From Wenzhouxiangella marina (GTDB taxonomy: Bacteria > Pseudomonadota > Gammaproteobacteria > Xanthomonadales > Wenzhouxiangellaceae): DNA of 64,000 nucleotides. The position numbers and the translations under genes were made by a program. Where the stretch lies: NCBI RefSeq assembly GCF_001187785.1, contig NZ_CP012154.1, forward strand, positions 1,110,501-1,174,500. Direction: 5' to 3'. Positions 1 through 64,000 of the stretch are shown here, one piece after another. The notes under the pieces were generated by a model. It saw only the letters and a program-made list of their open reading frames with translations, was not told the origin of the DNA and did not search any database. Positions within the stretch are counted from its first letter, which is position 1. The number at the start of each line of letters is the position of its first letter.

Positions 1-1412
1 TCGATGTCGCAGAACACCAGGCTCAGGGGATAGCGCTCACGAGTCGCCCGACGCCATTCCTGGCGTAGGTGCTCATCGAATCGTCGGCGGTTCGGCAGGC
101 CCGTCAGCTGGTCGGTCCGGGTGAGTTCGTTGAGCTTGACGTTGGCCTGCTCGAGTTCGTCGGTGCGCGCTCGCACCCGCGCCTCCAGCGAGACCAGGAT
201 CTGGTGCAGGTGCTCGCCCATCCTCGTGACCGAGCGGGACAGGGCGGAAATCTCCCGGATCCGCGATTCCGGGGCGGCCTTGCCCACGTCACCGGCTTCC
301 AGTGCTCGGGTGGCCCCGATCAGCTGCAGCACGGGTCGGCTGATCGAGCGGGCGATCAGCCAGCACACCAGCAGCGCCAGGGCGAGGATGATCGCGGAGG
401 CGGCCAGGCGTTGACGGCCCTCGGTGTCGAGCAGCTTGACCAGGGCCTCGCGCGGCAGGGTGGTGACGATGATCAGTTCCAGTCCACCGGGCTTTTCGAA
501 GCGCTGGGCCCGGACGAGGTGTTCATCGCCCCCCCACTGCATTCGCTCGTTCAGCCTGCCCTGGGCCTCCAGCACGCGTCGGCTGCTGGTCTGGATCGCC
601 TCGGCCGGGCTGTCCGTGGCTCGCAGCAGGGAACTGAACCCCTCGATCTGCTTGATCGGCACCACGCCCGAGGAGTCGGCCAGCAGAAAGCCGTCCGTGT
701 TCATGATGTAGATGGTCGCGCCTTCGAACAGCTCGAGAGCGCTCAGAAAACGACAGATGCCATTGAGCGACAGATCGGCGGCGATGACGCCGCGAAGATC
801 GTTCGCAAGCGAGACCTGCCGGGAGACGCCCAGCGCCACCGCATCGCCGGAGAAAAAGGTGTAGGGCTCGAACCAGACCGCTTCCTCCGAAGCGTTGCTC
901 GCGGCCCGGTACCAGGGTCGTTGATGAACGGTAAATCCTTCCCTCGCCCAGTCGGCCGCCTTGCGCGCGCCCCGGTCGTCGACGCTGTAGGCACGCAGTT
1001 GGCCCTCCGCGGTCGCGTTGGAGACATAGATCTGCTCGGGGGATTCCCAATAGCGGTAGGCATTGATGTAGCGACCGTCCTCGGTGCCCAGGGCGAGGTT
1101 GGTGATCCATGGATAGGTTCGGATGGTCTGCGCGAAGAAGCGCTCCATGGCCGTCTCGTCGGCGGGATCGAGAACCCCGGCTGCGAGCAGTTGACGCGTC
1201 TGCTCCAGCAGGATCGGCGGTGTGCTCAGGGCCTCATCCAGTTCGGTCGCGACGCGCAGCCCTAGCTGTTCGCTGAGGCGGAGATGGGTGCGATCGAGCA
1301 GGCGGAGATCCGAGTAATGGGTCCAGATCGCGAGCGAAGCCAGCACGGCCAGAACCAGGCAGGCCGTGGGAACCAGGATCAGGGTCAGCAGCGAGACGTG
1401 CCTCGTGACCAT
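1..1412 (-). CDS. Membrane sensor diguanylate cyclase, C-terminus outside window
   Basis: Probably makes cyclic di-GMP in response to a periplasmic signal. About 470 residues are visible. An N-terminal membrane segment (about residues 6-26) is followed by a roughly 300-residue extracytoplasmic sensor region of dCache type, a second membrane segment (about 333-352), a HAMP-like linker, a short coiled coil and the start of a GGDEF domain (DQLTGLPNRRRFD near residue 434, then VFCDID). The catalytic GG(D/E)EF motif lies beyond the window, so activity cannot be judged. The ATG at 1412 is nearly touched by a GAGGAGG run; an in-frame GTG at 1421 is an alternative start. It is divergent from the amidohydrolase gene with about 165 bp between. 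The family assignment is firm; the ligand is unknown. Confidence 0.85.
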   Translation of the reverse strand, partial: MVTRHVSLLTLILVPTACLVLAVLASLAIWTHYSDLRLLDRTHLRLSEQLGLRVATELDEALSTPPILLEQTRQLLAAGVLDPADETAMERFFAQTIRTYPWITNLALGTEDGRYINAYRYWESPEQIYVSNATAEGQLRAYSVDDRGARKAADWAREGFTVHQRPWYRAASNASEEAVWFEPYTFFSGDAVALGVSRQVSLANDLRGVIAADLSLNGICRFLSALELFEGATIYIMNTDGFLLADSSGVVPIKQIEGFSSLLRATDSPAEAIQTSSRRVLEAQGRLNERMQWGGDEHLVRAQRFEKPGGLELIIVTTLPREALVKLLDTEGRQRLAASAIILALALLVCWLIARSISRPVLQLIGATRALEAGDVGKAAPESRIREISALSRSVTRMGEHLHQILVSLEARVRARTDELEQANVKLNELTRTDQLTGLPNRRRFDEHLRQEWRRATRERYPLSLVFCDI

Positions 1413-1576
1413 CCTCCTCACTCGTGGGCATCGGGAGCGGGGCCCGATGCCGCTGGCGCCCGACCCGATTCGATGCTACCACCGTGGAGCCACCGAGTGC
1501 ATCTACCTGCGCCGAGTTGCAGCGGGCCCCGGGTTCTGCTCCAATCGAGTGCATCCCTGTTGCCCGGAGCCGCACG

Positions 1577-3043
1577 ATGACCTCGATTCACGATCCCGAC
1601 GGCACCCGTCTGCCGATCAAGCTCGATTCCACCTCCAATGGCGAGTTCGAGCCGATCCCGCTGGGGCCCGCCGAGCGGCTGGCCAACGAGCTGGCCCAGG
1701 AGGCCGCCGGTCGGAACGCGAAGCGCCTGGGCCAATCGCGACGCCAGTTCCTGGTCTCGAGTTGTGGCGCGGCCTCGACCCTGCTGGCCTTCAACTCAGC
1801 CCAGGCGGCCATGGGACGCACCGGCGGCTGGTTCGCGCTGGCCGAAGAAGCGGCCCTGGAACCGGCGGCGGCCGATGCGGTGCTTGCCGGCAACGAGTTC
1901 ATCTTCGATGTGCAGGGGCATTTCGTGAATCCCACCGGCGCCTGGCTGCAGGCCTTGCCGGAGGAGGCACGTCCCTTGTCCGGCATGCCGGCGGCGGGCT
2001 GCGCTCGGGGCGTGGGCGAGGGCGCGCGTGACTACCTTCGCTGTCTCGGTCCCGAGGCCTTCGTCCAGGATGTCTTCATGGATTCCGACACGGACGTGAT
2101 GGTGCTCAGTTTCGTGCCTTCCACGCGAGAGGGCGAACCCCTGACCATCGAAGAGGCAGCGGCGGCCCGCGAGATCGTCGCACAACTCGAGGGCACCCAC
2201 CGTCTGATCCTGCATGGCCGAGTCAACCCCAACCAGGACGGCGATGTCGAGGACATGCAGCGCCTGCGCGACGACTTCGGCATCCAGGCCTGGAAGACCT
2301 ACACCCAATGGGGCCCTGAAGGACAGGGCTTCTACCTGACCGACGAAGGCACGGGGCGGCGTTTCCTCGACGAGGCGCAACGCCTGGACGTGCCGGTGAT
2401 CTGCATCCACAAGGGCATCCCCTTCGGCCAGCAGAGCTACGAGCATTCGCTATGCACCGACGTCGGTCCGGCCGCTCGCGAGTACCCGGACATCAGTCTG
2501 CTGATCTACCACTCGGGCTTCATCCCGGGGCAGGCGGAGGGGCCCTACGATCCGGACCGCGGCGAGGGCATCGACTCTCTGGTCCAGACCGTCGTAGAGA
2601 ACGATCTTCGCGGCGGCAATGTCTATGCCGAGCTCGGCTCGACCTGGCGATTCCTGATGCGTGATCCCGATTCGGCGGCGCACGCCCTGGGCAAGCTGCT
2701 GCTGCACCTGGGCGAGGACAATATCCTCTGGGGCACGGACTCGATCTGGTACGGCTCACCGCAGGACCAGATCCAGGCCTTCCGCGCCTTCCAGATCAGC
2801 GAGGAATTCCAGGAGCGCTTTGGCTATCCGGCGCTGACCGACGAGATCAAACGCAAGATTCTCGGTCTCAACGCGCTCAGACCCTACCGCCTCGAAGCCG
2901 ATGTGCTTCGTCATCACCTCGGTGAGGACCCCGTGCAGATGGCTCGGGCCGTCTATCGCGAGACGCCCGACCCGCACTTCCGGACTTTCGGGCCGCGCTC
3001 GCGGCGCGAGTTCCTGAATTTCATGCGCTGGTCCGGAGGCTGA
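1577..3043 (+). CDS. Amidohydrolase family 2 protein with Tat-like signal
   Basis: A metal-dependent hydrolase or decarboxylase of the TIM-barrel amidohydrolase superfamily, 488 residues. The N-terminal part has an SRRQFLVSSCGAASTLLAF segment (about residues 54-72), which resembles a twin-arginine export signal placed unusually far from the start. Candidate metal-binding positions are the histidines in DVQGHF, CIHKG and IYHSGF and the aspartate in WGTDSIW. The start at 1577 has a CGGAG Shine-Dalgarno seven bases upstream; the frame is open further upstream, but that stretch is arginine- and proline-rich and not protein-like. It is convergent with the serine hydrolase gene. The substrate is unknown; related proteins act on carboxylated aromatic or lactone substrates, but nothing here decides this. 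Confidence 0.82.
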   Translation: MTSIHDPDGTRLPIKLDSTSNGEFEPIPLGPAERLANELAQEAAGRNAKRLGQSRRQFLVSSCGAASTLLAFNSAQAAMGRTGGWFALAEEAALEPAAADAVLAGNEFIFDVQGHFVNPTGAWLQALPEEARPLSGMPAAGCARGVGEGARDYLRCLGPEAFVQDVFMDSDTDVMVLSFVPSTREGEPLTIEEAAAAREIVAQLEGTHRLILHGRVNPNQDGDVEDMQRLRDDFGIQAWKTYTQWGPEGQGFYLTDEGTGRRFLDEAQRLDVPVICIHKGIPFGQQSYEHSLCTDVGPAAREYPDISLLIYHSGFIPGQAEGPYDPDRGEGIDSLVQTVVENDLRGGNVYAELGSTWRFLMRDPDSAAHALGKLLLHLGEDNILWGTDSIWYGSPQDQIQAFRAFQISEEFQERFGYPALTDEIKRKILGLNALRPYRLEADVLRHHLGEDPVQMARAVYRETPDPHFRTFGPRSRREFLNFMRWSGG

Positions 3044-3045
3044 TC

Positions 3046-3063
3046 AGCGCCTGCATCGGCGCT
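3046..3063. terminator. Hairpin between convergent genes
   Basis: AGCGCC, a six-base loop, then GGCGCT, lying between the stop codons of the amidohydrolase and the serine hydrolase. There is no clear T-tract, so it may be a weak or factor-assisted bidirectional terminator. Confidence 0.4.
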
Positions 3064-5033
3064 CAGATGTAAGGGGCGCCGACCAGGTTCCAGTGCCAGA
3101 GCTGCAGGCCCAGCGCGCACAAGGAGAGCGCGAAGACGCTGTAGTGCAGGCGCCGCCACCAGCCCCAGCCGCTGCCCTTCCAGACGGCCACCAGGCCGAT
3201 GAGCAGGGCGGCGCCCATGCCGATCATCACCCAGCTCATGATTCGGGCGGCGGCCACCCCCGCCGGTGGAAAGTGCTGTAGTCCGGCCGCATCCATCGAG
3301 CTCAGGCCGGCCATCGCGGCGACCAGGCTGACGACGAACAGGCCCATGCTCAGCGCGGCCAGCACCGCCAGGCCCGCGCCTAGTCGGCCTCGGCCGGTGG
3401 TCTCGGGCTGCTGGCGCCAGCGCCGCCAGGCCCCGAGCAGGGTGGTGAGGGCCAAGAGCAGACTCAGGCCCGCCGGCAGGGCCAGGGCGAGGACCGAATC
3501 CCGACCTTCGATGCGAGCGTGCGTATGGACGCCGGAATTGTCGGCGGCGCTGACCACCCGGCCCTGTGCATCGCGCTGGAAGACCAGGCGCCGGTCCTGC
3601 TCGTCGACGAAGCTGTCGGGTGCGTCAGCCAACGCGAGATAGCGGGCGGTCTTGCCGGCCTGCTGAACGACCAGGGCGTTCTCATCGACGCTTACTGTCA
3701 GACTGGGCGTCAGGCTGAACACGGCGGTCAGGGTCGTGAAGGAGCGCCGGTTGTTGCGGTAGCTGCCCGCGTAGTCGCTCAGGTCGACTTCCGGAGCGTC
3801 TTCCGGGATCTTCGAGATCGTCTGATCGCTCCCTGCCAGCGCATGATCGATCAGCAGGCGGCTGATCGAGTCCAGGGCGGCATAACCGCCGTGCCCGGCG
3901 TTCTGCGACGCGAAGAATCCAAGATCCAACTCCGGGACCAGGACCATGGTGGAAATGAAATTGCCGGTCGAGCCACCGTGGCCGAAGACCTCGACGCCGC
4001 GAAAGACATAGTTCTGGAAGCCATGCGCCAGATCGGCGCCCACCGGTCGGTCCCCGAAGGCGCGGGACCACATCAGGGCGTGGGTCTCGGCCTGCATCAG
4101 GCGCAGGCCGTCGAGTTCGCCGCCGCCCAGATGGAATCGCATCCAGCGCGCCATGTCCGAGGCGGTCGAGGCTATGCCGCCAGCCGGCACGAAGGGGCCG
4201 ATCTGCATTGCTTCGGCTGCTTCCCAGCGCCCCGCTACGCGTTCGTGCCCGACTGCCATTCGCGGCCGCCAGGCGTCATCGAGCTGGCCGGGTTGCACCA
4301 GGGTGGTGGAGCGCATGCCGAGCGGAATCAGCAGCTCGGATTCCACGAAGTCGGCAAAGCTCCGGTCCGAAATGGCCTCGATTACATGCGCCGCGAGGGC
4401 CGAACCCCAGTTGGAATAGGACGTCACGGTGCCTGGTGGATGGACACGGGCCGGCTGCGTGTCGGCCAGGGCCTGTGCCAGGCTTCGGGGGTCCTCGTCA
4501 TTGGCCTGGAACACGCGCAGGGTGGTTTCGAAGCCGGCGCGATGAGCCATCAGATGGTTCATGGTGACCGGCGCGTCGAAGACTTCAGCGATCTGGAATT
4601 CGGTCAAGTAATCATTGATGTCGCGGTCCAGATCGAGCTGGCCGCGCTCGACGAGCAGCATCGCCGCGGTCCAGATGAAGGTCTTGGAAATCGAACCGAT
4701 CCGGAACAGGGACTCGTCCGGCGAGACGGGCCGGTTCGCCATCGCGTCGGCCTGGCCGAAACCGAGGAGCAGGCGAGGCTCACTCTGATCGGTGACGGCC
4801 AGGGTCATGCCCGGCAGGTCATGCTCTCGCATCAGGCCATCGACCAGGCCGCGCACATAAGCGCGAAGCTCGGTCTCCTCCAGGCTGGGGCCGTCTGACG
4901 CCGATTCACCCATCGGTGCCGGATCGGCCAGCCAGTCCGCCTCGTCGGTCTGGGCCAGGCTCGTCAAGGCGTACAGGAACAGGCCGAGGGCGAGCCAGGG
5001 CCGGATGCGGGGGTGGCGCGTGTTCGGAGCCAT
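3063..5033 (-). CDS. Beta-lactamase-fold serine hydrolase with C-terminal membrane domain
   Basis: A penicillin-binding-protein/class C beta-lactamase-like hydrolase of 656 residues. A signal peptide (WLALGLFLYALTSLAQ) leads into the catalytic domain. SISKTF supplies the SxxK nucleophile and lysine, a YSNWG segment fits the YxN motif, and HGGSTG fits the third motif (HxG instead of KTG, common in esterase-type members). A beta-rich segment follows, then about four hydrophobic segments in the last 170 residues. I chose the start at 5033 because a TATAGT -10-like box overlaps the upstream ATG at 5060. It lies 94 bp downstream of the lipase foldase gene on the same strand. A peptidase or esterase is more likely than an antibiotic-resistance enzyme. 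Confidence 0.83.
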   Translation of the reverse strand: MAPNTRHPRIRPWLALGLFLYALTSLAQTDEADWLADPAPMGESASDGPSLEETELRAYVRGLVDGLMREHDLPGMTLAVTDQSEPRLLLGFGQADAMANRPVSPDESLFRIGSISKTFIWTAAMLLVERGQLDLDRDINDYLTEFQIAEVFDAPVTMNHLMAHRAGFETTLRVFQANDEDPRSLAQALADTQPARVHPPGTVTSYSNWGSALAAHVIEAISDRSFADFVESELLIPLGMRSTTLVQPGQLDDAWRPRMAVGHERVAGRWEAAEAMQIGPFVPAGGIASTASDMARWMRFHLGGGELDGLRLMQAETHALMWSRAFGDRPVGADLAHGFQNYVFRGVEVFGHGGSTGNFISTMVLVPELDLGFFASQNAGHGGYAALDSISRLLIDHALAGSDQTISKIPEDAPEVDLSDYAGSYRNNRRSFTTLTAVFSLTPSLTVSVDENALVVQQAGKTARYLALADAPDSFVDEQDRRLVFQRDAQGRVVSAADNSGVHTHARIEGRDSVLALALPAGLSLLLALTTLLGAWRRWRQQPETTGRGRLGAGLAVLAALSMGLFVVSLVAAMAGLSSMDAAGLQHFPPAGVAAARIMSWVMIGMGAALLIGLVAVWKGSGWGWWRRLHYSVFALSLCALGLQLWHWNLVGAPYI

Positions 5034-5127
5034 TGTTGATTTCTCGGTCGGACCGGGCATTCACTATACGCGGGCAGCGGCGGGCCGCCCAGCAGCAAGC
5101 CGGCAGGCCGGTGGTGCCGATGATCCT

Positions 5128-6120
5128 TCAGGGTGGGCCGTCGATCAGGCCTTCTCGATCCAGGGCCTCGATGCGGCGTCGCTCGGCCTCGTCGAACTCG
5201 GCCATCAGCCATTGCTGCAGCTGCCGCTCACGCTCGGCCGGACCGAGCCCCGGCGTGTCCAGCAGGCGCTGGCGCTCGGCCGCGAAGGCTGCGACGCGTG
5301 CATCCCAGGCCGCGCGTTCGGCGTCGAGGGCAGCCAGGCGATCGGCGGCTTCACTGCCATAGAGGGCTTCGCGCTCGACGTAGCGCAGGGCCGGATCCAT
5401 GTTCGCCTGTCGGTACTGCTGATCCATTTCCATGGCCAGGTGATGCGCGGTCGCGGCCTCGACGTCGGCGGCCCAGGCATCATGCTCGGGATCGCCGGGC
5501 TGGAGGCGGCCGTCGAGGACATCCAGGGTGCGCTCGTGATAGGCGTTTTCCTCGCCGAACCAGGTCTGCGCTCGTTCCTCGCCGAGCAGGTCCTGCTGCA
5601 GCTGCCGGGTGGCTTCGAAACGGCTTCGAAGGTCCGGGGCGCTGGACGCCATCAGGGCGTCGGCGGCCTGAAGAAAGTCCACGTAGCGATCGAACTCCGA
5701 CAGCACCTGGTCGACCCGGGCCGCGTCGAACTCGCCTGCGAGTTGATCGGCCAGGAGCTGCCGAAGCCCGTTCAGGGATTGCTCGCCCAGGCCGCTCAGG
5801 ATGAAGTCGAATCGGCGGCGAAGCTCGCGATCGAGGATCAGTCGGCCCTGCTCGTCGAAGCGGACTTGCCCGTCGGCCTCCAGGCCTTGCCAGGAGGCGA
5901 CGAGGGTCTCGTTCCTTCGAGTGGTCGCCGGGTTGGCTGGATCCGCGACTCGGGTGGGCCGCTGGCTCGCCAGTGAGGCGCTTGCCGCCGTGTCCGTCGC
6001 CGCCGGCGCCACAGGCTGGCTCCTCAGCGGCGGCGCTTCTGGCTCGCCTCGACTGGCCAGCCAGAGCACCCCGAGGAGGGCGGCGGTCAGCGCCGCCCCC
6101 GTCCAGACCACACGCCGCAC
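5128..6120 (-). CDS. lifO: Lipase-specific foldase (lipase secretion chaperone)
   Basis: A steric chaperone, anchored in the inner membrane, that folds the secreted lipase in the periplasm; 330 residues, typical for the family. It has an N-terminal membrane anchor (about residues 6-22), an Ala/Pro-rich linker to about residue 65, and then the helical chaperone domain. The family signature RxxFDYxLS appears as RRFDFILS at residues 102-109 followed by GLGE. It begins 3 bp after the lipase stop codon, so the two genes form one operon in the usual lipase-then-foldase order. The alternative symbols lipB, limA and lif refer to the same family. Confidence 0.93.
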   Translation of the reverse strand: MRRVVWTGAALTAALLGVLWLASRGEPEAPPLRSQPVAPAATDTAASASLASQRPTRVADPANPATTRRNETLVASWQGLEADGQVRFDEQGRLILDRELRRRFDFILSGLGEQSLNGLRQLLADQLAGEFDAARVDQVLSEFDRYVDFLQAADALMASSAPDLRSRFEATRQLQQDLLGEERAQTWFGEENAYHERTLDVLDGRLQPGDPEHDAWAADVEAATAHHLAMEMDQQYRQANMDPALRYVEREALYGSEAADRLAALDAERAAWDARVAAFAAERQRLLDTPGLGPAERERQLQQWLMAEFDEAERRRIEALDREGLIDGPP

Positions 6121-6122
6121 GG

Positions 6123-7049
6123 CTAGAGGCCGGCGTTCTTCAGGCGATTGGCGTGGGCGCGGTAGACGCTGGTCGGGTTGGGCGTGAACCAGCCTCTGAG
6201 GCCCAGCACCTGGTTGACCTGGTCAAGGTGGTTCCAGGGGTAGTCCGAGCGGATCACCCGGCCCAGGTGCGAGGAGCAGCGCTCGACGAGACCGTCGTTC
6301 TGCACGCCCCAGCCGAAGAACAGGCCGCTGGCCGAAAGGAGATAGTCCGAGGCGTCGAGGGCATTGGAAAAGACCCGGGTGCCGCCCATCGAGTAGTAGC
6401 GAATCCCGTTGACGCTGGACGGGCCCTGACCGCAGGTCCAGCTGGGCAGGCCCTGGGGATGGGCGGCGTTGAAGACCGCGGCACCGTCCGAGTTCAGCGA
6501 TTCCAGGGCGCCGAGCGCATCCTGCGGGTTGATATCGCCGGACAGGAAATCGATGAAGGCGCCCAGCGCGTCGACCAGGCCGGCCAGCAGGGCTTCCGTG
6601 GCCGATCCCGGCGGTGCGCCAGCGCGGATGCCATCGGCCACGGCGCTGCCCGTATGCGGGCTGCCGATCGAGGTCACCGAGGCGACCAGATCCGGCCGGA
6701 CCGAAGCCACGTAGCGGATCGTCGGTCCACCGTGGCTGTGCCCGATCAGGTTGAAGCGCTGGTGCCCATGGATGGCGCGCAGGGTGTCGAGCTCAGCGAT
6801 CAGCTGCTCGCCGCGAAGCGCCGAGGAGTTCGCCGCCGAGACGTTGGCGACATAGACCGTCGCGCCGCCGGAACGCAGCGCGTTCGGAATCCGGTAGAAG
6901 TAGTCGTAGACGCCGAGCAGGCTGTCGAAACCGAGCAGTCCGTGGACGAGTACGACCGGGTGTTCGGTGCGGGTATAGCTGGCCTCCGTCGAGGCGGGCA
7001 GCCAGGCGAGCCAGCCGGCGAGAAGCAGAACGGTGATGCGGTGCAGCAT
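6123..7049 (-). CDS. lipA: Secreted triacylglycerol lipase (family I.1/I.2 type)
   Basis: An extracellular lipase hydrolysing triacylglycerols, 308 residues. A signal peptide ends near residue 23 (LPASTEA). The oxyanion-hole motif VVLVHGLLG comes early; the nucleophile is Ser105 in GHSHGG; NDGLVE and PWNHLDQVN supply candidate Asp and His. Two cysteines (in WTCGQG and ERCSSH) fit the conserved disulphide of Pseudomonas/Burkholderia-type lipases. The start at 7049 has a GAGGG Shine-Dalgarno. The foldase gene follows at once, which confirms the subfamily. In this family export is by Sec and then type II secretion; no secretion genes lie in this window. Confidence 0.94.
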   Translation of the reverse strand: MLHRITVLLLAGWLAWLPASTEASYTRTEHPVVLVHGLLGFDSLLGVYDYFYRIPNALRSGGATVYVANVSAANSSALRGEQLIAELDTLRAIHGHQRFNLIGHSHGGPTIRYVASVRPDLVASVTSIGSPHTGSAVADGIRAGAPPGSATEALLAGLVDALGAFIDFLSGDINPQDALGALESLNSDGAAVFNAAHPQGLPSWTCGQGPSSVNGIRYYSMGGTRVFSNALDASDYLLSASGLFFGWGVQNDGLVERCSSHLGRVIRSDYPWNHLDQVNQVLGLRGWFTPNPTSVYRAHANRLKNAGL

Positions 7050-7399
7050 GATTTTTCCCTCGTGGTTTTGCGTGTCCCTGTCCGGCGTTCCCCTCTCCCC
7101 AGAGTGGCCGGACACCCCGAGCATACGTCAGCGTATGGCCGAAGTGCAAATTTTGAGAGCCCCATCACAGTTGGCGCGCGTATTCGGGCAAAGCTCTGCA
7201 TATTCATCTGGCCCGAACCGCCCGGAGTGGGCTGACTGTCAATCTTCGAATCGATGGGAGAGCCGCAGGCCCTGCCGAAGCACCCTGAGGGCGTCCAGGA
7301 CGGCGGCAGCCCAGCCCGGATGCCGGGGCCTCGCTTGCAGACCGTGCCAACGATGTCCGACAATCGGTGTTCGATACGCTTCAACGGCTGTCGGCATAG
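7050..7399. other. Intergenic region between divergent lipase and sigma-factor genes
   Basis: About 350 bp without a convincing gene. It must hold the promoters of the lipA-lifO operon (minus strand) and of the sigma factor/kinase pair (plus strand). The only clear structure I see is a short palindrome at 7122-7137, listed separately. No strong consensus -35/-10 pair was found. Confidence 0.5.
7122..7137. promoter_or_regulatory. Palindrome upstream of the lipase gene, possible operator
   Basis: CATACG, four bases (TCAG), then CGTATG: perfect six-base arms, 73-88 bp upstream of the lipase start codon. The spacing is suitable for a repressor or activator site acting on the lipase operon. No binding protein can be named from the sequence. 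Confidence 0.35.
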
Positions 7400-7945
7400 A
7401 TGACGGACAAGGCCTCGGGCTCCGAGCGATCGTCGAACGATCCGCGTCGCGACGAGGAACGATTTCATTCGATCTACAGCGAGCTGCGCTCAGCGGCGCG
7501 TCGGGCTCGCCGTGGTGGGCCCGGACAGACCCTCAACACCACCGCACTGGTGCACGAAGCCTGGCTCAAGCTCCGGCAGAGCGATCGGCAGTATGCCGAC
7601 GAAGAGCACTACGTCAGCACCGCTGCCGTGGCGATGCGTCAGGTGCTGGTCGACCACGCCCGCTATCGGGCCGCGGCCTGCCGCGATCGTGAGCAGGAAG
7701 TGCCGATCCTGACCAATGACCTCGATGAGTTCGCGGCGCGCAGCAGCGTCGAATTGCTTGCCCTGGATGAAGCCTTGAATGACCTGGCCGATTTCGACGC
7801 CCGCGGCGCCGACCTGGTGGTGCTGAGATTCTTCGGTGGCGTGTCCCTGGAACGAGCGGCCGAGATCCTGAAGACGTCGCGGCGAACCGCGGCCAGGGAC
7901 TGGGCACGGGCGCGCGCCTTTCTGGCCGCTCGCCTGCAGCACTGA
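7400..7945 (+). CDS. ECF-type RNA polymerase sigma factor
   Basis: A small sigma-70 family factor of 181 residues, of the subgroup usually found beside Ser/Thr kinases (Sig-70_X6 type). Region 2 features are seen in TLNTTALVHEAWLKL and AAVAMRQVLVDHARYRAA. Region 4 is the helix-turn-helix LRFFGGVSLERAAEILKTS followed by AARDWARARAFL. The next gene, 26 bp downstream on the same strand, encodes a kinase, the expected partner. No anti-sigma factor is visible, so control may be through phosphorylation by the kinase, which is inference. The Shine-Dalgarno is weak, so the start is uncertain by a few codons. Confidence 0.85.
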   Translation: MTDKASGSERSSNDPRRDEERFHSIYSELRSAARRARRGGPGQTLNTTALVHEAWLKLRQSDRQYADEEHYVSTAAVAMRQVLVDHARYRAAACRDREQEVPILTNDLDEFAARSSVELLALDEALNDLADFDARGADLVVLRFFGGVSLERAAEILKTSRRTAARDWARARAFLAARLQH

Positions 7946-7970
7946 TGCAGTCCGGTCCAATGCACGATCC

Positions 7971-10775
7971 ATGAACGAACGTCATGCCATCTGGAAAGCT
8001 GCTGCCGAGCATTTCGATCGCCTGATCGATCTTGCTCCCGCCGATCGTGCCGACGCGCTGGACGCGCTGGAGCTCCCGGACGAGGTGCTGAGCTGGCTGG
8101 AGCGCATGCTCGAGGCCCACGATCAGCCCGAGCCGCTGTTGATCGACCGGGAGGTGACCAGCCTGGCTCGCGGGGTGCTCGGTGACGGCTCCGGACCGTC
8201 CGACTGGCCCGACTACAGCGGCCAGGACTTCGGGCCCTGGCGGGCCAGGGAAGAGATCGGGCGGGGAGGCATGGGCGTGGTCTATCGAGGTCGGCGCGCC
8301 GATGGCCAGTTCGACATGCCCGTGGCGATCAAGGTGCTGGCCCCGGCGCGTGGCGATCGGAGTTCAGTGCAGCTGAGCCGACGTGAACTGGAGGTGCTGG
8401 CCGAGCTTCGACACCCGGCCATCGCTGGCCTGCTGGACGGCGGCAGTCGGCCCGATGGCGTGGCCTACGTGGTGATGGAGCTGGTCGATGGCCGACCGAT
8501 CGACGAGCTTGCCCGAGACGAGGAACTTGGTCTCCCGGCCCGTGTGCGCCTCGTCGAGCAGGTGGCCGAAGCCGTGGCCTGGTGTCATCGTCATCTGGTC
8601 GTCCACGGGGACATCAAGCCCTCCAATGTCCTGGTGGACTCGTCGGGCCGGGTCCGGCTGCTCGATTTCGGGATCGCCAGTCGTCTGACGGAGGGCGACG
8701 CTGCGGGCGATGAAACGCTCGGTCCGGCCTGGTGCTCGCCCGGCTGCTGTGCGCCGGAGCGCCTGCGGGGCGCCGCACCCTCGGTCGCCGAAGACGTGTT
8801 CGCACTCGGCGCGCTGCTCTACCAGCTACTGAGCGGGCAGGGGATCCGCGATTCGCGCGAGTTGACCCGCTGGATCCTGACCCGCGAGGCGCCGCCGGCG
8901 CCGCCGCTGGCGTCTCGAAGCGCGAAGGCCGCCGGTCGCCACGATCGCGCCCGCGAGCTGCGAGGCGATCTCGACGCCATCTGCCGACGATGCCTCCGAG
9001 ACGACCCCGAGGACCGCTACGCCAGCGCCGATGCCCTGGCCCATGACCTCAGGGCCTGGCTGGAGCAGAGGCCGGTGGCCGCGCGCGAAGGGGGGACGGC
9101 CTACCGCCTCGGTCGCTGGGTCTCGCGCAACCGCTGGCTGGCTGCGACCGCGTCCCTTGGACTGGCCGGGCTGGTCCTGGGACTGGTGCTGGCCCTGTGG
9201 CAGGCGGATCGGGCCCGTTCTGCCCAGGCCGAAGCCGAGGCCGCGCTCCGGACCACCGAGGCCAGCCTGGCCCGGGTCAGCGCCCTGCGCGATTTTCTGG
9301 TCGACCTGTTCCTCAGTGCCGACCCGGGTCGTGCGCCCGGCGAACTCCCCAGCACCGCCGCGATCCTCGAGCTGGGTGCCGAGCGCGCCTTGTCGAACCC
9401 CTCGCTGGCCGAAGACGAGCGCTTCGAGCTGCTGCTGACCCTGGGCGAGGTGCACCGTGGCCTCAACCGGCCGCCTCGTGCCAGGGATCTGCTCGAGGCC
9501 GCGCTCGAGACGATCGACCGACGCCCGGACCTGGGCCCCCTGGCACGCGCCCGGGCCCTGCGGCAACTGGCCTGGCTCGACATCATGCAGCGCGACATGG
9601 ACGCCGGTCTGGAACGGCATCGTCAGGCTCGCGCGCTGGCCGAAGCGGGCGCCGATGAAGAGCTGGCCGTGCAGCTCGGCGCCGAGGCGGCCTTTCTGCA
9701 TTTCATGCGCGGTGACCTTCCCGCGGCCCGGGGCGAGATCGATGCCACGACGCGGCGGCTCGAAGCGCTGGAAGCTTCGCCGGCGTCGATCGTGCACTCC
9801 GTGATGAACGCCCGCGGCATGATCCTCGACCAGGTCGGGGATCGAGCCCGGTCGCTGGCGGCCTTCGAACGCTCGGCCGAGGCTGCGAGGCAGGTCTGGG
9901 GCCCTGGCAGCCGGCGAGAGCTGGTCGTTCGCAACAATGCCGGCCGGGTCGCACTGAAAGAGGGCGAGTTCCAGCTCGCGCGGCGGGAGTACCTCGACAT
10001 CATCGACGCCTACCGAAGGCTCCACGAGGGTCAGCCGACCGAGTTCGAAGCGGCGGCGATGAGCCATCTGGCCCAGGCCGAGCTGGGCCTGGGGCACTTC
10101 GAAGAGGCCTACCAGATCATGGACCGGGCCTACGTCCTCTGGGCCGAGGCGATCGAGGCGCCGGATGCGGTTTCGGGCGCTGGGGCCAGCCGTCGCTCGG
10201 GGGACCGTGAGTTCATGCGCGCGCTGCTCGGTAGCTGGGTGCACTATCGCAGCCGCCGTATCGAGGCGGCGGATCAGCGCTTGTCCGGAATCCTTGAGTT
10301 GGAGTCGATATCGGACGAGCCCGGAGCCGACCCGGACAATCTCACCCGTGCCTTCGTGCTGGCCGCGGCCACGGCCTGTCGTCTCGGTCGCCTCGAGCAG
10401 GGTCTGGCGCGGCTCCAGACAGCGACGGATCGAATCGCCGCATCTGCCCTGGCCGACCCGCGCCACCGGGCGGAGCTCGCCGAGGCCAGGGCCTGGTGCC
10501 TGGAGCGGCAGGGACGCATCGACGAAGCGCTCGCGGAGGCTCGTGCCGGCCTTGCCCTGCTGGAGCCGGGGTGGATCCTGCAGAAAGTGGAACTCTCATT
10601 GCTGCTGATGGAGTTGCTCGACACGGTGGGGGAGGGGGCAGAAATCGACGCGATCTGCAGTTCGAGTGGAAGCGAGATCGATGCGCTTGGCCTGGCGAAC
10701 GATCATCCCGTCAGGGGCTGGTTGCTCGAGTCGGGTTGCGCAACCGCTCGATCGCGCCTTGTTTCCGAGCCGTGA
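7971..10775 (+). CDS. Membrane Ser/Thr protein kinase with TPR-like C-terminal region
   Basis: A Hanks-type kinase of 934 residues. Glycine loop GRGGMGVV at 97-104, invariant lysine in VAIK at 121, catalytic loop HGDIKPSN at 212-219 (Asp214), DFG at 232-234 and APE at 261-263. A single membrane segment (about 390-410) is followed by roughly 500 residues of helical tetratricopeptide-like repeats, probably outside the cytoplasm. The catalytic loop reads HGD where most kinases have HRD, so it is a non-RD kinase and may not need activation-loop phosphorylation. It lies just downstream of the sigma factor, probably in one transcript, and just upstream of the giant secreted protease. The substrate is unknown; the sigma factor is the natural candidate. 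Confidence 0.9.
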   Translation: MNERHAIWKAAAEHFDRLIDLAPADRADALDALELPDEVLSWLERMLEAHDQPEPLLIDREVTSLARGVLGDGSGPSDWPDYSGQDFGPWRAREEIGRGGMGVVYRGRRADGQFDMPVAIKVLAPARGDRSSVQLSRRELEVLAELRHPAIAGLLDGGSRPDGVAYVVMELVDGRPIDELARDEELGLPARVRLVEQVAEAVAWCHRHLVVHGDIKPSNVLVDSSGRVRLLDFGIASRLTEGDAAGDETLGPAWCSPGCCAPERLRGAAPSVAEDVFALGALLYQLLSGQGIRDSRELTRWILTREAPPAPPLASRSAKAAGRHDRARELRGDLDAICRRCLRDDPEDRYASADALAHDLRAWLEQRPVAAREGGTAYRLGRWVSRNRWLAATASLGLAGLVLGLVLALWQADRARSAQAEAEAALRTTEASLARVSALRDFLVDLFLSADPGRAPGELPSTAAILELGAERALSNPSLAEDERFELLLTLGEVHRGLNRPPRARDLLEAALETIDRRPDLGPLARARALRQLAWLDIMQRDMDAGLERHRQARALAEAGADEELAVQLGAEAAFLHFMRGDLPAARGEIDATTRRLEALEASPASIVHSVMNARGMILDQVGDRARSLAAFERSAEAARQVWGPGSRRELVVRNNAGRVALKEGEFQLARREYLDIIDAYRRLHEGQPTEFEAAAMSHLAQAELGLGHFEEAYQIMDRAYVLWAEAIEAPDAVSGAGASRRSGDREFMRALLGSWVHYRSRRIEAADQRLSGILELESISDEPGADPDNLTRAFVLAAATACRLGRLEQGLARLQTATDRIAASALADPRHRAELAEARAWCLERQGRIDEALAEARAGLALLEPGWILQKVELSLLLMELLDTVGEGAEIDAICSSSGSEIDALGLANDHPVRGWLLESGCATARSRLVSEP

Positions 10776-10815
10776 ATGCAACCGTGATGAAACGCCACAA
10801 GAAGGATGGGAATTG

Positions 10816-10843
10816 TTGATCGGCATGCAGCGCATGCGATAAT
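10816..10843 (+). promoter_or_regulatory. Sigma-70-like promoter with palindrome filling the spacer
   Basis: A -35 box TTGATC at 10816-10821 and a -10 box GATAAT at 10838-10843, separated by 16 bp. The last 15 bp of the spacer (10823-10837) are the inverted repeat GCATGC-AGC-GCATGC. A regulator bound there would block or remodel RNA polymerase. It lies about 65 bp upstream of the C25 protease start codon. Confidence 0.55.
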
Positions 10844-10865
10844 CTGTGATATTAATCATGTGGTC

Positions 10866-10882
10866 AGCTCGATCGGCGAGCT
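10866..10882 (+). promoter_or_regulatory. Hairpin in the 5' leader of the C25 protease gene
   Basis: AGCTCG, five bases, then CGAGCT, between the predicted promoter and the Shine-Dalgarno (AGGGG, 8 bases before the ATG at 10909). It could stabilise the leader or serve as a second protein-binding site. Confidence 0.35.
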
Positions 10883-10908
10883 GATACCAGTCCGAAAGGG
10901 GAAGTGGA

Positions 10909-13900
10909 ATGGATTGCAAGAAGGGGGGCGCTCGTGGGCTGCCCGCAGCTCGAAAGCGGCTGATCTGCTGGGGCGAAAATCGAATTCAGTATGGAATTCT
11001 CGGCCTCTTGCTGGGCATTCTGGTCCTTTGCCCGACTTCCCTTCTTGCGCAGACCTTTCCAGGGTCGGGGACCGGCGCGATCCCGGACGGCGCCGGAGCT
11101 GGCCCGGCCAACTATGGTCCGCCTCTCGATGTGACGTTCAATGTTTCCGGCATCTCGGGCTCACTGACCGATGTTTCCCTGTCGATCACGCTGGCGCATA
11201 CCTGGCTTGGGGACCTGGATGTCGTGCTGGCGCCTCCGGGTGTGACGCCGGGCAATCCAGGCAGCCTCGTGATCTTCAGCCGCGTCGGAGCCGTCAACGC
11301 CGGTGACGCCGGCGATAGTTCCGATCTGGGCGCAAGCTATGTGTTTTCAGACGCCGCGGTGGGTGACTTCTGGACGGCCGCTGGCGGTGTCGGGGGTGGA
11401 GACACGGTGCCGGCGGGCAGTTATCGGACGTCCGTGGCCGGTCCAACGACGAATCCCGCGGCCAGCACCAGCCTGATCGCGGCCTTCGGAGGCCTGACGC
11501 CGGCGCAGATCAACGGCACCTGGACGCTGCGTTTCCGTGACGGCTGGAATGCGGATTCGGGCAGCGTGTCAGCGGCTTCGCTCACTTTGAGCGATGCCCT
11601 CATTCCGCCCACGATCACCAGTGCGAACGCGACCACCTTCACCGAACTACTGCCCGGGAGCTTCAATGTGACGGCCGCAGGCTCGCTGCCCATCACCTAC
11701 TCGGTCAGCGGCAGCCTGCCGATCGGGGTGAGCTTCGATGGCGCGACCGGGGTATTCTCCGGGGTGCCTGCCCTCGGCAGTGCCGGCAGCTATCCACTCC
11801 TGATCACCGCCAGCAACGGTACGGCACCCGATGACAGTCAGGCCTTTACTCTGAACGTGGATCCAGCCGCGGGCGGCACCCTGCTATCGGGCGGTCTGCT
11901 TCGCAGCTACGAATCGACGACCTCCCTGGCCATTCCCGACAACGGCTGCCCAAGCCTGGTGACCCGGACCTTCAATGTCAGCGATTCCTTCTTCGTAGGA
12001 GGATTCGGCACCATTTCGCTCGGCTTGCAGATCCAGCATCCGAATCGCTCGCAGCTCCAGATCAGCTTGCAGGCGCCGAACGGGGCGGTGCAGGTGCTGC
12101 AGAGTGGCAGCGGTGGCGCTCTGGCGAATATCAATGCGATGTACACAGCCAATGCCGACGCCGGAAATATCGTCAATGATGGGGACGCCGATCCCCTGTC
12201 GGTGGCGGGCGGGACGATCCCTTACCGGCGACTGATTTCGGTGCCTGGCCTGGACAGTTTCTACAGTGGCTCGGCCAATGGCACCTGGACGCTGCGCATC
12301 TGCGACAGCGCGGCCGGCAGTACCGGCACCCTGCAGCGGGCGCGTCTGCTGCTGGTCGATACCGGGGCTTCGGTCCCCCAGGTCTGCAGCAGCAACTCGA
12401 CCTTCGACTGGGGTTCCAACGGAGATGGTGCGGTGTTCGCGAGCACCGTGGTGGCCCCGGATGGCGTGACGCTCAGCCAGGTGAGTACCTCGGGCGAAGC
12501 GCCGGCCGACGGCGGCAGCGGCGTGCCCAGTTTCACGACTCGGACCGGCACTCAGGGGAATCACACGGGCTTCTATTCGCTGACCATGGATACCAGTGGT
12601 GACACCGAACTGACGGCCGAATCCGTGCTGTTCGGTTTCGACCGGCCGGTCAGTGGCCTGAGCTTTTCTCTGCTGGATGTCGACAAGGGTGGCGGAAGCA
12701 CGACCTGGGAAGACTATGTCCGTGTTACGGGCGTGGGGCCCGATGGCAACGACGTGCCCGTCCTGGTCAGCCTGGACAATACGAGCAATCTCAGCTTCGC
12801 CGGTGACTGGGTCGAGACCGATGCTTCGTCCGCTCCGACCGAGACCCTGGGCAATATCCTCTATCGCTTTGCCTCGGCGGTCACCCAGGTTCGAGTGCAA
12901 TACGCGCAGGGCAATGAACCCAACACCGATTCCGTTTTCCAGATCATCGGCATCAGTGATTTCTCTTTCTGCGCTGACGATTACGGAGACGCGCCGCTTT
13001 CCTACTGTGATGGTGTGACGGGATCCTGCCCGCGGCACGGACTGCAGGATCGCGATCGTCTGTTTATCGGCAGCGCCGGCCCGGACGGTGAAACTGCACC
13101 GATCTTCTCGGCCGGGGCCACCGGAGACGACAGTACCCTGAGCGCCGATGAAGTGGGTTCAGTAAGCTTCCCGCCCCCCCGTCTCCCCAACCAGGGCTGG
13201 GTCTGTGGGGCGTACACCACCGATCCGGCGACCAATGCCTACTGCATCACCACCTCGGTCACCAATCTCAGTGGACAGCCCGCTCAGTTGGTTGCCTGGA
13301 TCGATTTCAATAACAACGGTGTCTTCGATCCCGGCGAGCGCTCCTTGCCTGAACTGCAGTCGATGGCAAGCACCGGCTTCAACGACGGGAACATTCCTGA
13401 TGGTTCGACGGGGTTCCAGGCGGTGCTCGTTTTCAATCCTGCGGCGCCAATCCCGAACAATTCGACGCCGAGCATGCTCCGCCTGCGGTTGAGCACCGAT
13501 CCGATTTTCTTCAGTGACGCGACGCCTCCCTCTCATCTCGGCGCGGCGACGAATGGCGAAGTGGAGGATCATTCGATCCCTGTCAATACGCTGCCCGTGA
13601 CGCTGGCAGGATTCAGCGCTGAGCGGATCAGCCCCGAGGAAATCCTCGTGCGATGGAGCGTCGCGACGGAGGCTGGCACGGTGGGCTATCGCCTGCTCCA
13701 GCAGCACGGAGCGCGGGGGCTGCACTCAGTGAGCGGCTCGACGATCCCGGCGCATGCCGGCAGTTCGATCGATGCTCAGCACTACGAACGAGTCATTCGC
13801 TCGGATCGGAATGAGCCGATCTACCTCGAAGAACTGGCGGCCGGAGGCCGGGTCGAGCGCTTCGGGCCCTTTGCTCTCGGGCAGTCCTTCGGCGAGGAAC

Positions 13901-16173
13901 TGGTGTACAGCACTCCGCCCTGGGCCGTCGCTCGATCGGAAATCCGCCAGGCCGAGCTGCAGCGTCAGCAGAGCTTGCGGAACCGCAGCTCAGGGGCGGG
14001 TTCCGATTACGTCGATGTGCTGGTCTCCGACACCGGCGTGCAAAAAGTCGCCCTGGAAGATCTCCATGCGTTGGGGCTGGACCTGCTCGGCCGGAACCCG
14101 GCGCTGATCCGCCTCGAGCTCGATGGGGAGGAAGTGCCGCTGCATATCGACGGTGATGGAAGCCTCAGTGCCGGCAACGACCTGCTCTTCCTGGGGCAGG
14201 CGCTCGAGGGCAGTCAGTACAGCCGGGTAAGACCGTATCGACTGAGCCTTGCGGGCGGCCAGCGGCGCTGGTCGACTGCCGATGCGACCCCGGTGAGCGG
14301 GCCAGTGACCGAGCGCATCCGACATCGATTCGCGTTGGACGAGGACCGCTTCTACAATTTCTCTTCGCCGACCGCGGATCCCTGGTACTTCGACACCATT
14401 CGGCGAGTTGGCGCGAGCGTCGGCAAGACCTGGTCGCTGGATCTGCCAGGACCGATCGAAGGCGTCAGCGATCTGACGATCGAACTCTGGGGTGGGCTCG
14501 ATTACCCTGGTGGCGATCCAGATCACCGTCTCCAGGTGAGCGTCAACGGCGTGCGCCTGGGCGAGCACCGGTTCGACGGCATTCGCGACGAACGTCTGAG
14601 GTTCAATCTCGGAGACGAACTGCTCCACGCCGGTAGCAATGAGATCCGCATCGATCTGTTGGAAACCGGCCACCCGGCAGACGTGATTCGAGTGGAGTCG
14701 ATCGAGGTCGGCGTGAGTGTGCCGATCGATGCCTCGATCGCCGCAGAAGGCTTCTCGACGGGCAAGCTTCAATTCCGCTTCGATGGAATCAGTCTGCGTT
14801 CCTTCGAGGCGCAGTCGACCAGTGCCGGATGCGGAACCGCTTGTGAGCAACTGAAGATCGTTGATCTGGAAGTCAGCGATCTGCTGGCCATTCAAACCAG
14901 GGGTGAAGAGGTCATGCAGCTGCTCGATCCGGCGATCGAGTCCGATGGCCGGGGTGGTTTCGTGGCCACGATGCGAACCGGGAGCTTGCTGGCCAATGAG
15001 GATGATCGCGGCAGTCTGCCGGATCGAGTGTTCGTGATCCCCGCAGAACAGGCGCATCGCCCGGAGCTTCGCCTGGCAGCGCTGACGGGACATCCCATCG
15101 AAGGGGGTGCTGCAGAGCTGATTGCCATCGCAACAACCCGATTCATGGATGGCATCGAGCCCTTGCTGGAGACTCGGCGTGCTGAAGGCCTGAGCGCTCG
15201 AGCGGTGGATGTCGAGCAGATCTACGCGCATTATTCCGGCGGCATCGTTGATCCGAATGCCATTCGGGATTTCCTGCGCGATGCGCACGACCAGCTCGGT
15301 ACGCGGTACGTGCTGCTTGTCGGCGGGGATACCTATGACTACCTTGGCCGTTTGCAGAATGGCAGCGTCAGCGATGTGCCGACCTTCTATGGCCAGGTGC
15401 ATGAGGTCGTTCGCTTTGCCCCGCTGGATCATCGTTTCGCCGATCTGGATGGTGATGAATTGCCGGAGTTGGCGCTGGGTCGACTGCCGGTCAGGACCCA
15501 GGCGGAACTGGACGCGGCGGTAGCGCGAATCCTCGATCACGAGACCGATCTCGAGCCAAGCATGCTGTTTGCCGCGGAGCGGATGAATGCGGCAGAGTCG
15601 TCGGACTACGGGGCCGACGCAGACTTCATCATCTCGCAGATGGTTCCAAGCTGGCAGCAAGACGTCGAGCGTCTTTATCTGGATGATTTCCCGACGGGGC
15701 CTGGCGGCGTGGCGGCAGCGCGAGGCGCCATGATGTCGGCACTCAATCGCGGTAGTCGTATGGTGGCCTATTTCGGCCATGGCGCGCCGACTCTCTGGTC
15801 CAGAGAGCAGCTGTTGCAGAGCAATCAGGTTGGAAGCGTGGTCGCCAATGCGTCCATGTCGCCGATCGTGACGGAATTCGGCTGCTGGGGTGGTTACTTC
15901 GTGGCACCCGAGTTCAATACCATGTCGCACGCCTGGATGAATTCTGGACCGCGCGGTGCCGTGGCCGTGCTGTCGTCGTCGGGTTTGACGGAACATGCCA
16001 GCGATCTGCACATGGCGCTGGCGCTGTTGCCGAGGCTGCAGCAGCCTGGTGCTCGCCTGGGCGATGCCCTGCGTGAGGCAAAGATCGAACTGGCTTCGCA
16101 GGCACCGGAATATCTCGATATCGTCCGGGCGATGACCCTGTTCGGCGATCCGAGCATGCCGGTCAGCCAGTGA
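10909..16173 (+). CDS. Giant secreted C25 (gingipain-type) cysteine protease with P and GEVED domains
   Basis: A predicted exported protease of 1754 residues. A long signal peptide ends near residue 48 (LGILVLCPTSLLAQ). Then come a proprotein-convertase P domain (about 50-230), an Ig-like putative-domain repeat (about 232-320), a second P domain (about 325-485), a linker, a GEVED domain beginning with DYGDAPLSY (about 691) and ending with NGEVEDHS (about 885), and a C-terminal C25 peptidase. The catalytic dyad is visible as His1624 in YFGHG and Cys1659 in EFGCWGGYF. A repetitive, secreted multi-domain layout suggests action on external proteins or the cell surface. No C-terminal sorting domain is visible. 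It directly follows the sigma factor/kinase pair and has its own promoter. Confidence 0.88.
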   Translation: MDCKKGGARGLPAARKRLICWGENRIQYGILGLLLGILVLCPTSLLAQTFPGSGTGAIPDGAGAGPANYGPPLDVTFNVSGISGSLTDVSLSITLAHTWLGDLDVVLAPPGVTPGNPGSLVIFSRVGAVNAGDAGDSSDLGASYVFSDAAVGDFWTAAGGVGGGDTVPAGSYRTSVAGPTTNPAASTSLIAAFGGLTPAQINGTWTLRFRDGWNADSGSVSAASLTLSDALIPPTITSANATTFTELLPGSFNVTAAGSLPITYSVSGSLPIGVSFDGATGVFSGVPALGSAGSYPLLITASNGTAPDDSQAFTLNVDPAAGGTLLSGGLLRSYESTTSLAIPDNGCPSLVTRTFNVSDSFFVGGFGTISLGLQIQHPNRSQLQISLQAPNGAVQVLQSGSGGALANINAMYTANADAGNIVNDGDADPLSVAGGTIPYRRLISVPGLDSFYSGSANGTWTLRICDSAAGSTGTLQRARLLLVDTGASVPQVCSSNSTFDWGSNGDGAVFASTVVAPDGVTLSQVSTSGEAPADGGSGVPSFTTRTGTQGNHTGFYSLTMDTSGDTELTAESVLFGFDRPVSGLSFSLLDVDKGGGSTTWEDYVRVTGVGPDGNDVPVLVSLDNTSNLSFAGDWVETDASSAPTETLGNILYRFASAVTQVRVQYAQGNEPNTDSVFQIIGISDFSFCADDYGDAPLSYCDGVTGSCPRHGLQDRDRLFIGSAGPDGETAPIFSAGATGDDSTLSADEVGSVSFPPPRLPNQGWVCGAYTTDPATNAYCITTSVTNLSGQPAQLVAWIDFNNNGVFDPGERSLPELQSMASTGFNDGNIPDGSTGFQAVLVFNPAAPIPNNSTPSMLRLRLSTDPIFFSDATPPSHLGAATNGEVEDHSIPVNTLPVTLAGFSAERISPEEILVRWSVATEAGTVGYRLLQQHGARGLHSVSGSTIPAHAGSSIDAQHYERVIRSDRNEPIYLEELAAGGRVERFGPFALGQSFGEELVYSTPPWAVARSEIRQAELQRQQSLRNRSSGAGSDYVDVLVSDTGVQKVALEDLHALGLDLLGRNPALIRLELDGEEVPLHIDGDGSLSAGNDLLFLGQALEGSQYSRVRPYRLSLAGGQRRWSTADATPVSGPVTERIRHRFALDEDRFYNFSSPTADPWYFDTIRRVGASVGKTWSLDLPGPIEGVSDLTIELWGGLDYPGGDPDHRLQVSVNGVRLGEHRFDGIRDERLRFNLGDELLHAGSNEIRIDLLETGHPADVIRVESIEVGVSVPIDASIAAEGFSTGKLQFRFDGISLRSFEAQSTSAGCGTACEQLKIVDLEVSDLLAIQTRGEEVMQLLDPAIESDGRGGFVATMRTGSLLANEDDRGSLPDRVFVIPAEQAHRPELRLAALTGHPIEGGAAELIAIATTRFMDGIEPLLETRRAEGLSARAVDVEQIYAHYSGGIVDPNAIRDFLRDAHDQLGTRYVLLVGGDTYDYLGRLQNGSVSDVPTFYGQVHEVVRFAPLDHRFADLDGDELPELALGRLPVRTQAELDAAVARILDHETDLEPSMLFAAERMNAAESSDYGADADFIISQMVPSWQQDVERLYLDDFPTGPGGVAAARGAMMSALNRGSRMVAYFGHGAPTLWSREQLLQSNQVGSVVANASMSPIVTEFGCWGGYFVAPEFNTMSHAWMNSGPRGAVAVLSSSGLTEHASDLHMALALLPRLQQPGARLGDALREAKIELASQAPEYLDIVRAMTLFGDPSMPVSQ

Positions 16174-16182
16174 TCCGAAATC

Positions 16183-16204
16183 GGCCCGGCGAGCTTGCCG
16201 GGCC
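16183..16204. terminator. GC-rich hairpin between convergent genes
   Basis: GGCCCGGC, six-base loop, GCCGGGCC: an eight-base perfect stem between the C25 protease stop and the nuclease stop. A short TT follows on the plus strand. Probably a bidirectional intrinsic terminator. Confidence 0.65.
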
Positions 16205-16975
16205 TTATCGGCTGAACAGTCGATTCAGGTAGGCGGCGGTGCGCAGGCCGGCCTGGGCGAGGCGTTGTTCGACCGTGGCTTTCCATTCGAAGCCATAGGC
16301 CCAGTACAGCTCCCGCTCTTGGGGATAGATCCGATCGCGCAGCGCGGCGCTCTCGGCCATCCAGACCATCGGGTCCGGGTCGTTCCAGGCGGCGAAGCGC
16401 GCATCGTCGATGTCGTCCAGCAGCCAGTTCGACAGCTCTGAATAGGACAGCTGCCAGCGGTCGATCATCTGGCTGTCCCAGACCCGGTGCAGGTTGCTGG
16501 GCTCTCCGAACCAGGCCACGGCGAAATCGTTGCCACCGCGATCGCTGCCGTTGCCGACGTGCAGGGGCTGGTGGAGGTCGGCGACGATATGGACGATGAA
16601 GCGAAGCGCCAGGGCGCGTTCGTCCATCGAGCGTTGCCTATCCAGCACCCATTCGGAAAACTGCTGGAGCGCGGTGTAGGCATCGCCTTCCTCGGGGGCG
16701 CCGACTTCGTGGTAATGCTGGTCGGGAGGAATCGTCACGTAATGCCAGGGACCGGCCTGCTCCTGCCAGAACTCCGACGGATCGGCGCGCATGAAATCCG
16801 GCCAGGTCGAGGCGCGAGCGAGGTCTTCAGCGCCCAGGATCTCGCGCACGGCCATTCTGGCTTCGGGGGATAGAAAGCGCTCGGCCACATCGGCGGCGGC
16901 GCGGTGACCCGTCTGGCTCCAGGCCAGAGCGAGTTGGGTCGACAGCAGAAGGGGCAGGATCAGCAGGCGGCGCAT
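16205..16975 (-). CDS. S1/P1-family zinc nuclease
   Basis: A secreted nuclease of the S1/P1 family cutting single-stranded DNA or RNA, 256 residues. A signal peptide ends before WSQTGH; the N-terminal tryptophan after cleavage is the zinc ligand typical of the family. Further ligands are in WPDFMR, WHYV, HIVADLHQPLHVG, RGGNDF and NLHRVWD. It probably scavenges nucleic acids for phosphate or nucleosides, which would feed the deo operon at 33-37 kb; that link is inference. It is transcribed alone, convergent with the protease. Confidence 0.93.
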   Translation of the reverse strand: MRRLLILPLLLSTQLALAWSQTGHRAAADVAERFLSPEARMAVREILGAEDLARASTWPDFMRADPSEFWQEQAGPWHYVTIPPDQHYHEVGAPEEGDAYTALQQFSEWVLDRQRSMDERALALRFIVHIVADLHQPLHVGNGSDRGGNDFAVAWFGEPSNLHRVWDSQMIDRWQLSYSELSNWLLDDIDDARFAAWNDPDPMVWMAESAALRDRIYPQERELYWAYGFEWKATVEQRLAQAGLRTAAYLNRLFSR

Positions 16976-17110
16976 GGCAGGGCTTCACGAGGGACCGGAC
17001 GAAATCTTACCCCGGGTGGATCAACGCGGCTGTCCGCGCGATGGGCATGATCGATTTGGATGCTGCGCATCGCGTGGGCGACCGGTCCGCGGTCGGTATA
17101 CGGTTTCGAC

Positions 17111-18289
17111 TCATTCATGGGCTTTGCTCTCGGTTTCGTGGGCGCGCTTGAGTTCGTGCAGGGTGATCGGCGGGCCGATCAGCTCGAACAGCACGGTCAC
17201 GGCGACCACCAGTGGCAGCAGATAGGACAGCTCGGGAAAGCGCTCCGTCGCCACCAGGGCCAGGCCCAGCGCCACGCCGGCCTGGGGCAGCATGCAGGCG
17301 CCGATCCTGCGCCGGGTGATGCGCGCCGAGCTCGCCATCCAGCCTCCCATGTAACCGCCGAGGAGACGGCCCGCGATGCGTGCCGCGATGTAGAGCAGGC
17401 CCAGCAGGCCCAGGGTGGGCAGTGTCGACCAGTCGAGCTGATAGCCGGCCATGAAGAAGAACAGTGCCAGGAAGGGAAAGGCGATGCCTTCGATCGACCG
17501 GAACGGACGCACGTGGTGGCGGGCGACATTGGCCACGACCACGCCCAGAGCGATGCAGGTGAGCAGGTAGGACAGGCCCAGCAGGTGGGCCAGGCCGGCG
17601 GCCAGCAGCACGAAGCCGATGGATTCGAGCAGCATGGGTTCGCCGGGCGTCAGGCGGCCGGTCAGCCAGGCCATCGGCAGGCCCATGACCGCGCCCAGGG
17701 CCAGCGAGCCCAGCACCTCGACCGAGCCATGCCCCAGGGCGATCCAGGGGCTCTCGTCGCCCCCGGCGATCCATGACAGGATCACCAGCACGATGCTGAA
17801 CAGCACCACGCCCCAGGCATCGTCGATCGCGACCACCTGGATCAGCAATCGTGTCAGCGGCCCATCGGCGTGCGACTCCTTCATCACGTCGATGCTGGCG
17901 GCCGGGTCCGTGGCCGTCGAAATGGCCCCGAGCAGCAGGGCGGCTGCCCAGTCGCCGGTCAGCAGCCAGACCGCCAGAGCGACGCAGGCGGCGGTCACGA
18001 AGGTCACCGCCAGGCTGATGATCAGTGACTCGCGAGCCTGCTTGAGGTCCCGGAAGGACATCCGCTCGCCGAGCAGGAAGCCGACGATGCCCAGGGTGAT
18101 CTGGGTGATCAGCCCGAAACTGTCGCTGGCACCGGCGGGCATGAGATCGAGGATTTCGGGCCCGGCGATGGCGCCGAGCAGCAGCAGCAGGGTGACCCGG
18201 GGCACGTGCATGCGCTGGGCCAGGCTGAGCGCGGCCAGGGCCAGCAGCAGCGTGGCGCCGATCCAGATCAGGTGTAGCGCGTCAGGCAC
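17111..18289 (-). CDS. Cation:proton antiporter (CPA family)
   Basis: An integral membrane Na+(K+)/H+ antiporter of 392 residues with roughly 12 hydrophobic segments. The ion-binding region is visible as TATDPAAS followed by AIDDAWG, the two motifs that carry the conserved aspartates. The protein lacks the C-terminal TrkA-N domain of KefB/KefC proteins and ends in a short charged tail (KRAHETESKAHE), so it is a transporter core only. It is divergent from the LEA14-like lipoprotein gene. The family is clear; the ion specificity is not. Confidence 0.88.
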   Translation of the reverse strand: MPDALHLIWIGATLLLALAALSLAQRMHVPRVTLLLLLGAIAGPEILDLMPAGASDSFGLITQITLGIVGFLLGERMSFRDLKQARESLIISLAVTFVTAACVALAVWLLTGDWAAALLLGAISTATDPAASIDVMKESHADGPLTRLLIQVVAIDDAWGVVLFSIVLVILSWIAGGDESPWIALGHGSVEVLGSLALGAVMGLPMAWLTGRLTPGEPMLLESIGFVLLAAGLAHLLGLSYLLTCIALGVVVANVARHHVRPFRSIEGIAFPFLALFFFMAGYQLDWSTLPTLGLLGLLYIAARIAGRLLGGYMGGWMASSARITRRRIGACMLPQAGVALGLALVATERFPELSYLLPLVVAVTVLFELIGPPITLHELKRAHETESKAHE

Positions 18290-18496
18290 GGGGCCCCAGC
18301 GCGTTTGCCAGGTGGTTATCCCGTAACCGGGACGCTCGGGCGGCTCGGATCTTCACGCTGGTAAAAATAGCAGACCTGGCCCGCGCCGTCCGGCCTCTTA
18401 TCGGCCTGCACCCGATTCCGGAACGGTCACGGAACACCCTCGGCACCACTCGGGGTATGCTCGGACTTCCATAGGCTCGAGTCGAGGATCGTGACG

Positions 18497-18964
18497 ATGA
18501 ACAGCGCTCTGCGCGCCGGATTGATGCTGGCGTGCTCAATCCTTCTGATCTCCTGTGCGGCGCTGTCGCCCTACCGGGAAACACCCGTGGTCACGGTCAC
18601 CGGCTTCGGCATGGCGCCGGAAAGCGAGTCGATGGGCCCGGTGTTTCGGGTCGGCCTGCGCGTGATCAATCCGAACCGCGTCGAGCTGCCTCTGGTCGGG
18701 ATGAGCTATCAGGTCGAGCTTCAGGGCCAGCGCGTCCTGAGTGGGGCGGCGAACGAGCTGCCCGTGGTACCCGCCTACGGTAGCGCCGATTTCACCGTCG
18801 ACCTCAGCCCGGACCTGCTGGGCGGCATCCGTCTGCTGAGCGATCTTCTGAGTCGTCCACAGGATGGGCTCGAGTATCGCTTCAGCGCCCGCCTGGATGC
18901 GGGGCGCTGGATTCCGGACATCCGGGTCGAGGAGGTCGGGCGGCTCGAGTCGGGCGCCTACTGA
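18497..18964 (+). CDS. LEA14-like (LEA_2) lipoprotein
   Basis: A 155-residue lipoprotein with a lipobox at ILLISC near residue 20. The mature part resembles the water-stress LEA14 fold: VFRVGLRVINPNRVELPLVGMSY is the typical strand pair with a conserved Asn-Pro-Asn, followed by GSADFTVDLSP. Its role in bacteria is unknown; related lipoproteins are in the outer or inner membrane. The start at 18497 has a GAGG Shine-Dalgarno nine bases upstream; a GTG two codons earlier is also possible. A second lipoprotein of the same type is at 46962-47465. Confidence 0.78.
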   Translation: MNSALRAGLMLACSILLISCAALSPYRETPVVTVTGFGMAPESESMGPVFRVGLRVINPNRVELPLVGMSYQVELQGQRVLSGAANELPVVPAYGSADFTVDLSPDLLGGIRLLSDLLSRPQDGLEYRFSARLDAGRWIPDIRVEEVGRLESGAY

Positions 18965-18971
18965 CCGCTGC

Positions 18972-19913
18972 TCACAGCCCGCCCGGAGCCGGGGTCGGCT
19001 GGATCCGTTCCAGCAGCAGTTCGTTCAGCTCCTCGGGGTGCGTGTCCATCGGATTGTGCCCGGCCCCTTCGATGTACACGGGCTCGATCCGGCCGGGCAG
19101 GCGCTGGACCAGTCGATCGGCCAGCCGGCGTGGCAGCCACTCGTCCCGCTCACCCCAGATGACGTCGATCGGAAGCTGTTCCCAACCCTCGGTCTCCGGC
19201 TGGCGCTCGGCCATCCGCCGGAGCAGGGCGCTGTAAGTGCCCGGGATCGTCAGCGGGTAGTGGTAGCCGGCCAGTTCTTCGGCGGTCGGTGCGCGCCCCA
19301 GCGCGGACTCGAGCAGCTCGTTGATCGACGACTCATCGACCAGCTTCTTCGAGGCCCAGTATTCAGCCGCCAGGCCGACCGGTGGCAGGGTGATCAGCCA
19401 GGCCATCGGCCCGCTCTCGCGCCTTAGCGCCGGCGTGCCGTCGACCATGATCAGGCGATCGATCCGATCCGGCTCGGCCGAGGCCATGTCCGCCGCCACG
19501 CCGACCCCCATGGAATGCCCGACCAGGGTCCAGCGCGCACCGGGCGCGACCTGCTCGGCGAGGCGCCGCATCAGACTGGCCCATTCCGGCCCGCGGGCGG
19601 TTCGCTCGCTGTAGCCGAATGGGGGCAGATCCGGGGCGATGACGTGGTAGCCGGCCTGTTCGAGCGCATCCAGGCTGTGCCGCCAGCTGAAGGCCGAGCC
19701 GCCGAAGCCGTGCAGCAGGACCACCAGGCGCTCGGAATCCTGGCTGCCGCGCTCGCGCCAGTGCACTCGCACGCCCTCGATCTCGGTGAAGCGCGAATCG
19801 GTGAAGGGCTGCTCCGGAATGCGGCCTCCCAGATTGGGTTCGGGCAGCAGAAAGGGGATGATCGCGGCCAGAGCGATCAGAACGACCAGGCCGATCAGGA
19901 TCTTCTTGAACAT
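18972..19913 (-). CDS. Membrane-anchored alpha/beta hydrolase
   Basis: An alpha/beta-fold hydrolase of 313 residues with an N-terminal membrane anchor (about residues 4-22). The oxyanion region is LLHGFGGSAFSW, the nucleophile serine is in GHSMGVG, and the late histidine is in GAGHNPMDTHPEE. It ends seven bp from the convergent LEA14-like gene. The fold is certain; the substrate could be a lipid or small ester and cannot be named. Confidence 0.85.
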   Translation of the reverse strand: MFKKILIGLVVLIALAAIIPFLLPEPNLGGRIPEQPFTDSRFTEIEGVRVHWRERGSQDSERLVVLLHGFGGSAFSWRHSLDALEQAGYHVIAPDLPPFGYSERTARGPEWASLMRRLAEQVAPGARWTLVGHSMGVGVAADMASAEPDRIDRLIMVDGTPALRRESGPMAWLITLPPVGLAAEYWASKKLVDESSINELLESALGRAPTAEELAGYHYPLTIPGTYSALLRRMAERQPETEGWEQLPIDVIWGERDEWLPRRLADRLVQRLPGRIEPVYIEGAGHNPMDTHPEELNELLLERIQPTPAPGGL

Positions 19914-19933
19914 CGCCGGTATCCTTTGGTTAA

Positions 19934-19953
19934 GGGTCGGGGGTCGGGGGTCG
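19934..19953 (+). repeat. Three tandem copies of a G-rich heptamer
   Basis: GGGTCGG, GGGTCGG, GGGTCGA in direct tandem, directly upstream of the alpha/beta hydrolase start (19913, minus strand). The three G-runs could form part of a quadruplex, or the stretch may be a remnant of a dispersed repeat. Confidence 0.6.
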
Positions 19954-19972
19954 AAATGTCTGCCGCGTTAGA

Positions 19973-19991
19973 CAGGACAATAACTGTCCTG
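19973..19991 (-). terminator. Hairpin after the unknown lipoprotein gene
   Basis: CAGGACA, five bases, TGTCCTG: a perfect seven-base stem just beyond the stop codon at 19996. There is no T-tract on the minus strand, so termination strength is doubtful. Confidence 0.45.
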
Positions 19992-19995
19992 AGAA

Positions 19996-20784
19996 TCAGT
20001 CGCCGAGCTCCAGCAGGCTGATGCTTGCCCCATCCACTTTGAAGACACCTTTGCTCGTGCCAACATAGAGCGGGATGTGATGGTCGAGACTGGTGAAGAC
20101 ATGGGTCTCGAGTGGTTCTTCATGCAGCACATGCGTGGTCATGGGGGCGACCACGTCTTCGCTGATCTGCATTGTCATGCAGGACATGGAAAGTGGTTCG
20201 TTTTCGATCAATGTCTTACCATCGTTCGAAGCGAGGAAGCGATGATGTCCTCCCATGACAATCTCATCTGGCTCCTGAGAGGCAGCAAGCAAATAGACCC
20301 GATAAGCCGGGCTGTTTTCATGCTGCCATGGAAGGACAATGGTGTTGTAGTGTTGGGAACAGGCTCTGAACCCGCTGTTCAGCGCACTGTGCCGAGCCCG
20401 CCAGGCTGCCAGATGGTCTGCTGGTAGCGGTTCATCCGTCTTCTCATAGCCAACGACTCTCCCATTGAAAATGCTGACATCGATTTTGCTGCAGATGTTG
20501 ACGTTGCAGGGGCCTGCGAAGCGAACAAGTATCGAGCCGTCGTCCTGATCGAAGCTCAGGTAACCGGCCACCTCGTTGAGGTTTGCCCCCCGGCTGGTCA
20601 GTTCATCGGTTGCAATCCAGGCCGCGCGGTCATGGTAATAGAGCCGCAGGCCCAGCGCCTCCGTGTCGGTTAATTGAGAGAGGTCCGGTGCAGGGTAGGG
20701 CGGCCTGGCGTCTCGGACATTGTATTGCGACGTCGGGGCGCAAGCAGCAAGCAGCAGCGCTAGTGAGAGGAGCAGGAATCGCAT
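19996..20784 (-). CDS. Lipoprotein of unknown function
   Basis: 262 residues with a clear lipoprotein signal (MRFLLLSLALLLAAC). I do not recognise the mature domain. It contains several cysteines (CNVNICSK, FRACSQ, MSCMT) and ends in a beta-rich region (YVGTSKGVFKVDG). An AGAGGCG Shine-Dalgarno lies about ten bases before the ATG. It is the last gene of a minus-strand run beginning at alaA, 50 bp after proA, but its product has no obvious link to proline or lipid metabolism. Confidence 0.75.
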   Translation of the reverse strand: MRFLLLSLALLLAACAPTSQYNVRDARPPYPAPDLSQLTDTEALGLRLYYHDRAAWIATDELTSRGANLNEVAGYLSFDQDDGSILVRFAGPCNVNICSKIDVSIFNGRVVGYEKTDEPLPADHLAAWRARHSALNSGFRACSQHYNTIVLPWQHENSPAYRVYLLAASQEPDEIVMGGHHRFLASNDGKTLIENEPLSMSCMTMQISEDVVAPMTTHVLHEEPLETHVFTSLDHHIPLYVGTSKGVFKVDGASISLLELGD

Positions 20785-20834
20785 GACTTGGTTTCGCCTC
20801 TTGAATGGATGAGGTTGGCCATCGGGAGAATCGC

Positions 20835-22103
20835 TCAAGGCCGCGTCTGGCCGCTTCCGAGCACACGATACTGGAACGTGGTCAGCTGTTCCAGGCCGAC
20901 CGGGCCGCGCGCGTGCAGGCGGCCCGTGGCAATCCCGATCTCCGCCCCGAAGCCGAACTCGCCACCATCGGCGAACTGGGTCGAGGCATTGTGCACGGCG
21001 ATGGCGCTGTCCAGGCGGCCGAGAAAGGCGTTTGCGGCCTCGGTATCTTCGGCGATCAGGCCGTCGGTGTGGCCGGAGCCGTAGCGCGCGATGTGGTTCA
21101 GGGCCTGCTCGGCGTCTTCGACGACGCGCACGGCGAGGATCGGTGCCAGGTATTCGGTCTCCCAATCGGCCTCGCGGGCCTCGAGGATGCGCGAGTCCAG
21201 GGCACGGAGGGTCGCGTCACCGCGCAGTTCGCAGCCGGCATCGAGCAGCGCGCCCAGCAGCACTGGCGCCCGGTCCAGCCAGGCACGATCGATCAGCAGG
21301 GTTTCGAGGGCACCGCAGATGCCGGGCCGGCGGAGCTTGGCGTTGAGCACGACTGCCGTGGCCATCTGCACATCGGCCGAGGGGTGGATGTAGAGGTGAT
21401 TGTTGCCGTCCAGGTGCGCCAGCACCGGCACCCGGGCTTCGTCCTGGACGCGCTTGACCAGGCCCTTGCCGCCGCGCGGAATGACCAGGTCCAGCGAGTC
21501 GTGGGCGCGCAGCAGGGCGCCCACGGCGGCGCGGTCCTGGGTCGGCAGCAGCTGTGCCGCGGCCGGATCGAGTCCCGCATCGGCCAGGCCCTGGGCCAGG
21601 ACGCGGTGCAGGGCGTGATTGGAATGGACAGCCTCCGAGCCACCGCGCAGCAGCGCGGCGTTGCCGGACTTCATGCACAGGGCGGCGGCATCGATGGTCA
21701 CGTTCGGACGGCTCTCGTAGATCACGCCGATGACACCGATCGGGACCGCCACGCGCTGGATACGCAGGCCATTGGGTCGGGTCCAGTCGTCCATGATCCG
21801 GTGCAGGGGATCGGGCAGGGCGACGATGGTCTCCAGGCTGCCGGCGATGGCCTCGAGGCGATCCTTGTCGAGTCGCAAGCGGTCGAGGAGTGCAGGACTC
21901 AAGCCTCGCGCCTGACCCGCAGCGAGGTCCTTTTCGTTGGCTTCGAGCACCGAACCGGCCTGCGTGCGAAGCCGGTCGGCCGTGGCTTCGAGGGCCATGT
22001 TCCGCTGTGACAGCGGGCTGCCGGCGAGCTGGCGAACGGCCTTTCGGGCGGCGCGGGCCAGGTCTCGAATGAGCGCGTCATGCGTTCGGGGGTCGTCGTT
22101 CAT
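20835..22103 (-). CDS. proA: Gamma-glutamyl phosphate reductase
   Basis: Second step of proline synthesis: NADPH-dependent reduction of glutamyl-5-phosphate to glutamate semialdehyde. 422 residues, standard length. Recognisable stretches are PIGVIGVIYESRPNVT, SGNAALLRGG and the late FGAEIGI, with an aldehyde-dehydrogenase fold and a candidate catalytic cysteine in RRPGICGAL. The kinase gene proB is not next to it. It lies between dgkA and the unknown lipoprotein on the same strand, 24 bp after dgkA. Confidence 0.96.
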   Translation of the reverse strand: MNDDPRTHDALIRDLARAARKAVRQLAGSPLSQRNMALEATADRLRTQAGSVLEANEKDLAAGQARGLSPALLDRLRLDKDRLEAIAGSLETIVALPDPLHRIMDDWTRPNGLRIQRVAVPIGVIGVIYESRPNVTIDAAALCMKSGNAALLRGGSEAVHSNHALHRVLAQGLADAGLDPAAAQLLPTQDRAAVGALLRAHDSLDLVIPRGGKGLVKRVQDEARVPVLAHLDGNNHLYIHPSADVQMATAVVLNAKLRRPGICGALETLLIDRAWLDRAPVLLGALLDAGCELRGDATLRALDSRILEAREADWETEYLAPILAVRVVEDAEQALNHIARYGSGHTDGLIAEDTEAANAFLGRLDSAIAVHNASTQFADGGEFGFGAEIGIATGRLHARGPVGLEQLTTFQYRVLGSGQTRP

Positions 22104-22127
22104 CTGAAGTCTTGTTCGGTGAGCGTT

Positions 22128-22514
22128 CTACAGGAATCGATCGGCGGCGACGCCCAGCCAGACCAGGCCGGCCAGGACCATCAGGGTCAGCACCAGGGCC
22201 GATCCGGCGTCCTTGGCCTTGCCGGACAGGCTGTGGATTTCCGGACCGATCCGGTCGATGGCCGCCTCGATGGCCGAGTTGACCAGCTCGCCGGCGATGA
22301 CCAGGATCCAGACCCCCAGCAGGAGCGAAAAGACCAGCCAGCTCTCGGCCAGCCACCAGGCCGGCGCGATCAGCAGTAGCAGCACGATCAGCTCGGAGCG
22401 GAACGCGGCCTCCTCGCGCCAGACGGCCCGGTAGCCCTTCAGCGAATTGCGTGTGGCGAACCACCAGCGTCGAAGTTCATTGTCCGGCGCGCCCGGCTTG
22501 AAGGAATCACTCAT
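22128..22514 (-). CDS. dgkA: Diacylglycerol kinase
   Basis: A small integral membrane kinase that phosphorylates diacylglycerol and recycles lipid from membrane-derived glycan synthesis. 128 residues with three hydrophobic helices. The signature GELVNSAIEAAIDR and the early EEAAFRSE carry the conserved glutamates, and LSGKAKDAGSALV is also family-typical. It sits between prlC and proA on the minus strand with short gaps, suggesting co-transcription. Confidence 0.96.
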   Translation of the reverse strand: MSDSFKPGAPDNELRRWWFATRNSLKGYRAVWREEAAFRSELIVLLLLIAPAWWLAESWLVFSLLLGVWILVIAGELVNSAIEAAIDRIGPEIHSLSGKAKDAGSALVLTLMVLAGLVWLGVAADRFL

Positions 22515-22547
22515 GGCGCCGCCTCGCCGGACACCGGGCTGGGGTCT

Positions 22548-24587
22548 TCATTGCACGCCGTAGGCATCAAGCAGCGGTTCCAGGGCCGCTTCGCGACCTC
22601 GGAAGGCCTGCCAGGAGTCCGCCATCGGGCGACTGGAGCCTACTTCGAGGATTTCCCGGGCCAGACGCTGGCCGGCCCGGCGCTCGAACAGGCCTTCCTC
22701 GATGAACAGGTGGAATGCGTCGCGAGCCAGGCGTTCGGCCCACAGGTAGCTGTAGTAGCCCGCTCCGTAGCCGCCATCGAACAGATGCGAGAAGCTCATG
22801 ATGTAGCGGTTGTCCTCGAGCATCGGCGTCACTCCGACCCGATCGTGGACTTCGCGCATGATCGCCACCGGATCGGCCCCGGCCTGGCGATGCAGACTCA
22901 GGTCGGTCAGGGCAAACTCGATCTGGCGCAGCAGGGCCAGGGCGCCGTGGAACTGGCGATCCGCGCGCAGGCCCTCGAGCAGGGCCGGCGGCAGTGGCTC
23001 GTCGGTCTCGTAGTGGCGTGCGTAGCGATTCAGGGACTCGGCTTCCCAGGCCCAGCCTTCGAGCAGCTGGCTGGGCAGCTCGACCGCGTCCCACTCGACG
23101 CCGCTGATGCCGCCGACGCCGGGCAGTTCGACTCGAGTCAGCAGATGATGCAGGCAGTGGCCGAACTCGTGGAACAGGGTGACCAGGTCGTCGTGCGTCA
23201 GCAGGCTCGGGTGCCCCGGGCTCGGCGCGGAAAAATTGCAGGTCAGGAAGGCGATCGGCTGCTGCGAGTGGCCGTCGATCTCGAGGCGCGAGCGACAGAC
23301 GTCCATCCAGGCGCCACCGGACTTGCGAGCCCGAGCGTAGAGATCCAGGTAGAGGCCCGCCAGCGCCTGGCCATCGTCGTTCAGGACCCGGTAGAAGTGC
23401 ACGTCCTCATGCCAGGTCTCGACCTGCTCGTCAGCCTCGAAGCGAAGCCCGAACAGTTCGCCGGCCACGGTGAACAGGCCGTCGAAGCAGCGCTTGAGTT
23501 CGAACCAGGGCTTGAGGCGCTCCTGGTTGATGCCGAGGCGCTCTTCGCGCAGCTTCTCCGCGTAATAGGGAATGTCCCAGGGCGCCAGCGGCGTCTCCGC
23601 GCCCTGCCGGGCAGCGAAGTCCTCGAGTTCGGCCAGCTGGGCCGTGGCCATCGGACGGGCGCGCCGCGCCAGATCGTCGAGGAAGCTCTCGACCTGCGCG
23701 CTGCTTTCTGCCATGCGCGTGGACAGGCGCAGGCTGGCGAAGTCCGAAAAGCCCAGCAGCTCGGCCTGTTCCTGGCGTAGTTCGAGAATCTCGCGAACCA
23801 GGGGACCGTTGTCGTGTTCGCCCGCCTGCGGACCTCGATCGGAGGCGCGGGTGGCGAAGGCACGATGGAAACGCTCGCGCAGGGCGCGGTCGTCGGCGTA
23901 GGTGATGATCGCCCGGTAGGCTGGATAGCTCAGATTGGCCAGCCAGCCGTCCTTGTCGGCCTGCCTGGCCAGGCTGGCGAGCATGTTCAGGTCACTGTCC
24001 GGCAGTCCGGCCAGCGCATCCGCCGACTCGAAGTGTTCGCTGTAGCCCTCGGTGGCATCGAGCACCTGATTGCCGAAGCGATTGGACAGCTTGGAGAGCT
24101 TGAGTTTGATCTCGGCAAAGCGCGCTCGCTCGGCTTCCGGCAGGGCCACGCCGGCCAGGCGGAAGTCGCGCAGCTCGTGCTCGATGCTGGCGCGCATGGC
24201 CGGCGTCTGCTCGGCGAAATCGGCGCGCTCGGAGAGGGTTCGGTAGGCCTGATAGAGCGCCGGGTTCTGGCCGCGTTCGGTGGAAAAACGGGTCAGGGGT
24301 TCCAGGCAGGCCGTATAGGCTTCCCGCCATTCCGGCGTGTTGTTGACGCTATTCAGATGCGAGATCGAGGACCAGGCCGTGGACAGGGCATTGTCGGCCA
24401 GGGTTTCCGCCTCGACGACCGAGGCATAGTCGACCGCATCGCCCAGGGCCTCGATCCGCGCGATCAGCTGCCGATATTCGGCCAGGCGCTGCTCGATGGC
24501 GGGCAGGGCATGCTCGGGGCGAATGCTGGCAAAGCGCGGCAGGCCCGCGTCCAGCAGCGGGTTGGTCTCGTTCGATTCGCTGCTCAT
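22548..24587 (-). CDS. prlC: Oligopeptidase A (M3 metallopeptidase)
   Basis: A cytosolic zinc peptidase degrading short peptides, including cleaved signal peptides. 679 residues, matching the family. The zinc motif HEFGH lies in TLFHEFGHCLHHLL, with the downstream glutamate in GVEWDAVELPSQ. The ATG overlaps the stop of alaA by four bases (ATGA), so translation is probably coupled. The open frame continues far upstream but overlaps alaA out of frame and is not protein-like. Confidence 0.95.
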   Translation of the reverse strand: MSSESNETNPLLDAGLPRFASIRPEHALPAIEQRLAEYRQLIARIEALGDAVDYASVVEAETLADNALSTAWSSISHLNSVNNTPEWREAYTACLEPLTRFSTERGQNPALYQAYRTLSERADFAEQTPAMRASIEHELRDFRLAGVALPEAERARFAEIKLKLSKLSNRFGNQVLDATEGYSEHFESADALAGLPDSDLNMLASLARQADKDGWLANLSYPAYRAIITYADDRALRERFHRAFATRASDRGPQAGEHDNGPLVREILELRQEQAELLGFSDFASLRLSTRMAESSAQVESFLDDLARRARPMATAQLAELEDFAARQGAETPLAPWDIPYYAEKLREERLGINQERLKPWFELKRCFDGLFTVAGELFGLRFEADEQVETWHEDVHFYRVLNDDGQALAGLYLDLYARARKSGGAWMDVCRSRLEIDGHSQQPIAFLTCNFSAPSPGHPSLLTHDDLVTLFHEFGHCLHHLLTRVELPGVGGISGVEWDAVELPSQLLEGWAWEAESLNRYARHYETDEPLPPALLEGLRADRQFHGALALLRQIEFALTDLSLHRQAGADPVAIMREVHDRVGVTPMLEDNRYIMSFSHLFDGGYGAGYYSYLWAERLARDAFHLFIEEGLFERRAGQRLAREILEVGSSRPMADSWQAFRGREAALEPLLDAYGVQ

Positions 24588-25828
24588 GGGCGCTGTTGCA
24601 CTCGTTCGGGCTCGTCGGCCAGTTCTTCGAGCAGATCGTTGATCTTCTCGAAGGCGCGCTCCAGGTCCTCGGCTTCCGGCAGCAGGGTGATCCTGAAATG
24701 GTTGCGTTCGGGGATGTTGAAGCTGGAGCCGGGCACGATGAGGATGTGCTTCTGCTCGAGCAGTTCGGCGGCGAAGCGATGATCGTCGAAGTCCGGGAAA
24801 TGGTCCGCTCGCACGCTGGGGAAGGCGTACATGGCGCCCATTGGAGTGACCAGTTCGAGGAAGCGGCTGCGCTCGACCGCATCGATGACGGCCTGCCGCG
24901 ACTCGTAAAGGCGACCGCCGCGAGCGACCAGATCGGCGATCGACTGATAACCGCCCAGCGCCGTCTGCACCGCCCATTGCCCGGGCACATTGGCCGACAG
25001 GCGAAGTGCCGAGAGCTTCTCGACGGCCAGGCGATAGTCCTGGGCACGCTCCAGCTGGCCGGTGAACACGGCCCAGCCGACGCGCCAGCCGCAGGCGCGG
25101 TAGACCTTGGACAGGCCGCCGAAGCTCACGCAAAGGGTGTTCTCGGCCAGCGGCGCCATCGGCACGAAGCGCGCGTCGTCGAAGCAGATCGCGTCGTAGA
25201 TCTCGTCGGAGAACAGGATCAGATCGTGCTCGGCGGCCAGGTCGGCCAGAGCCTGCAGCACTGATTCCGGGTACACCGCGCCGGTCGGGTTGTTCGGGTT
25301 GATCACGACCAGGGCTCGGGTCCGGTCGGTGATCCGGGCACGGATCTGCTCGACGTCCGGGATGAAATCCTGTTCGGCCTGGCACCGATAGTGCACGGCC
25401 TTGCCGCCATTCAATACGACCGCCGCTGTCCACAGGGGATAGTCCGGGGCGGGGACCAGCACCTCGTCACCCGGCTCGAGCAGGGAGCGAAGCACCAGGT
25501 CGACCAGCTCGGAGACGCCGTTGCCGACGATGACCTGGTCGTAGGTGGTCTCGGTCATGCCGCGACCCTGGAACTGCATGGCCACGGCCTCGCGAGCCGG
25601 GAAGATGCCGGTCTGCGGTCCGTAGGCTTCGCTGTACTTCAGGTTGCGCACCACCGCCCGACGCATGGTCTCGGGGGTGCGCAGGCCGAAGGCCCCGGGG
25701 TTGCCGATGTTGAGCTGCAGGATGTCGTTGCCCTGCTGTTCGAGTTCGCGGGCTCGGCGGGCCAGGGCGCCACGAATCTCGTAGCGCACGTCCCGCACCC
25801 GGCTGGCAGTCTGGAAGTTCGGTTTCAT
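24584..25828 (-). CDS. alaA: Glutamate-pyruvate (alanine) aminotransferase
   Basis: A PLP enzyme of aminotransferase class I, 414 residues, close to AlaA of enterobacteria (alanine synthesis). Family stretches: LNIGNPGAFG, NGVSELVDLVLRSLL, APDYPLWTAAV, VVINPNNPTGAVY, and the PLP lysine in GGLSKVYRACGWRVGW. The start at 25828 gives MKPNFQTASRVRDV, typical for the family. First gene of the alaA-prlC-dgkA-proA run. Its upstream region carries the inverted-repeat element at 25896-26000. Confidence 0.93.
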   Translation of the reverse strand: MKPNFQTASRVRDVRYEIRGALARRARELEQQGNDILQLNIGNPGAFGLRTPETMRRAVVRNLKYSEAYGPQTGIFPAREAVAMQFQGRGMTETTYDQVIVGNGVSELVDLVLRSLLEPGDEVLVPAPDYPLWTAAVVLNGGKAVHYRCQAEQDFIPDVEQIRARITDRTRALVVINPNNPTGAVYPESVLQALADLAAEHDLILFSDEIYDAICFDDARFVPMAPLAENTLCVSFGGLSKVYRACGWRVGWAVFTGQLERAQDYRLAVEKLSALRLSANVPGQWAVQTALGGYQSIADLVARGGRLYESRQAVIDAVERSRFLELVTPMGAMYAFPSVRADHFPDFDDHRFAAELLEQKHILIVPGSSFNIPERNHFRITLLPEAEDLERAFEKINDLLEELADEPERVQQRP

Positions 25829-25895
25829 GGGCCGAATGATAAACGGATCGGACGGCGATGGCCCAGCAATGGAGCCTTGGGGAAGGGATTCTTGA

Positions 25896-26000
25896 ACCAC
25901 GAAGGGCACGAAGGGCACGAATAAATTCAAAAGAACGGTTGAAGAGCAAGGCAGGGCGGTCGAAGGCCTTTCGCTTCGTGCCCTTCGTGTCCTTCGTGGT
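25896..26000. repeat. Inverted-repeat element built of nonamer repeats
   Basis: Left arm 25896-25921 and right arm 25975-26000 are 26-base inverted repeats with one mismatch, separated by 53 bp. Each arm begins or ends in ACCACGAAGG and is itself made of tandem CACGAAGGG-type nonamers. It occupies the middle of the 273-bp region between divergent alaA and the glutaredoxin gene. Similar tracts are scattered in many bacterial genomes (from memory, not checked). It could form a long hairpin in RNA or a cruciform. Confidence 0.85.
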
Positions 26001-26101
26001 GAGATCTCCGATTTTTGGTGGCCTGCTCGTGGCCATGGCCCTTGAACGATCGACCGAAATGCCCCAGATTGCTGACTATCATTCATACCGCGGTCCCAAC
26101 C

Positions 26102-27010
26102 ATGTCGCTTGATCCTGCCGTTCGCGAACGTATCGAAAACCAGATTGCCTCCCATGAGGTCTTTCTCTACATGAAAGGCTCACCGAAGATGCCGCAGTGC
26201 GGGTTCTCGGCGCGTACTGTGGGCATCCTCGACAGCCTGCTGGCCGGCAACTACGGCTCCTTCAACGTACTCGAGGACGAATCGATCCGCGAGGGCATCA
26301 AGGTGTTCGGCGACTGGCCGACGATCCCGCAGCTCTACGTCAAGGGCGAGCTGGTCGGTGGCTGCGACATCATCACCGAGATGTACAACGCCGGCGAGCT
26401 GCACGAGTTGTTCGGTCTGGATGCGCCGGACCGGACGCCGCCCGAGATCGAGATCACCGACAAGGCGGCCGAGAAGATCCGTGAATTCCTGGCCAGCTAT
26501 CCGGGCCAGCATCTGCACTTTTCGGTCGGTTCGGACTGGCAGGCCCAGTTCCAGGTCGGGCCGAAGGCCGGCCACGAGATCGCGTCGGAGAGCAACGGTC
26601 TGACCGTGCTGATGGACCTGGCCACGGCCGAGCGCGCCCGCGGTGCTCGCATCGACTGGACCGAAAGCATGCAGGGCGAAGGCCTGTCACTGGATCTGCC
26701 CGGGGCTCCGGCGCCGGTCAAGGACATGAGCCCGGCCGAACTGCAGGACCGGATGAACGCCGGTGAGCGCCTGATGATCATCGACACCCGTTCCGAGTCC
26801 GATCGTCGCGCCTGGCCGCTGGACTTCGCCCGTGGCCTGGACGCGGAACTGATGACCGAGCTCAAGGACGCCGACCGCATGCTGCCGCTGGTCTTCATCT
26901 GCGCCCAGGGCATCTCCAGCCGCCCCGTGGCCGAGCACTACCGCAAGCAGGGCTTCAGCCAGGTCTACAACCTGACCGGCGGCGCCGCCGCGATCCTCGG
27001 CCAGGCCTGA
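26102..27010 (+). CDS. Monothiol glutaredoxin / A-type-like / rhodanese fusion
   Basis: 302 residues with three modules. Residues 1-108 are a Grx4-type monothiol glutaredoxin with the CGFS site at 33-36 and WPTIPQLYVKGELVGGCDI, which binds a shared [2Fe-2S] cluster with glutathione. Residues about 115-200 resemble an IscA/A-type domain (IEITDKAAEKIREFL, then IDWTESMQGEGLSLDLPGAP) but have none of its three cluster cysteines. Residues about 208-302 are a rhodanese domain with Cys267 in CAQGISSRP. It probably carries or senses Fe-S clusters and persulphide sulphur. The Shine-Dalgarno is weak. The gene is flanked on both sides by different inverted-repeat elements. Confidence 0.88.
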   Translation: MSLDPAVRERIENQIASHEVFLYMKGSPKMPQCGFSARTVGILDSLLAGNYGSFNVLEDESIREGIKVFGDWPTIPQLYVKGELVGGCDIITEMYNAGELHELFGLDAPDRTPPEIEITDKAAEKIREFLASYPGQHLHFSVGSDWQAQFQVGPKAGHEIASESNGLTVLMDLATAERARGARIDWTESMQGEGLSLDLPGAPAPVKDMSPAELQDRMNAGERLMIIDTRSESDRRAWPLDFARGLDAELMTELKDADRMLPLVFICAQGISSRPVAEHYRKQGFSQVYNLTGGAAAILGQA

Positions 27011-27016
27011 GGTCTG

Positions 27017-27187
27017 GATTCTCCCGCGGAGACGCGGAGCTGGACAAGACCATGGAAAAGGGGTCGCCTCGATCCCTTGACCTTGGTCGGTTTCTCGCTT
27101 CGATTCGCCCTTTGCAAGCCCTCCGAGCAGCCCGGGGCGAGCTTTTCCTGATGGTCCTCTGCGTCTCCGCGCCTCTGCGAGAGAATC
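27017..27187. repeat. Second inverted-repeat element, different family
   Basis: Left arm 27017-27039 (GATTCTC...GGAGACGCGGAG) and right arm 27157-27187 are imperfect inverted repeats; the left arm lacks about seven bases present in the right. The loop is about 117 bp. It fills the space between the convergent glutaredoxin and xthA genes. Its core (GAGACGCGGAG) differs from the element at 25896. It may end transcription from both sides. Confidence 0.75.
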
Positions 27188-27206
27188 GGGGTTCCCCTGA
27201 CCTTGC

Positions 27207-27974
27207 CTACAGCGTGAACTCCGCCACGGCCGGGGCGTGGTCCGAGGGGCGCTCGTTCCTGCGTGGTTCCTTGTCGATGTAGCTGGTCGAGCAGCGGCCC
27301 TTCAGGGCCTCCGAGCAAAGCACCAGGTCGATACGCAAGCCCAGGCCGCGGCGGAACATGGCGGCGCGGTAGTCCCACCAGGACCAGGTCTTCTCCGGCT
27401 GGTCGAAGAGGCGGAAGCTGTCGTGCAGACCCAGGTCGAGCATCCGCCCCAGGGCCTCGCGCTCGGGGGTGGAGCAGAGGATCTTCTCGTGCCAGGCCTC
27501 CGGATCGTAGACGTCGCGGTCGTCGGGCGCGATATTGAAGTCGCCCATCACCACCAGTCGCTGGTGGCGGCTCAGTTCATCCTCGACCCAGGCCGTCACC
27601 GCGTCCAGCCAGCGCAGCTTGTAGTCGAATTTCTCCGAGCCGACTTCCTGACCGTTGACCACGTAGAGGTTGATGACCCGGACCCCATCGACGGTGGCGG
27701 CGATGACGCGCTTCTGATCGTCCTCGAAGCCCGGGATGCCCATGACCGGATCGGCAAGCTCCGAGCGCGCGATCAGGGCGACCCCGTTGTAGGTCGGCTG
27801 GCCGGAGAAGATCACCTGGTAGCCGACCTCGTTGAAGGCCTCGGCCGGGAACTTCTCGTCGACCAGCTTGGTTTCCTGCAGGCCCAGGACCGCCGGCTGC
27901 TGGTGTTCCAGCCAGGCGACGACCTGATCCAGACGGACCTTGAGCGAATTGACGTTCCAGCTTGCGATTTTCAT
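27207..27974 (-). CDS. xthA: Exodeoxyribonuclease III
   Basis: A Mg-dependent AP endonuclease/3'-5' exonuclease of base-excision repair, 255 residues. The start MKIASWNVNSLKVRL, the metal glutamate in LGLQETKL, GDFNIAPDDRDVYDP and the terminal RPSDHAPAVAEF are all classic. Single gene, convergent with the glutaredoxin fusion and divergent from the acetyltransferase. Confidence 0.97.
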   Translation of the reverse strand: MKIASWNVNSLKVRLDQVVAWLEHQQPAVLGLQETKLVDEKFPAEAFNEVGYQVIFSGQPTYNGVALIARSELADPVMGIPGFEDDQKRVIAATVDGVRVINLYVVNGQEVGSEKFDYKLRWLDAVTAWVEDELSRHQRLVVMGDFNIAPDDRDVYDPEAWHEKILCSTPEREALGRMLDLGLHDSFRLFDQPEKTWSWWDYRAAMFRRGLGLRIDLVLCSEALKGRCSTSYIDKEPRRNERPSDHAPAVAEFTL

Positions 27975-28066
27975 GGGGCGGGAGTGTAGCCGATCGGCGT
28001 CACGAACTCGCCAGCGATCGGCCGGTCTGGCATGCTTGCAGACGGACTTGATGGTTGAGGGTCTCC

Positions 28067-30730
28067 ATGTCGATCCGCTATCTCGACAAGCTGTTCCGCC
28101 CGCACTCGGTGGTCGTCTTCGGAGCCTCCGAACGTCATGACAGCGTGGGGCGGGCCGTGTTCTCCAATCTGCTGGCCGCCGGCTTCCAGGGCGAGGTTCG
28201 GGCGATCAACCCGAAATACCGCGAGGTCCAGGGGCAACCCTGCTACCACGAACTGTCCGAGCTGGATCGGGTCCCGGATCTGGCGGTGATCTGCACGCCG
28301 CCAGCGACCGTGCCGGGCATTATCGAAGCGATGGGTGAGGCCGGCGTTCGCGCCGCCGTGGTGATCACCGCCGGCTTCGAGGTCGAGGCCACGGGAGGCC
28401 CGCGCCATCGCCAGGCCATGCTCGAAGCCGCCGGCCGCCATGGCATCCGACTGCTGGGGCCGAACTGCGTCGGCCTGCTCCTGCCCGGCGTGGGTCTGAA
28501 CGCCAGCTTCGCGCCCGAGATGGCCCGCTCCGGCGGTATCGCCTGCATCGCCCAGTCGGGCGGCCTGGCCACCTCGATCCTCGACTGGGCCGCCAGCCGC
28601 AACATCGGCTTCTCGGCCTTCGTCTCGATGGGCAACTGCCTGGACGTCGACATTCCCGACGTGGTCGACTACTTCGGTGCCGATGCCGGCACGCGCGCGA
28701 TCCTGCTCTACGTCGAATCGGTCGGTGATGGCCGCAAGTTCCTGTCGGCGGCCCGCGCCGCTGCGCGCAACAAGCCGATGATCGTGGTCAAGTCCGGGCG
28801 CGTGGCCGAGGGCGCGCGGGCGGCCCTGTCGCACACGGGTTCCCTGACCGGCCGCGACGATGTCTTCGACGCGGCCCTGCAGCGCTCGGGCGCCCTGCGC
28901 GTCTATGGCATCGAGGACCTGTTCAGCGCCGCCGAACTGCTGGCCCATGCCCAGCGCCTGTCCGGGCCGCGCCTGGCGATCCTGACCAACACCGGGGGCG
29001 CCGGCATCCTCGCCACCGACGCGCTGATCCTCGGCGGCGGACAACTGGCCGAGCTGTCGGAGGCCACGCTCGAGCGCCTGGACGCCTGCCTGCCGGTCAA
29101 CTGGTCGCGCGCCAATCCCGTCGACATCATCGGCGACGCCGAGGCCGATCGTTACCTGGAGGCCTTCGAGCTCCTGGCCGCCGACGAGGGTGTCGACGCC
29201 ATCCTGCTGGTGCACGCTCCGACCGCGATGGTCGAGACCGAGGCCCTGGCCAAGGCCTTGGTGCCGGTCGCTCGCGAGGCGCGTCCTGCCGTGCTCGGCT
29301 GCTTTCTCGGTGGTGAATCGGCTCGGCGCGCCGCCCGGCGCTTCAGCGCGGCCGGCCTGGCCAGCTTTTCCACGCCGGAGGACGCGGTCAAGGCCTTCCT
29401 GCAGCTCGATGCCTACCATCGCAACCAGGCCAGCCTGACCGAGATCCCCGACAGCCGGCCCCAGGACTTCGAGATCGATGTCGCGGGGATCGGCGAGCGG
29501 ATCGGCTGTGTACATGAACAGGGCCGACGCTGGCTCAGCGAGGCCGAAGCCAAGGCCGTGCTGACCGAGGTCGGCATCCCCGTCGTCGAAACCCGGATCG
29601 TCGGCAGCGCCGAGGATGCAGCCGGCGAGGCGGCCGAGATCGGCTTCCCCGTGGCCCTCAAGGTGGTCTCCTCGAAGATCACCCACAAGTCCGACATCGG
29701 CGGCGTCGCGCTGGACCTGGAAGGGCCCGAGGCCGTCCGCGAGGCCGCCCGCCGCATCGAGCGCCTTGCCCGCCGAGCTGGTTTCGATGACATCGACGGC
29801 TTCGCGGTCCAGCCGATGGTCCGCCGACCCGACGCGCTGGAGCTGATCCTCGGCGCCAGCACCGACCCGATCTTCGGACCCGTGCTCATGTTCGGCCAGG
29901 GCGGTACGGCGGTCGAGGTGCTGGCCGACCATGCGCTGGCCCTGCCGCCACTCAACCGCAAGCTGGCCGGCGAGCTGATCGATCGAACTCGCGTGGCCCG
30001 CTTGATGGCCGGTTACCGTGATACGCCGCCCGTCGATCGCCAGGGCGTGATCGATGCCTTGCTCAGGCTGTCGGCCCTGGTGCTCGCCGAACCGAGAATC
30101 GAATCGCTGGACATCAACCCGCTGCTGGTCGACTCGGAAGGCATCGTCGCGCTCGACGCGCGCATCGAGCTTCGGCAGGATCCGAGTCCAAGACCGCGTC
30201 CGGCGATCGCACCCTATCCAGACCACGAGCGCGAGACCTTCGAGTTCCAGGGGCACCCGATCGAGATCCGACCGATCCGCCCCGAGGACGAACCCGCCCA
30301 CGCCGAATTCTTCGACAGCCTGGACGTCGAGGACGTGCGCTTCCGCTTCTTCGGTGTCATCCGCCACCCGGAACACGGTCAGATCGCCCGCTTCACCCAG
30401 ATCGATTACGACCGCGAGATCGCCTTCATCGCTGCCGAGCTCGATCCGCCGCATCGCACCCTGGGCGTGGTCCGGGCCGTGCTCGATCGGGCTCATCGCC
30501 GTGCCGAATTCGCCGTCGTCGTGCGCTCGGCGATCAAGGGCGGTGGTCTGGGCAAGCGGCTGTTGGTCAAATTGATCGACTACTGCCGGCGCGTCGGTGT
30601 CGAGCACCTGGTCGGGCAGGTCATGCAGGACAACACGCGCATGCTTTCCCTGGCCCGTGAGCTGGGCTTCGAGCTCGGGCCGGCGGAGGAGGGCGTCCAC
30701 TCGGTGGTGCTAGAGTTGCAACCGGACTGA
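28067..30730 (+). CDS. Pat-type protein acetyltransferase with ADP-forming acyl-CoA synthetase domain
   Basis: 887 residues. An N-terminal CoA-binding and acyl-CoA ligase part (SVVVFGASERHDSVG, then ICTPPATVPGIIEAMGEAG, LSHTGSLTGRDDVFDAAL), an ATP-grasp-like part (about 470-700, VALKVVSSKITHKSDIGGV) and a C-terminal GNAT domain (about 730-887; GGGLGKRLLVKLIDYCRR is the acetyl-CoA loop). Such proteins acetylate lysines, notably of acetyl-CoA synthetase, and switch acetate use. The start at 28067 has GAGG six bases upstream. The histidine in SHTGS may mean that the synthetase half is still active, unlike in some Pat enzymes; this needs an alignment. Confidence 0.9.
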   Translation: MSIRYLDKLFRPHSVVVFGASERHDSVGRAVFSNLLAAGFQGEVRAINPKYREVQGQPCYHELSELDRVPDLAVICTPPATVPGIIEAMGEAGVRAAVVITAGFEVEATGGPRHRQAMLEAAGRHGIRLLGPNCVGLLLPGVGLNASFAPEMARSGGIACIAQSGGLATSILDWAASRNIGFSAFVSMGNCLDVDIPDVVDYFGADAGTRAILLYVESVGDGRKFLSAARAAARNKPMIVVKSGRVAEGARAALSHTGSLTGRDDVFDAALQRSGALRVYGIEDLFSAAELLAHAQRLSGPRLAILTNTGGAGILATDALILGGGQLAELSEATLERLDACLPVNWSRANPVDIIGDAEADRYLEAFELLAADEGVDAILLVHAPTAMVETEALAKALVPVAREARPAVLGCFLGGESARRAARRFSAAGLASFSTPEDAVKAFLQLDAYHRNQASLTEIPDSRPQDFEIDVAGIGERIGCVHEQGRRWLSEAEAKAVLTEVGIPVVETRIVGSAEDAAGEAAEIGFPVALKVVSSKITHKSDIGGVALDLEGPEAVREAARRIERLARRAGFDDIDGFAVQPMVRRPDALELILGASTDPIFGPVLMFGQGGTAVEVLADHALALPPLNRKLAGELIDRTRVARLMAGYRDTPPVDRQGVIDALLRLSALVLAEPRIESLDINPLLVDSEGIVALDARIELRQDPSPRPRPAIAPYPDHERETFEFQGHPIEIRPIRPEDEPAHAEFFDSLDVEDVRFRFFGVIRHPEHGQIARFTQIDYDREIAFIAAELDPPHRTLGVVRAVLDRAHRRAEFAVVVRSAIKGGGLGKRLLVKLIDYCRRVGVEHLVGQVMQDNTRMLSLARELGFELGPAEEGVHSVVLELQPD

Positions 30731-30748
30731 CGCTCGACAAGCCCGATC

Positions 30749-32203
30749 ATGGACCATCGAATCAAGCTCCCCGCAGTTCTCGTCGCCGGGCTCGTCGCGC
30801 TGCTGACGGCCTGCGGTGGCTCCGAGCCCGATGATGACCTGGCCGAGGTGCTGGCGCCCGAGGTGGCCGAATGGACCGGCGACCTCGAAGGCATGCTCGA
30901 GCGGCGCCAGATCCGCGTCCTCGTCCCCTACAGCCGCACCTTTTTCTTCATCGATGCCGACGGCACCCAGCGTGGCCTGTCCCAGGCCTTCATGGAGGCC
31001 TTCGAAGCACGTCTCAACGAACGCTACGACACCGGGCCGCTGCCGGTGCGCATGGTCTACATCCCGGTCACGCGCGATCGGCTGATTCCCTGGCTGCTGG
31101 ACGGTCGGGGCGATGTCATCGTCGCCAACCTCACCGTGACCGAGGCGCGTGCAAGCGACGTCCTGTTCACCGAACCGGTGCGGCGCGGAGTCAAGGAAGT
31201 GCTGGTTTCCGGCCCCTCGTCCGAACCGCTGGCCTCCATCGACGAGCTGGCCGGGCGCAGCGTCTACGTGCGTGAGCAATCGAGTTTCCACGACAGTCTG
31301 ATCGCGCTCAACGAGCGCTTCGCCGAGCGCGGCCTGGCCCCGGTCGACCTGGAACTCGCGCCGGATCACTTCGAGACCGGCGATGTGCTCGAAATGCTCA
31401 GCACCGGCGTGGTCGAGCTGGCCGTGGCCGATGATCACCTGGCGCGCTTCTGGGCCCGGGTGCTGCCGGACCTGAGGGTGCACGAAGACCTCGTGCTCAG
31501 AAGCGGCGGGGACCTGGCCTTCGCGGTTCGGCCCGGCAGTGAGCGACTCAAGGACGAGCTGGACGAGTTTCTGGAAACGCACCGGGCCGGCACCCTGTTC
31601 GGCAACATCGCCTTCGAGCGCTACCTCGAAGACACGCGCTGGGTGCTCGATCCCGAACGCGACGCCCAGATGCGCCGCTTCCGCGAGCTGGCCGGCCTGT
31701 TCCAGCGCTTCGGCGAGGAGTACGAGCTGGACTGGCTGCTGCTGATCGCCCAGGGCTACCAGGAATCACGCCTGGACCACAGTGCCCGTTCCCCGGCCGG
31801 GGCCGTCGGCATCATGCAGGTGCTGCCGGCCACCGCCGTCGAGATGGGCGTCGAGGACTACACGGAGCTGGAAGGCAATATCCGCGCCGGCGCTCGCTAC
31901 CTGCGCTGGATGATCGACCGCTACTACGCCGATGAACCGATGGATGAGGACAACCGCCTGCTCTTCGCCTTGGCCTCCTACAACGCCGGTCCCCGGCGCG
32001 TGCGCGAGCTGCGCCAGGAAGCCGAGGCCGAGGGGCTCGATCCCGACGTCTGGTTCGACAACGTCGAATACATCGCCGCGCGCCGGATCGGCCGCGAGAC
32101 CGTCGACTACGTCAGCAATATCTTCAAGTACCACGTCGCCTTTCGGCTGATCGTCAGCGGTCGTTCCGCGATCGACTCGCCCCTGCACCTCGACGGGGTC
32201 TGA
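30749..32203 (+). CDS. mltF: Membrane-bound lytic murein transglycosylase F
   Basis: A lipoprotein that cuts peptidoglycan glycan strands and forms anhydro-muramic ends. 484 residues. Lipobox LTAC near residue 22, a periplasmic solute-binding-like domain (about 45-290), then an SLT domain with the catalytic glutamate in YQESRLD, followed by GAVGIMQVLPATA and ALASYNAGPRRV. It lies 18 bp after the acetyltransferase and 29 bp before uppP, so the three may share a transcript; the uppP link makes sense for wall turnover. Confidence 0.94.
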   Translation: MDHRIKLPAVLVAGLVALLTACGGSEPDDDLAEVLAPEVAEWTGDLEGMLERRQIRVLVPYSRTFFFIDADGTQRGLSQAFMEAFEARLNERYDTGPLPVRMVYIPVTRDRLIPWLLDGRGDVIVANLTVTEARASDVLFTEPVRRGVKEVLVSGPSSEPLASIDELAGRSVYVREQSSFHDSLIALNERFAERGLAPVDLELAPDHFETGDVLEMLSTGVVELAVADDHLARFWARVLPDLRVHEDLVLRSGGDLAFAVRPGSERLKDELDEFLETHRAGTLFGNIAFERYLEDTRWVLDPERDAQMRRFRELAGLFQRFGEEYELDWLLLIAQGYQESRLDHSARSPAGAVGIMQVLPATAVEMGVEDYTELEGNIRAGARYLRWMIDRYYADEPMDEDNRLLFALASYNAGPRRVRELRQEAEAEGLDPDVWFDNVEYIAARRIGRETVDYVSNIFKYHVAFRLIVSGRSAIDSPLHLDGV

Positions 32204-32232
32204 GGCCGCCTCCACTCGGTTAGAATCCGCCC

Positions 32233-33030
32233 ATGGATTGGATTCAAGCCCTCTGGCTCGCCCTTGTCCAGGGCTTGACCGAATTTCTGCCGGTGTCCAG
32301 CCAGGCCCACCTCGTGCTTGCCTCCTTGCTGAGCGGCGAGGTCTATCAGGGCCTGGATTTCGACATCATGCTGCACGCGGGCTCCCTGGTCGCCGTCGTG
32401 CTGTATTTCCGAAGCGAGCTCATCCAGATGGCCCGCGACTGGCTGCGCTCCCTGGTGGGCGGTCCGAAGACGCCGGACTCGAAGCTCGCCTGGTGGATCA
32501 TCCTGGCGACGATTCCGGCCGGCATCGCCGGTCTGCTGTTCAAGGATCACGCCGAGGCCGCGCTGCGCAGCCCGGTGATCATGGCCTGGGCCCTGATCGC
32601 CTTCGGCCTCGCCCTGGGCTGGGCCGACTGGCGCTTCCGCGGCCAGCGCGACGAGCATTCCCTTCGATTGCGCGACGTGCTGATCATCGGCCTCGCCCAG
32701 GCCCTGGCCCTGATCCCGGGCACCTCGCGCTCGGGCATCACCATTACCGCCGCCCTGTTCCTGGGCCTGAATCGTGAGTCCGCCTCGCGCTTTTCCTTCC
32801 TGCTGTCGATCCCGATCATCGCCGCCGCCGGTCTGCTCGCCGCCCTCGACCTGTCCGAATCGGGCTTCGAGTCCGGCTTCGGCGTGCTGTTCATCGGCTT
32901 CCTGGCCGCAGCCATCAGCACCTACGCCTGCATCCACTACTTCCTGGCCTTCATCAAGCGGATCGGCATGCTGCCCTTCGTGCTCTACCGGGTGTTTCTG
33001 GGTCTCCTGCTGCTGGGGTTTGCCCTGTAG
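32233..33030 (+). CDS. uppP: Undecaprenyl-diphosphatase
   Basis: Dephosphorylates undecaprenyl pyrophosphate so that the carrier lipid can be reused in wall synthesis; also linked to bacitracin resistance. 265 residues with about eight membrane segments. Conserved motifs: GLTEFLPVSSQAHL (with the catalytic glutamate) and PGTSRSGITITAALFLGL. The alternative name is bacA. Confidence 0.96.
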   Translation: MDWIQALWLALVQGLTEFLPVSSQAHLVLASLLSGEVYQGLDFDIMLHAGSLVAVVLYFRSELIQMARDWLRSLVGGPKTPDSKLAWWIILATIPAGIAGLLFKDHAEAALRSPVIMAWALIAFGLALGWADWRFRGQRDEHSLRLRDVLIIGLAQALALIPGTSRSGITITAALFLGLNRESASRFSFLLSIPIIAAAGLLAALDLSESGFESGFGVLFIGFLAAAISTYACIHYFLAFIKRIGMLPFVLYRVFLGLLLLGFAL

Positions 33031-33101
33031 CAGAGCGTTCGGCGAGGCCATTGCTTCCATCGACATGCAGGTCGCTTGAACCCTGGCCCTTTCCGAGCAC
33101 T

Positions 33102-34700
33102 TCAGTCGAGATCGTCGGGCACGAAGGCGGCTGGCAGCAGCTCGGCGATGGCGTGGTCCTCGATGGTCATGCCGTGGTTGTCGAGCAGGTGGACCCGTGC
33201 ATCCGGGCCTGAGAATTCCAGCAGGCGCTGACGACAATCGCCGCAAGGCGCGCAGAGGCGCCCCCCGGGGGCGAGGATGTGCACGCGGCGGATCTCGCGT
33301 TCGCCCGCCGCGATCATGGCGGAAATGGCCGAAGCCTCGGCGCAGACGCTCTTGTAGTGGGCGGTTTCGACGTTGCAGCCGCCGAACCAGTGGCCATTCC
33401 TCGTCTCGATCAGGGCGGCGACGGTGAAGCCGGAGTAGGGTGCGTAGGCGCGGTCTCTGAGCTTGTGCAATTGCTCCAGGCGCGCCTTCGCCAGCGGCAG
33501 AAAGCTCAGTCCGGCGTCCATCGGGGGCAGTCCGAAGTGTTCGGCCAGGGTCTGACCCACGTCGGCAAAGCTCTCCCGTCGGCCCAGCGAGCCGGCCGGC
33601 AGGCCGGCGCCCAGGGCGAGCACCGGGATGAACTCACGCGTGTGGTCGCTCCCTTCGAAGCTCGGATCGCAGCCGTGGTCGGCGACCAGGATCAGCAGGT
33701 CGTCGGGTCGCAGCCGTTCGATGATCTCGGGCAGGCGGCGATCGAAGGCTTCGAGGGCGGCGGCGTAGCCCGCGGTGTCGCGACGATGGCCGTAGAGCAT
33801 GTCGAAGTCGACCAGGTTGGTGAACACCAGGCTGCGCTCGCCGGCCTCGTCCATGGCGGCCAGGGTGGCGTCGACCAGGGCCTCGTTGCCGTCGGCCTTG
33901 ATGACCCGGGACACGCCACGGTGAGCGAAGATGTCACCGATCTTGCCGATGGCGAGCACCTCGCCTCCGGCATCGAGCAGCTTGTCCAGCACGGTCGGGG
34001 CGGGCGGCTCGAGGCTGTAGTCGCGGCGGTTCCCCGTGCGCTGGAAGCCGCTGTCGACGTCGCCGACGAAGGGGCGGGCGATCACCCGGCCGACGCGATC
34101 GTCCATCAGCAGTTCGCGCGCGATCTCGCAGACCCGGTACAGGCGATCCAGACCGAAGTGCTCCTCATGAGCGGCGATCTGGAACACGGAGTCGGCGGAG
34201 GTGTAGACGATCGGCTTGCCGGTCTCGATATGTTGGGCACCCAGACGCTCGATGATCTCGGTGCCCGAAGCGTGGCAGTTGCCGAGCACGCCCGGCAGCT
34301 CGGCGCGCCGAATCAGGGCCTCGAGCAGTTCCTCGGGAAAGCTCTCGGTCTTGTCCGGAAAATAGCCGAAGTCCTCCAGCACGGGGACGCCGGCCAGCTC
34401 CCAGTGGCCGGAGGGCGTGTCCTTGCCGGTGGAGCGTTCGGCCGCGTGAGCCCAGGCGCCCTCCGGTTGCTCGATCAGCTCGACCCCGGCGGCCACCTGA
34501 CCGGTGGCTTCGGCATGGGCGTGGAACAGGCCCAAACGGGCCAGATTGGGCAGCTGCAGCGGGCCTCGGTCGAGTTCGCCGCTGACACAGGCGGCGGCGA
34601 TATGACCGAGCGTGTCGGCTCCGGCATCGCCGAAGCGCGCGGCATCGGGGGCCGCACCGATGCCGAAGGAGTCCAGAACGAGAACGATGGCGCGGGGCAT
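33102..34700 (-). CDS. deoB-cdd: Phosphopentomutase-cytidine deaminase fusion
   Basis: One uninterrupted 532-residue frame with two enzymes. Residues 1 to about 395 are phosphopentomutase (deoxyribose-1-P to deoxyribose-5-P): metal Asp10 in [11 protein letters not shown], the phosphorylatable threonine in [23 protein letters not shown] and [18 protein letters not shown]. Residues about 405-532 are cytidine deaminase: [13 protein letters not shown], then Cys453-Ala-Glu455 and PC486GDC489RQ, the three-cysteine zinc site with the catalytic glutamate. Both active sites look intact. Last gene of the deoC-deoA-deoB::cdd operon, 4 bp after deoA. I know of these enzymes as separate proteins; the fusion joins the first and third steps of deoxycytidine breakdown. 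Confidence 0.95.
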
Positions 34701-34704
34701 GGTC

Positions 34705-36018
34705 TCAGACCTCGATGCGTTCGGCGATCAGGGCCGGTGCCTCGGCGCCCGCGGCGCTGATCCGATAGGCCCGGCGCAGAGCCTCGCCGACGCGCTCGGC
34801 CTCGCTTTCCTTGCGGGCATGGATGCGCAGCAGGGGGCGCTGGGCATCGACCTCATCGCCGATGCGGGCCAGACCGCTGAGACCCACGGCCGGGTCGATG
34901 GCATCGCTGGCCTGTCGGCGTCCGCCGCCGAGCTCGATCACGGCCAGGCCCAGGGCGCGGACGTCGATGGATTCGATGCGACCGCTCTCCGATGGATAGA
35001 GATCCACCTCCACCGGCGCTCGGGCCAGGTGCTGATCCGGGCGCTCCATCAGGTCCGAGGGCCCGCCCAGGGCGTGCACCATGCGCGCGAAGCGCTCGGC
35101 GACGGCCCCGCTGGCCCAGGCTCGATCGAGGCGATCGCGAGCCTCGGCAGGGTCGGCGTCGAGGCCGCCGATCAGGAGCAGTTCGGCGCTGAGCTCGCGG
35201 CTGAGTTCGAACAGGCGTCCGGTCGGCGAGGGTGTGTTCAGCAGCTCGATGATCTCGCGAATCTCCAGGGCGTTGCCGGCGGTCCGGCCCAGGCCCTGGT
35301 TCATGTCGGTCAGCAGGGCGCGGGTCGGCGTGCCCGCCGCGCTGGCGGTCCGGGCCAGGGCGATGGCCAGTTCCCGGGCCGGCTCGAAGTCGGTCATGAC
35401 CGCACCCGAGCCGAACTTGACGTCCAGCACCAGGCCGTCGAGGCCCTCGGCCAGTTTCTTGCTGAGGATCGAGGCCACGATCAGGGGCAGGCAGTCGACC
35501 GTGCCGGTCACGTCGCGCACCGCGTAGAGCCGCCGGTCGGCCGGCGCCAGGTCGCTGGTCTGGCCGATGATGGCCACCCCGAGTTCGCGGACGATCCGGT
35601 CCAGGCGATCCGGGTCCGGGGCCGTGTCGTAGCCGGGGATGCTCTCTAGCTTGTCGCAGGTGCCGCCCGTGTGACCGAGGCCGCGTCCGGTGATCATCGG
35701 CACGTAGGCCCCGCAGCAGGCCAGCCAGGGCCCGATCAGGAAAGAGGTCGAATCGCCGATGCCGCCGGTGGAGTGCTTGTCCAGCACCGGTCCGTCCAGC
35801 CCCGGCCATTGCATGACCCGGCCGGAATCGCGCATCGCCTCGGTCAGGGCGACGGTCTCGGTCCGGTCCATGCCCTGGATCGCCACGGCCATGGCGAAGG
35901 CGCCGAGCTGCTCGTCACCCAGGCGACCATCGGCCATGCCCTCGACGAGGAAGTCGATCGCCACGCGCTCCAGCGTCTGGCCGTGGCGCTTGGCGAGCAG
36001 CAGTTCGCGCGCCAGCAT
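34705..36018 (-). CDS. deoA: Thymidine phosphorylase
   Basis: Phosphorolysis of thymidine or deoxyuridine to base and deoxyribose-1-phosphate. 437 residues, standard length. Family stretches: [68 protein letters not shown]. The start at 36018 overlaps the deoC stop (TGATG), indicating translational coupling. Its product is the substrate of the adjacent phosphopentomutase domain. Confidence 0.97.
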
Positions 36019-36773
36019 CAGCCCTGGCCCTCTGGCAGGCGGCCGATCAGATCGTCGAGGAGGCTGGACGCTCCGAAGCGAAAATGCTCGGGATCGGCCC
36101 AGGCGGGGCCGAGAATCTCGTCGGCCAGGCACAGGTAGACGGCGGCATCCTCGGTGGTCTTCAGACCGCCCGAGGCCTTGAAGCCGGCATTGGCGCCGCG
36201 ATCGCGGATCAGTTCGAGCAGCACTCGCGCGGCCTCAGGCGTGGCGTTGACGCGGACCTTGCCGGTCGAGGTCTTGAGGAAGTCCGCGCCCTGGTCGAGG
36301 GCGATCGATGCGGCCTCGAGGATCGCTTCGGGCCTGGCCAGTTCACCGGTCTCGAGAATCACCTTCAGGCCATGTTCGCCGCAGCGTTCGCGCGCGGCCC
36401 TGACCAGCTGCTCGCCCGCGCGGCGATCACCGGCCAGCAGTGCGCGCCAGGGAAAGACCAGATCGATCTCGTCGGCGTCATCGCCGAGGGCGCGGTCGAT
36501 TTCTGCAAGGACCTCGCTTTCGCGTCCATCGCCACCGGGGAAATTGACCACGGTGGCCACCCGCACCGCCCGCGTGGCCGGGTTCGCGCGCAGCGTCGCC
36601 ACCGCGAGCTCGACGAAGCGCGGATAGACGCAGACGGCCGCCACCGGCCCGGCCGGGGTGCTCGCGCGCTGGCAGAGCTCGACGATGCGCTCGTCGCTAT
36701 CGTCGTCGTTGAGGGAGGTCAGATCGACCAGGGCGATGGCCCGCCGGGCGATCCGATCCAGGTCCTGATTCAT
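36018..36773 (-). CDS. deoC: Deoxyribose-phosphate aldolase
   Basis: Splits deoxyribose-5-phosphate into acetaldehyde and glyceraldehyde-3-phosphate. 251 residues. The Schiff-base lysine is in DFLKTSTGKV; other conserved parts are VDLTSLND, AVCVYPRF, VVNFPGG and GFKASGGLKT. First gene of the deo operon here. No repressor, purine phosphorylase or nucleoside transporter gene is adjacent. Confidence 0.96.
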   Translation of the reverse strand: MNQDLDRIARRAIALVDLTSLNDDDSDERIVELCQRASTPAGPVAAVCVYPRFVELAVATLRANPATRAVRVATVVNFPGGDGRESEVLAEIDRALGDDADEIDLVFPWRALLAGDRRAGEQLVRAARERCGEHGLKVILETGELARPEAILEAASIALDQGADFLKTSTGKVRVNATPEAARVLLELIRDRGANAGFKASGGLKTTEDAAVYLCLADEILGPAWADPEHFRFGASSLLDDLIGRLPEGQG

Positions 36774-36823
36774 GCGTCGGTCTCCAGTCGCGGCGAGCGC
36801 TCGGGGCTTTCGGACGGCGGGGC

Positions 36824-37579
36824 TCAGAGCCTCAGGCCGCCGTCGACGGCCAGATCGCGGCCATTGAAGTAATCGTTCTCGATGATAAATCGAATTGCAT
36901 CGGCCATTTCCTCGGGTTCTGCCATGCGGCCGGCTGGAATCTGCGCGGCGATCCGCTCGATGGCCGCTTCGGGCATGGCGGCGACCAGCTCGGTGCGGGT
37001 GAAACCCGGCGAGAGCGAGGCCGCGCGGATGCCATGGCGGGCGAGTTCCTTGGCCCAGGTCACGGTCATCGCTGCCACGCCGGCCTTGGCGGCCGAGTAG
37101 TTGCTCTGGCCGAAATTGCCGCCCCTGGAAATGCTCGAGACATTGATGATCAGGCCGGGACGGTCAAGGCGGAGTAGATGGCTGGCGGCTTCGCGTCCGC
37201 ATAGGAAGACGCCGGTCAGATTGACGTCGATGACCTGCTGCCAGTCACGCAGCGAGAGCCGCTCCTCGAGCGCACCACCGCCGCCCTTGACGAGCAGACC
37301 GTCGCGGGTGATGCCGGCGTTGTTGACCAGGACGTCGAGTCCGCCGAGGGCGCTGACGAGCGCATCGAAGGCGCGCTCGACCTGCGCCTCGTCGGCCACG
37401 TTGGCCACGGCGCTCGCGTGGCCTTCGCCGGGCAGGGCGTCGAGGCTCCGGGCGAGGGCGTCCTCGTCCAGGTCGATCAGCCCGATGCGCGCACCGCGCG
37501 CGGCCAGGTCCATGGCGGCGGCTCGGCCGAGTCCTCGGGCGGCGCCGGTGATGATGATGCGTCTGTGGTCGATGTTCAT
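36824..37579 (-). CDS. Short-chain dehydrogenase/reductase, FabG-like
   Basis: A classical SDR of 251 residues. Cofactor motif TGAARGLG, NNAG at the fourth strand, the catalytic Ser in INVSSISRGG, and YSAAK giving Tyr and Lys. An aspartate in LIDLDED at the end of the second strand suggests NAD(H) preference. The insert LLVKGGGGALEERLSL after NNAGITRDG is longer than usual. Start at 37579, with a poor Shine-Dalgarno. It precedes deoC by 50 bp on the same strand, but a role in deoxyribose use is not evident; a beta-ketoacyl reductase or another alcohol dehydrogenase is possible. Confidence 0.85.
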   Translation of the reverse strand: MNIDHRRIIITGAARGLGRAAAMDLAARGARIGLIDLDEDALARSLDALPGEGHASAVANVADEAQVERAFDALVSALGGLDVLVNNAGITRDGLLVKGGGGALEERLSLRDWQQVIDVNLTGVFLCGREAASHLLRLDRPGLIINVSSISRGGNFGQSNYSAAKAGVAAMTVTWAKELARHGIRAASLSPGFTRTELVAAMPEAAIERIAAQIPAGRMAEPEEMADAIRFIIENDYFNGRDLAVDGGLRL

Positions 37580-37628
37580 GAAAGGGGTTCCGTTTCTCGA
37601 GGCCAGGGAGCGGGGCAGGCCGGTCGGC

Positions 37629-40346
37629 TCAGTGCTCGGCCCTGGCAAAGGCGCTGAACCAGTCCGGCAGCTCCTCGGGCGGCCGGGCCGGACTGAACAG
37701 GTAGCCCTGGGCCAGATGGCAACCATGGGCCAGCAGCATGCGGACCTGCTCGGGGCTGTCGACGCCTTCGGCGATCACGCCGAGCTTGAGGTCGTTGGCC
37801 ATGCTGATCACGGCCGCGACGATCGCCGCATCGTCGTCGTCCGTGGCGAGATCCGAGACGAAGCTGCGGTCGATCTTCAGGCCGCTGATATTGAAGCGCT
37901 TCAGGTAGGCCAGGCTGGAGTAGCCGGTGCCGAAATCGTCGATTTCGACCCGGATGCCCAGGCGGCTGAACTCATCGATCAAGGCAGCGGCGTGTTCGGC
38001 ATCGTGCATCAGCGCGCTCTCCGTGAGTTCGATGGTCAGCAGCCCGGCCGAAAGGCCATGCCGCTCCAGGGCGCTGGCGAGCACATTCGACAGGGTGCCT
38101 CGCCAGAGCTGCAGCGGCGAGACATTGACCGAGACGGCCAGGCCGGCCAGCGGTCCGCTCTGCCATTCGGCCAGCTGGCCGCAGGCCTCGTCGATGACCC
38201 AGTCACCGATGTCGACGATCAGCCCGCTCTGCTCGGCGATGGGGATGAACTGATCCGGCGGCACCTGACCACGTTCCGGATGGCGCCAGCGCAGCAGGGC
38301 TTCGAAGCCCACGACCTTGTGTTCGGCCAGATCGACCTGGGGCTGGAAGTGCAGCTGGAACTGCTTGTTGCTCAGGGCTTCGCGCAAGTCGCGCTCGAGC
38401 AGCAGCCGCTCGTGGGCCTGGGCATTCAGATCGGGCGTGAAGAACTGGAAATTCGAGCGCCCCTTGTCCTTGGCCAGGTACATGGCGGCGTCGGCATTGC
38501 GGATCAGCTCTGCAGCCGTCGTGGCGTCGCCGGGGAACAGGGCGATGCCGATGCTCGACGAGATGCGTAGATCGTGATGGTCGATGTGGAAGGGCTGGGC
38601 CATCATGTCCAGCACCCGCTGGGCGCCATGGGTGGCGCTGGATTCTCCGGCGTGGTTGAGCAGAATCAGGAACTCGTCGCCACCCTGGCGGCAGACCATG
38701 TCGCCCTGACGGAGCTGTTCGCGCAGGCGGCTGGCGACCTGGGCGAGCAGGCGATCACCCGTGTCATGGCCGAGGGAATCATTGATGGTCTTGAAGTGAT
38801 CCAGGTCGAGGAACAGCACCGCCAGTTCCTCGCCACTGCGCTGGGCCTGCGCCAGGCTGGAACTCAGATGCTCGTTGAACAGGGTTCGATTCGGCAGGCC
38901 GGTCAACGCATCGTAGTGGGCCAGCCGGTGCACTTCGTGTTCGGCCTGCTTGCGTGCCGTGATGTCGTAGATGACGCCATCGAAATACCGGATCCGTCCG
39001 TGCTCGTCGGTGACCGCCACGGCGTTGTTGACGGCCGTGAAACGGCTGCCGTCATTGCGTATGAATTCGACTTCCATGTCATTGTAGAAGCCATCCTCTT
39101 CGAGCATCCGGAGCAAGTCCTCGCGCTGCCCCGGATCGGCGTAGAGCAGGGGGCCGGCATCGCGGATCATCTGCTCGGGCCGATCGAAGCGGAACATGCG
39201 GGCCAGCGATCGATTGACATAGACCAGGCCTTCTTCCGGCGTGCCGCGATAGATGCCCTCGAAGATGTTGTTGGTGATCGACGAGAGCAGGGCCTCGCTG
39301 TCGCGGTAGGCCTCCCGCATCCGTTCTGCCAGACTCTCGGCGCGCAGGCGGTTGCACAGCAGCAGGAAGAGCACGAAGGCGGTCAGGGCGGTGCCGACCA
39401 GTCCCGAGCTGAGCGCGATCCAGGGGGCGGCGCCGAGACTGCGCGGCTCGCGCAGGACCAGTTCCCAGCGCTTGTTCGCGGCCTGGAAGCGCACGGCCTG
39501 TTCGATCAGGGTCCCGGTGCCCTGCTCGAAGGAATCGCCGAGCCGGAAGACCGGTGATGCTTCGCTTTCCGCCAGATCGTGGATCTCCAACTCGATCCGA
39601 TCGCGAGCGGGCAGGGGAATGCTGAACAGGGCCTGGGCTGAAATCGACGCGCTGACCCAGCCCCCGTTGTCGAACAGGCCGGCGGGGAGACCCGACACCC
39701 AGGCCACCATGACGTAGCCGGGCGTTCGGACTCGGTCCGGCGAGACCAGATCCAGGCGGCGAGAGACCACCACGCTGCTGCGCTCGCGAGCGAGGCGCAG
39801 TGTGTCGGTCATGTTGTCGACACGACAGACGTCCACCCCGATCGAGTCACGGTTTCGGTCCAGGGGCTCGTTGTAGACGATGGGGCAGACCCAGTCGCCG
39901 TTGCCCCTGTCCAGGCGAGCGAAGCTCAGTCCGTCGGCCGCGACGCGCTCCCGCAGCGCTGCCAGGTCCTGGGGACGCAGTCTCGCGATCCAACCCAGAC
40001 CAGCCAGGCCGGCAAAGTCCTGCTGACCCAGAATCGTCTCCGAAAACTGCCGCCACTCTTCGCGCGTGACCCATTCGGAACTGGCGAACAGGGCGTGCGC
40101 CGAACCGATCAGGGTCTCGTACTGGGCAAATCGCGTGCTGATGATGGCGGCCGCCTGGTCCGCCTGTCGAGCCAGCACGCCCTGCTGTCGCCGGGTCTCG
40201 ACGTCCACCAGCCAGGCCGTGACCCAGGCCGTCAGCGCGATGCCGACCGCCGCGAGCGCGAGCGCCGTGAGCAGTGCGCCCCGTTCGCTGCGCAGCAGGC
40301 TGGACCGACCCTGGCCCGGTTCGCGAGGCGGCGACAGGTCGCTCAC
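37629..40346 (-). CDS. CHASE-PAS-GGDEF-EAL cyclic di-GMP protein
   Basis: A 905-residue membrane sensor. A membrane segment (about 25-47), a periplasmic CHASE domain (about 75-290, with GLAGLGWIARL), a second membrane segment (about 310-335), a PAS domain (about 350-480), a GGDEF domain with intact GGDEF near residue 555, and an EAL domain with FEALLRW near 679, followed by ELTESALM, EIDDFGTGYSSL and KIDRSFV. Both catalytic motifs look complete, so the net activity (synthesis or breakdown) cannot be told from sequence. The CHASE domain suggests a small extracellular ligand. Confidence 0.93.
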   Translation of the reverse strand: MSDLSPPREPGQGRSSLLRSERGALLTALALAAVGIALTAWVTAWLVDVETRRQQGVLARQADQAAAIISTRFAQYETLIGSAHALFASSEWVTREEWRQFSETILGQQDFAGLAGLGWIARLRPQDLAALRERVAADGLSFARLDRGNGDWVCPIVYNEPLDRNRDSIGVDVCRVDNMTDTLRLARERSSVVVSRRLDLVSPDRVRTPGYVMVAWVSGLPAGLFDNGGWVSASISAQALFSIPLPARDRIELEIHDLAESEASPVFRLGDSFEQGTGTLIEQAVRFQAANKRWELVLREPRSLGAAPWIALSSGLVGTALTAFVLFLLLCNRLRAESLAERMREAYRDSEALLSSITNNIFEGIYRGTPEEGLVYVNRSLARMFRFDRPEQMIRDAGPLLYADPGQREDLLRMLEEDGFYNDMEVEFIRNDGSRFTAVNNAVAVTDEHGRIRYFDGVIYDITARKQAEHEVHRLAHYDALTGLPNRTLFNEHLSSSLAQAQRSGEELAVLFLDLDHFKTINDSLGHDTGDRLLAQVASRLREQLRQGDMVCRQGGDEFLILLNHAGESSATHGAQRVLDMMAQPFHIDHHDLRISSSIGIALFPGDATTAAELIRNADAAMYLAKDKGRSNFQFFTPDLNAQAHERLLLERDLREALSNKQFQLHFQPQVDLAEHKVVGFEALLRWRHPERGQVPPDQFIPIAEQSGLIVDIGDWVIDEACGQLAEWQSGPLAGLAVSVNVSPLQLWRGTLSNVLASALERHGLSAGLLTIELTESALMHDAEHAAALIDEFSRLGIRVEIDDFGTGYSSLAYLKRFNISGLKIDRSFVSDLATDDDDAAIVAAVISMANDLKLGVIAEGVDSPEQVRMLLAHGCHLAQGYLFSPARPPEELPDWFSAFARAEH

Positions 40347-40417
40347 GCCGGGCGCGTGACCGGGTGGCGGGCTTGCTCAGAGCATTCCGGGTAGATCAGG
40401 GCGGGCATCAGTGTCCT

Positions 40418-41476
40418 TCAGGGGGTGGTGATGGCTTGGTTGGACACCGGGTTCCAGTCGCCGGAGCGGATCAGCAGATCGCCGTTTGCGGTGATCTGCA
40501 GGCCGAGATAGCCGAAGTTGAAGTTTTCGATGATCGTGAATCGCACCGGGAGGAAGACCTCGGGCGCCGAAAAGTCTGTGCCGACCAGGCGGGTGCTGGC
40601 GATCCAGGCCTGGTTAGGGTTTCCATCCACCAGCCCATTGTCGATGAGCGTGCCCGAGGCCACGGCAATGGCGCGGTTGCTCGCGCCGGGGTCGGCCAGC
40701 ACGCGTTCGAGGCCCGGTCCTTCGCCCGGATCCAATTGATATTCGCCGACAACGGCGCCGGCGCTGATTTCGAAATCCGCGCCCGGTTCGTCGCGCAGCC
40801 AGACGCTCAGTGAGAACTGCGGGTCGTGCGGCAGACGAATCGCCGAGGCGATGGCCGGGAGACCGGTCAGGCTGGCGCCGCCGAAGCGATCGCTGAAGAT
40901 GGCATCGAGGCTGTTCGCGGTCTCGATGGCGGTGTCGGGGCTGTCCTCGATGGCGCCACCCAGTAGTTCGAGTTCCCCCGCGCCGTTGATGCGCAGCTGA
41001 AGATAGCCGAAGAATGCCTGGGCCCCGGTCGTGATGCGAAGCCCGACGAAAGCGTTGCTGCCGGTGAAGGTGCCGGGGTTGATCGCGCCGGCCGAAAGCT
41101 CCGAGCTGAAGGTGCAGATGCCGTCTTCCAGGCCGTTGTCGATACTCTGACCGGAGGCCAGCTCGAACAGGGCCGAGTCAGGCTCGCCCGGCTGTGGATC
41201 GGGATTGTCGCAGCTCAGGAACTCGGTGGTTTCGCTGAAACCCAACAGCAGGCCACCGAGTCGATAGGTCCCACCGAATTCGCTGGTGTAGCGAATCTGG
41301 TAGCGAAGGCCACTGGTCTCGAAGACATCGAAGTTGAGCCCGTAGGCCGAGGTCGGCGGCAGGGTGATCGGCAGGCTGTTCGCGTCGATGGGCTGTACGC
41401 TGGCGTTCAGGCCCGTGGTCAGCAGCGCGCCGAGCAGACTCGTGGCGATTCGTCCGAAGGTGTTGTTGATGGCCAT
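40418..41476 (-). CDS. Secreted protein with two similar halves, unknown function
   Basis: 352 residues with an N-terminal signal (TSLLGALLTTGLNAS). I do not recognise the family. The protein contains a duplication: each half ends with FFGYLQLRINGAGELELLGG or its counterpart FGYLGLQITANGDLLIRSG, then a short acidic tail and AIET/AITT. Before each, there is a SIDNGLEDG / LIDNGLVDG motif. Two beta-sandwich domains are likely. The start at 41476 is preceded by an arginine-rich frame that I do not think is translated. It is divergent from the patatin gene. Confidence 0.72.
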   Translation of the reverse strand: MAINNTFGRIATSLLGALLTTGLNASVQPIDANSLPITLPPTSAYGLNFDVFETSGLRYQIRYTSEFGGTYRLGGLLLGFSETTEFLSCDNPDPQPGEPDSALFELASGQSIDNGLEDGICTFSSELSAGAINPGTFTGSNAFVGLRITTGAQAFFGYLQLRINGAGELELLGGAIEDSPDTAIETANSLDAIFSDRFGGASLTGLPAIASAIRLPHDPQFSLSVWLRDEPGADFEISAGAVVGEYQLDPGEGPGLERVLADPGASNRAIAVASGTLIDNGLVDGNPNQAWIASTRLVGTDFSAPEVFLPVRFTIIENFNFGYLGLQITANGDLLIRSGDWNPVSNQAITTP

Positions 41477-41615
41477 CGTTGCGTGCCCGACTCCCGGCTT
41501 CCCTGGTTCGCGAAACCGCCGATTGTAGCCGCATCGAGGATCCGAATTCACTTGCCTCCCGGCAGTCGGTATGCTCGTGGTCGATTACTTGCCTGAAACA
41601 GTCCGGAGCAAACCG

Positions 41616-42545
41616 ATGATCCCTCGACTCGCGCTTTCCGCGCTCCTTGCCTTCGGGCTGCAGCTCGCCGTGGCCAACGAGGCCGCGTCGGACGACCCGC
41701 GGATCGGCCTGGCCCTGGGTTCGGGGGGCGCGGCGGGCCTTGCGCACATTGCCATCTTGCGCGTGTTCGATGAGCAGGGCATTCGTCCGGTCCGGATCGC
41801 GGGCACCAGCATCGGCGCAATCATCGGCGGGCTCTATGCCGCGGGGCTCAGCGCCGACGAGATCGAAGCCCTGTTCGCCGAATTCGGTGGTTCGGGCCTG
41901 GAGCTGATCGGCAATCTGGCCAGCGGTGAGAACGGCGTGCATCTGAGTGACCTGCTGGATCTGGATCTGGATGACGGTGGGGTGGTGGATCCAGCGGCCT
42001 TCCTCGACTACCTGCGCTCGAAGGTGGACGCACGCCGCTTCAGCGACCTCGAGATTCCGATGCTCATGGTGGCCACCAGCTATTACGAGGGCAAGCCGGT
42101 GGTCATCGATGAAGGTGATCTGTTCGAGGCGATGCGGGCGAGCATGGCGGTGCCCGGTCTGTTCCCGCCGGTCGAGCGCGCGGGTCAGGTCCTGGTCGAC
42201 GGCGGGATTTCCGACCCGCTGCCCTGGGGGCTGCTCGGCGACGACCTGGACTATCGCATCGCCGTGGACGTTTCAGGGCAGCGCGAGCGGCCCGCCGATG
42301 GCGAGCTGCCGGCCAACGAGTTGCTGTTCAAGACCTTCGAGCTGATGCAGCAGTCGATCATCCGGGCGCGCCGCGAGGCCGATCCTCCCGATCTGCTGCT
42401 GCGGCCGGAGACCGAGGGCATTCGCCTGCTGCACTTCCATCGGGTCGACGAGATCATCGAGCAGGCCGGTCCGGCGGCCGATCGCCTGACCGAGTTCCTG
42501 ACGACTCACTCCTCTTCGTCGTCTTCCTCGTCGTCCCAGCCGTAG
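41616..42545 (+). CDS. Patatin-like phospholipase
   Basis: A lipid acyl hydrolase of 309 residues with a signal peptide. Oxyanion loop GSGGAAG, nucleophile Ser65 in GTSIG, and the dyad aspartate in LVDGGISDP. It is likely periplasmic or outer-membrane linked; it lacks the POTRA/barrel part of type V secreted patatins. GGAG lies nine bases before the ATG. The last residues are a run of nine or more serines, encoded by the strand opposite the acidic tail of the SET gene; the two genes overlap tail to tail by 40 bp. Confidence 0.9.
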   Translation: MIPRLALSALLAFGLQLAVANEAASDDPRIGLALGSGGAAGLAHIAILRVFDEQGIRPVRIAGTSIGAIIGGLYAAGLSADEIEALFAEFGGSGLELIGNLASGENGVHLSDLLDLDLDDGGVVDPAAFLDYLRSKVDARRFSDLEIPMLMVATSYYEGKPVVIDEGDLFEAMRASMAVPGLFPPVERAGQVLVDGGISDPLPWGLLGDDLDYRIAVDVSGQRERPADGELPANELLFKTFELMQQSIIRARREADPPDLLLRPETEGIRLLHFHRVDEIIEQAGPAADRLTEFLTTHSSSSSSSSSQP

Positions 42546-42856
42546 TCGAAGGTGATCTCTTCGTCCGCCTCGATATCGCGGATGGCGAACAGGTCCGTGC
42601 CCCACCAGTCGGCGTTTGGCTCGGCGTCGTGGTTGAGAAAACGCATCTCGTTCTTTCCGTCGATGCCCTCCCAGCGCTCGCGTTCCTCGTTCCAGATCCA
42701 CAGCACGTGCATGCCATCGTCCTGGGTGGCCGGCCCCTGGTAGCTGCCGATGTATTCATCCCGGCCGATCCGGTGTCGTGCGAACAGGCCGCGGCCGTGA
42801 ATCTCCGACTCGGCCACATAGGCCTTCGGGTTCTGATCGTAGGTCTTCTCGCTCAT
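42506..42856 (-). CDS. Small SET-domain protein with acidic tail
   Basis: 116 residues, essentially one SET domain: SEIHGRGLFA at the start, RFLNHDAEPNADW (the NHxxxPN cofactor motif) and EEITFDYGWD (the catalytic tyrosine region). A stretch of Asp and Glu forms the C-terminus. SET proteins methylate lysines; bacterial ones are rare and their substrates are mostly unknown. There is no separate post-SET cysteine cluster. It lies just downstream of an unknown gene on the same strand (4 bp gap). Confidence 0.88.
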   Translation of the reverse strand: MSEKTYDQNPKAYVAESEIHGRGLFARHRIGRDEYIGSYQGPATQDDGMHVLWIWNEERERWEGIDGKNEMRFLNHDAEPNADWWGTDLFAIRDIEADEEITFDYGWDDEEDDEEE

Positions 42857-42859
42857 CGT

Positions 42860-43927
42860 CTACATCGCTCCCAGTCGTTCGCCGCTGGCGTCGAGTCGAA
42901 TGCCCCGTTCGGGGCGTCTGGCCCTCAGGCCGCGCTGCTGGAAGTCACTCTGGAGCAAGGCGAAGCCCTCTGAATCGATCGGGTAGAGATTGTACTGCCG
43001 GTGGTCTTCCACCAGGGTCCAGCAGAGCAGACCACAGTCCGCGTGGACCTGTTCGGTCAAGCCATCGGCGGACTCGACCGGGCCGCGCGACTCGACCAGG
43101 CAATGCCGTTCCGGATCCAGCGTCAGGGTCGATTCGGTCTCGCTACGAACGCCGTGCACGTCGAGCAGGGCGCACAGGCTTCGATAGGCGCGGGTCCAGA
43201 GCGCATAGTCCTCGAGGCTGCCCGAGAAATCGTCGTAGCTGATGAAGCCGATCCGGACGGCCTGAAGTCCTGCTGGCCAGCTGGCCTTCAACCCGGCGGG
43301 CAATTCGAAATCCTGGTCGGCATCGGGCTGGATCAGGCCGTGCTCCACCACCGGCCAGAAGGCACCCAGCCCGGCCGTGTCCATCTGTACATGAGCCAGC
43401 GCGATCAGATCGTCGAGGGTCATCAATTGTCCGTGCGCGCTGTCCAGACCGACGGACTCGAAGAGCAGGGCCAGTGCGGGCGGGTGGATGCCACCCTGCT
43501 CGAACAGTTCGGCTTCCAGGGTGCTGCTCAGCCCCGGGCCATCGGCCTCGGGTACGCTGAGCAGGATCGGTAGCGCGAGAAGCTGCCCCTGTGGCGGGGC
43601 TGCCGGCGGCGTCAGCCCTTGATCCGGCATCCGGCCCTGGTGGGCACCGATGGCGAGGATCTGTCCGCCGCGGCCCGGGTCGCGAGCCACGTTGCGGCTG
43701 AGGTCTTCCAGGGCCTGCCAGGTCGGCATGCCGGGTTGCAGCAGCTCGGCGGGTTCGAACAGCGCGCCGCCAACGACCAGCAGGGCCTCTTCGGGCAGCT
43801 GCCGATCGCGCGCGAGATCCTCGGCGAGTGCGCTGGCCAGGCGCTCGCAGTCGCCCCGTTCGAGCTGTCGGTGCTGCGGCGCCTCGCCGCGTATTTCGAA
43901 ACTGGCCACGAGCCGGATATGATGCAC
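42860..43927 (-). CDS. Protein of unknown function, probable GTG start
   Basis: 355 residues; I do not recognise it. It has no signal peptide or membrane segment. The N-terminal half (VASFEIRGEAPQH, EEALLVVGGALFEPAELLQPG, GGQILAIGAHQGRMPDQG) suggests an alpha/beta fold, and the second half (VRIGFISYDDFSGSLEDY, CGLLCWTLVEDHRQYNLYP) may be a small domain. The GTG at 43927 is chosen because AGGAG lies ten bases upstream and the frame before it would run into the divergent ElaA gene. Only 16 bp separate the two start codons. Confidence 0.65.
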   Translation of the reverse strand: MHHIRLVASFEIRGEAPQHRQLERGDCERLASALAEDLARDRQLPEEALLVVGGALFEPAELLQPGMPTWQALEDLSRNVARDPGRGGQILAIGAHQGRMPDQGLTPPAAPPQGQLLALPILLSVPEADGPGLSSTLEAELFEQGGIHPPALALLFESVGLDSAHGQLMTLDDLIALAHVQMDTAGLGAFWPVVEHGLIQPDADQDFELPAGLKASWPAGLQAVRIGFISYDDFSGSLEDYALWTRAYRSLCALLDVHGVRSETESTLTLDPERHCLVESRGPVESADGLTEQVHADCGLLCWTLVEDHRQYNLYPIDSEGFALLQSDFQQRGLRARRPERGIRLDASGERLGAM

Positions 43928-43943
43928 GCCCCTGGATCTCCTG

Positions 43944-44444
43944 ATGATTGAGTCAAATCGAATGAGTGAATCGATGCAGCGATCGACGCCCCCGAACTGG
44001 CAGCTCCGGACCTTTGAACAGCTCGATGTGGCGAGTCTGTACCGGCTCATCCAGGCCAGGGTGGCCGTGTTCGTGGTCGAACAGACCTGTCCCTATCAGG
44101 AGCTCGATGGGCGTGACGATCAGTCGATTCACATCTGGGCAGAGGATGAAAACCTCAAGGTGCTGGCCTATGCACGACTCCTGCCGCCGGGCCTGTCCTA
44201 TGCCGAACCGTCGATCGGGCGCGTGCTGACTTCGGCGGCCGGTCGTGGCTGTGGGCTGGGTCGCGAGTTGATGCAGCGGGCCCTGGCCGAGTGCGAATCA
44301 CGCTATCCGGGGCAGGGCGTCCGGATCTCGGCTCAGCAGTACCTGGAGGATTTCTATCGGGGACTGGGCTTCCGAACGGTTCGCGGACCCTACCTGGAGG
44401 ACGACATTCCCCATCTGGAAATGCTTCGTCCTGCCGCGGAATAA
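43944..44444 (+). CDS. elaA: ElaA-type GNAT acetyltransferase
   Basis: A small acetyltransferase of the ElaA family, 166 residues from the first ATG. The family signature LYRLIQARVAVFVVEQ, CPYQELDGRD is clear, followed by the acetyl-CoA loop GRGCGLGRELM and FYRGLGF. The substrate is unknown. In-frame ATGs at 43944, 43962 and 43974 are all possible; none has a strong Shine-Dalgarno. A TATGAT -10-like box at 43918-43923 would lie inside the divergent gene. Confidence 0.88.
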   Translation: MIESNRMSESMQRSTPPNWQLRTFEQLDVASLYRLIQARVAVFVVEQTCPYQELDGRDDQSIHIWAEDENLKVLAYARLLPPGLSYAEPSIGRVLTSAAGRGCGLGRELMQRALAECESRYPGQGVRISAQQYLEDFYRGLGFRTVRGPYLEDDIPHLEMLRPAAE

Positions 44445-44458
44445 GAGGCGAAGCCTCT
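44444..44458. terminator. Hairpin at the end of elaA
   Basis: AGAGGC, GAA, GCCTCT directly after (and overlapping by one base) the elaA stop codon, between convergent genes. There is no T-run after it. Confidence 0.5.
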
Positions 44459-44495
44459 GCACGCGAGGCCGCGCGCAGAGGCCATGAAAGCAATC

Positions 44496-45059
44496 TCAGA
44501 ACAGCGAGAACGGTGACTTGCCACCGCCGCCACCGCCGCCACGACGGCGCCGGCGACGCATCCGCGCCAGCAGGGCCTGTTCGCGGTTGCGGATGAAGTC
44601 CGAGCGATTGAGCTCGGATTCGTCGATGCCCTTGCGCTTGGCCGCAGCGGAGCGGTAGCGAATGAAATCGCGGTAGGCCTCGATCTCGGGCTTGAGCTCG
44701 CGACACAGCAGCTCGACCATGATCGCATCGTCCAGAAAGCCCAGGCCCGGAATGTGATCCGGGATCAGATCTTCCGGGTTGTTGAAATAGGCCAGTGCCG
44801 AGAGGACGCGTTTGCGGCCCACGTCCTGCATGCCCCAGCCTTCGTCTTCGAGCATGTCGATCAGGATCTGCAGTTGGCCCAGACGCTCGCGGATGTAGTC
44901 GGCGCCGACGTTCTCATCGACGTCCTTGAGGAGCTGGCGCGCTCCGGCGATGATCTCGTCGCGAGACAGTTTCTTGGTGTTCTCGACGGCCTGCCGGGCC
45001 AGGGTGCGAAAGTGCTCGAGATCCTTCTCGGTGAATTCCAGAGTAACGCGCAAGCTCAT
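44496..45059 (-). CDS. YkvA/DUF1232-like protein with Arg- and Gly-rich tail
   Basis: 187 residues. The core LSALAYFNNPEDLIPDHIPG then LGFLDDAIMVELL matches the YkvA/DUF1232 signature, although without the usual strong membrane helices. The N-terminal 80 residues are helical. The tail is a block of six arginines, seven glycines and KSPFSLF, which may bind nucleic acid or membranes. The function of the family is unknown. It is convergent with elaA. Confidence 0.75.
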   Translation of the reverse strand: MSLRVTLEFTEKDLEHFRTLARQAVENTKKLSRDEIIAGARQLLKDVDENVGADYIRERLGQLQILIDMLEDEGWGMQDVGRKRVLSALAYFNNPEDLIPDHIPGLGFLDDAIMVELLCRELKPEIEAYRDFIRYRSAAAKRKGIDESELNRSDFIRNREQALLARMRRRRRRGGGGGGGKSPFSLF

Positions 45060-45144
45060 GTTCGTGTCCTTGAATTGTTCTTTGAAGTACTTGGTGCGTG
45101 AGTCAACCGCTATAGCGTAGAGCGCCGCCCTGATCGGGTCAACG

Positions 45145-45519
45145 TCAGGCCGCGATCACGAACAGCGCCACGCAGATTCCGAAGCTGGCGACCCAGACCA
45201 GCGATCTCCACAGATGCAGATCGGCCAGGTAGCAGACGCCGTAGGCCAGTCGAGTGGCGACGAAGGTGATGGCCAGGGCGTCGATGCGGGCCTGATCGGC
45301 GCCGGCCAGGCTGGCGATGATGACGGCGGCGGCGAAGAAGGGGAAGATCTCGAAGCCGTTCTGCTGCGCCCAGCTGGCGCGCTGGCGATAGCCTTCGAGC
45401 TTCTCTGCCCAGGCGCGCGGCGCCCTGTTGTTGTAGCCTCGGTGACCGATCTTGGCCACGCCGACCATGAGGTAGGGAATGATGGCTGCAATCAGCACGC
45501 ACCAGTAGGCGATCGTCAT
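45145..45519 (-). CDS. MAPEG-family membrane protein
   Basis: 124 residues with four hydrophobic helices, typical of MAPEG proteins (membrane-associated proteins in eicosanoid and glutathione metabolism). Characteristic features are YNNRAPRAWAEKLEGYRQRA and WAQQNGFEIFPFFAAAVI. Bacterial members are small and their substrate is generally unknown; some conjugate glutathione. Stand-alone gene. Confidence 0.88.
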   Translation of the reverse strand: MTIAYWCVLIAAIIPYLMVGVAKIGHRGYNNRAPRAWAEKLEGYRQRASWAQQNGFEIFPFFAAAVIIASLAGADQARIDALAITFVATRLAYGVCYLADLHLWRSLVWVASFGICVALFVIAA

Positions 45520-45610
45520 GGGAGGCTCCGCTGTCCTCTAAGGCCAGCGCGCAGTCTACCTTACAATGCATTTCCCACGCCGGATTCCTGAGCCCGAGGG
45601 ACATCATTCC

Positions 45611-46132
45611 ATGCAGCCGAACGACACGCCACGATCGTCAAGCACCCTGAAGGACTGGGTCATGGTGACCGAGCTGGCCGAGGCGGGGCCGCTGGCCGAG
45701 CCGATCTTTCAGCGCAAGTACGGTGCGCCGGCGCCCGCGCACGGTCATCACCTGCTGGTCTTCTGTCGCTGTGGCGAGGACTGGCTGCCGGGCAGCTATC
45801 TGAACTATCTGGAGCACCGGGACGCCATGCTCATCGGGGGCGCCTGCACCGATGGCCGCGTGCTGGCCCGCATGAGCGAGGCAGGACAGGCCGCCGTTCG
45901 GGACGCCGGCGGCCTGATGCTCCAGGCCGTGCGCTACGGCGAGGCGCGATTTGCCAGCTGCTCGGTCGGCACCTTCGGCCATTGCGGGGACGCTCGGTCC
46001 TGGTCCGTGCTGGCCCAGTGCGGCTACGAGCGGCTCGACGACCCGCATCTGATCGTGCGCTGGAATCGCCGGCCCGCCCCCTGGGCCAGACGGCGCCTGA
46101 TCCGCAGCGTGGCAGCGCTCGGCCCGTTCTGA
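45611..46132 (+). CDS. Protein of unknown function
   Basis: 173 residues, soluble; not recognised. It has several cysteines (FCRCGED, ASCSVGTFGHCGD, AQCGYERL) and a basic C-terminus. The pattern of an early strand followed by GGLMLQAVRYGEARFA and a late CGYERLDDPHLIVRW suggests a GNAT-like alpha/beta fold, but no acetyl-CoA loop is visible. The start at 45611 is supported by GAGGGA ten bases upstream. It is convergent with the deacetylase gene, whose stop is 8 bp away. Confidence 0.65.
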   Translation: MQPNDTPRSSSTLKDWVMVTELAEAGPLAEPIFQRKYGAPAPAHGHHLLVFCRCGEDWLPGSYLNYLEHRDAMLIGGACTDGRVLARMSEAGQAAVRDAGGLMLQAVRYGEARFASCSVGTFGHCGDARSWSVLAQCGYERLDDPHLIVRWNRRPAPWARRRLIRSVAALGPF

Positions 46133-46140
46133 GTGTCTGA

Positions 46141-46959
46141 TCAGACCGTTGCCAGCAGGGCTTCGAGTTCCTCGGAGCTGTGCCAGTCGCGGCCGCACAT
46201 GTAACGCGGCAGAAACCAGCGATCCGATGCGCGAGTGACCGGCTCGGGGTCACAGCCCAAGGCTGCCTCCAGGCCCAGACGCGCGGCTTCCTTCGGCAGA
46301 TACTCGCGTCGCAGGTAGTCGCTGCTCTGCCCGTAGGGATAGGCGAAATAGCGCGGGCGCCGGCCCGCGCAGGCCTCGATGTAGTCGCTGGCCGCGTCGA
46401 TTTCCTGGCGACACTCGGCTTCCGTGTCGATCCAGCGAAAATCGCCACGTCGATTGTCGCGCTGGGCGGTCCGAGCGAGTGAGGCATGGTTGTGATCCCA
46501 GCTGTGGGATTCGACGCTGATCAACCCGGACTCATTGGCCTGGCGCCACCAGTGATCGGGCCAGACCCCGAGGCTCATGTAGTCGTTTCGATCCAGCTCC
46601 TCTCGTGCCGCCGGTGAGGCGATGACGAAGGAAGTCAGGTGCGGTCGATGATGGGCGGATCGTGTCGGGTCGGCATCGAAGGCTCGAAGAGCGTTGTACA
46701 GGCTCGTCTGGCGTCCGCAACTGGGATGATCGAAGTCCTCGAAGTCCAGGATGGATCCGTCGTCGACGGTCAGCACCGCGACCTTGTCCGGCAGTTCGCC
46801 TCGATCGAGCAGCTCCAAGGCCAGGCTCAGGGGCAGGATCCGCCAGCCCAGGCGATCGAGAAGGCGCAGATCTTCCCTGAACGCCACTGGATCGTTGCCC
46901 GAGTAGTCGTTGTCCAGCACGTGGATCGAGTGCCAGGTCAGGACGACGAACCGACTCAT
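46141..46959 (-). CDS. Polysaccharide deacetylase family protein
   Basis: 272 residues of the carbohydrate esterase 4 type. The catalytic and metal motif TVDDG (two aspartates) appears near residue 65, the metal histidines in ESHSWDHNH, and FAYPYG further on. It has no signal peptide and might work in the cytoplasm, or be exported another way. Related proteins remove acetyl groups from chitin-like or exopolysaccharide sugars. Two bp after the LEA14-like lipoprotein gene on the same strand. Confidence 0.86.
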   Translation of the reverse strand: MSRFVVLTWHSIHVLDNDYSGNDPVAFREDLRLLDRLGWRILPLSLALELLDRGELPDKVAVLTVDDGSILDFEDFDHPSCGRQTSLYNALRAFDADPTRSAHHRPHLTSFVIASPAAREELDRNDYMSLGVWPDHWWRQANESGLISVESHSWDHNHASLARTAQRDNRRGDFRWIDTEAECRQEIDAASDYIEACAGRRPRYFAYPYGQSSDYLRREYLPKEAARLGLEAALGCDPEPVTRASDRWFLPRYMCGRDWHSSEELEALLATV

Positions 46960-46961
46960 GC

Positions 46962-47465
46962 TCAGCGAAACCGGTCGGCCTGGCCGGGGACGGCGTGCAG
47001 GAAGCCCTGCTGGCGAGCCCAGTCCTCGTCCGAGCGCTCGTCGGATTTGATCAGGATGAGCTCCCAGGAGAGGTTGTTGAGTTCGCGCCGGCCGAGTTCG
47101 CCCAGGGCTCGCCGAACATCCGGATCGGCGGCAAATTCGAACTCGAGCAGCTCGCGGCTTCGGGGTGCAACGCTCGGGGCGCTCATCAGCCGTTCCGAAC
47201 GAACCGGCTCGAGCTCGTCCAGCGTCAGCTCCAGTCGCAGCGCACCCAGGCGCAGGTCTTCGTCGTTGACGTTGGCGATACGCACGCTCACGAGCAGCGC
47301 ATCGGCAGCCAGGCGCATGCCGTCGAGGGTGAGTACCGGCGGTTCGCCTTCGACGCGACGTGGCTGACTGCCGCAGGCCGTGACCAGGGCCAGGCAGACC
47401 AGCGCGAGAAGGAGCGAAGCGCCGAGGCGTCGGAACCGGGGTCGAAGCGGAGAGATCGGCTGCAT
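46962..47465 (-). CDS. Second LEA14-like lipoprotein
   Basis: 167 residues with a lipobox LVTAC. The mature part matches the LEA_2 pattern: LLVSVRIANVNDEDLRLGAL, with Asn-Val-Asn in place of the usual Asn-Pro-Asn. It is similar in layout to the lipoprotein at 18497-18964, but with a longer C-terminus (WELILIKSDERSDEDW). The start at 47465 gives a short basic N-region before the hydrophobic stretch; an in-frame ATG 16 codons earlier is less likely. Coupled to the deacetylase gene. Confidence 0.75.
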   Translation of the reverse strand: MQPISPLRPRFRRLGASLLLALVCLALVTACGSQPRRVEGEPPVLTLDGMRLAADALLVSVRIANVNDEDLRLGALRLELTLDELEPVRSERLMSAPSVAPRSRELLEFEFAADPDVRRALGELGRRELNNLSWELILIKSDERSDEDWARQQGFLHAVPGQADRFR

Positions 47466-47540
47466 GAGGGTGCGTTGACCAGAGATTTGCCCGTCAGGCG
47501 GCATGATACTCATTTCGCGTCGAAGAGTCGGAGTGCATCG

Positions 47541-48320
47541 ATGAGCATCCAATCCCGCCAGGCCGAATCGGGGGCGACGGCCCTCGTGGTCGGTGCCAGT
47601 CGCGGCATCGGACTCGCCCTGGTCGAAGCCCTGCTGGCCGATTCGCGTTTCGAGCGGGTCATTGCTGCCGTGCGCCAGCCGGCTTCGGCTGAAGGGCTGG
47701 CGGGCCTTGAGGTGGCCCCCGGTCGATCACTGGAATGGCTGGAGCTCGACCTCGATCGCCCGGCGACGATCGAAGCGGTCGGTGAGACGCTCGATCGACG
47801 GGGATGGCGTCCATCCCTGCTGATTCATGCCGCCGGGCTGCTGCATGAGGCGCCGGAACTCCAGCCCGAGAAGCGTCTCGAGGACCTGGATGCGGCGTCG
47901 CTGGCACGCGTGTTCGCCGTGAACACGATCGGGCCTGCCCTGGTGCTCAAGGCCCTTCTGCCCCGAATGGATCGGGATCGACGCGCGGTGGCGGCGGTGA
48001 TTTCCGCGCGTGTCGGCTCGATCGGGGACAACCGCCTGGGCGGCTGGTATGCCTACCGCGCCAGCAAGGCGGCGCTGAACCAGATTCTTAGAACCGCCTC
48101 GATCGAGGCGCGGCGGCGTTTCCCGAACTGCATCCTGGCGGCCCTGCATCCGGGGACGACGGACACGGGGCTGTCGAAGCCATTCCAGGCCAATGTGCCG
48201 GATGAAAAGCTGTTCGCACCGAGCTTCACCGCCAAGCGTCTGCTGGCGGTCATGGAGGGGCTCGGCATCGACGACAGCGGAGGATTCTTCGCCTGGGACG
48301 GGCAGTCGATTCCATGGTAA
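47541..48320 (+). CDS. Short-chain dehydrogenase (C-factor/CsgA-like)
   Basis: 259 residues. Cofactor motif VVGASRGIG, HAAG (in place of NNAG), the Ser in ISARVGSIGDN and YRASKAALNQ for Tyr and Lys. The pattern matches the C-factor-like SDR group, which lacks an obvious small-molecule role in some species. The start at 47541 is chosen because the upstream open frame is antisense to the lipoprotein gene. No terminator seen downstream. Confidence 0.87.
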   Translation: MSIQSRQAESGATALVVGASRGIGLALVEALLADSRFERVIAAVRQPASAEGLAGLEVAPGRSLEWLELDLDRPATIEAVGETLDRRGWRPSLLIHAAGLLHEAPELQPEKRLEDLDAASLARVFAVNTIGPALVLKALLPRMDRDRRAVAAVISARVGSIGDNRLGGWYAYRASKAALNQILRTASIEARRRFPNCILAALHPGTTDTGLSKPFQANVPDEKLFAPSFTAKRLLAVMEGLGIDDSGGFFAWDGQSIPW

Positions 48321-48399
48321 GTCAGATGTCCGGAAAGCCGATTTCGAGAAAAAAATAACCTCCGGTCGGAATTGGCGTACACTGTGTGATACGCAGAAT

Positions 48400-48428
48400 T
48401 AGATCAAATAAGCTGCGTCTACTATAAA
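48400..48428 (+). promoter_or_regulatory. Possible promoter of the DUF6502 gene
   Basis: A -10 box TATAAA at 48423-48428 with TAGATC at 48400-48405 as a weak -35 and a 17-bp spacer, in a stretch that is much richer in A and T than the rest. The predicted leader is about 17 bases and contains a strong Shine-Dalgarno (AAGGAG) before the ATG at 48452. Confidence 0.4.
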
Positions 48429-48451
48429 GATCTCTTGGGAAGGAGAAGAAT

Positions 48452-49288
48452 ATGCCTCAGAACAACGCGAAAGCCGCGCAGGATATGTCGTGGCTCGTGC
48501 GCGTAGCCGAGCGGATGCTGCGCCCGGTCGCACGGCTCCTGGTCGGAAAGCTCTCGGCCACCGTGGCCATCACGATCCTCAAGGAAGCCTACATCGCCGA
48601 AGCGACTCGCAAGATGCGGCGCGAGCAGCCCGGCCGTCGAATCACCAAGTCGGCGCTGGCGCTCTGGACCGGGCTCGATACTCGGGCCATCTCGCAGCTC
48701 GAGACGCGCAAGCGTCCCGAGGTGATGCCGGCCCACGAACTGTGTCCCGAAGCTGCCGTGCTGCATGCCTGGAATACGGAAGCCCGCTATCGTGATCGGA
48801 AGACCAAGCAGCCCAAGGACCTCGGTGTCTACGGCCGCGGTGTCAGTCTGCAGACCCTGGTCTCGCGCGTGGCCGGCCGCAACGTGACCTCGACCACCGT
48901 GCTGGACAAGCTGGCCCAGAACGGCAACCTCAAGCTGGTGCCGGGGGACAACGTCCGACTGATCAACCCGAACTACGTGCCGACGACCGACGAAGAGCAG
49001 AAGATGCTCGAGGCCACGGCGGATTCCATCGGTCGTCACATGGAAACGGTGGCGCACAACATGGAGTCGGACAAGGCCAAGGGCGACTGGGTGCAGAACG
49101 AAATCGGTTCGGCCCGGATTCCCGCCGAGGATCTGCCGGAATTGCGCAAGGCCATGACGTCGCTGCTCAATGAACAGGGCAAGGCGGCCGACAAGGCAAT
49201 CAAGCAGGCTCAGGCCTCTGGCAAGCGGGTGTCCAACCAGTCGGTGGCCGTGGGCTACTACTACTGGGAAGAAGAACCCGAAGACTGA
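48452..49288 (+). CDS. DUF6502-like protein
   Basis: 278 residues. The N-terminal segment (LRPVARLLVGKLSATVAITILKEAYI) followed by a helix-turn-helix-like part (RRITKSALALWTGLDTRAISQL) and VLHAWNTEARY recalls DUF6502. It may bind DNA, which is inference from the HTH-like part. The gene has the best Shine-Dalgarno in the area (GGAAGGAGA) and an AT-rich leader, so it may be well expressed. No operon partner. Confidence 0.7.
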   Translation: MPQNNAKAAQDMSWLVRVAERMLRPVARLLVGKLSATVAITILKEAYIAEATRKMRREQPGRRITKSALALWTGLDTRAISQLETRKRPEVMPAHELCPEAAVLHAWNTEARYRDRKTKQPKDLGVYGRGVSLQTLVSRVAGRNVTSTTVLDKLAQNGNLKLVPGDNVRLINPNYVPTTDEEQKMLEATADSIGRHMETVAHNMESDKAKGDWVQNEIGSARIPAEDLPELRKAMTSLLNEQGKAADKAIKQAQASGKRVSNQSVAVGYYYWEEEPED

Positions 49289-49337
49289 GAAACCGACGGC
49301 CACTTCCGCCCCGGTTCCCGGAGCGGAAGCGGCCGAC

Positions 49338-49700
49338 TCAGCCCGGCTTGTGGACGGCCAGCGCGGCGATCGCCACGAAGGTGATCAGGGCCAGCAGGTA
49401 GAACAGCACCCCGCGCTGGCGCTGCTCGACCCGGAACGCGGCGATCCCCAGGCCGATGTAGGCCGCAACCAGGATCAGTTTCACGCCCAGCCAGGACCAG
49501 ATCGAGAACTGCATCTGGACCCAGAGCGCCAGGCCGGAGCCCAGCAGAAGTGTGTCGATGACATGCGGCCCGATGCGGATCATCGGGTGTGCCAGTGGCC
49601 GCTTCAGTACGAGGCGGACGAAGCCCCGCAGCGCGAAACCGATCCCGCTGATCAGCGCCAGCCCCAGGTGCAGGTATTTCAGAAGAACGTAGATGCTCAT
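49338..49700 (-). CDS. SirB2-like membrane protein
   Basis: 120 residues with four hydrophobic helices; YVLLKYLHLGLALISGIGFALRG and the later GPHVIDTLLLGSGL fit the SirB family. The function is unknown, despite the name's link to a Salmonella invasion regulator. The start at 49700 (MSIYVLLKYLH) is the usual one for the family. It is divergent from the CoA hydrolase gene. Confidence 0.85.
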   Translation of the reverse strand: MSIYVLLKYLHLGLALISGIGFALRGFVRLVLKRPLAHPMIRIGPHVIDTLLLGSGLALWVQMQFSIWSWLGVKLILVAAYIGLGIAAFRVEQRQRGVLFYLLALITFVAIAALAVHKPG

Positions 49701-49882
49701 CGAGTGTCGGCTCCCTGCCGGTTCTGGATTCGATCGCGCGCACCTCTCCGGACCGCAGCAAGCGGGCCGAACGTGGCCGACGGCTCGAACCTGTGTCAAG
49801 ACTCCCGTGCCGGAGTCTATCAGGGCAATGGACGGTACCGCTCGAATGCTGGCGCTTTCTGCTATTTTGGGCACCGGATTCC

Positions 49883-51781
<1,899 letters not shown>

Positions 51782-52606
51782 TGGGCCGAGATGGCTTCGG
51801 CCACCGGGGCGGGTGCCTTCATCCAGGCGAAGTGATCGGTGGGTAGATCCCCGGGCAGGGCGCTGATCATGCACCGCTCGACCTCGCAGCCGGGCATCAG
51901 CCCCAGCAGATGGTCGAGGGAGGCTTTCGGTACGAACCAGTCATCGGCCAGGCGGATCCCCAGCACGCGGGTCTTCAATTCGGCCATGCCGATTTCCGGG
52001 TCGGGCTCGAGCGAGGGCAGGGCATAGCTGCCACGACGACCGGTCCAGGTCCAATCGGCGATCACGCCACGCGCTTCCCGGCCCGCAAAGCCCAGGCGGC
52101 GGCCGGGGTAATGGCCGATCAGGCTGCCGATGACGGGCATGACCCGGAACGCGGGGGCGAGCAGCAGCTGCTGATACCAGTGGAAGGCCCCACGCCAGGG
52201 CGCGCCGCCCGCGACGGTGATGACGCCGGCGGTCCGGTCCGGCCGTCGACCGGCCAGCAGGCAGGCGAACTGCGAGCCCAGGCTGTGCCCGGCCAGCAGC
52301 ATCGGCCGGCCCGATCGTCTTTCGGCCAGAAGCTCGATAGCCGCCCGTAGATCCACATCGAGGAGTTCCCGGTAGCCCCAGTTGCACTCGCGGCTGGCCC
52401 GCTGATCGGAGGAACCGATGCCGCGCCATTCGTGGATGAAGACCTCGATGCCATGTTCGGCCAGGGACTGGCCCAGGGGGATGTACTGGCGCGCGCTCAG
52501 TCCCATGCCCGGCAGGAAGAACAGAGCCTGTCGGGCCGACTCGCTGGGAACGTGGATCAGATCGAAGTGATGGCCGTCGTCGGTAACAACCGAAACGGTG
52601 GGTTGG

Positions 52607-53254
52607 CTATGGGGCATTCGTATTGCGGGTCGGGAAGGCGCGCAGGGCGCCGGTCAGGATCAGGAACTGGGCGATGAAGTAGCTGGCGATGATCAACTTC
52701 AGTGAATGCTCGAAGCTGCCGAGAAAGCGGTCGATGCCGATCAGGGCGTCGGAGATCACGAACAGCACGGCCCCGGCGTAGATGCGACCGGGCCGCGCCT
52801 CGACCAGGCTGGCGCTGACCGCCATGGTGATCAGGGCGGCGATGTAGATCGTCACGGGGATCAGGCTGTCACCGAGCCCGGGGCGCAGCAGAATGAACAT
52901 GCCGAGGCCGATCGCGACCACTGGCAGCCACCAGGGCCAGCGAGCAAGGAATCCGTGCCTGCGGCCCAGGAAGGCCACGCTGTAGGCGATCTGGGTGACC
53001 AGGAAACAGGCCAGGCCAGCAGTGAAGTAATCGCCACGGTCGAGCGCCAGGAACAGATCGCCGCCAGCCGCCGCCACGAAGCCGATCGCCAGGATCGGCC
53101 CGGCCAGTGCCGCCAGCCGCCGCCAGACCAGCGCCGCGGCGATCAGCATGGGCGTGAACTTGGCGATCCAGATGTAGGGGATGGGATCGAGCCACAGGCT
53201 CGTCCAGTAGATCGCGGCCAACAGGATGAAGCCGATGATGCTCACTCGATTCAT
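52607..53254 (-). CDS. YhhN-family membrane protein (lysoplasmalogenase-like)
   Basis: 215 residues with about eight hydrophobic helices. Family motifs AAAGGDLFLALDR and FVISDALIGIDRF (with conserved aspartates) match YhhN/TMEM86, a group including lysoplasmalogenases that hydrolyse vinyl-ether lipids. An AGGA Shine-Dalgarno precedes the ATG at 53254. Whether this bacterium has plasmalogens is unknown. Upstream partner of the alpha/beta hydrolase. Confidence 0.88.
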   Translation of the reverse strand: MNRVSIIGFILLAAIYWTSLWLDPIPYIWIAKFTPMLIAAALVWRRLAALAGPILAIGFVAAAGGDLFLALDRGDYFTAGLACFLVTQIAYSVAFLGRRHGFLARWPWWLPVVAIGLGMFILLRPGLGDSLIPVTIYIAALITMAVSASLVEARPGRIYAGAVLFVISDALIGIDRFLGSFEHSLKLIIASYFIAQFLILTGALRAFPTRNTNAP

Positions 53255-53343
53255 GCCCCACATCCTACCCCGAGTCAACGCCTCGGACGCGCCGGAGTTC
53301 GCCCGCCGGCGGGCCGGTCTTGCTCAGCCCTGTGTCGGAGCGA

Positions 53344-55155
53344 CTAGCTGCCCTCGTTCTGGGTCGGGCGGGGTGGCTCGGCAATGCACTCGGTCTGGCC
53401 GGGCTGGGGCTGGAAGAAGCCGGGTGCGCAGGGCGTCTGCGAGGACTGGCCGGGAACGGGCACGAAATGATCCACGTCGGCCAGCAGGCATTCGCTCATC
53501 GCGCTTTCCGGCGCGTAGCGTCCCGCAGCGCAGTCGAAGGCGGTCGTCTGTCCGAGCTGGGCCACGAATCGGCCGGGCGGTGCGGCATCGCAGCGGCTCT
53601 GGCCGCTGGCGGCAGCGAAGCGACCGACCTCGCAGGCCTGCGCGCTGCTCTGGCCCGTCAGGGCGACGAAGCGCCCCGGCGGGGCCGCATTGCAGCGGCT
53701 CTGGCCGCTGCTGGCCTGGAAGCTGCCGATGCTGCAGAGCGTGGCCTGGGACTGCCCCATCGCGGCGACGAAACGCCCGGGCGGCGCCAGGTCGCAGCTG
53801 CTCTGTCCACTATTGGCGGCAAATCGGCCGACGGCGCAATTCTGGGCCGTGGTCTGGCCCGGCTGCGGCACGAAGCGTCCGGGCAGCGCTTCTTCGCAGG
53901 CGCTCTGCGCGAAGTTGGCCGTGAATCGTCCCGGTGCACAATCCTGGGCAAAGCTCTGACCCGACTGCGCCACGAAACGCCCCGGCTCGGCCGAGTTGCA
54001 GCTGCTTTGTCCGCTCTGGGCCGTAAAGCGTCCTGGCGTGCAATCCAGAGCCGAACTCTGGCCGAGTTGGGCGACGAAGCGACCCGGGGGTGCCAGATCA
54101 CAGGCGCTCTGGCCCGCGTTGGCAGCGAAACTCCCGATCTGGCAGGCCTGAGCGGCAACTTGTCCGGTCAAGGCCACGAAGCGGCCCGGAGGTGCCAGAT
54201 CGCAGCTGCTCTGACCGGCGCTGGCCGCGAAGCGACCGACCGCGCAGTCCTGGGCGACCGTCTGGCCGGGCTCGGGGATGAAACGGCCAGGCTCTGCCAG
54301 GATGCAGGCGCTCTGACCGCTGGCGGCGGTAAAGCGACCCGGGGCGCAATCCTGCGCCGCGCTCTGTCCCGGCTGCGGCACGAAGCGACCGGGCAGGGCC
54401 GCATCGCAGGCACTCTGGGCGGCGGCGGCAGAAAACCGTCCCGGGGCACAGTCCTCGGGCTGGGCCTGACCGGGCAGGGCGACGAAGCGCCCGGGCGGTG
54501 CGAGATCACAGACACTCTGACCCGCGCTGGCGGCGAAGCGCCCGACGGTGCAGTCCTGGGCGGTGGTCTGGCCAGGTCCGGGCACGAAGCGCCCGGGCAG
54601 AGCCTCATCGCAGGCGCTCTGGCCGCTGGCAGCGGCAAAGCGGCCAGCGGCACATTCCAGTGCCGCGCTTTGACCCGTCTGCGCCACGAAACGTCCCGGC
54701 AGGGCGTCGTCGCAGCGGGTCAATCCCGATGCGGGAGCGAATCGCCCGACCGAGCAGTCCTGGGCGGCGCTCTGCGCTTCCTGGGCGACGAAACGCCCGG
54801 GCGGGGCCTCGGTCTGGGTCGTGGCGGCCGGCATCGACACGAAATGACCGGGGTCGGCCGGCGTCTGTGAGATCGCCCCGCTGGTGGAGACGTAGTAACC
54901 CGGCGCCGCGGGCAGCTGGCGGCTCTGGCCGGCGCTGGGGACGTAGAAGCCGGGCTGGGCGAGGATGCAGTCGAGGGGTGCGAAAACGGCCGATTGCTGG
55001 TAGCGGTCGCGCAGGATTTCCTCGTCGAAGGCGCCTGCCGGGCAATCGCCTCTGGCCCAGACCGGCTGCGAGAGGGCGGTCACGATGGCGATCGACAGGG
55101 CGCTGCGACGCAATGAGCGCAGGGGTCGGGTGCGGCCCGACGGCTTGATTGTCAT
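53344..55155 (-). CDS. Secreted cysteine-rich repeat protein
   Basis: 603 residues. Signal peptide (about 1-35, ALSIAIVTALSQPVWA), a short lead with two cysteines, three 17-residue cysteine-free half-repeats (68-118, PGFYVPSAGQS type), then 14 units of exactly 34 residues (119-594) and a nine-residue tail. A unit reads PGRFVAQxGQSxAQDC followed by xxGRFAAxSGQSxC; it is a double 17-mer with cysteines at positions 16 and 30. The pattern resembles eukaryotic-like GCC2/GCC3 (ephrin-receptor-like) repeats. Likely a disulphide-linked rod on the cell surface or outside. AGGAG lies ten bases before the ATG. It is divergent from a radical SAM gene (86 bp). Confidence 0.85.
   Translation of the reverse strand: MTIKPSGRTRPLRSLRRSALSIAIVTALSQPVWARGDCPAGAFDEEILRDRYQQSAVFAPLDCILAQPGFYVPSAGQSRQLPAAPGYYVSTSGAISQTPADPGHFVSMPAATTQTEAPPGRFVAQEAQSAAQDCSVGRFAPASGLTRCDDALPGRFVAQTGQSAALECAAGRFAAASGQSACDEALPGRFVPGPGQTTAQDCTVGRFAASAGQSVCDLAPPGRFVALPGQAQPEDCAPGRFSAAAAQSACDAALPGRFVPQPGQSAAQDCAPGRFTAASGQSACILAEPGRFIPEPGQTVAQDCAVGRFAASAGQSSCDLAPPGRFVALTGQVAAQACQIGSFAANAGQSACDLAPPGRFVAQLGQSSALDCTPGRFTAQSGQSSCNSAEPGRFVAQSGQSFAQDCAPGRFTANFAQSACEEALPGRFVPQPGQTTAQNCAVGRFAANSGQSSCDLAPPGRFVAAMGQSQATLCSIGSFQASSGQSRCNAAPPGRFVALTGQSSAQACEVGRFAAASGQSRCDAAPPGRFVAQLGQTTAFDCAAGRYAPESAMSECLLADVDHFVPVPGQSSQTPCAPGFFQPQPGQTECIAEPPRPTQNEGS
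53374..54954 (-). repeat. 31 tandem 17-codon (51-bp) repeats, mostly paired as 102-bp units
   Basis: DNA encoding residues 68-594 of the secreted protein. The first three copies (54802-54954) stand alone and lack Cys; the other 28 are paired into 14 units of 102 bp (53374-54801). The units keep length exactly but differ in sequence, so they are old rather than recent duplications. The last unit begins VDHF instead of PGRF. Confidence 0.9.
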
Positions 55156-55240
55156 GGTCCCGAAACTCCTGTTAGTCTGCCGGTCGGCCTGGCCGATGGC
55201 GGACTCTGCTCCCTCGAATACCTTGAATAGTCGGACAGAC

Positions 55241-56497
55241 ATGCAAGTAAAGTCAAATGGGGCGGGTGCCAGCGGCCCGGCCCGGGTGCGCCGGTGCCTG
55301 CACGAGGGACGCCTGGCCGAAGCGGCATCGGTGCTGGCCGCGGCCCTGGCCGAGCGGCCCTCGCTTCCGGAGCGGCCCGAGCTGGTCCGAGATCTGGGCC
55401 TGGCCCTGAGCCAGCATGGTTTCCGGGAAGCGGCGCGGCCCTGGCTGGAGGAAGCCCTGACCCACTGGGTCGACGACGAGTCCGTCCAGCAGGCCTGGCA
55501 GCGCAGTCGCCCGCCGAGCTGGCTCGAACCCGAGGTCTACGATCCCCTGCAGCAGCGCACCCTGTATCGGAGCTCGCCGCGGGAGGGGTCGAGCTACATC
55601 TACACGATCGATGTGGTCGGTACCTGCAACCTGCGCTGCCCGAGCTGCCCGGTGGGCAATCGTCCCGACAGCGAGCGGGCCAGGGGTTTCATGCCCCTCG
55701 ATCGTTTCACCGCGATCATCGACAAGATCCAGGCCGAAAGCCCGAGCCGCGATCCCGAGATCTGGTTGTTCAACTGGGGCGAGCCGCTGCTCCACCCCGA
55801 GCTGCCGGCGATGATCGGGCTGCTCAATGCGCGCGGCCTGCCGTCCTTCCTGTCGACCAATCTGAACGTCCGCAAGGGTCTCGACGCCCTGATCGAGGCC
55901 GCTCCGGGCACGATCAAGATTTCACTGTCCGGCTTCAGCGAAGACAGCTACGCCCGAACCCACACCCGCGGCAAGCTGGCCCTCGTGCGCCAGAACCTCG
56001 AGCGCCTGCGCGAGCTCATCGATCGGCATCAGGCGCGCACCCGGGTCTGGGTCGGGCAGCACGTGTATCGCCACAACCTGGACGAGGTCGAGGCCGTGGG
56101 CGAGCTCTGCCGGGCCCTGGGCTTCGAGCATCGTCCGATCGCGGCCTTCTATCAGCCGATGGAAAAGCTCCTCGATATCGCCGAGGGTCGGATGGTCGAC
56201 GAGCCGGTGATGAAGCTGATGCTCGAACACCCGGCCGAGTACCTGCCGCGAATCGCCGCTCGCCAGGACCGGCGCTATGACTGCGAGCTGCGATCCAACC
56301 AGACCGTCATCAACCACGATGGTCAGGTCGCCCTTTGTTGCAGTGTCTACGAGCCGGAGAACCTGCTCGGCGTGGATTTCCTCACCACGTCCCGCGCCGA
56401 CATCGAAGCCAGGAAGTACCGCCACCCCACCTGCCAGCGCTGCTACCGGGCCGGCCTGGCCTATCTGCCGTCGAGCCTGTCCAGTAATTTGAGATAG
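55241..56497 (+). CDS. TPR-like/radical SAM protein with SPASM-like C-terminus
   Basis: 418 residues. The first 80 residues contain two TPR-like helical hairpins (LHEGRLAEAASVLAAAL, LGLALSQHGFREAARPWLEE). The radical SAM domain has Cys129-x3-Cys133-x2-Cys136 (CNLRCPSC), then a GEP motif in NWGEPLLHPEL. The C-terminal cysteines (YDCEL, ALCCSV, HPTCQRCYRAG) resemble a SPASM or twitch cluster site, as found in peptide-modifying enzymes. ATG 55241 is preferred; an in-frame ATG at 55196 would add 15 residues. It overlaps the glycosyltransferase gene tail to tail by 37 bp. Confidence 0.85.
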   Translation: MQVKSNGAGASGPARVRRCLHEGRLAEAASVLAAALAERPSLPERPELVRDLGLALSQHGFREAARPWLEEALTHWVDDESVQQAWQRSRPPSWLEPEVYDPLQQRTLYRSSPREGSSYIYTIDVVGTCNLRCPSCPVGNRPDSERARGFMPLDRFTAIIDKIQAESPSRDPEIWLFNWGEPLLHPELPAMIGLLNARGLPSFLSTNLNVRKGLDALIEAAPGTIKISLSGFSEDSYARTHTRGKLALVRQNLERLRELIDRHQARTRVWVGQHVYRHNLDEVEAVGELCRALGFEHRPIAAFYQPMEKLLDIAEGRMVDEPVMKLMLEHPAEYLPRIAARQDRRYDCELRSNQTVINHDGQVALCCSVYEPENLLGVDFLTTSRADIEARKYRHPTCQRCYRAGLAYLPSSLSSNLR

Positions 56498-58158
56498 GCG
56501 GTTTCCAGATTGGCGGCCAGGCTGCCTGCGTCGGCCAGCGGGCTCGACGCATAGCCATCGATCAGCCGCGCCCTGAGCGCATGGCGGCGCGTCGCGTCCC
56601 GGCCCAGCTCGACGGCGGTGTCGACGTAGTCGCGAACCCGGGTCGTCGAGAGTTCAGCCAGGCCCAGCGCCTTCAGCATGGAATGGGTCTGCCTCGAGAC
56701 CGGACGAAGCTGGGCCAGGGTGATGACGGGCACGCCCATGCTCAGTGCCTCCAGCGAGGTCATGCCGCCGGAGAAGGGAAACGGATCCAGCGCGAGGTCG
56801 ATCTGCCGATAGGCGCGGAGCAGCTCCTCGTGGCCGCAGGCGCCGAGCAGGCGGAGGCGCTGTGGCTCGACGCCGGCAGCCTGGAATCGTCGGCTCAGGG
56901 ACGTTCGGACATGGGCATCGGCGAGGGTCTTCCAGCGCAGCTCCAGTTCCGCCTCGGGGAGCGCGCGCAGGATCTCGGCCCAGGCGTCGAGGACTTCCGA
57001 CTGCAGCTTCGCCGTGTTGTTGAAGCAGCCCAGGCGCAGCGGGCCTGGTTTCCTGGTGAGATCCGGCTCGGGGGCATAGGGCAGGGGGCGGTAGCGGAAG
57101 TGGCTGCCCGGCAGCGCATGCACCGCCTCGGCAAAGCCGTGCTCGTGGCCCGCGGGCAGCTGATCTTCCCCCATCAGGAGCGCGTCCAGGCCGGGCGCGC
57201 CGATCGCTCCGAACCAGCCCAGAAAGCTCAGCTGCAGCCGCGCCGGCCGGCGCGCCAGCACGCCCAGGCGGTTGTGCGCGGTGTGGCCGGCCAGATCGAC
57301 CAGCACATCGATCTCGGCCGCGCGCAGGGCCTCGGCCAGGGCCTGGTCCGAGAGGCCGCCGACATCGCGCCAGGGCAGGTCCAGCGCGCGGTATTCCTCG
57401 CTCAGCCAGTCGTTGCCGGGCCGCAGGTCCCACAGGCTGGCCTCGACCTGAACGGGGTCATGGGCCGTCAGCACATTGCGCAGGAGGTAGCCCACGGGGT
57501 GCGCATAGAAGTCCGGACTCAGGTAAGCGACTCTCAAGGGGCCCGTGCCTGGCTTCGAGGGTGGCGGCGGCAGGGGAGAGTCCGTCAGCTGGCGGCCGAA
57601 GCGCAGCGCCATCTCCCGCAGGGCCTGCGAATCGAGTTCGGGATGGTACTGGGCGACCATCATGCGGTTGGAGTGATAGCGAAGCTCCGATGGCTCGATC
57701 TCCAGCGCGCGATTGATCGAGGCGAGCGCCTGGGTGGGCAGGCCCAGCTCCATCTGCACCAGGGCCAGCTGGGACCAGGCGTCGGCGTGGCGAGGGTCGA
57801 GGCGGACGGCCGTGAGCAGGGCGTCCTGGGCCTGACTGATCTGCCCCGTCTCGCGCGCCACGTGGCTGGCGAACAGATGCGAAGAGGCATCTCCGGGATC
57901 CAGTTCGATGGCGGTGCGGGCGGCTTCCTCCGCGTCTTCAAGGCGCCGGGCCTGCAGGTGGCTGGCACCCAGGTTGACCCAGGCGGCCACGTGGCGGTCG
58001 TCCAGATTCAGCGCGTGCTCTGCCGCCAGTCGCGCCTGCTCGGTCGCACCGCAGCGCAGCTGCGCATAGGCCAGATTGCTCCAGCTCACCACATCACCCG
58101 GCTCGCCCTGAAGGCGGGCCTGGAGTTCGCTTCTGATCTGGTACCAGTCCTGGCTCAT
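56461..58158 (-). CDS. TPR/GT41 glycosyltransferase (SPINDLY/OGT-like)
   Basis: 565 residues. About five TPR units (residues 1-190; pattern AWVNLGASHLQARRLEDAEE and AWSQLALVQMELGLPTQAL) lead to a GT41 domain: LRVAYLSPDFYAHPVG, DVLVDLAGHTAHNRL, LQLSFLGWFGAIGAPG (in most members the end of this stretch is GTTG), LGCFNNTAKL, LLGACGHEELL and DPFPFSGGMTSLEAL. The family transfers GlcNAc or fucose to Ser/Thr of proteins. ATG 58158 is chosen over 58194, which lacks a spaced Shine-Dalgarno. Its target is unknown; the adjacent repeat protein is rich in Ser and Thr. Confidence 0.9.
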   Translation of the reverse strand: MSQDWYQIRSELQARLQGEPGDVVSWSNLAYAQLRCGATEQARLAAEHALNLDDRHVAAWVNLGASHLQARRLEDAEEAARTAIELDPGDASSHLFASHVARETGQISQAQDALLTAVRLDPRHADAWSQLALVQMELGLPTQALASINRALEIEPSELRYHSNRMMVAQYHPELDSQALREMALRFGRQLTDSPLPPPPSKPGTGPLRVAYLSPDFYAHPVGYLLRNVLTAHDPVQVEASLWDLRPGNDWLSEEYRALDLPWRDVGGLSDQALAEALRAAEIDVLVDLAGHTAHNRLGVLARRPARLQLSFLGWFGAIGAPGLDALLMGEDQLPAGHEHGFAEAVHALPGSHFRYRPLPYAPEPDLTRKPGPLRLGCFNNTAKLQSEVLDAWAEILRALPEAELELRWKTLADAHVRTSLSRRFQAAGVEPQRLRLLGACGHEELLRAYRQIDLALDPFPFSGGMTSLEALSMGVPVITLAQLRPVSRQTHSMLKALGLAELSTTRVRDYVDTAVELGRDATRRHALRARLIDGYASSPLADAGSLAANLETAYLKLLDRLDGR

Positions 58159-58287
58159 GGTGTCTTTTCGTGACTCGATTTCAGCCGCTGGCATCCCCCG
58201 CGGCGGCGATACTTACGGTTGGACTAGTAAGCAACCGGTGCAGGGCCACGGTAAGATGATTTCGTCGCAGAATCCACCAGGACAGGC

Positions 58288-59022
58288 ATGTATCGGTTTC
58301 GCCCCTCCGAACTGTTCCGAACCCAGGCCGAGATGGACTATCAGGCCTTCACCCTGCCGAACGGGGCGGGCCGCTATCTCGTCGTCGACGATTTCTACGC
58401 CGATCCCCTGGCCGTCCGGCGCCTGCTCCTGACCACGCCCTATCCGGCCTGGGAGCGCGACGTGACCGGCGCCAACCTGCAGGCCTACAGCGACTGTCGC
58501 CAGAACATCCAGCTGCCTACCCATCAGGTGCAGGACGCCATCCGCGGCCTCTGCCAGCAGGCCCTGGGGATCGCCTTGCCGCGCAACCGCCCGAATTTCG
58601 TCACCAATCTGTTCCGCAACGAAGTCGAACCCCCGGTCACGGCGCAGCCCCGGCCGCACGACGACGGACCCTCGGTGGCTGCGATCGTGATGCTCAACTT
58701 GCCGGAAGAGTGCGCGGGGGGAACGGCCTTCTACTGCAGCCGCAACCCACCGGTGGCCTGCATGCCCACCGACCCCGCCAGCTACCAGGCCCTGCGCCAG
58801 CAGATCTACCTCGGCTCACGCGAGGAGGCCCGGGCCGGCTACTTCCTGGACCAATGGGAAGAGCACTGGCAGCGCATCGCCACCGTCGAGATGAAATTCA
58901 ACCGCCTGCTCCTCTACCCCGGCCTCCAGTTCCACGGCCACTGGCACGTCCCCGGCAGCTTCACCGAGCACTGGCGCCTCAACCAGACCTTCTTCTTCGA
59001 CGATCCGGTCTGGGCGGGCTGA
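58288..59022 (+). CDS. DUF6445 protein, 2OG-Fe(II) oxygenase-like
   Basis: 244 residues. It matches DUF6445, with the iron motif HxD at His124 and Asp126 (RPHDDG), GGTAFY, a distal His216 in FHGHW, and Arg230 in HWRLNQTF, which would bind 2-oxoglutarate. The arrangement is that of a prolyl-hydroxylase-like double-stranded beta helix, though activity is not proven for this family. Genes of this group are often found near TonB-dependent receptors and halogenases (recalled knowledge), but none is here. Confidence 0.78.
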   Translation: MYRFRPSELFRTQAEMDYQAFTLPNGAGRYLVVDDFYADPLAVRRLLLTTPYPAWERDVTGANLQAYSDCRQNIQLPTHQVQDAIRGLCQQALGIALPRNRPNFVTNLFRNEVEPPVTAQPRPHDDGPSVAAIVMLNLPEECAGGTAFYCSRNPPVACMPTDPASYQALRQQIYLGSREEARAGYFLDQWEEHWQRIATVEMKFNRLLLYPGLQFHGHWHVPGSFTEHWRLNQTFFFDDPVWAG

Positions 59023-59041
59023 GCAAGGGAACGGCCAATCC

Positions 59042-60421
59042 TCAGGGCTCCGAGCGCAGGTCGCGCTGCCCGCGCCGAGGCTCGAGTGCCCTGGCGTCCT
59101 CGGGCTGGTAGTAGGGGTTGTCGTCGTAGCGCCCCTGGAAGGGCGGGTCGGTCAGGTAATTCGGCTTCTGCGCGATCATCGGTGGCGCGCCGGCCAGCGT
59201 CAGCAGCATTTCGTCGCTGTCGAGTTCGAGGATGTCCGAGTAGCCGTATTTCAGGGTCAGCTGGGCGATCTGGTCGGCCAGCAACGGCGTGGTGATGCCG
59301 AAGTACTGGTGCGCCCGGCAGTTGTTGTACATGGTCTCCCAGTCGTTCGGATACAGGCGCTTGAGCTGGCTCAAATCCTGCCAGAAGCTCCAGGTCTGCA
59401 GGCCGAAGCCGCGCAGCAGGGTGATCGCCTGCCTGAGCGGCGGGAAGTGGCCGAGCTGGGCCGCTTCGTCGAGGATGAACAGGGTGTTGCGTTCGACCTT
59501 GGAACGCCGGCGCAGGATCAGCTTGATCAGGCAGGAGATCCAGATGCGCAGCAGGGCGCCGTGGCTCTCGAGCTTCTCCGGCGGAATGAGCAGATAGATG
59601 GAGACCGGATCGCCACGGGTGATCGCCGCCAGGTCGAAATCACTGTCGCCGGTGGCGGTCTTGACCTGCTCGCCGCTCATGAAACCCAGGTTGGTCTGCG
59701 ACATGGCCTGGATCGAGGCCGCCATGCGCTCCGCCGAATGGCTGAGAATGGCAACGGTCTGGCGCACCGCCTCGACGCGTGAGTTGGCCATTTCCTTGAG
59801 CGTGAACTTGAAGTCGTCCTCGCTCTGATTGAGCAGATAGTGCACTTCGCCCAGGTTCCTCAGCACCGGTGCCCGGCAGGTTGCCACGTGCAGGATCAAG
59901 CCGGCCAGCAGCTGCTTGCCGCGTACATGCCAGAAGGGGTCGCGATCGTTGGAGGTCTGATAGCTCAATGCCTCGGCGAGCATGTCGGCGTCTTCGGCTG
60001 CTGACGGCAGTCGACCGTCGATCAGATCCAGCGGGTTGAATCTGGCGTTGGGATGGTCATCGGCGATCGTGTCGAAGGGATCGAGGCAGATCACCTGCTG
60101 GCCCATCTCGCGTCGCCGGCGGTGGGTGACGGCGTAGTTCTCGCCCTTCGGGTCGATGACGATCACCGGCCCCTCGTAGTGCAGCAGGTTGGGGATGACC
60201 GCGCTGACGCCCTTGCCGCTGCCGGTCGGGGCGAAGGTCATGAAATGGCCGCTGCTGGCGTGCAGCACGGGACGCAGGGTTTCAGGGGAGCTTCTCGCGA
60301 CACTCGCGAAGCCCATCGGCGGCGGATGATCGCTGGCGTCCAGTGACCAGCCGAGCAGCACGCCCGACTCATCGAGGTGCTCGGGGACGGTCAGCGGCGG
60401 TTTGCGAGTCGGTATGTCCAT
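59042..60421 (-). CDS. TraG/VirD4-type coupling ATPase without membrane anchor
   Basis: 459 residues. Walker A in FAPTGSGKG, Walker B in LFILDEAAQLG, and family stretches PVIVIDPKGENYA and LLRGFGLQTWSFWQDLSQL. Typical VirD4 proteins have two N-terminal membrane helices and about 600 residues; this one begins directly near the ATPase and has none visible. No relaxase, mating-pair or integrase gene lies nearby. It may have been co-opted for another job, or act with a partner elsewhere. Last gene of a three-gene operon. Confidence 0.85.
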   Translation of the reverse strand: MDIPTRKPPLTVPEHLDESGVLLGWSLDASDHPPPMGFASVARSSPETLRPVLHASSGHFMTFAPTGSGKGVSAVIPNLLHYEGPVIVIDPKGENYAVTHRRRREMGQQVICLDPFDTIADDHPNARFNPLDLIDGRLPSAAEDADMLAEALSYQTSNDRDPFWHVRGKQLLAGLILHVATCRAPVLRNLGEVHYLLNQSEDDFKFTLKEMANSRVEAVRQTVAILSHSAERMAASIQAMSQTNLGFMSGEQVKTATGDSDFDLAAITRGDPVSIYLLIPPEKLESHGALLRIWISCLIKLILRRRSKVERNTLFILDEAAQLGHFPPLRQAITLLRGFGLQTWSFWQDLSQLKRLYPNDWETMYNNCRAHQYFGITTPLLADQIAQLTLKYGYSDILELDSDEMLLTLAGAPPMIAQKPNYLTDPPFQGRYDDNPYYQPEDARALEPRRGQRDLRSEP

Positions 60422-60455
60422 GGTGCGCAGTCCTTGAAATGCCTTCGATAGGGGC

Positions 60456-61196
60456 TCAATCGCCGGCCTCGCCGTCGCCCAGTTCGCGATCGTTTCGCTC
60501 CAGTCGCGGCTCGGACAGGGTTTGTGCCAGCGCCCGGCTCAACAGCAGGTAGCCATCGCGCGGATCGTGCTTGCCGTAGGGCGTGCCGGTGACGACCGTG
60601 TGGCCGGCGATGCGCCGCAGCTGCATCCGCCCCGGCGCCGGCGAATTCTCGCTGTCGAATCCGCTCAACGACAGGGCCCTGACCGCCGCCATCGCCTCCG
60701 GCGTGACTCGATGGATGACAGGCACGGTCGCATCGATGGGCAGATGCACCCGGTTCCAGGTCTGAACCATGGCGGCCATCGGAACCGGGTCCTGATGCTC
60801 GATGAGCAGGCTGGATTCGATGATCAGGTCCTGACTGCCCGCGTAATCCGCGTGCGCGCCGACCAGAAAGCCGGACCAGTAGTGTCCCCGCTGCTCGTCG
60901 AGCAGCACCAGCAGGGGCAGGCCGTCGTTCTGTCCCGAAGCGCATTCGCCCGGATTGAACAGAGCGATGTCGCCGCAGGCGGGCGTGCGGGCTTCCGGGC
61001 GGGTCGCCACGTGGCGGCGGATGGCATCGGCCAGCCAGCTTGGCGGCGCATGGGCCTGGTCGAGTGCCGATGGCGCCTCGGCCGAGTGCGTCGATCCGGA
61101 CGGAGACTCGGGTTCCATGGCCTGCTCGCGGGGCTCGCCGAGCCAGTTCGCGTAGGCGTCTTCGATCACGCTCAGGGAGGGATGCAGCTGAGTCAT
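60456..61196 (-). CDS. Protein of unknown function in TraG-type operon
   Basis: 246 residues; not recognised. Soluble, with an acidic, Ser/Pro-rich linker (about 25-45) and a C-terminal region LRRIAGHTVVTGTPYGKHD, then DGYLLLSRALAQTL. GHYWSGFLVGAHADYAGSQD might be an active-site or binding loop. Its ATG overlaps the stop of the upstream gene by four bases, and it lies 34 bp before the ATPase gene, so all three genes are probably coexpressed. Confidence 0.65.
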   Translation of the reverse strand: MTQLHPSLSVIEDAYANWLGEPREQAMEPESPSGSTHSAEAPSALDQAHAPPSWLADAIRRHVATRPEARTPACGDIALFNPGECASGQNDGLPLLVLLDEQRGHYWSGFLVGAHADYAGSQDLIIESSLLIEHQDPVPMAAMVQTWNRVHLPIDATVPVIHRVTPEAMAAVRALSLSGFDSENSPAPGRMQLRRIAGHTVVTGTPYGKHDPRDGYLLLSRALAQTLSEPRLERNDRELGDGEAGD

Positions 61197-62020
61197 GCGG
61201 GCATTCCTCCCATTCCTGCGACCTCGGCCAGGCCGCGATCACGGGCCTCGTGAAAGGCCGCCAGGCAGAGGCGGTCGAAGGCCTGCCGGATTGCTTCGAT
61301 ATTGTCCTCGTCCAGCTCGATGCCGTTGGTGCTCAGCCATTGGCCGATCATCGTCTCGCCGAACTCCGAAAAGGACTCGAAGCCGCCGCGCGGCGGTGCG
61401 ATGCCGAGCTGGCGGGCCTTGTAGTGGTAGGACGGAATCTGGAACTGCTGGTGGACCTTTGACAGGGGCAGGCGGTCACGTCCGCCGCAGAAATGCAGGG
61501 CCAGATAGACGACCACCCAGTTCTCGGCCCCGCGCATGAAAGCGATCGCGCTGGCCTGCAGCGGATTCCCATCTCTATCCCCATCGCTGTCGTCGATGGG
61601 GCAGGTCAGGTCGGTGGAGGCTTGGATCGATGCCGATGGATCGATGAAGGCGGGATTGTGGTTCACCGCGTCCGGCACATTGTCTTCGGCGCCTTCGTAG
61701 CCCTGCACTTCACGGCGTCGACCGATCTTGCGCAATTGATCGCGCAGGTAGTTGCGGTAGAACACGCGCAGGCCGCCCCGGGTCAGCTCCCTGCTCATCG
61801 CCGCATTGCCTCGAATCGCCGGCATCAGCACCTTGTCGGCGAAGAAGGAATCGCGCCAGGCGCTGGCGTTCTCGCGTGACAGCACGGCGTCGAACTCCTC
61901 GCCCGGTGGCGCGGCGGCCAGTTCAGCCATGACCAGCGCATGGAGTCGGGTCCATTCGGCCTCGTCCAGCGCATCGCGGCGGGCCCAGAGCCCGGCCAGT
62001 TCCTCGAAGGCATCGCTCAT
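61193..62020 (-). CDS. Protein of unknown function, faintly sigma-factor-like
   Basis: 275 residues; first gene of the operon. The stretch ELTRGGLRVFYRNYLRDQLRKIGRRREV is rich in basic and aromatic residues, as in sigma region 2, and the later KVHQQFQIPSYHYKARQLGI could be a helix-turn-helix. These resemblances are weak and no family is assigned. The start at 62020 (MSDAFEELAG) is preferred over an upstream ATG, which would include a non-protein-like segment. The Shine-Dalgarno is weak. Confidence 0.6.
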   Translation of the reverse strand: MSDAFEELAGLWARRDALDEAEWTRLHALVMAELAAAPPGEEFDAVLSRENASAWRDSFFADKVLMPAIRGNAAMSRELTRGGLRVFYRNYLRDQLRKIGRRREVQGYEGAEDNVPDAVNHNPAFIDPSASIQASTDLTCPIDDSDGDRDGNPLQASAIAFMRGAENWVVVYLALHFCGGRDRLPLSKVHQQFQIPSYHYKARQLGIAPPRGGFESFSEFGETMIGQWLSTNGIELDEDNIEAIRQAFDRLCLAAFHEARDRGLAEVAGMGGMPA

Positions 62021-62390
62021 CGAGACGCAGGACGCGACGTGAACGCGCGGCGGCTCACCACATACCGATCTACAGACATCGAATCTCCCCACCGATTCAT
62101 CGAATGAAATCAACAACCACTGACAAACGCCTCCCCGAGGATAGCGATTCGTCCCCGCCCGGGCAATCGCTGCGCCGTCCAGGCGCGGCGCCGACCCTTG
62201 ATCGAGTCCGGCTGGCCAACGGGCCGCTGCCTTGAAGAAGTGCGTGTCCATGCCTGTTCAACGCCGCCCACACCGCTGGATTTGAACTGACGACGAGAAA
62301 AGCGCCTTGAATCCCTCGCTTTTGAAAATCCCCAGCCATGGCGCGTTGACCCCTTGCTCGACTCATCCAGAACGAACAAGGGAGAACAGC
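62021..62390. other. Intergenic region between divergent operons
   Basis: About 370 bp. No gene is convincing. It contains an inverted repeat AAAAGCG at 62298-62304 and CGCTTTT at 62317-62323 with a 12-bp loop. A TTGACC at 62346-62351 could be a -35 box for the DUF4282 gene, but the expected -10 is missing. Confidence 0.45.
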
Positions 62391-62783
62391 ATGACCAACA
62401 ACAACCAAAGCGACAACGACAACTCGACACCCGCCAAGACTCCAGCGCCAGCCACCGAACCGCCGGCACCGATCCGTAGCGAAGCGGCCCCGCAGCGGCC
62501 GGTCGAGGAGAGTCCCATGGGCGAGTTCCTCGCCTTCCGGCGCTTCGCCACGCCGGTGCTGGTCAAGATCGCCTTCTGGATCGGCACCCTGGTCTGCCTG
62601 GTGCTGGGCATGAACACCATCGATGCCGCCAACCAGGGCTGGCGTGGCACCAACGCCGCCATGGTCTGGACCGGCGTCCTCACCATCACCCTCGGCCCCC
62701 TGCTGCTGCGGATCGCCGGCGAACTGATCCTCGTCGTCTTCCGCATCAACGAGCGTCTCGCGGCACTGGAGCCTCACCGATGA
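62391..62783 (+). CDS. DUF4282 membrane protein
   Basis: 130 residues. The N-terminal 50 residues are Asn-, Thr- and Pro-rich and disordered. The domain FRRFATPVLVKIAFWIGTLV then LGPLLLRIAGELILVVFRIN is typical of DUF4282, with two membrane helices. Function unknown. A GGGAG Shine-Dalgarno lies seven bases before the ATG. It is followed 77 bp later by a lipoprotein gene on the same strand. Confidence 0.88.
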   Translation: MTNNNQSDNDNSTPAKTPAPATEPPAPIRSEAAPQRPVEESPMGEFLAFRRFATPVLVKIAFWIGTLVCLVLGMNTIDAANQGWRGTNAAMVWTGVLTITLGPLLLRIAGELILVVFRINERLAALEPHR

Positions 62784-62860
62784 GCGCGCCGAGCCATCCC
62801 ATCCGCCAGGCCTCAGCGGCCCCATCACCCCGTTCCCATCGCCCTACAAGGAGACCATCC

Positions 62861-64000
62861 ATGACCCGATCGCTCATTCAATCCGCCCTGCTGCTCGCCG
62901 CTACGAGCCTGCTGCTCGCCTGCGGCGGATCGCCCGGCCCGGATGCCGATGAACTGGAAGCCGAACTCGTCGCCCGTGTGCTGCCCGCCTCCTGGCAGAT
63001 CGAGTCGCTGTCGATCAGCGCCGCCGAGAACACGGGTAGCGAAGTCGAGCCGATCATCACCACGCGCTTCGAGCTGGAACTGGAGCTTCAGCAGGACCTC
63101 TACGAGCCGGCCTTCTCCAGCCAGCCCCTGGAGAGCGAAGGCGGCCGCACCGCGCGCCACATCGCAGGCCGGCGCGTGATCGAGAAAGTGCGCAGCGAAG
63201 GCGATGAGGAAATCGTCTTCGGCCTGGCCAGATCAGTGCGCCGCGGCGAGGGTTGGCAGACCCTCTTCGAGCTTGAGAGTATGCCCTGGCGCTACGCCGG
63301 CGAACCCCTGTCGGGATTCGGCAACGACTACGTCATCGCCGGCTCCGAGCAGGAGACCGAGCTGATCGCAGAGGTGGAAGAGGCCTGGCGGGCCGAGCAG
63401 GAACGATTGGCTGAAGCCGAACGCCGTGAGCAGGAGGCCCTGGCCGCGACCAACCAGGCCATCCTCGAGTTGCTGGGCAGCGGTTTCGCCGAGCTCGAAG
63501 CCGAGCGCAACGGCGACTTCGTCAACGCCATCGCCGAGTTCCAGCCCCCGGGCCAGATCGAGCGCCGCTTCGATCTGCCGATCGTCTTCGCCGGTGCGAC
63601 CTACACCTACCACGCCATCATCCGCGACGGCCGCCTGCGCCTGACCGACCCCGAAGGCAACTGTCGCGTCGAGCTGCAGCTACTCGCCAGCGGCGAGCAG
63701 CTCGAGGGCGTGTCCACCTGCTCCCTGATGCCCGGCGCCATCGCCTGGGTGCCGACCAGCGAAGCGGCGCTGAGCGCTAAATATCAGGAGGCCAACCAGC
63801 AGCTCCTTGCCTTCTTCCAGTCCGCGCGATCCAACGGAACCCTGAGTTTCACCGAACGCAACCTGACCTTCGGCGGCAGCAATACCTTCACGATCGAAAT
63901 CACCGGCATCGAAGGGACGACGATCAATCTCGATGGCTACCGCTACGGGCGCAAACAGTGGTCCGCCGTCTGGTATATCCAGTACGGGAAGATCCGCAGC
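62861..64000 (+). CDS. Lipoprotein of unknown function, C-terminus outside window
   Basis: At least 380 residues, running off the window. Lipobox LLLAC near residue 21, a beta-rich part with LELELQQDLYEPAF, a coiled-coil stretch around residues 165-195 (EVEEAWRAEQERLAEAERR), and two later beta-rich segments (DLPIVFAGATYTYHAIIRDG, NTFTIEITGIEGTTINLDG). The AAGGAG site supports the start. I do not recognise the family. Confidence 0.75.
   Translation, partial: MTRSLIQSALLLAATSLLLACGGSPGPDADELEAELVARVLPASWQIESLSISAAENTGSEVEPIITTRFELELELQQDLYEPAFSSQPLESEGGRTARHIAGRRVIEKVRSEGDEEIVFGLARSVRRGEGWQTLFELESMPWRYAGEPLSGFGNDYVIAGSEQETELIAEVEEAWRAEQERLAEAERREQEALAATNQAILELLGSGFAELEAERNGDFVNAIAEFQPPGQIERRFDLPIVFAGATYTYHAIIRDGRLRLTDPEGNCRVELQLLASGEQLEGVSTCSLMPGAIAWVPTSEAALSAKYQEANQQLLAFFQSARSNGTLSFTERNLTFGGSNTFTIEITGIEGTTINLDGYRYGRKQWSAVWYIQYGKIRS

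Follow-up and report, generated by a model that had tools for sequence, protein, structure and literature searches.

A deoB-cdd fusion gene in a deo operon and its predicted product, a phosphopentomutase-cytidine deaminase

Why would two enzymes that do not act one after the other in deoxycytidine breakdown be made as a single protein? This question is raised by a gene in a 64-kb stretch of the Wenzhouxiangella marina chromosome (hereafter the window, GC content of 66.5%). An earlier note, made from the letters of the window, described the gene as a phosphopentomutase (DeoB) and a cytidine deaminase (Cdd) fused in one protein. Both enzymes are textbook ones; their fusion joins non-consecutive steps. 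We found no description of a DeoB-Cdd fusion in the open-access literature; the family-architecture databases lay outside this search, and a prior listing there is possible. Based on the analysis reported here, we consider it very likely that the product is a bifunctional phosphopentomutase-cytidine deaminase, which arose from fused neighbouring, overlapping deo genes and has two independent active sites.

One reading frame with two complete enzymes

The deoB::cdd fusion gene lies at 33102..34700 on the reverse strand, with its ATG at 34698-34700 and its stop codon at 33102-33104, and codes for 532 amino acids. The list of open reading frames and the search with family profiles agreed that both domains are complete and stand in one uninterrupted frame, the phosphopentomutase first, as the earlier note had claimed. 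That note had also pointed to the region between residues 395 and 410 as the place where a missed stop might be found; the deposited sequence has no stop codon there. With the whole fused protein as the query, only one match was obtained in its own genome (3,675,202 bases in a single contig), and three further PF00383 loci of the same genome remained unmatched in this search. Two in-frame internal start codons, ATG394 and TTG411, are present in the gene. Proteins of solved structure matched in two blocks, phosphopentomutases at residues 3-402 and cytidine deaminases at about 406-531. The gene was thus confirmed as a genuine two-domain DeoB-Cdd fusion.

The phosphopentomutase domain comprises residues 1-401 (33498..34700, reverse strand) and was delimited with the use of NF003766, TIGR01696, and phosphopentomutases from the PDB. 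The NCBIfam profile NF003766 matched residues 1-401 with 567.9 bits (cut-off 256) over positions 3-392 of its 396, TIGR01696 scored 514.4 bits (cut-off 341.2) over positions 1-379 of 381, and the Pfam Metalloenzyme profile was above its cut-off at residues 3-392. In PMC10121223, the active site of the B. cereus enzyme is given as D13, T85, D156, D286, H291, D327, H328, and H339. The corresponding residues of the fusion, assigned by eye from the structure-match alignment, are D10, T95, D170, D300, H305, D341, H342, and H353, which agrees with that list; the same paper prints A327 for B. cereus next to E. coli D347. T95 sits within [11 protein letters not shown], and the conserved DeoB end, GLSFL, is found in the correct frame as residues 397-401. 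In comparison with known phosphopentomutases (EC 5.4.2.7; B. cereus 3m8w, S. mutans 3m7v), the match is nearly end-to-end, and the active-site residues and the fold are alike. Unlike them, the fusion carries a second enzyme at the C-terminus, and the solved phosphopentomutases match only up to residue 402. We infer that the DeoB half is a phosphopentomutase, predicted to interconvert (deoxy)ribose-1-phosphate and (deoxy)ribose-5-phosphate.

The cytidine deaminase domain comprises residues 408-532 (33105..33479, reverse strand), as indicated by NF004064, the zinc and catalytic residues, and the fold match. NF004064 matched residues 411-531 with 107.5 bits (cut-off 74) and PF00383 (dCMP_cyt_deam_1) residues 408-497 with 42.9 bits (cut-off 25), while TIGR01354, at residues 409-530, gave 112.2 bits, slightly below its cut-off of 113.65. 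The CxE and PCxxC motifs are kept with their zinc and catalytic residues (C453, E455, C486, and C489), and N443 and E445 are also present. Together with D10 and T95 of the first half, the four residues of these motifs were the visible catalytic residues that the earlier note had claimed to be kept, and all of them are there. In the case of the tetramer-type Cdd (EC 3.5.4.5; B. subtilis 1jtk), the zinc ligands, the catalytic Glu, and the fold are the same. The fusion's Cdd differs from the B. subtilis enzyme in the lack of its own start and in Ala456 (33333-33335), which follows the catalytic Cys-x-Glu at a position that, by alignment, would be that of Arg56. The Cdd consensus of a 34-row alignment is Arg at this position. 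According to the entry titles, structures of B. subtilis Cdd have been solved with R56A (1uwz) and R56Q (1ux0), and Ala is also found in the Cdds of the sister-genus and family-level relatives G128 and G181. Therefore, Arg after the catalytic Glu is not a strict criterion for a Cdd. Ala456 of the fusion may be seen as a natural counterpart to the R56A protein. In the Cdd tree, the fusion's Cdd was grouped with the Cdds of its genus and family (99*) and is thus the local gene; its end branch of 0.56 was the longest among them. Taken as a whole, the half looks like a tetramer-type cytidine deaminase with predicted activity.

An AlphaFold2 model of the fusion, built from the same 34-row alignment, had a mean pLDDT of 91.1 and a pTM of 0.86, with both folds confident. 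In it, the last DeoB helix spans residues 379-388 and the first Cdd helix residues 405-416, which leaves about 16 residues between them, and the block mean pLDDT was 91 for residues 391-400 and 83 for residues 401-410. Foldseek with this model found B. cereus phosphopentomutase, with a best E of 1e-47. The cytidine deaminases that it found, at E values between 7e-13 and about 1e-11, were those of B. subtilis, mouse, and human. The ratio of Cdd to DeoB protein distance was 1.39-1.73 in the six pairs that include the window; where both genes are separate (fifteen pairs), it was 1.02-2.13. In each pair, the third codon position was the most variable in both halves. From the distance ratios and the third-position variation, neither half looks released from selection, and both appear maintained.

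The deo operon and its neighbours

Two genes of the same pathway lie upstream on the reverse strand: deoC for deoxyribose-phosphate aldolase (251 aa, 36018..36773; TIGR00126, 192.7 bits, cut-off 117.3) and deoA for thymidine phosphorylase (437 aa, 34705..36018; NF004490, 560.2 bits, cut-off 269). The junctions of 1-4 bp stated in the earlier note were found as a one-base overlap followed by a 4-bp gap. The deoC stop TGA (36018-36020) and the deoA ATG have one base in common, and the deoA stop is 4 bp from the ATG of the fusion. A short-chain dehydrogenase gene (FabG-like; 36824..37579, reverse strand; NF006072, 333.1 bits, cut-off 298) precedes deoC at a distance of 50 bp. On the downstream side, the cluster ends at the convergent uppP for undecaprenyl-diphosphate phosphatase (32233..33030, forward strand; NF001393, 355.9 bits, cut-off 284). 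A sigma-70-like promoter was sought in 32900-38000, and none was found. Two further frames of the window are on the forward strand. The first (28055-30730, 891 aa) resembles, by eye from its translation, an NDP-forming acyl-CoA synthetase joined to a GNAT acetyltransferase, and the second (30749-32203) is an MltF-like lytic transglycosylase, whose 165 bits fall far short of the 354 bits that the MltF profile requires.

Cdd converts (deoxy)cytidine to (deoxy)uridine, from which DeoA releases uracil and deoxyribose-1-phosphate. DeoB then converts deoxyribose-1-phosphate to deoxyribose-5-phosphate, and DeoC splits the latter into acetaldehyde and glyceraldehyde-3-phosphate. The reading of the operon as one for deoxycytidine breakdown, in which DeoA acts between the two fused, non-consecutive steps, holds.

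Unfused relatives and the origin of the fusion

The fusion was found in one of 30 genomes of the genus, that of the window itself, the species being represented by this one strain; any match was obtained in 16 of the 30, and a deoB sequence is present in 15. In six relatives (G003, G010, G011, G017, G025, and G027), cdd directly follows deoB, two bases out of its frame. In five of them, the TGA that ends deoB and the ATG of cdd overlap as ATGA, and in G017 the sequence is TAATG. The pair is preceded by deoA and deoC in five of the six; the contig of G017, which shows only the deoB end, stops before them. The same genes thus occur in the same order as in the fusion, but they encode two proteins in different frames with an overlapping stop and start. 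Other arrangements were also observed. In G002, G013, and G018, deoD stands between deoB and cdd, and in G005 deoD follows deoB and the contig then ends. No cdd was found in the about 1.5 kb of sequence covered in G006, G016, and G020, and the stretch of G023 is 281 bases long.

The deoB/cdd junction of the fusion (33480..33497, reverse strand) consists of 18 nt coding for residues 402-407, PLAKAR, at the place where the relatives have the deoB stop and the cdd start. Counted from match ends and gaps, 15-21 nt lie between homologous residues in the window and 41-56 nt in the six relatives. The window is shorter by a net 38 nt in comparison with five of them and by 20 nt in comparison with G027, and both values are 2 modulo 3. 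The comparison thus shows that the stop and the start were lost and that cdd came into the deoB frame, through a small deletion or through several indels that add up to the same net change; we infer a single deletion.

A small indel error as the cause of the joined frame was rejected, based on the 20-38 nt difference and on the layout of starts and stops in the other frames. Because the DeoB frame is correct through residues 397-401, the error would have to lie after GLSFL, and with an indel after residue 401 DeoB would end at residue 430 or past 600. The other two frames have no ATG, GTG, or TTG at residues 379-417. Their sole start within 373-417, TTG378, runs into a stop codon at 398, and the only cdd start remaining after such an indel would be the in-frame TTG411.

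In the order (250 genomes, 133 of them matching), the matches listed contained no fusion other than that of the window, and none other was seen in the class (370 genomes, 51 of them matching at 1e-20). The earlier note had held that absence of the fusion from all close relatives would speak against it. Across the genus this absence is literally the case, but it does not refute the fusion, since six relatives carry unfused precursors and separate fusions exist in Clostridia. Two long frames were rejected as deoB fusions: in G066 (910 aa), a run of N joins deoA and deoB, and in G174 (963 aa), DeoB has a chance upstream extension and deoD comes next. The two relatives with Ala at the residue-456 position have deoC-deoA-cdd clusters without deoB (loci L041 in G128 and L040 in G181). 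No deoB match was among the matches listed for G181 and G128 (85% and 94% complete, respectively), so deoxyribose-1-phosphate may need another mutase there.

DeoB-Cdd fusions in other bacteria

The genome_contigs collection was scanned for a DNA pattern of a DeoB end and a Cdd start at the distance seen in the fusion. The pattern requires a TGC codon and a nearly identical junction length, so other fusions are missed by it. It gave 54 loci, many of them from Gemmatimonadota and Clostridia by title, with the window's own record perhaps left out. A stop in the DeoB frame was present at 53 of the 54, and a few loci, such as L068 and L074, were unlike deoB. A clean fusion of 528 aa was found at L071 (Clostridiales bacterium Tb.RUG.63, JAEEYP010000064.1, genome G615), in a cluster that reads by eye as deoC-deoD-[deoB::cdd]-two small genes-deoA. 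In the order of G615, 136 of 295 genomes matched at 1e-30 (G615 included), and fusions were found in G615, G636, G632, and G706; 22 of the 136 were read at the junction and the rest were judged from match tables, where fusions with split matches could escape. In the class of G615 (391 genomes), where matches were counted at E <= 1e-168 only and split matches escape, there were three: G615, G1455 with a fusion, and G1443 with one stop. DeoB-Cdd fusions are thus present in at least five Clostridia genomes (G615, G636, G632, G706, and G1455), in which errors are possible; G615 is a metagenome-assembled genome. Like the gene of the window, these fusions have DeoB before Cdd in a single stop-free frame; they differ from it in their separate places in the DeoB tree and in their junction lengths.

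The catalytic residues are kept in the aligned fusions, except that Ser replaces the phosphorylated Thr in G632 and G1455 and that G706 lacks the DeoB end. The motif is GKDST in the fused DeoBs of G632 (L123) and G1455 (L140), and GKDTT, GKDTI, GKDTV, or GKDTP-like in the other fusions; unfused Gemmatimonadota DeoBs also read GKDST. The G706 fusion (L121) breaks off before the final part of DeoB, and its Cdd starts soon after FTAIGAW. In G617 (L106), deoB is apparently frameshifted into two frames, perhaps by an assembly error, and cdd is in frame past one stop. Several further candidates were rejected. One stop separates in-frame adjoining genes in G885, G673, G716, G704, G653, and G1443, as well as in the Gemmatimonadota genomes G1087 and G931, and several stops lie between the two genes in G872. 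The Cdds of G505 and G675, found in long frames, do not share their frame with a DeoB.

The phylum of L052, a record from Gemmatimonadaceae, was covered with 298 genomes, of which 159 matched at 1e-30. The matches listed contained no fusion, and neither did the 10 of the 159 that were read as sequence (G1087, G931, and eight with long frames, described below); the rest were judged from match tables, where fusions with split matches could escape. In the case of plasmids, the ten matches listed were all DeoB-only, and 2 of 101 records covered at least 80% of the query at one place. Among phages, six of ten matches listed were DeoB-only and four (Listeria) reached residue 431, and 5 of 27 records covered at least 80% of the query at one place.

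Recurrence of the fusion on trees

Rows for the DeoB trees were chosen from the loci at hand, so that near relatives of the fusions are over-represented, and the fused rows were identified before tree building. From 62 and 60 loci, trees of 61 and 59 rows were obtained, one row shorter than 300 aa being dropped in each. On the careful 61-row tree, the six fused rows need six state changes, at least five of which are forced by strong branches. A single clade of the five Clostridia fused rows was rejected on this tree (p-AU 2.6e-05), as was one of all six (p-AU 6e-60). For the 59-row tree, which was made more quickly and has five fused rows, the number of changes was five, of which at least three are forced. 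Since a change may be a gain or a loss (fission), "at least five changes" is a firmer statement than "five fusions". A small Cdd tree, also with five fused rows, needs only three changes, and at least two of these are forced. On it, the Clostridia fused rows cluster beyond chance (16 of 500 shuffles were as low), and the tree is short and weakly supported; it speaks less for separate origins. Judging from the DeoB trees, DeoB-Cdd is a recurrent architecture, which distantly related bacteria seem to have joined separately.

Possible role of the fusion and alternative explanations

In the explanation that we favour, a net loss of 38 nt took away the deoB stop together with the cdd start that it overlapped and gave one frame, in which each half would keep its own active site; the activities are predicted from the intact residues and folds. 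The Cdd half would make (deoxy)uridine, the separate DeoA would act next, and then the DeoB half and DeoC. By analogy with the tetrameric Cdd family, the Cdd half is probably still tetrameric, with four DeoB arms on one Cdd core. The fusion would fix a 1:1 ratio of the two steps, and channelling would not be needed. Several points stand against this explanation, namely that ATG394 or TTG411 could yield a free Cdd, the presence of Ala456, the shortfall with TIGR01354, and the longest Cdd end branch. The earlier note had proposed a complex with DeoA or mere co-regulation; co-regulation of neighbours followed by fusion fits the evidence at least as well as a DeoA complex. The recurrence of the architecture may leave room for a selective benefit.

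A benefit of this kind could lie in physical coupling, where Cdd and DeoB are held together and DeoA docks between them in a small metabolon. The repeated origin speaks for such coupling, with six changes on the 61-row DeoB tree, at least five of them forced, and the single clades rejected. Nevertheless, we consider it unlikely, because deoB adjoins cdd in many lineages and a stop is kept at 53 of 54 pattern loci, the fused steps are non-consecutive, and DeoA has a gene of its own both here and in L071, the one Clostridia cluster that was read for it. The adjacency of deoB and cdd in several lineages, often with an overlap, would make an accidental fusion easy and offer many chances for it. 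A broader proposal, that the joining was selected several times and that DeoB and Cdd flank DeoA in an assembly for deoxycytidine degradation, which is a non-covalent metabolon elsewhere, seems to us decidedly unlikely.

The gene could also give two products, the full-length protein and a free Cdd from an internal start, with the fusion as a by-product of a deletion after which Cdd was still translated from the shared transcript. The in-frame ATG394 and TTG411 lie just before and at the Cdd start, and the cdd of the six relatives begins where deoB stops. However, no good ribosome-binding sequence was seen by eye, with GGAG only 3 bases before TTG411 and none before ATG394, and we regard this possibility as very doubtful. 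Finally, that an assembly or sequencing artefact joined two separate genes is extremely improbable: although none of the other genomes among the 30 of the genus has the fusion, the gene differs from five relatives by 38 nt and from one by 20 nt, not by a single base, an indel after the DeoB end would leave a long DeoB tail and only TTG411 as the cdd start, the genome is one contig and 99.99% complete, and separate DeoB-Cdd fusions occur elsewhere.

Fused and split pairs, found in the same operon and the same genus, offer a test of stoichiometry against assembly around the middle enzyme and against chance. For annotation, the fusion calls for caution, as a gene named "phosphopentomutase" may carry the cytidine deaminase of its genome. 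Long frames in Gemmatimonadota are a trap for fusion calls. Eight of them (G939, G949, G951, G992, G935, G1121, G1172, and G991; 650-764 aa) were rejected as fusions, since they end at the DeoB C-terminus and cdd is in another frame. Their lengths are 749-764 aa, that of G1172 being 752 aa, or 652 aa within the stretch taken. At these loci (L142-L149), the Arg/Ala-rich part upstream of DeoB reads by eye as an out-of-frame translation, perhaps of alanine racemase.
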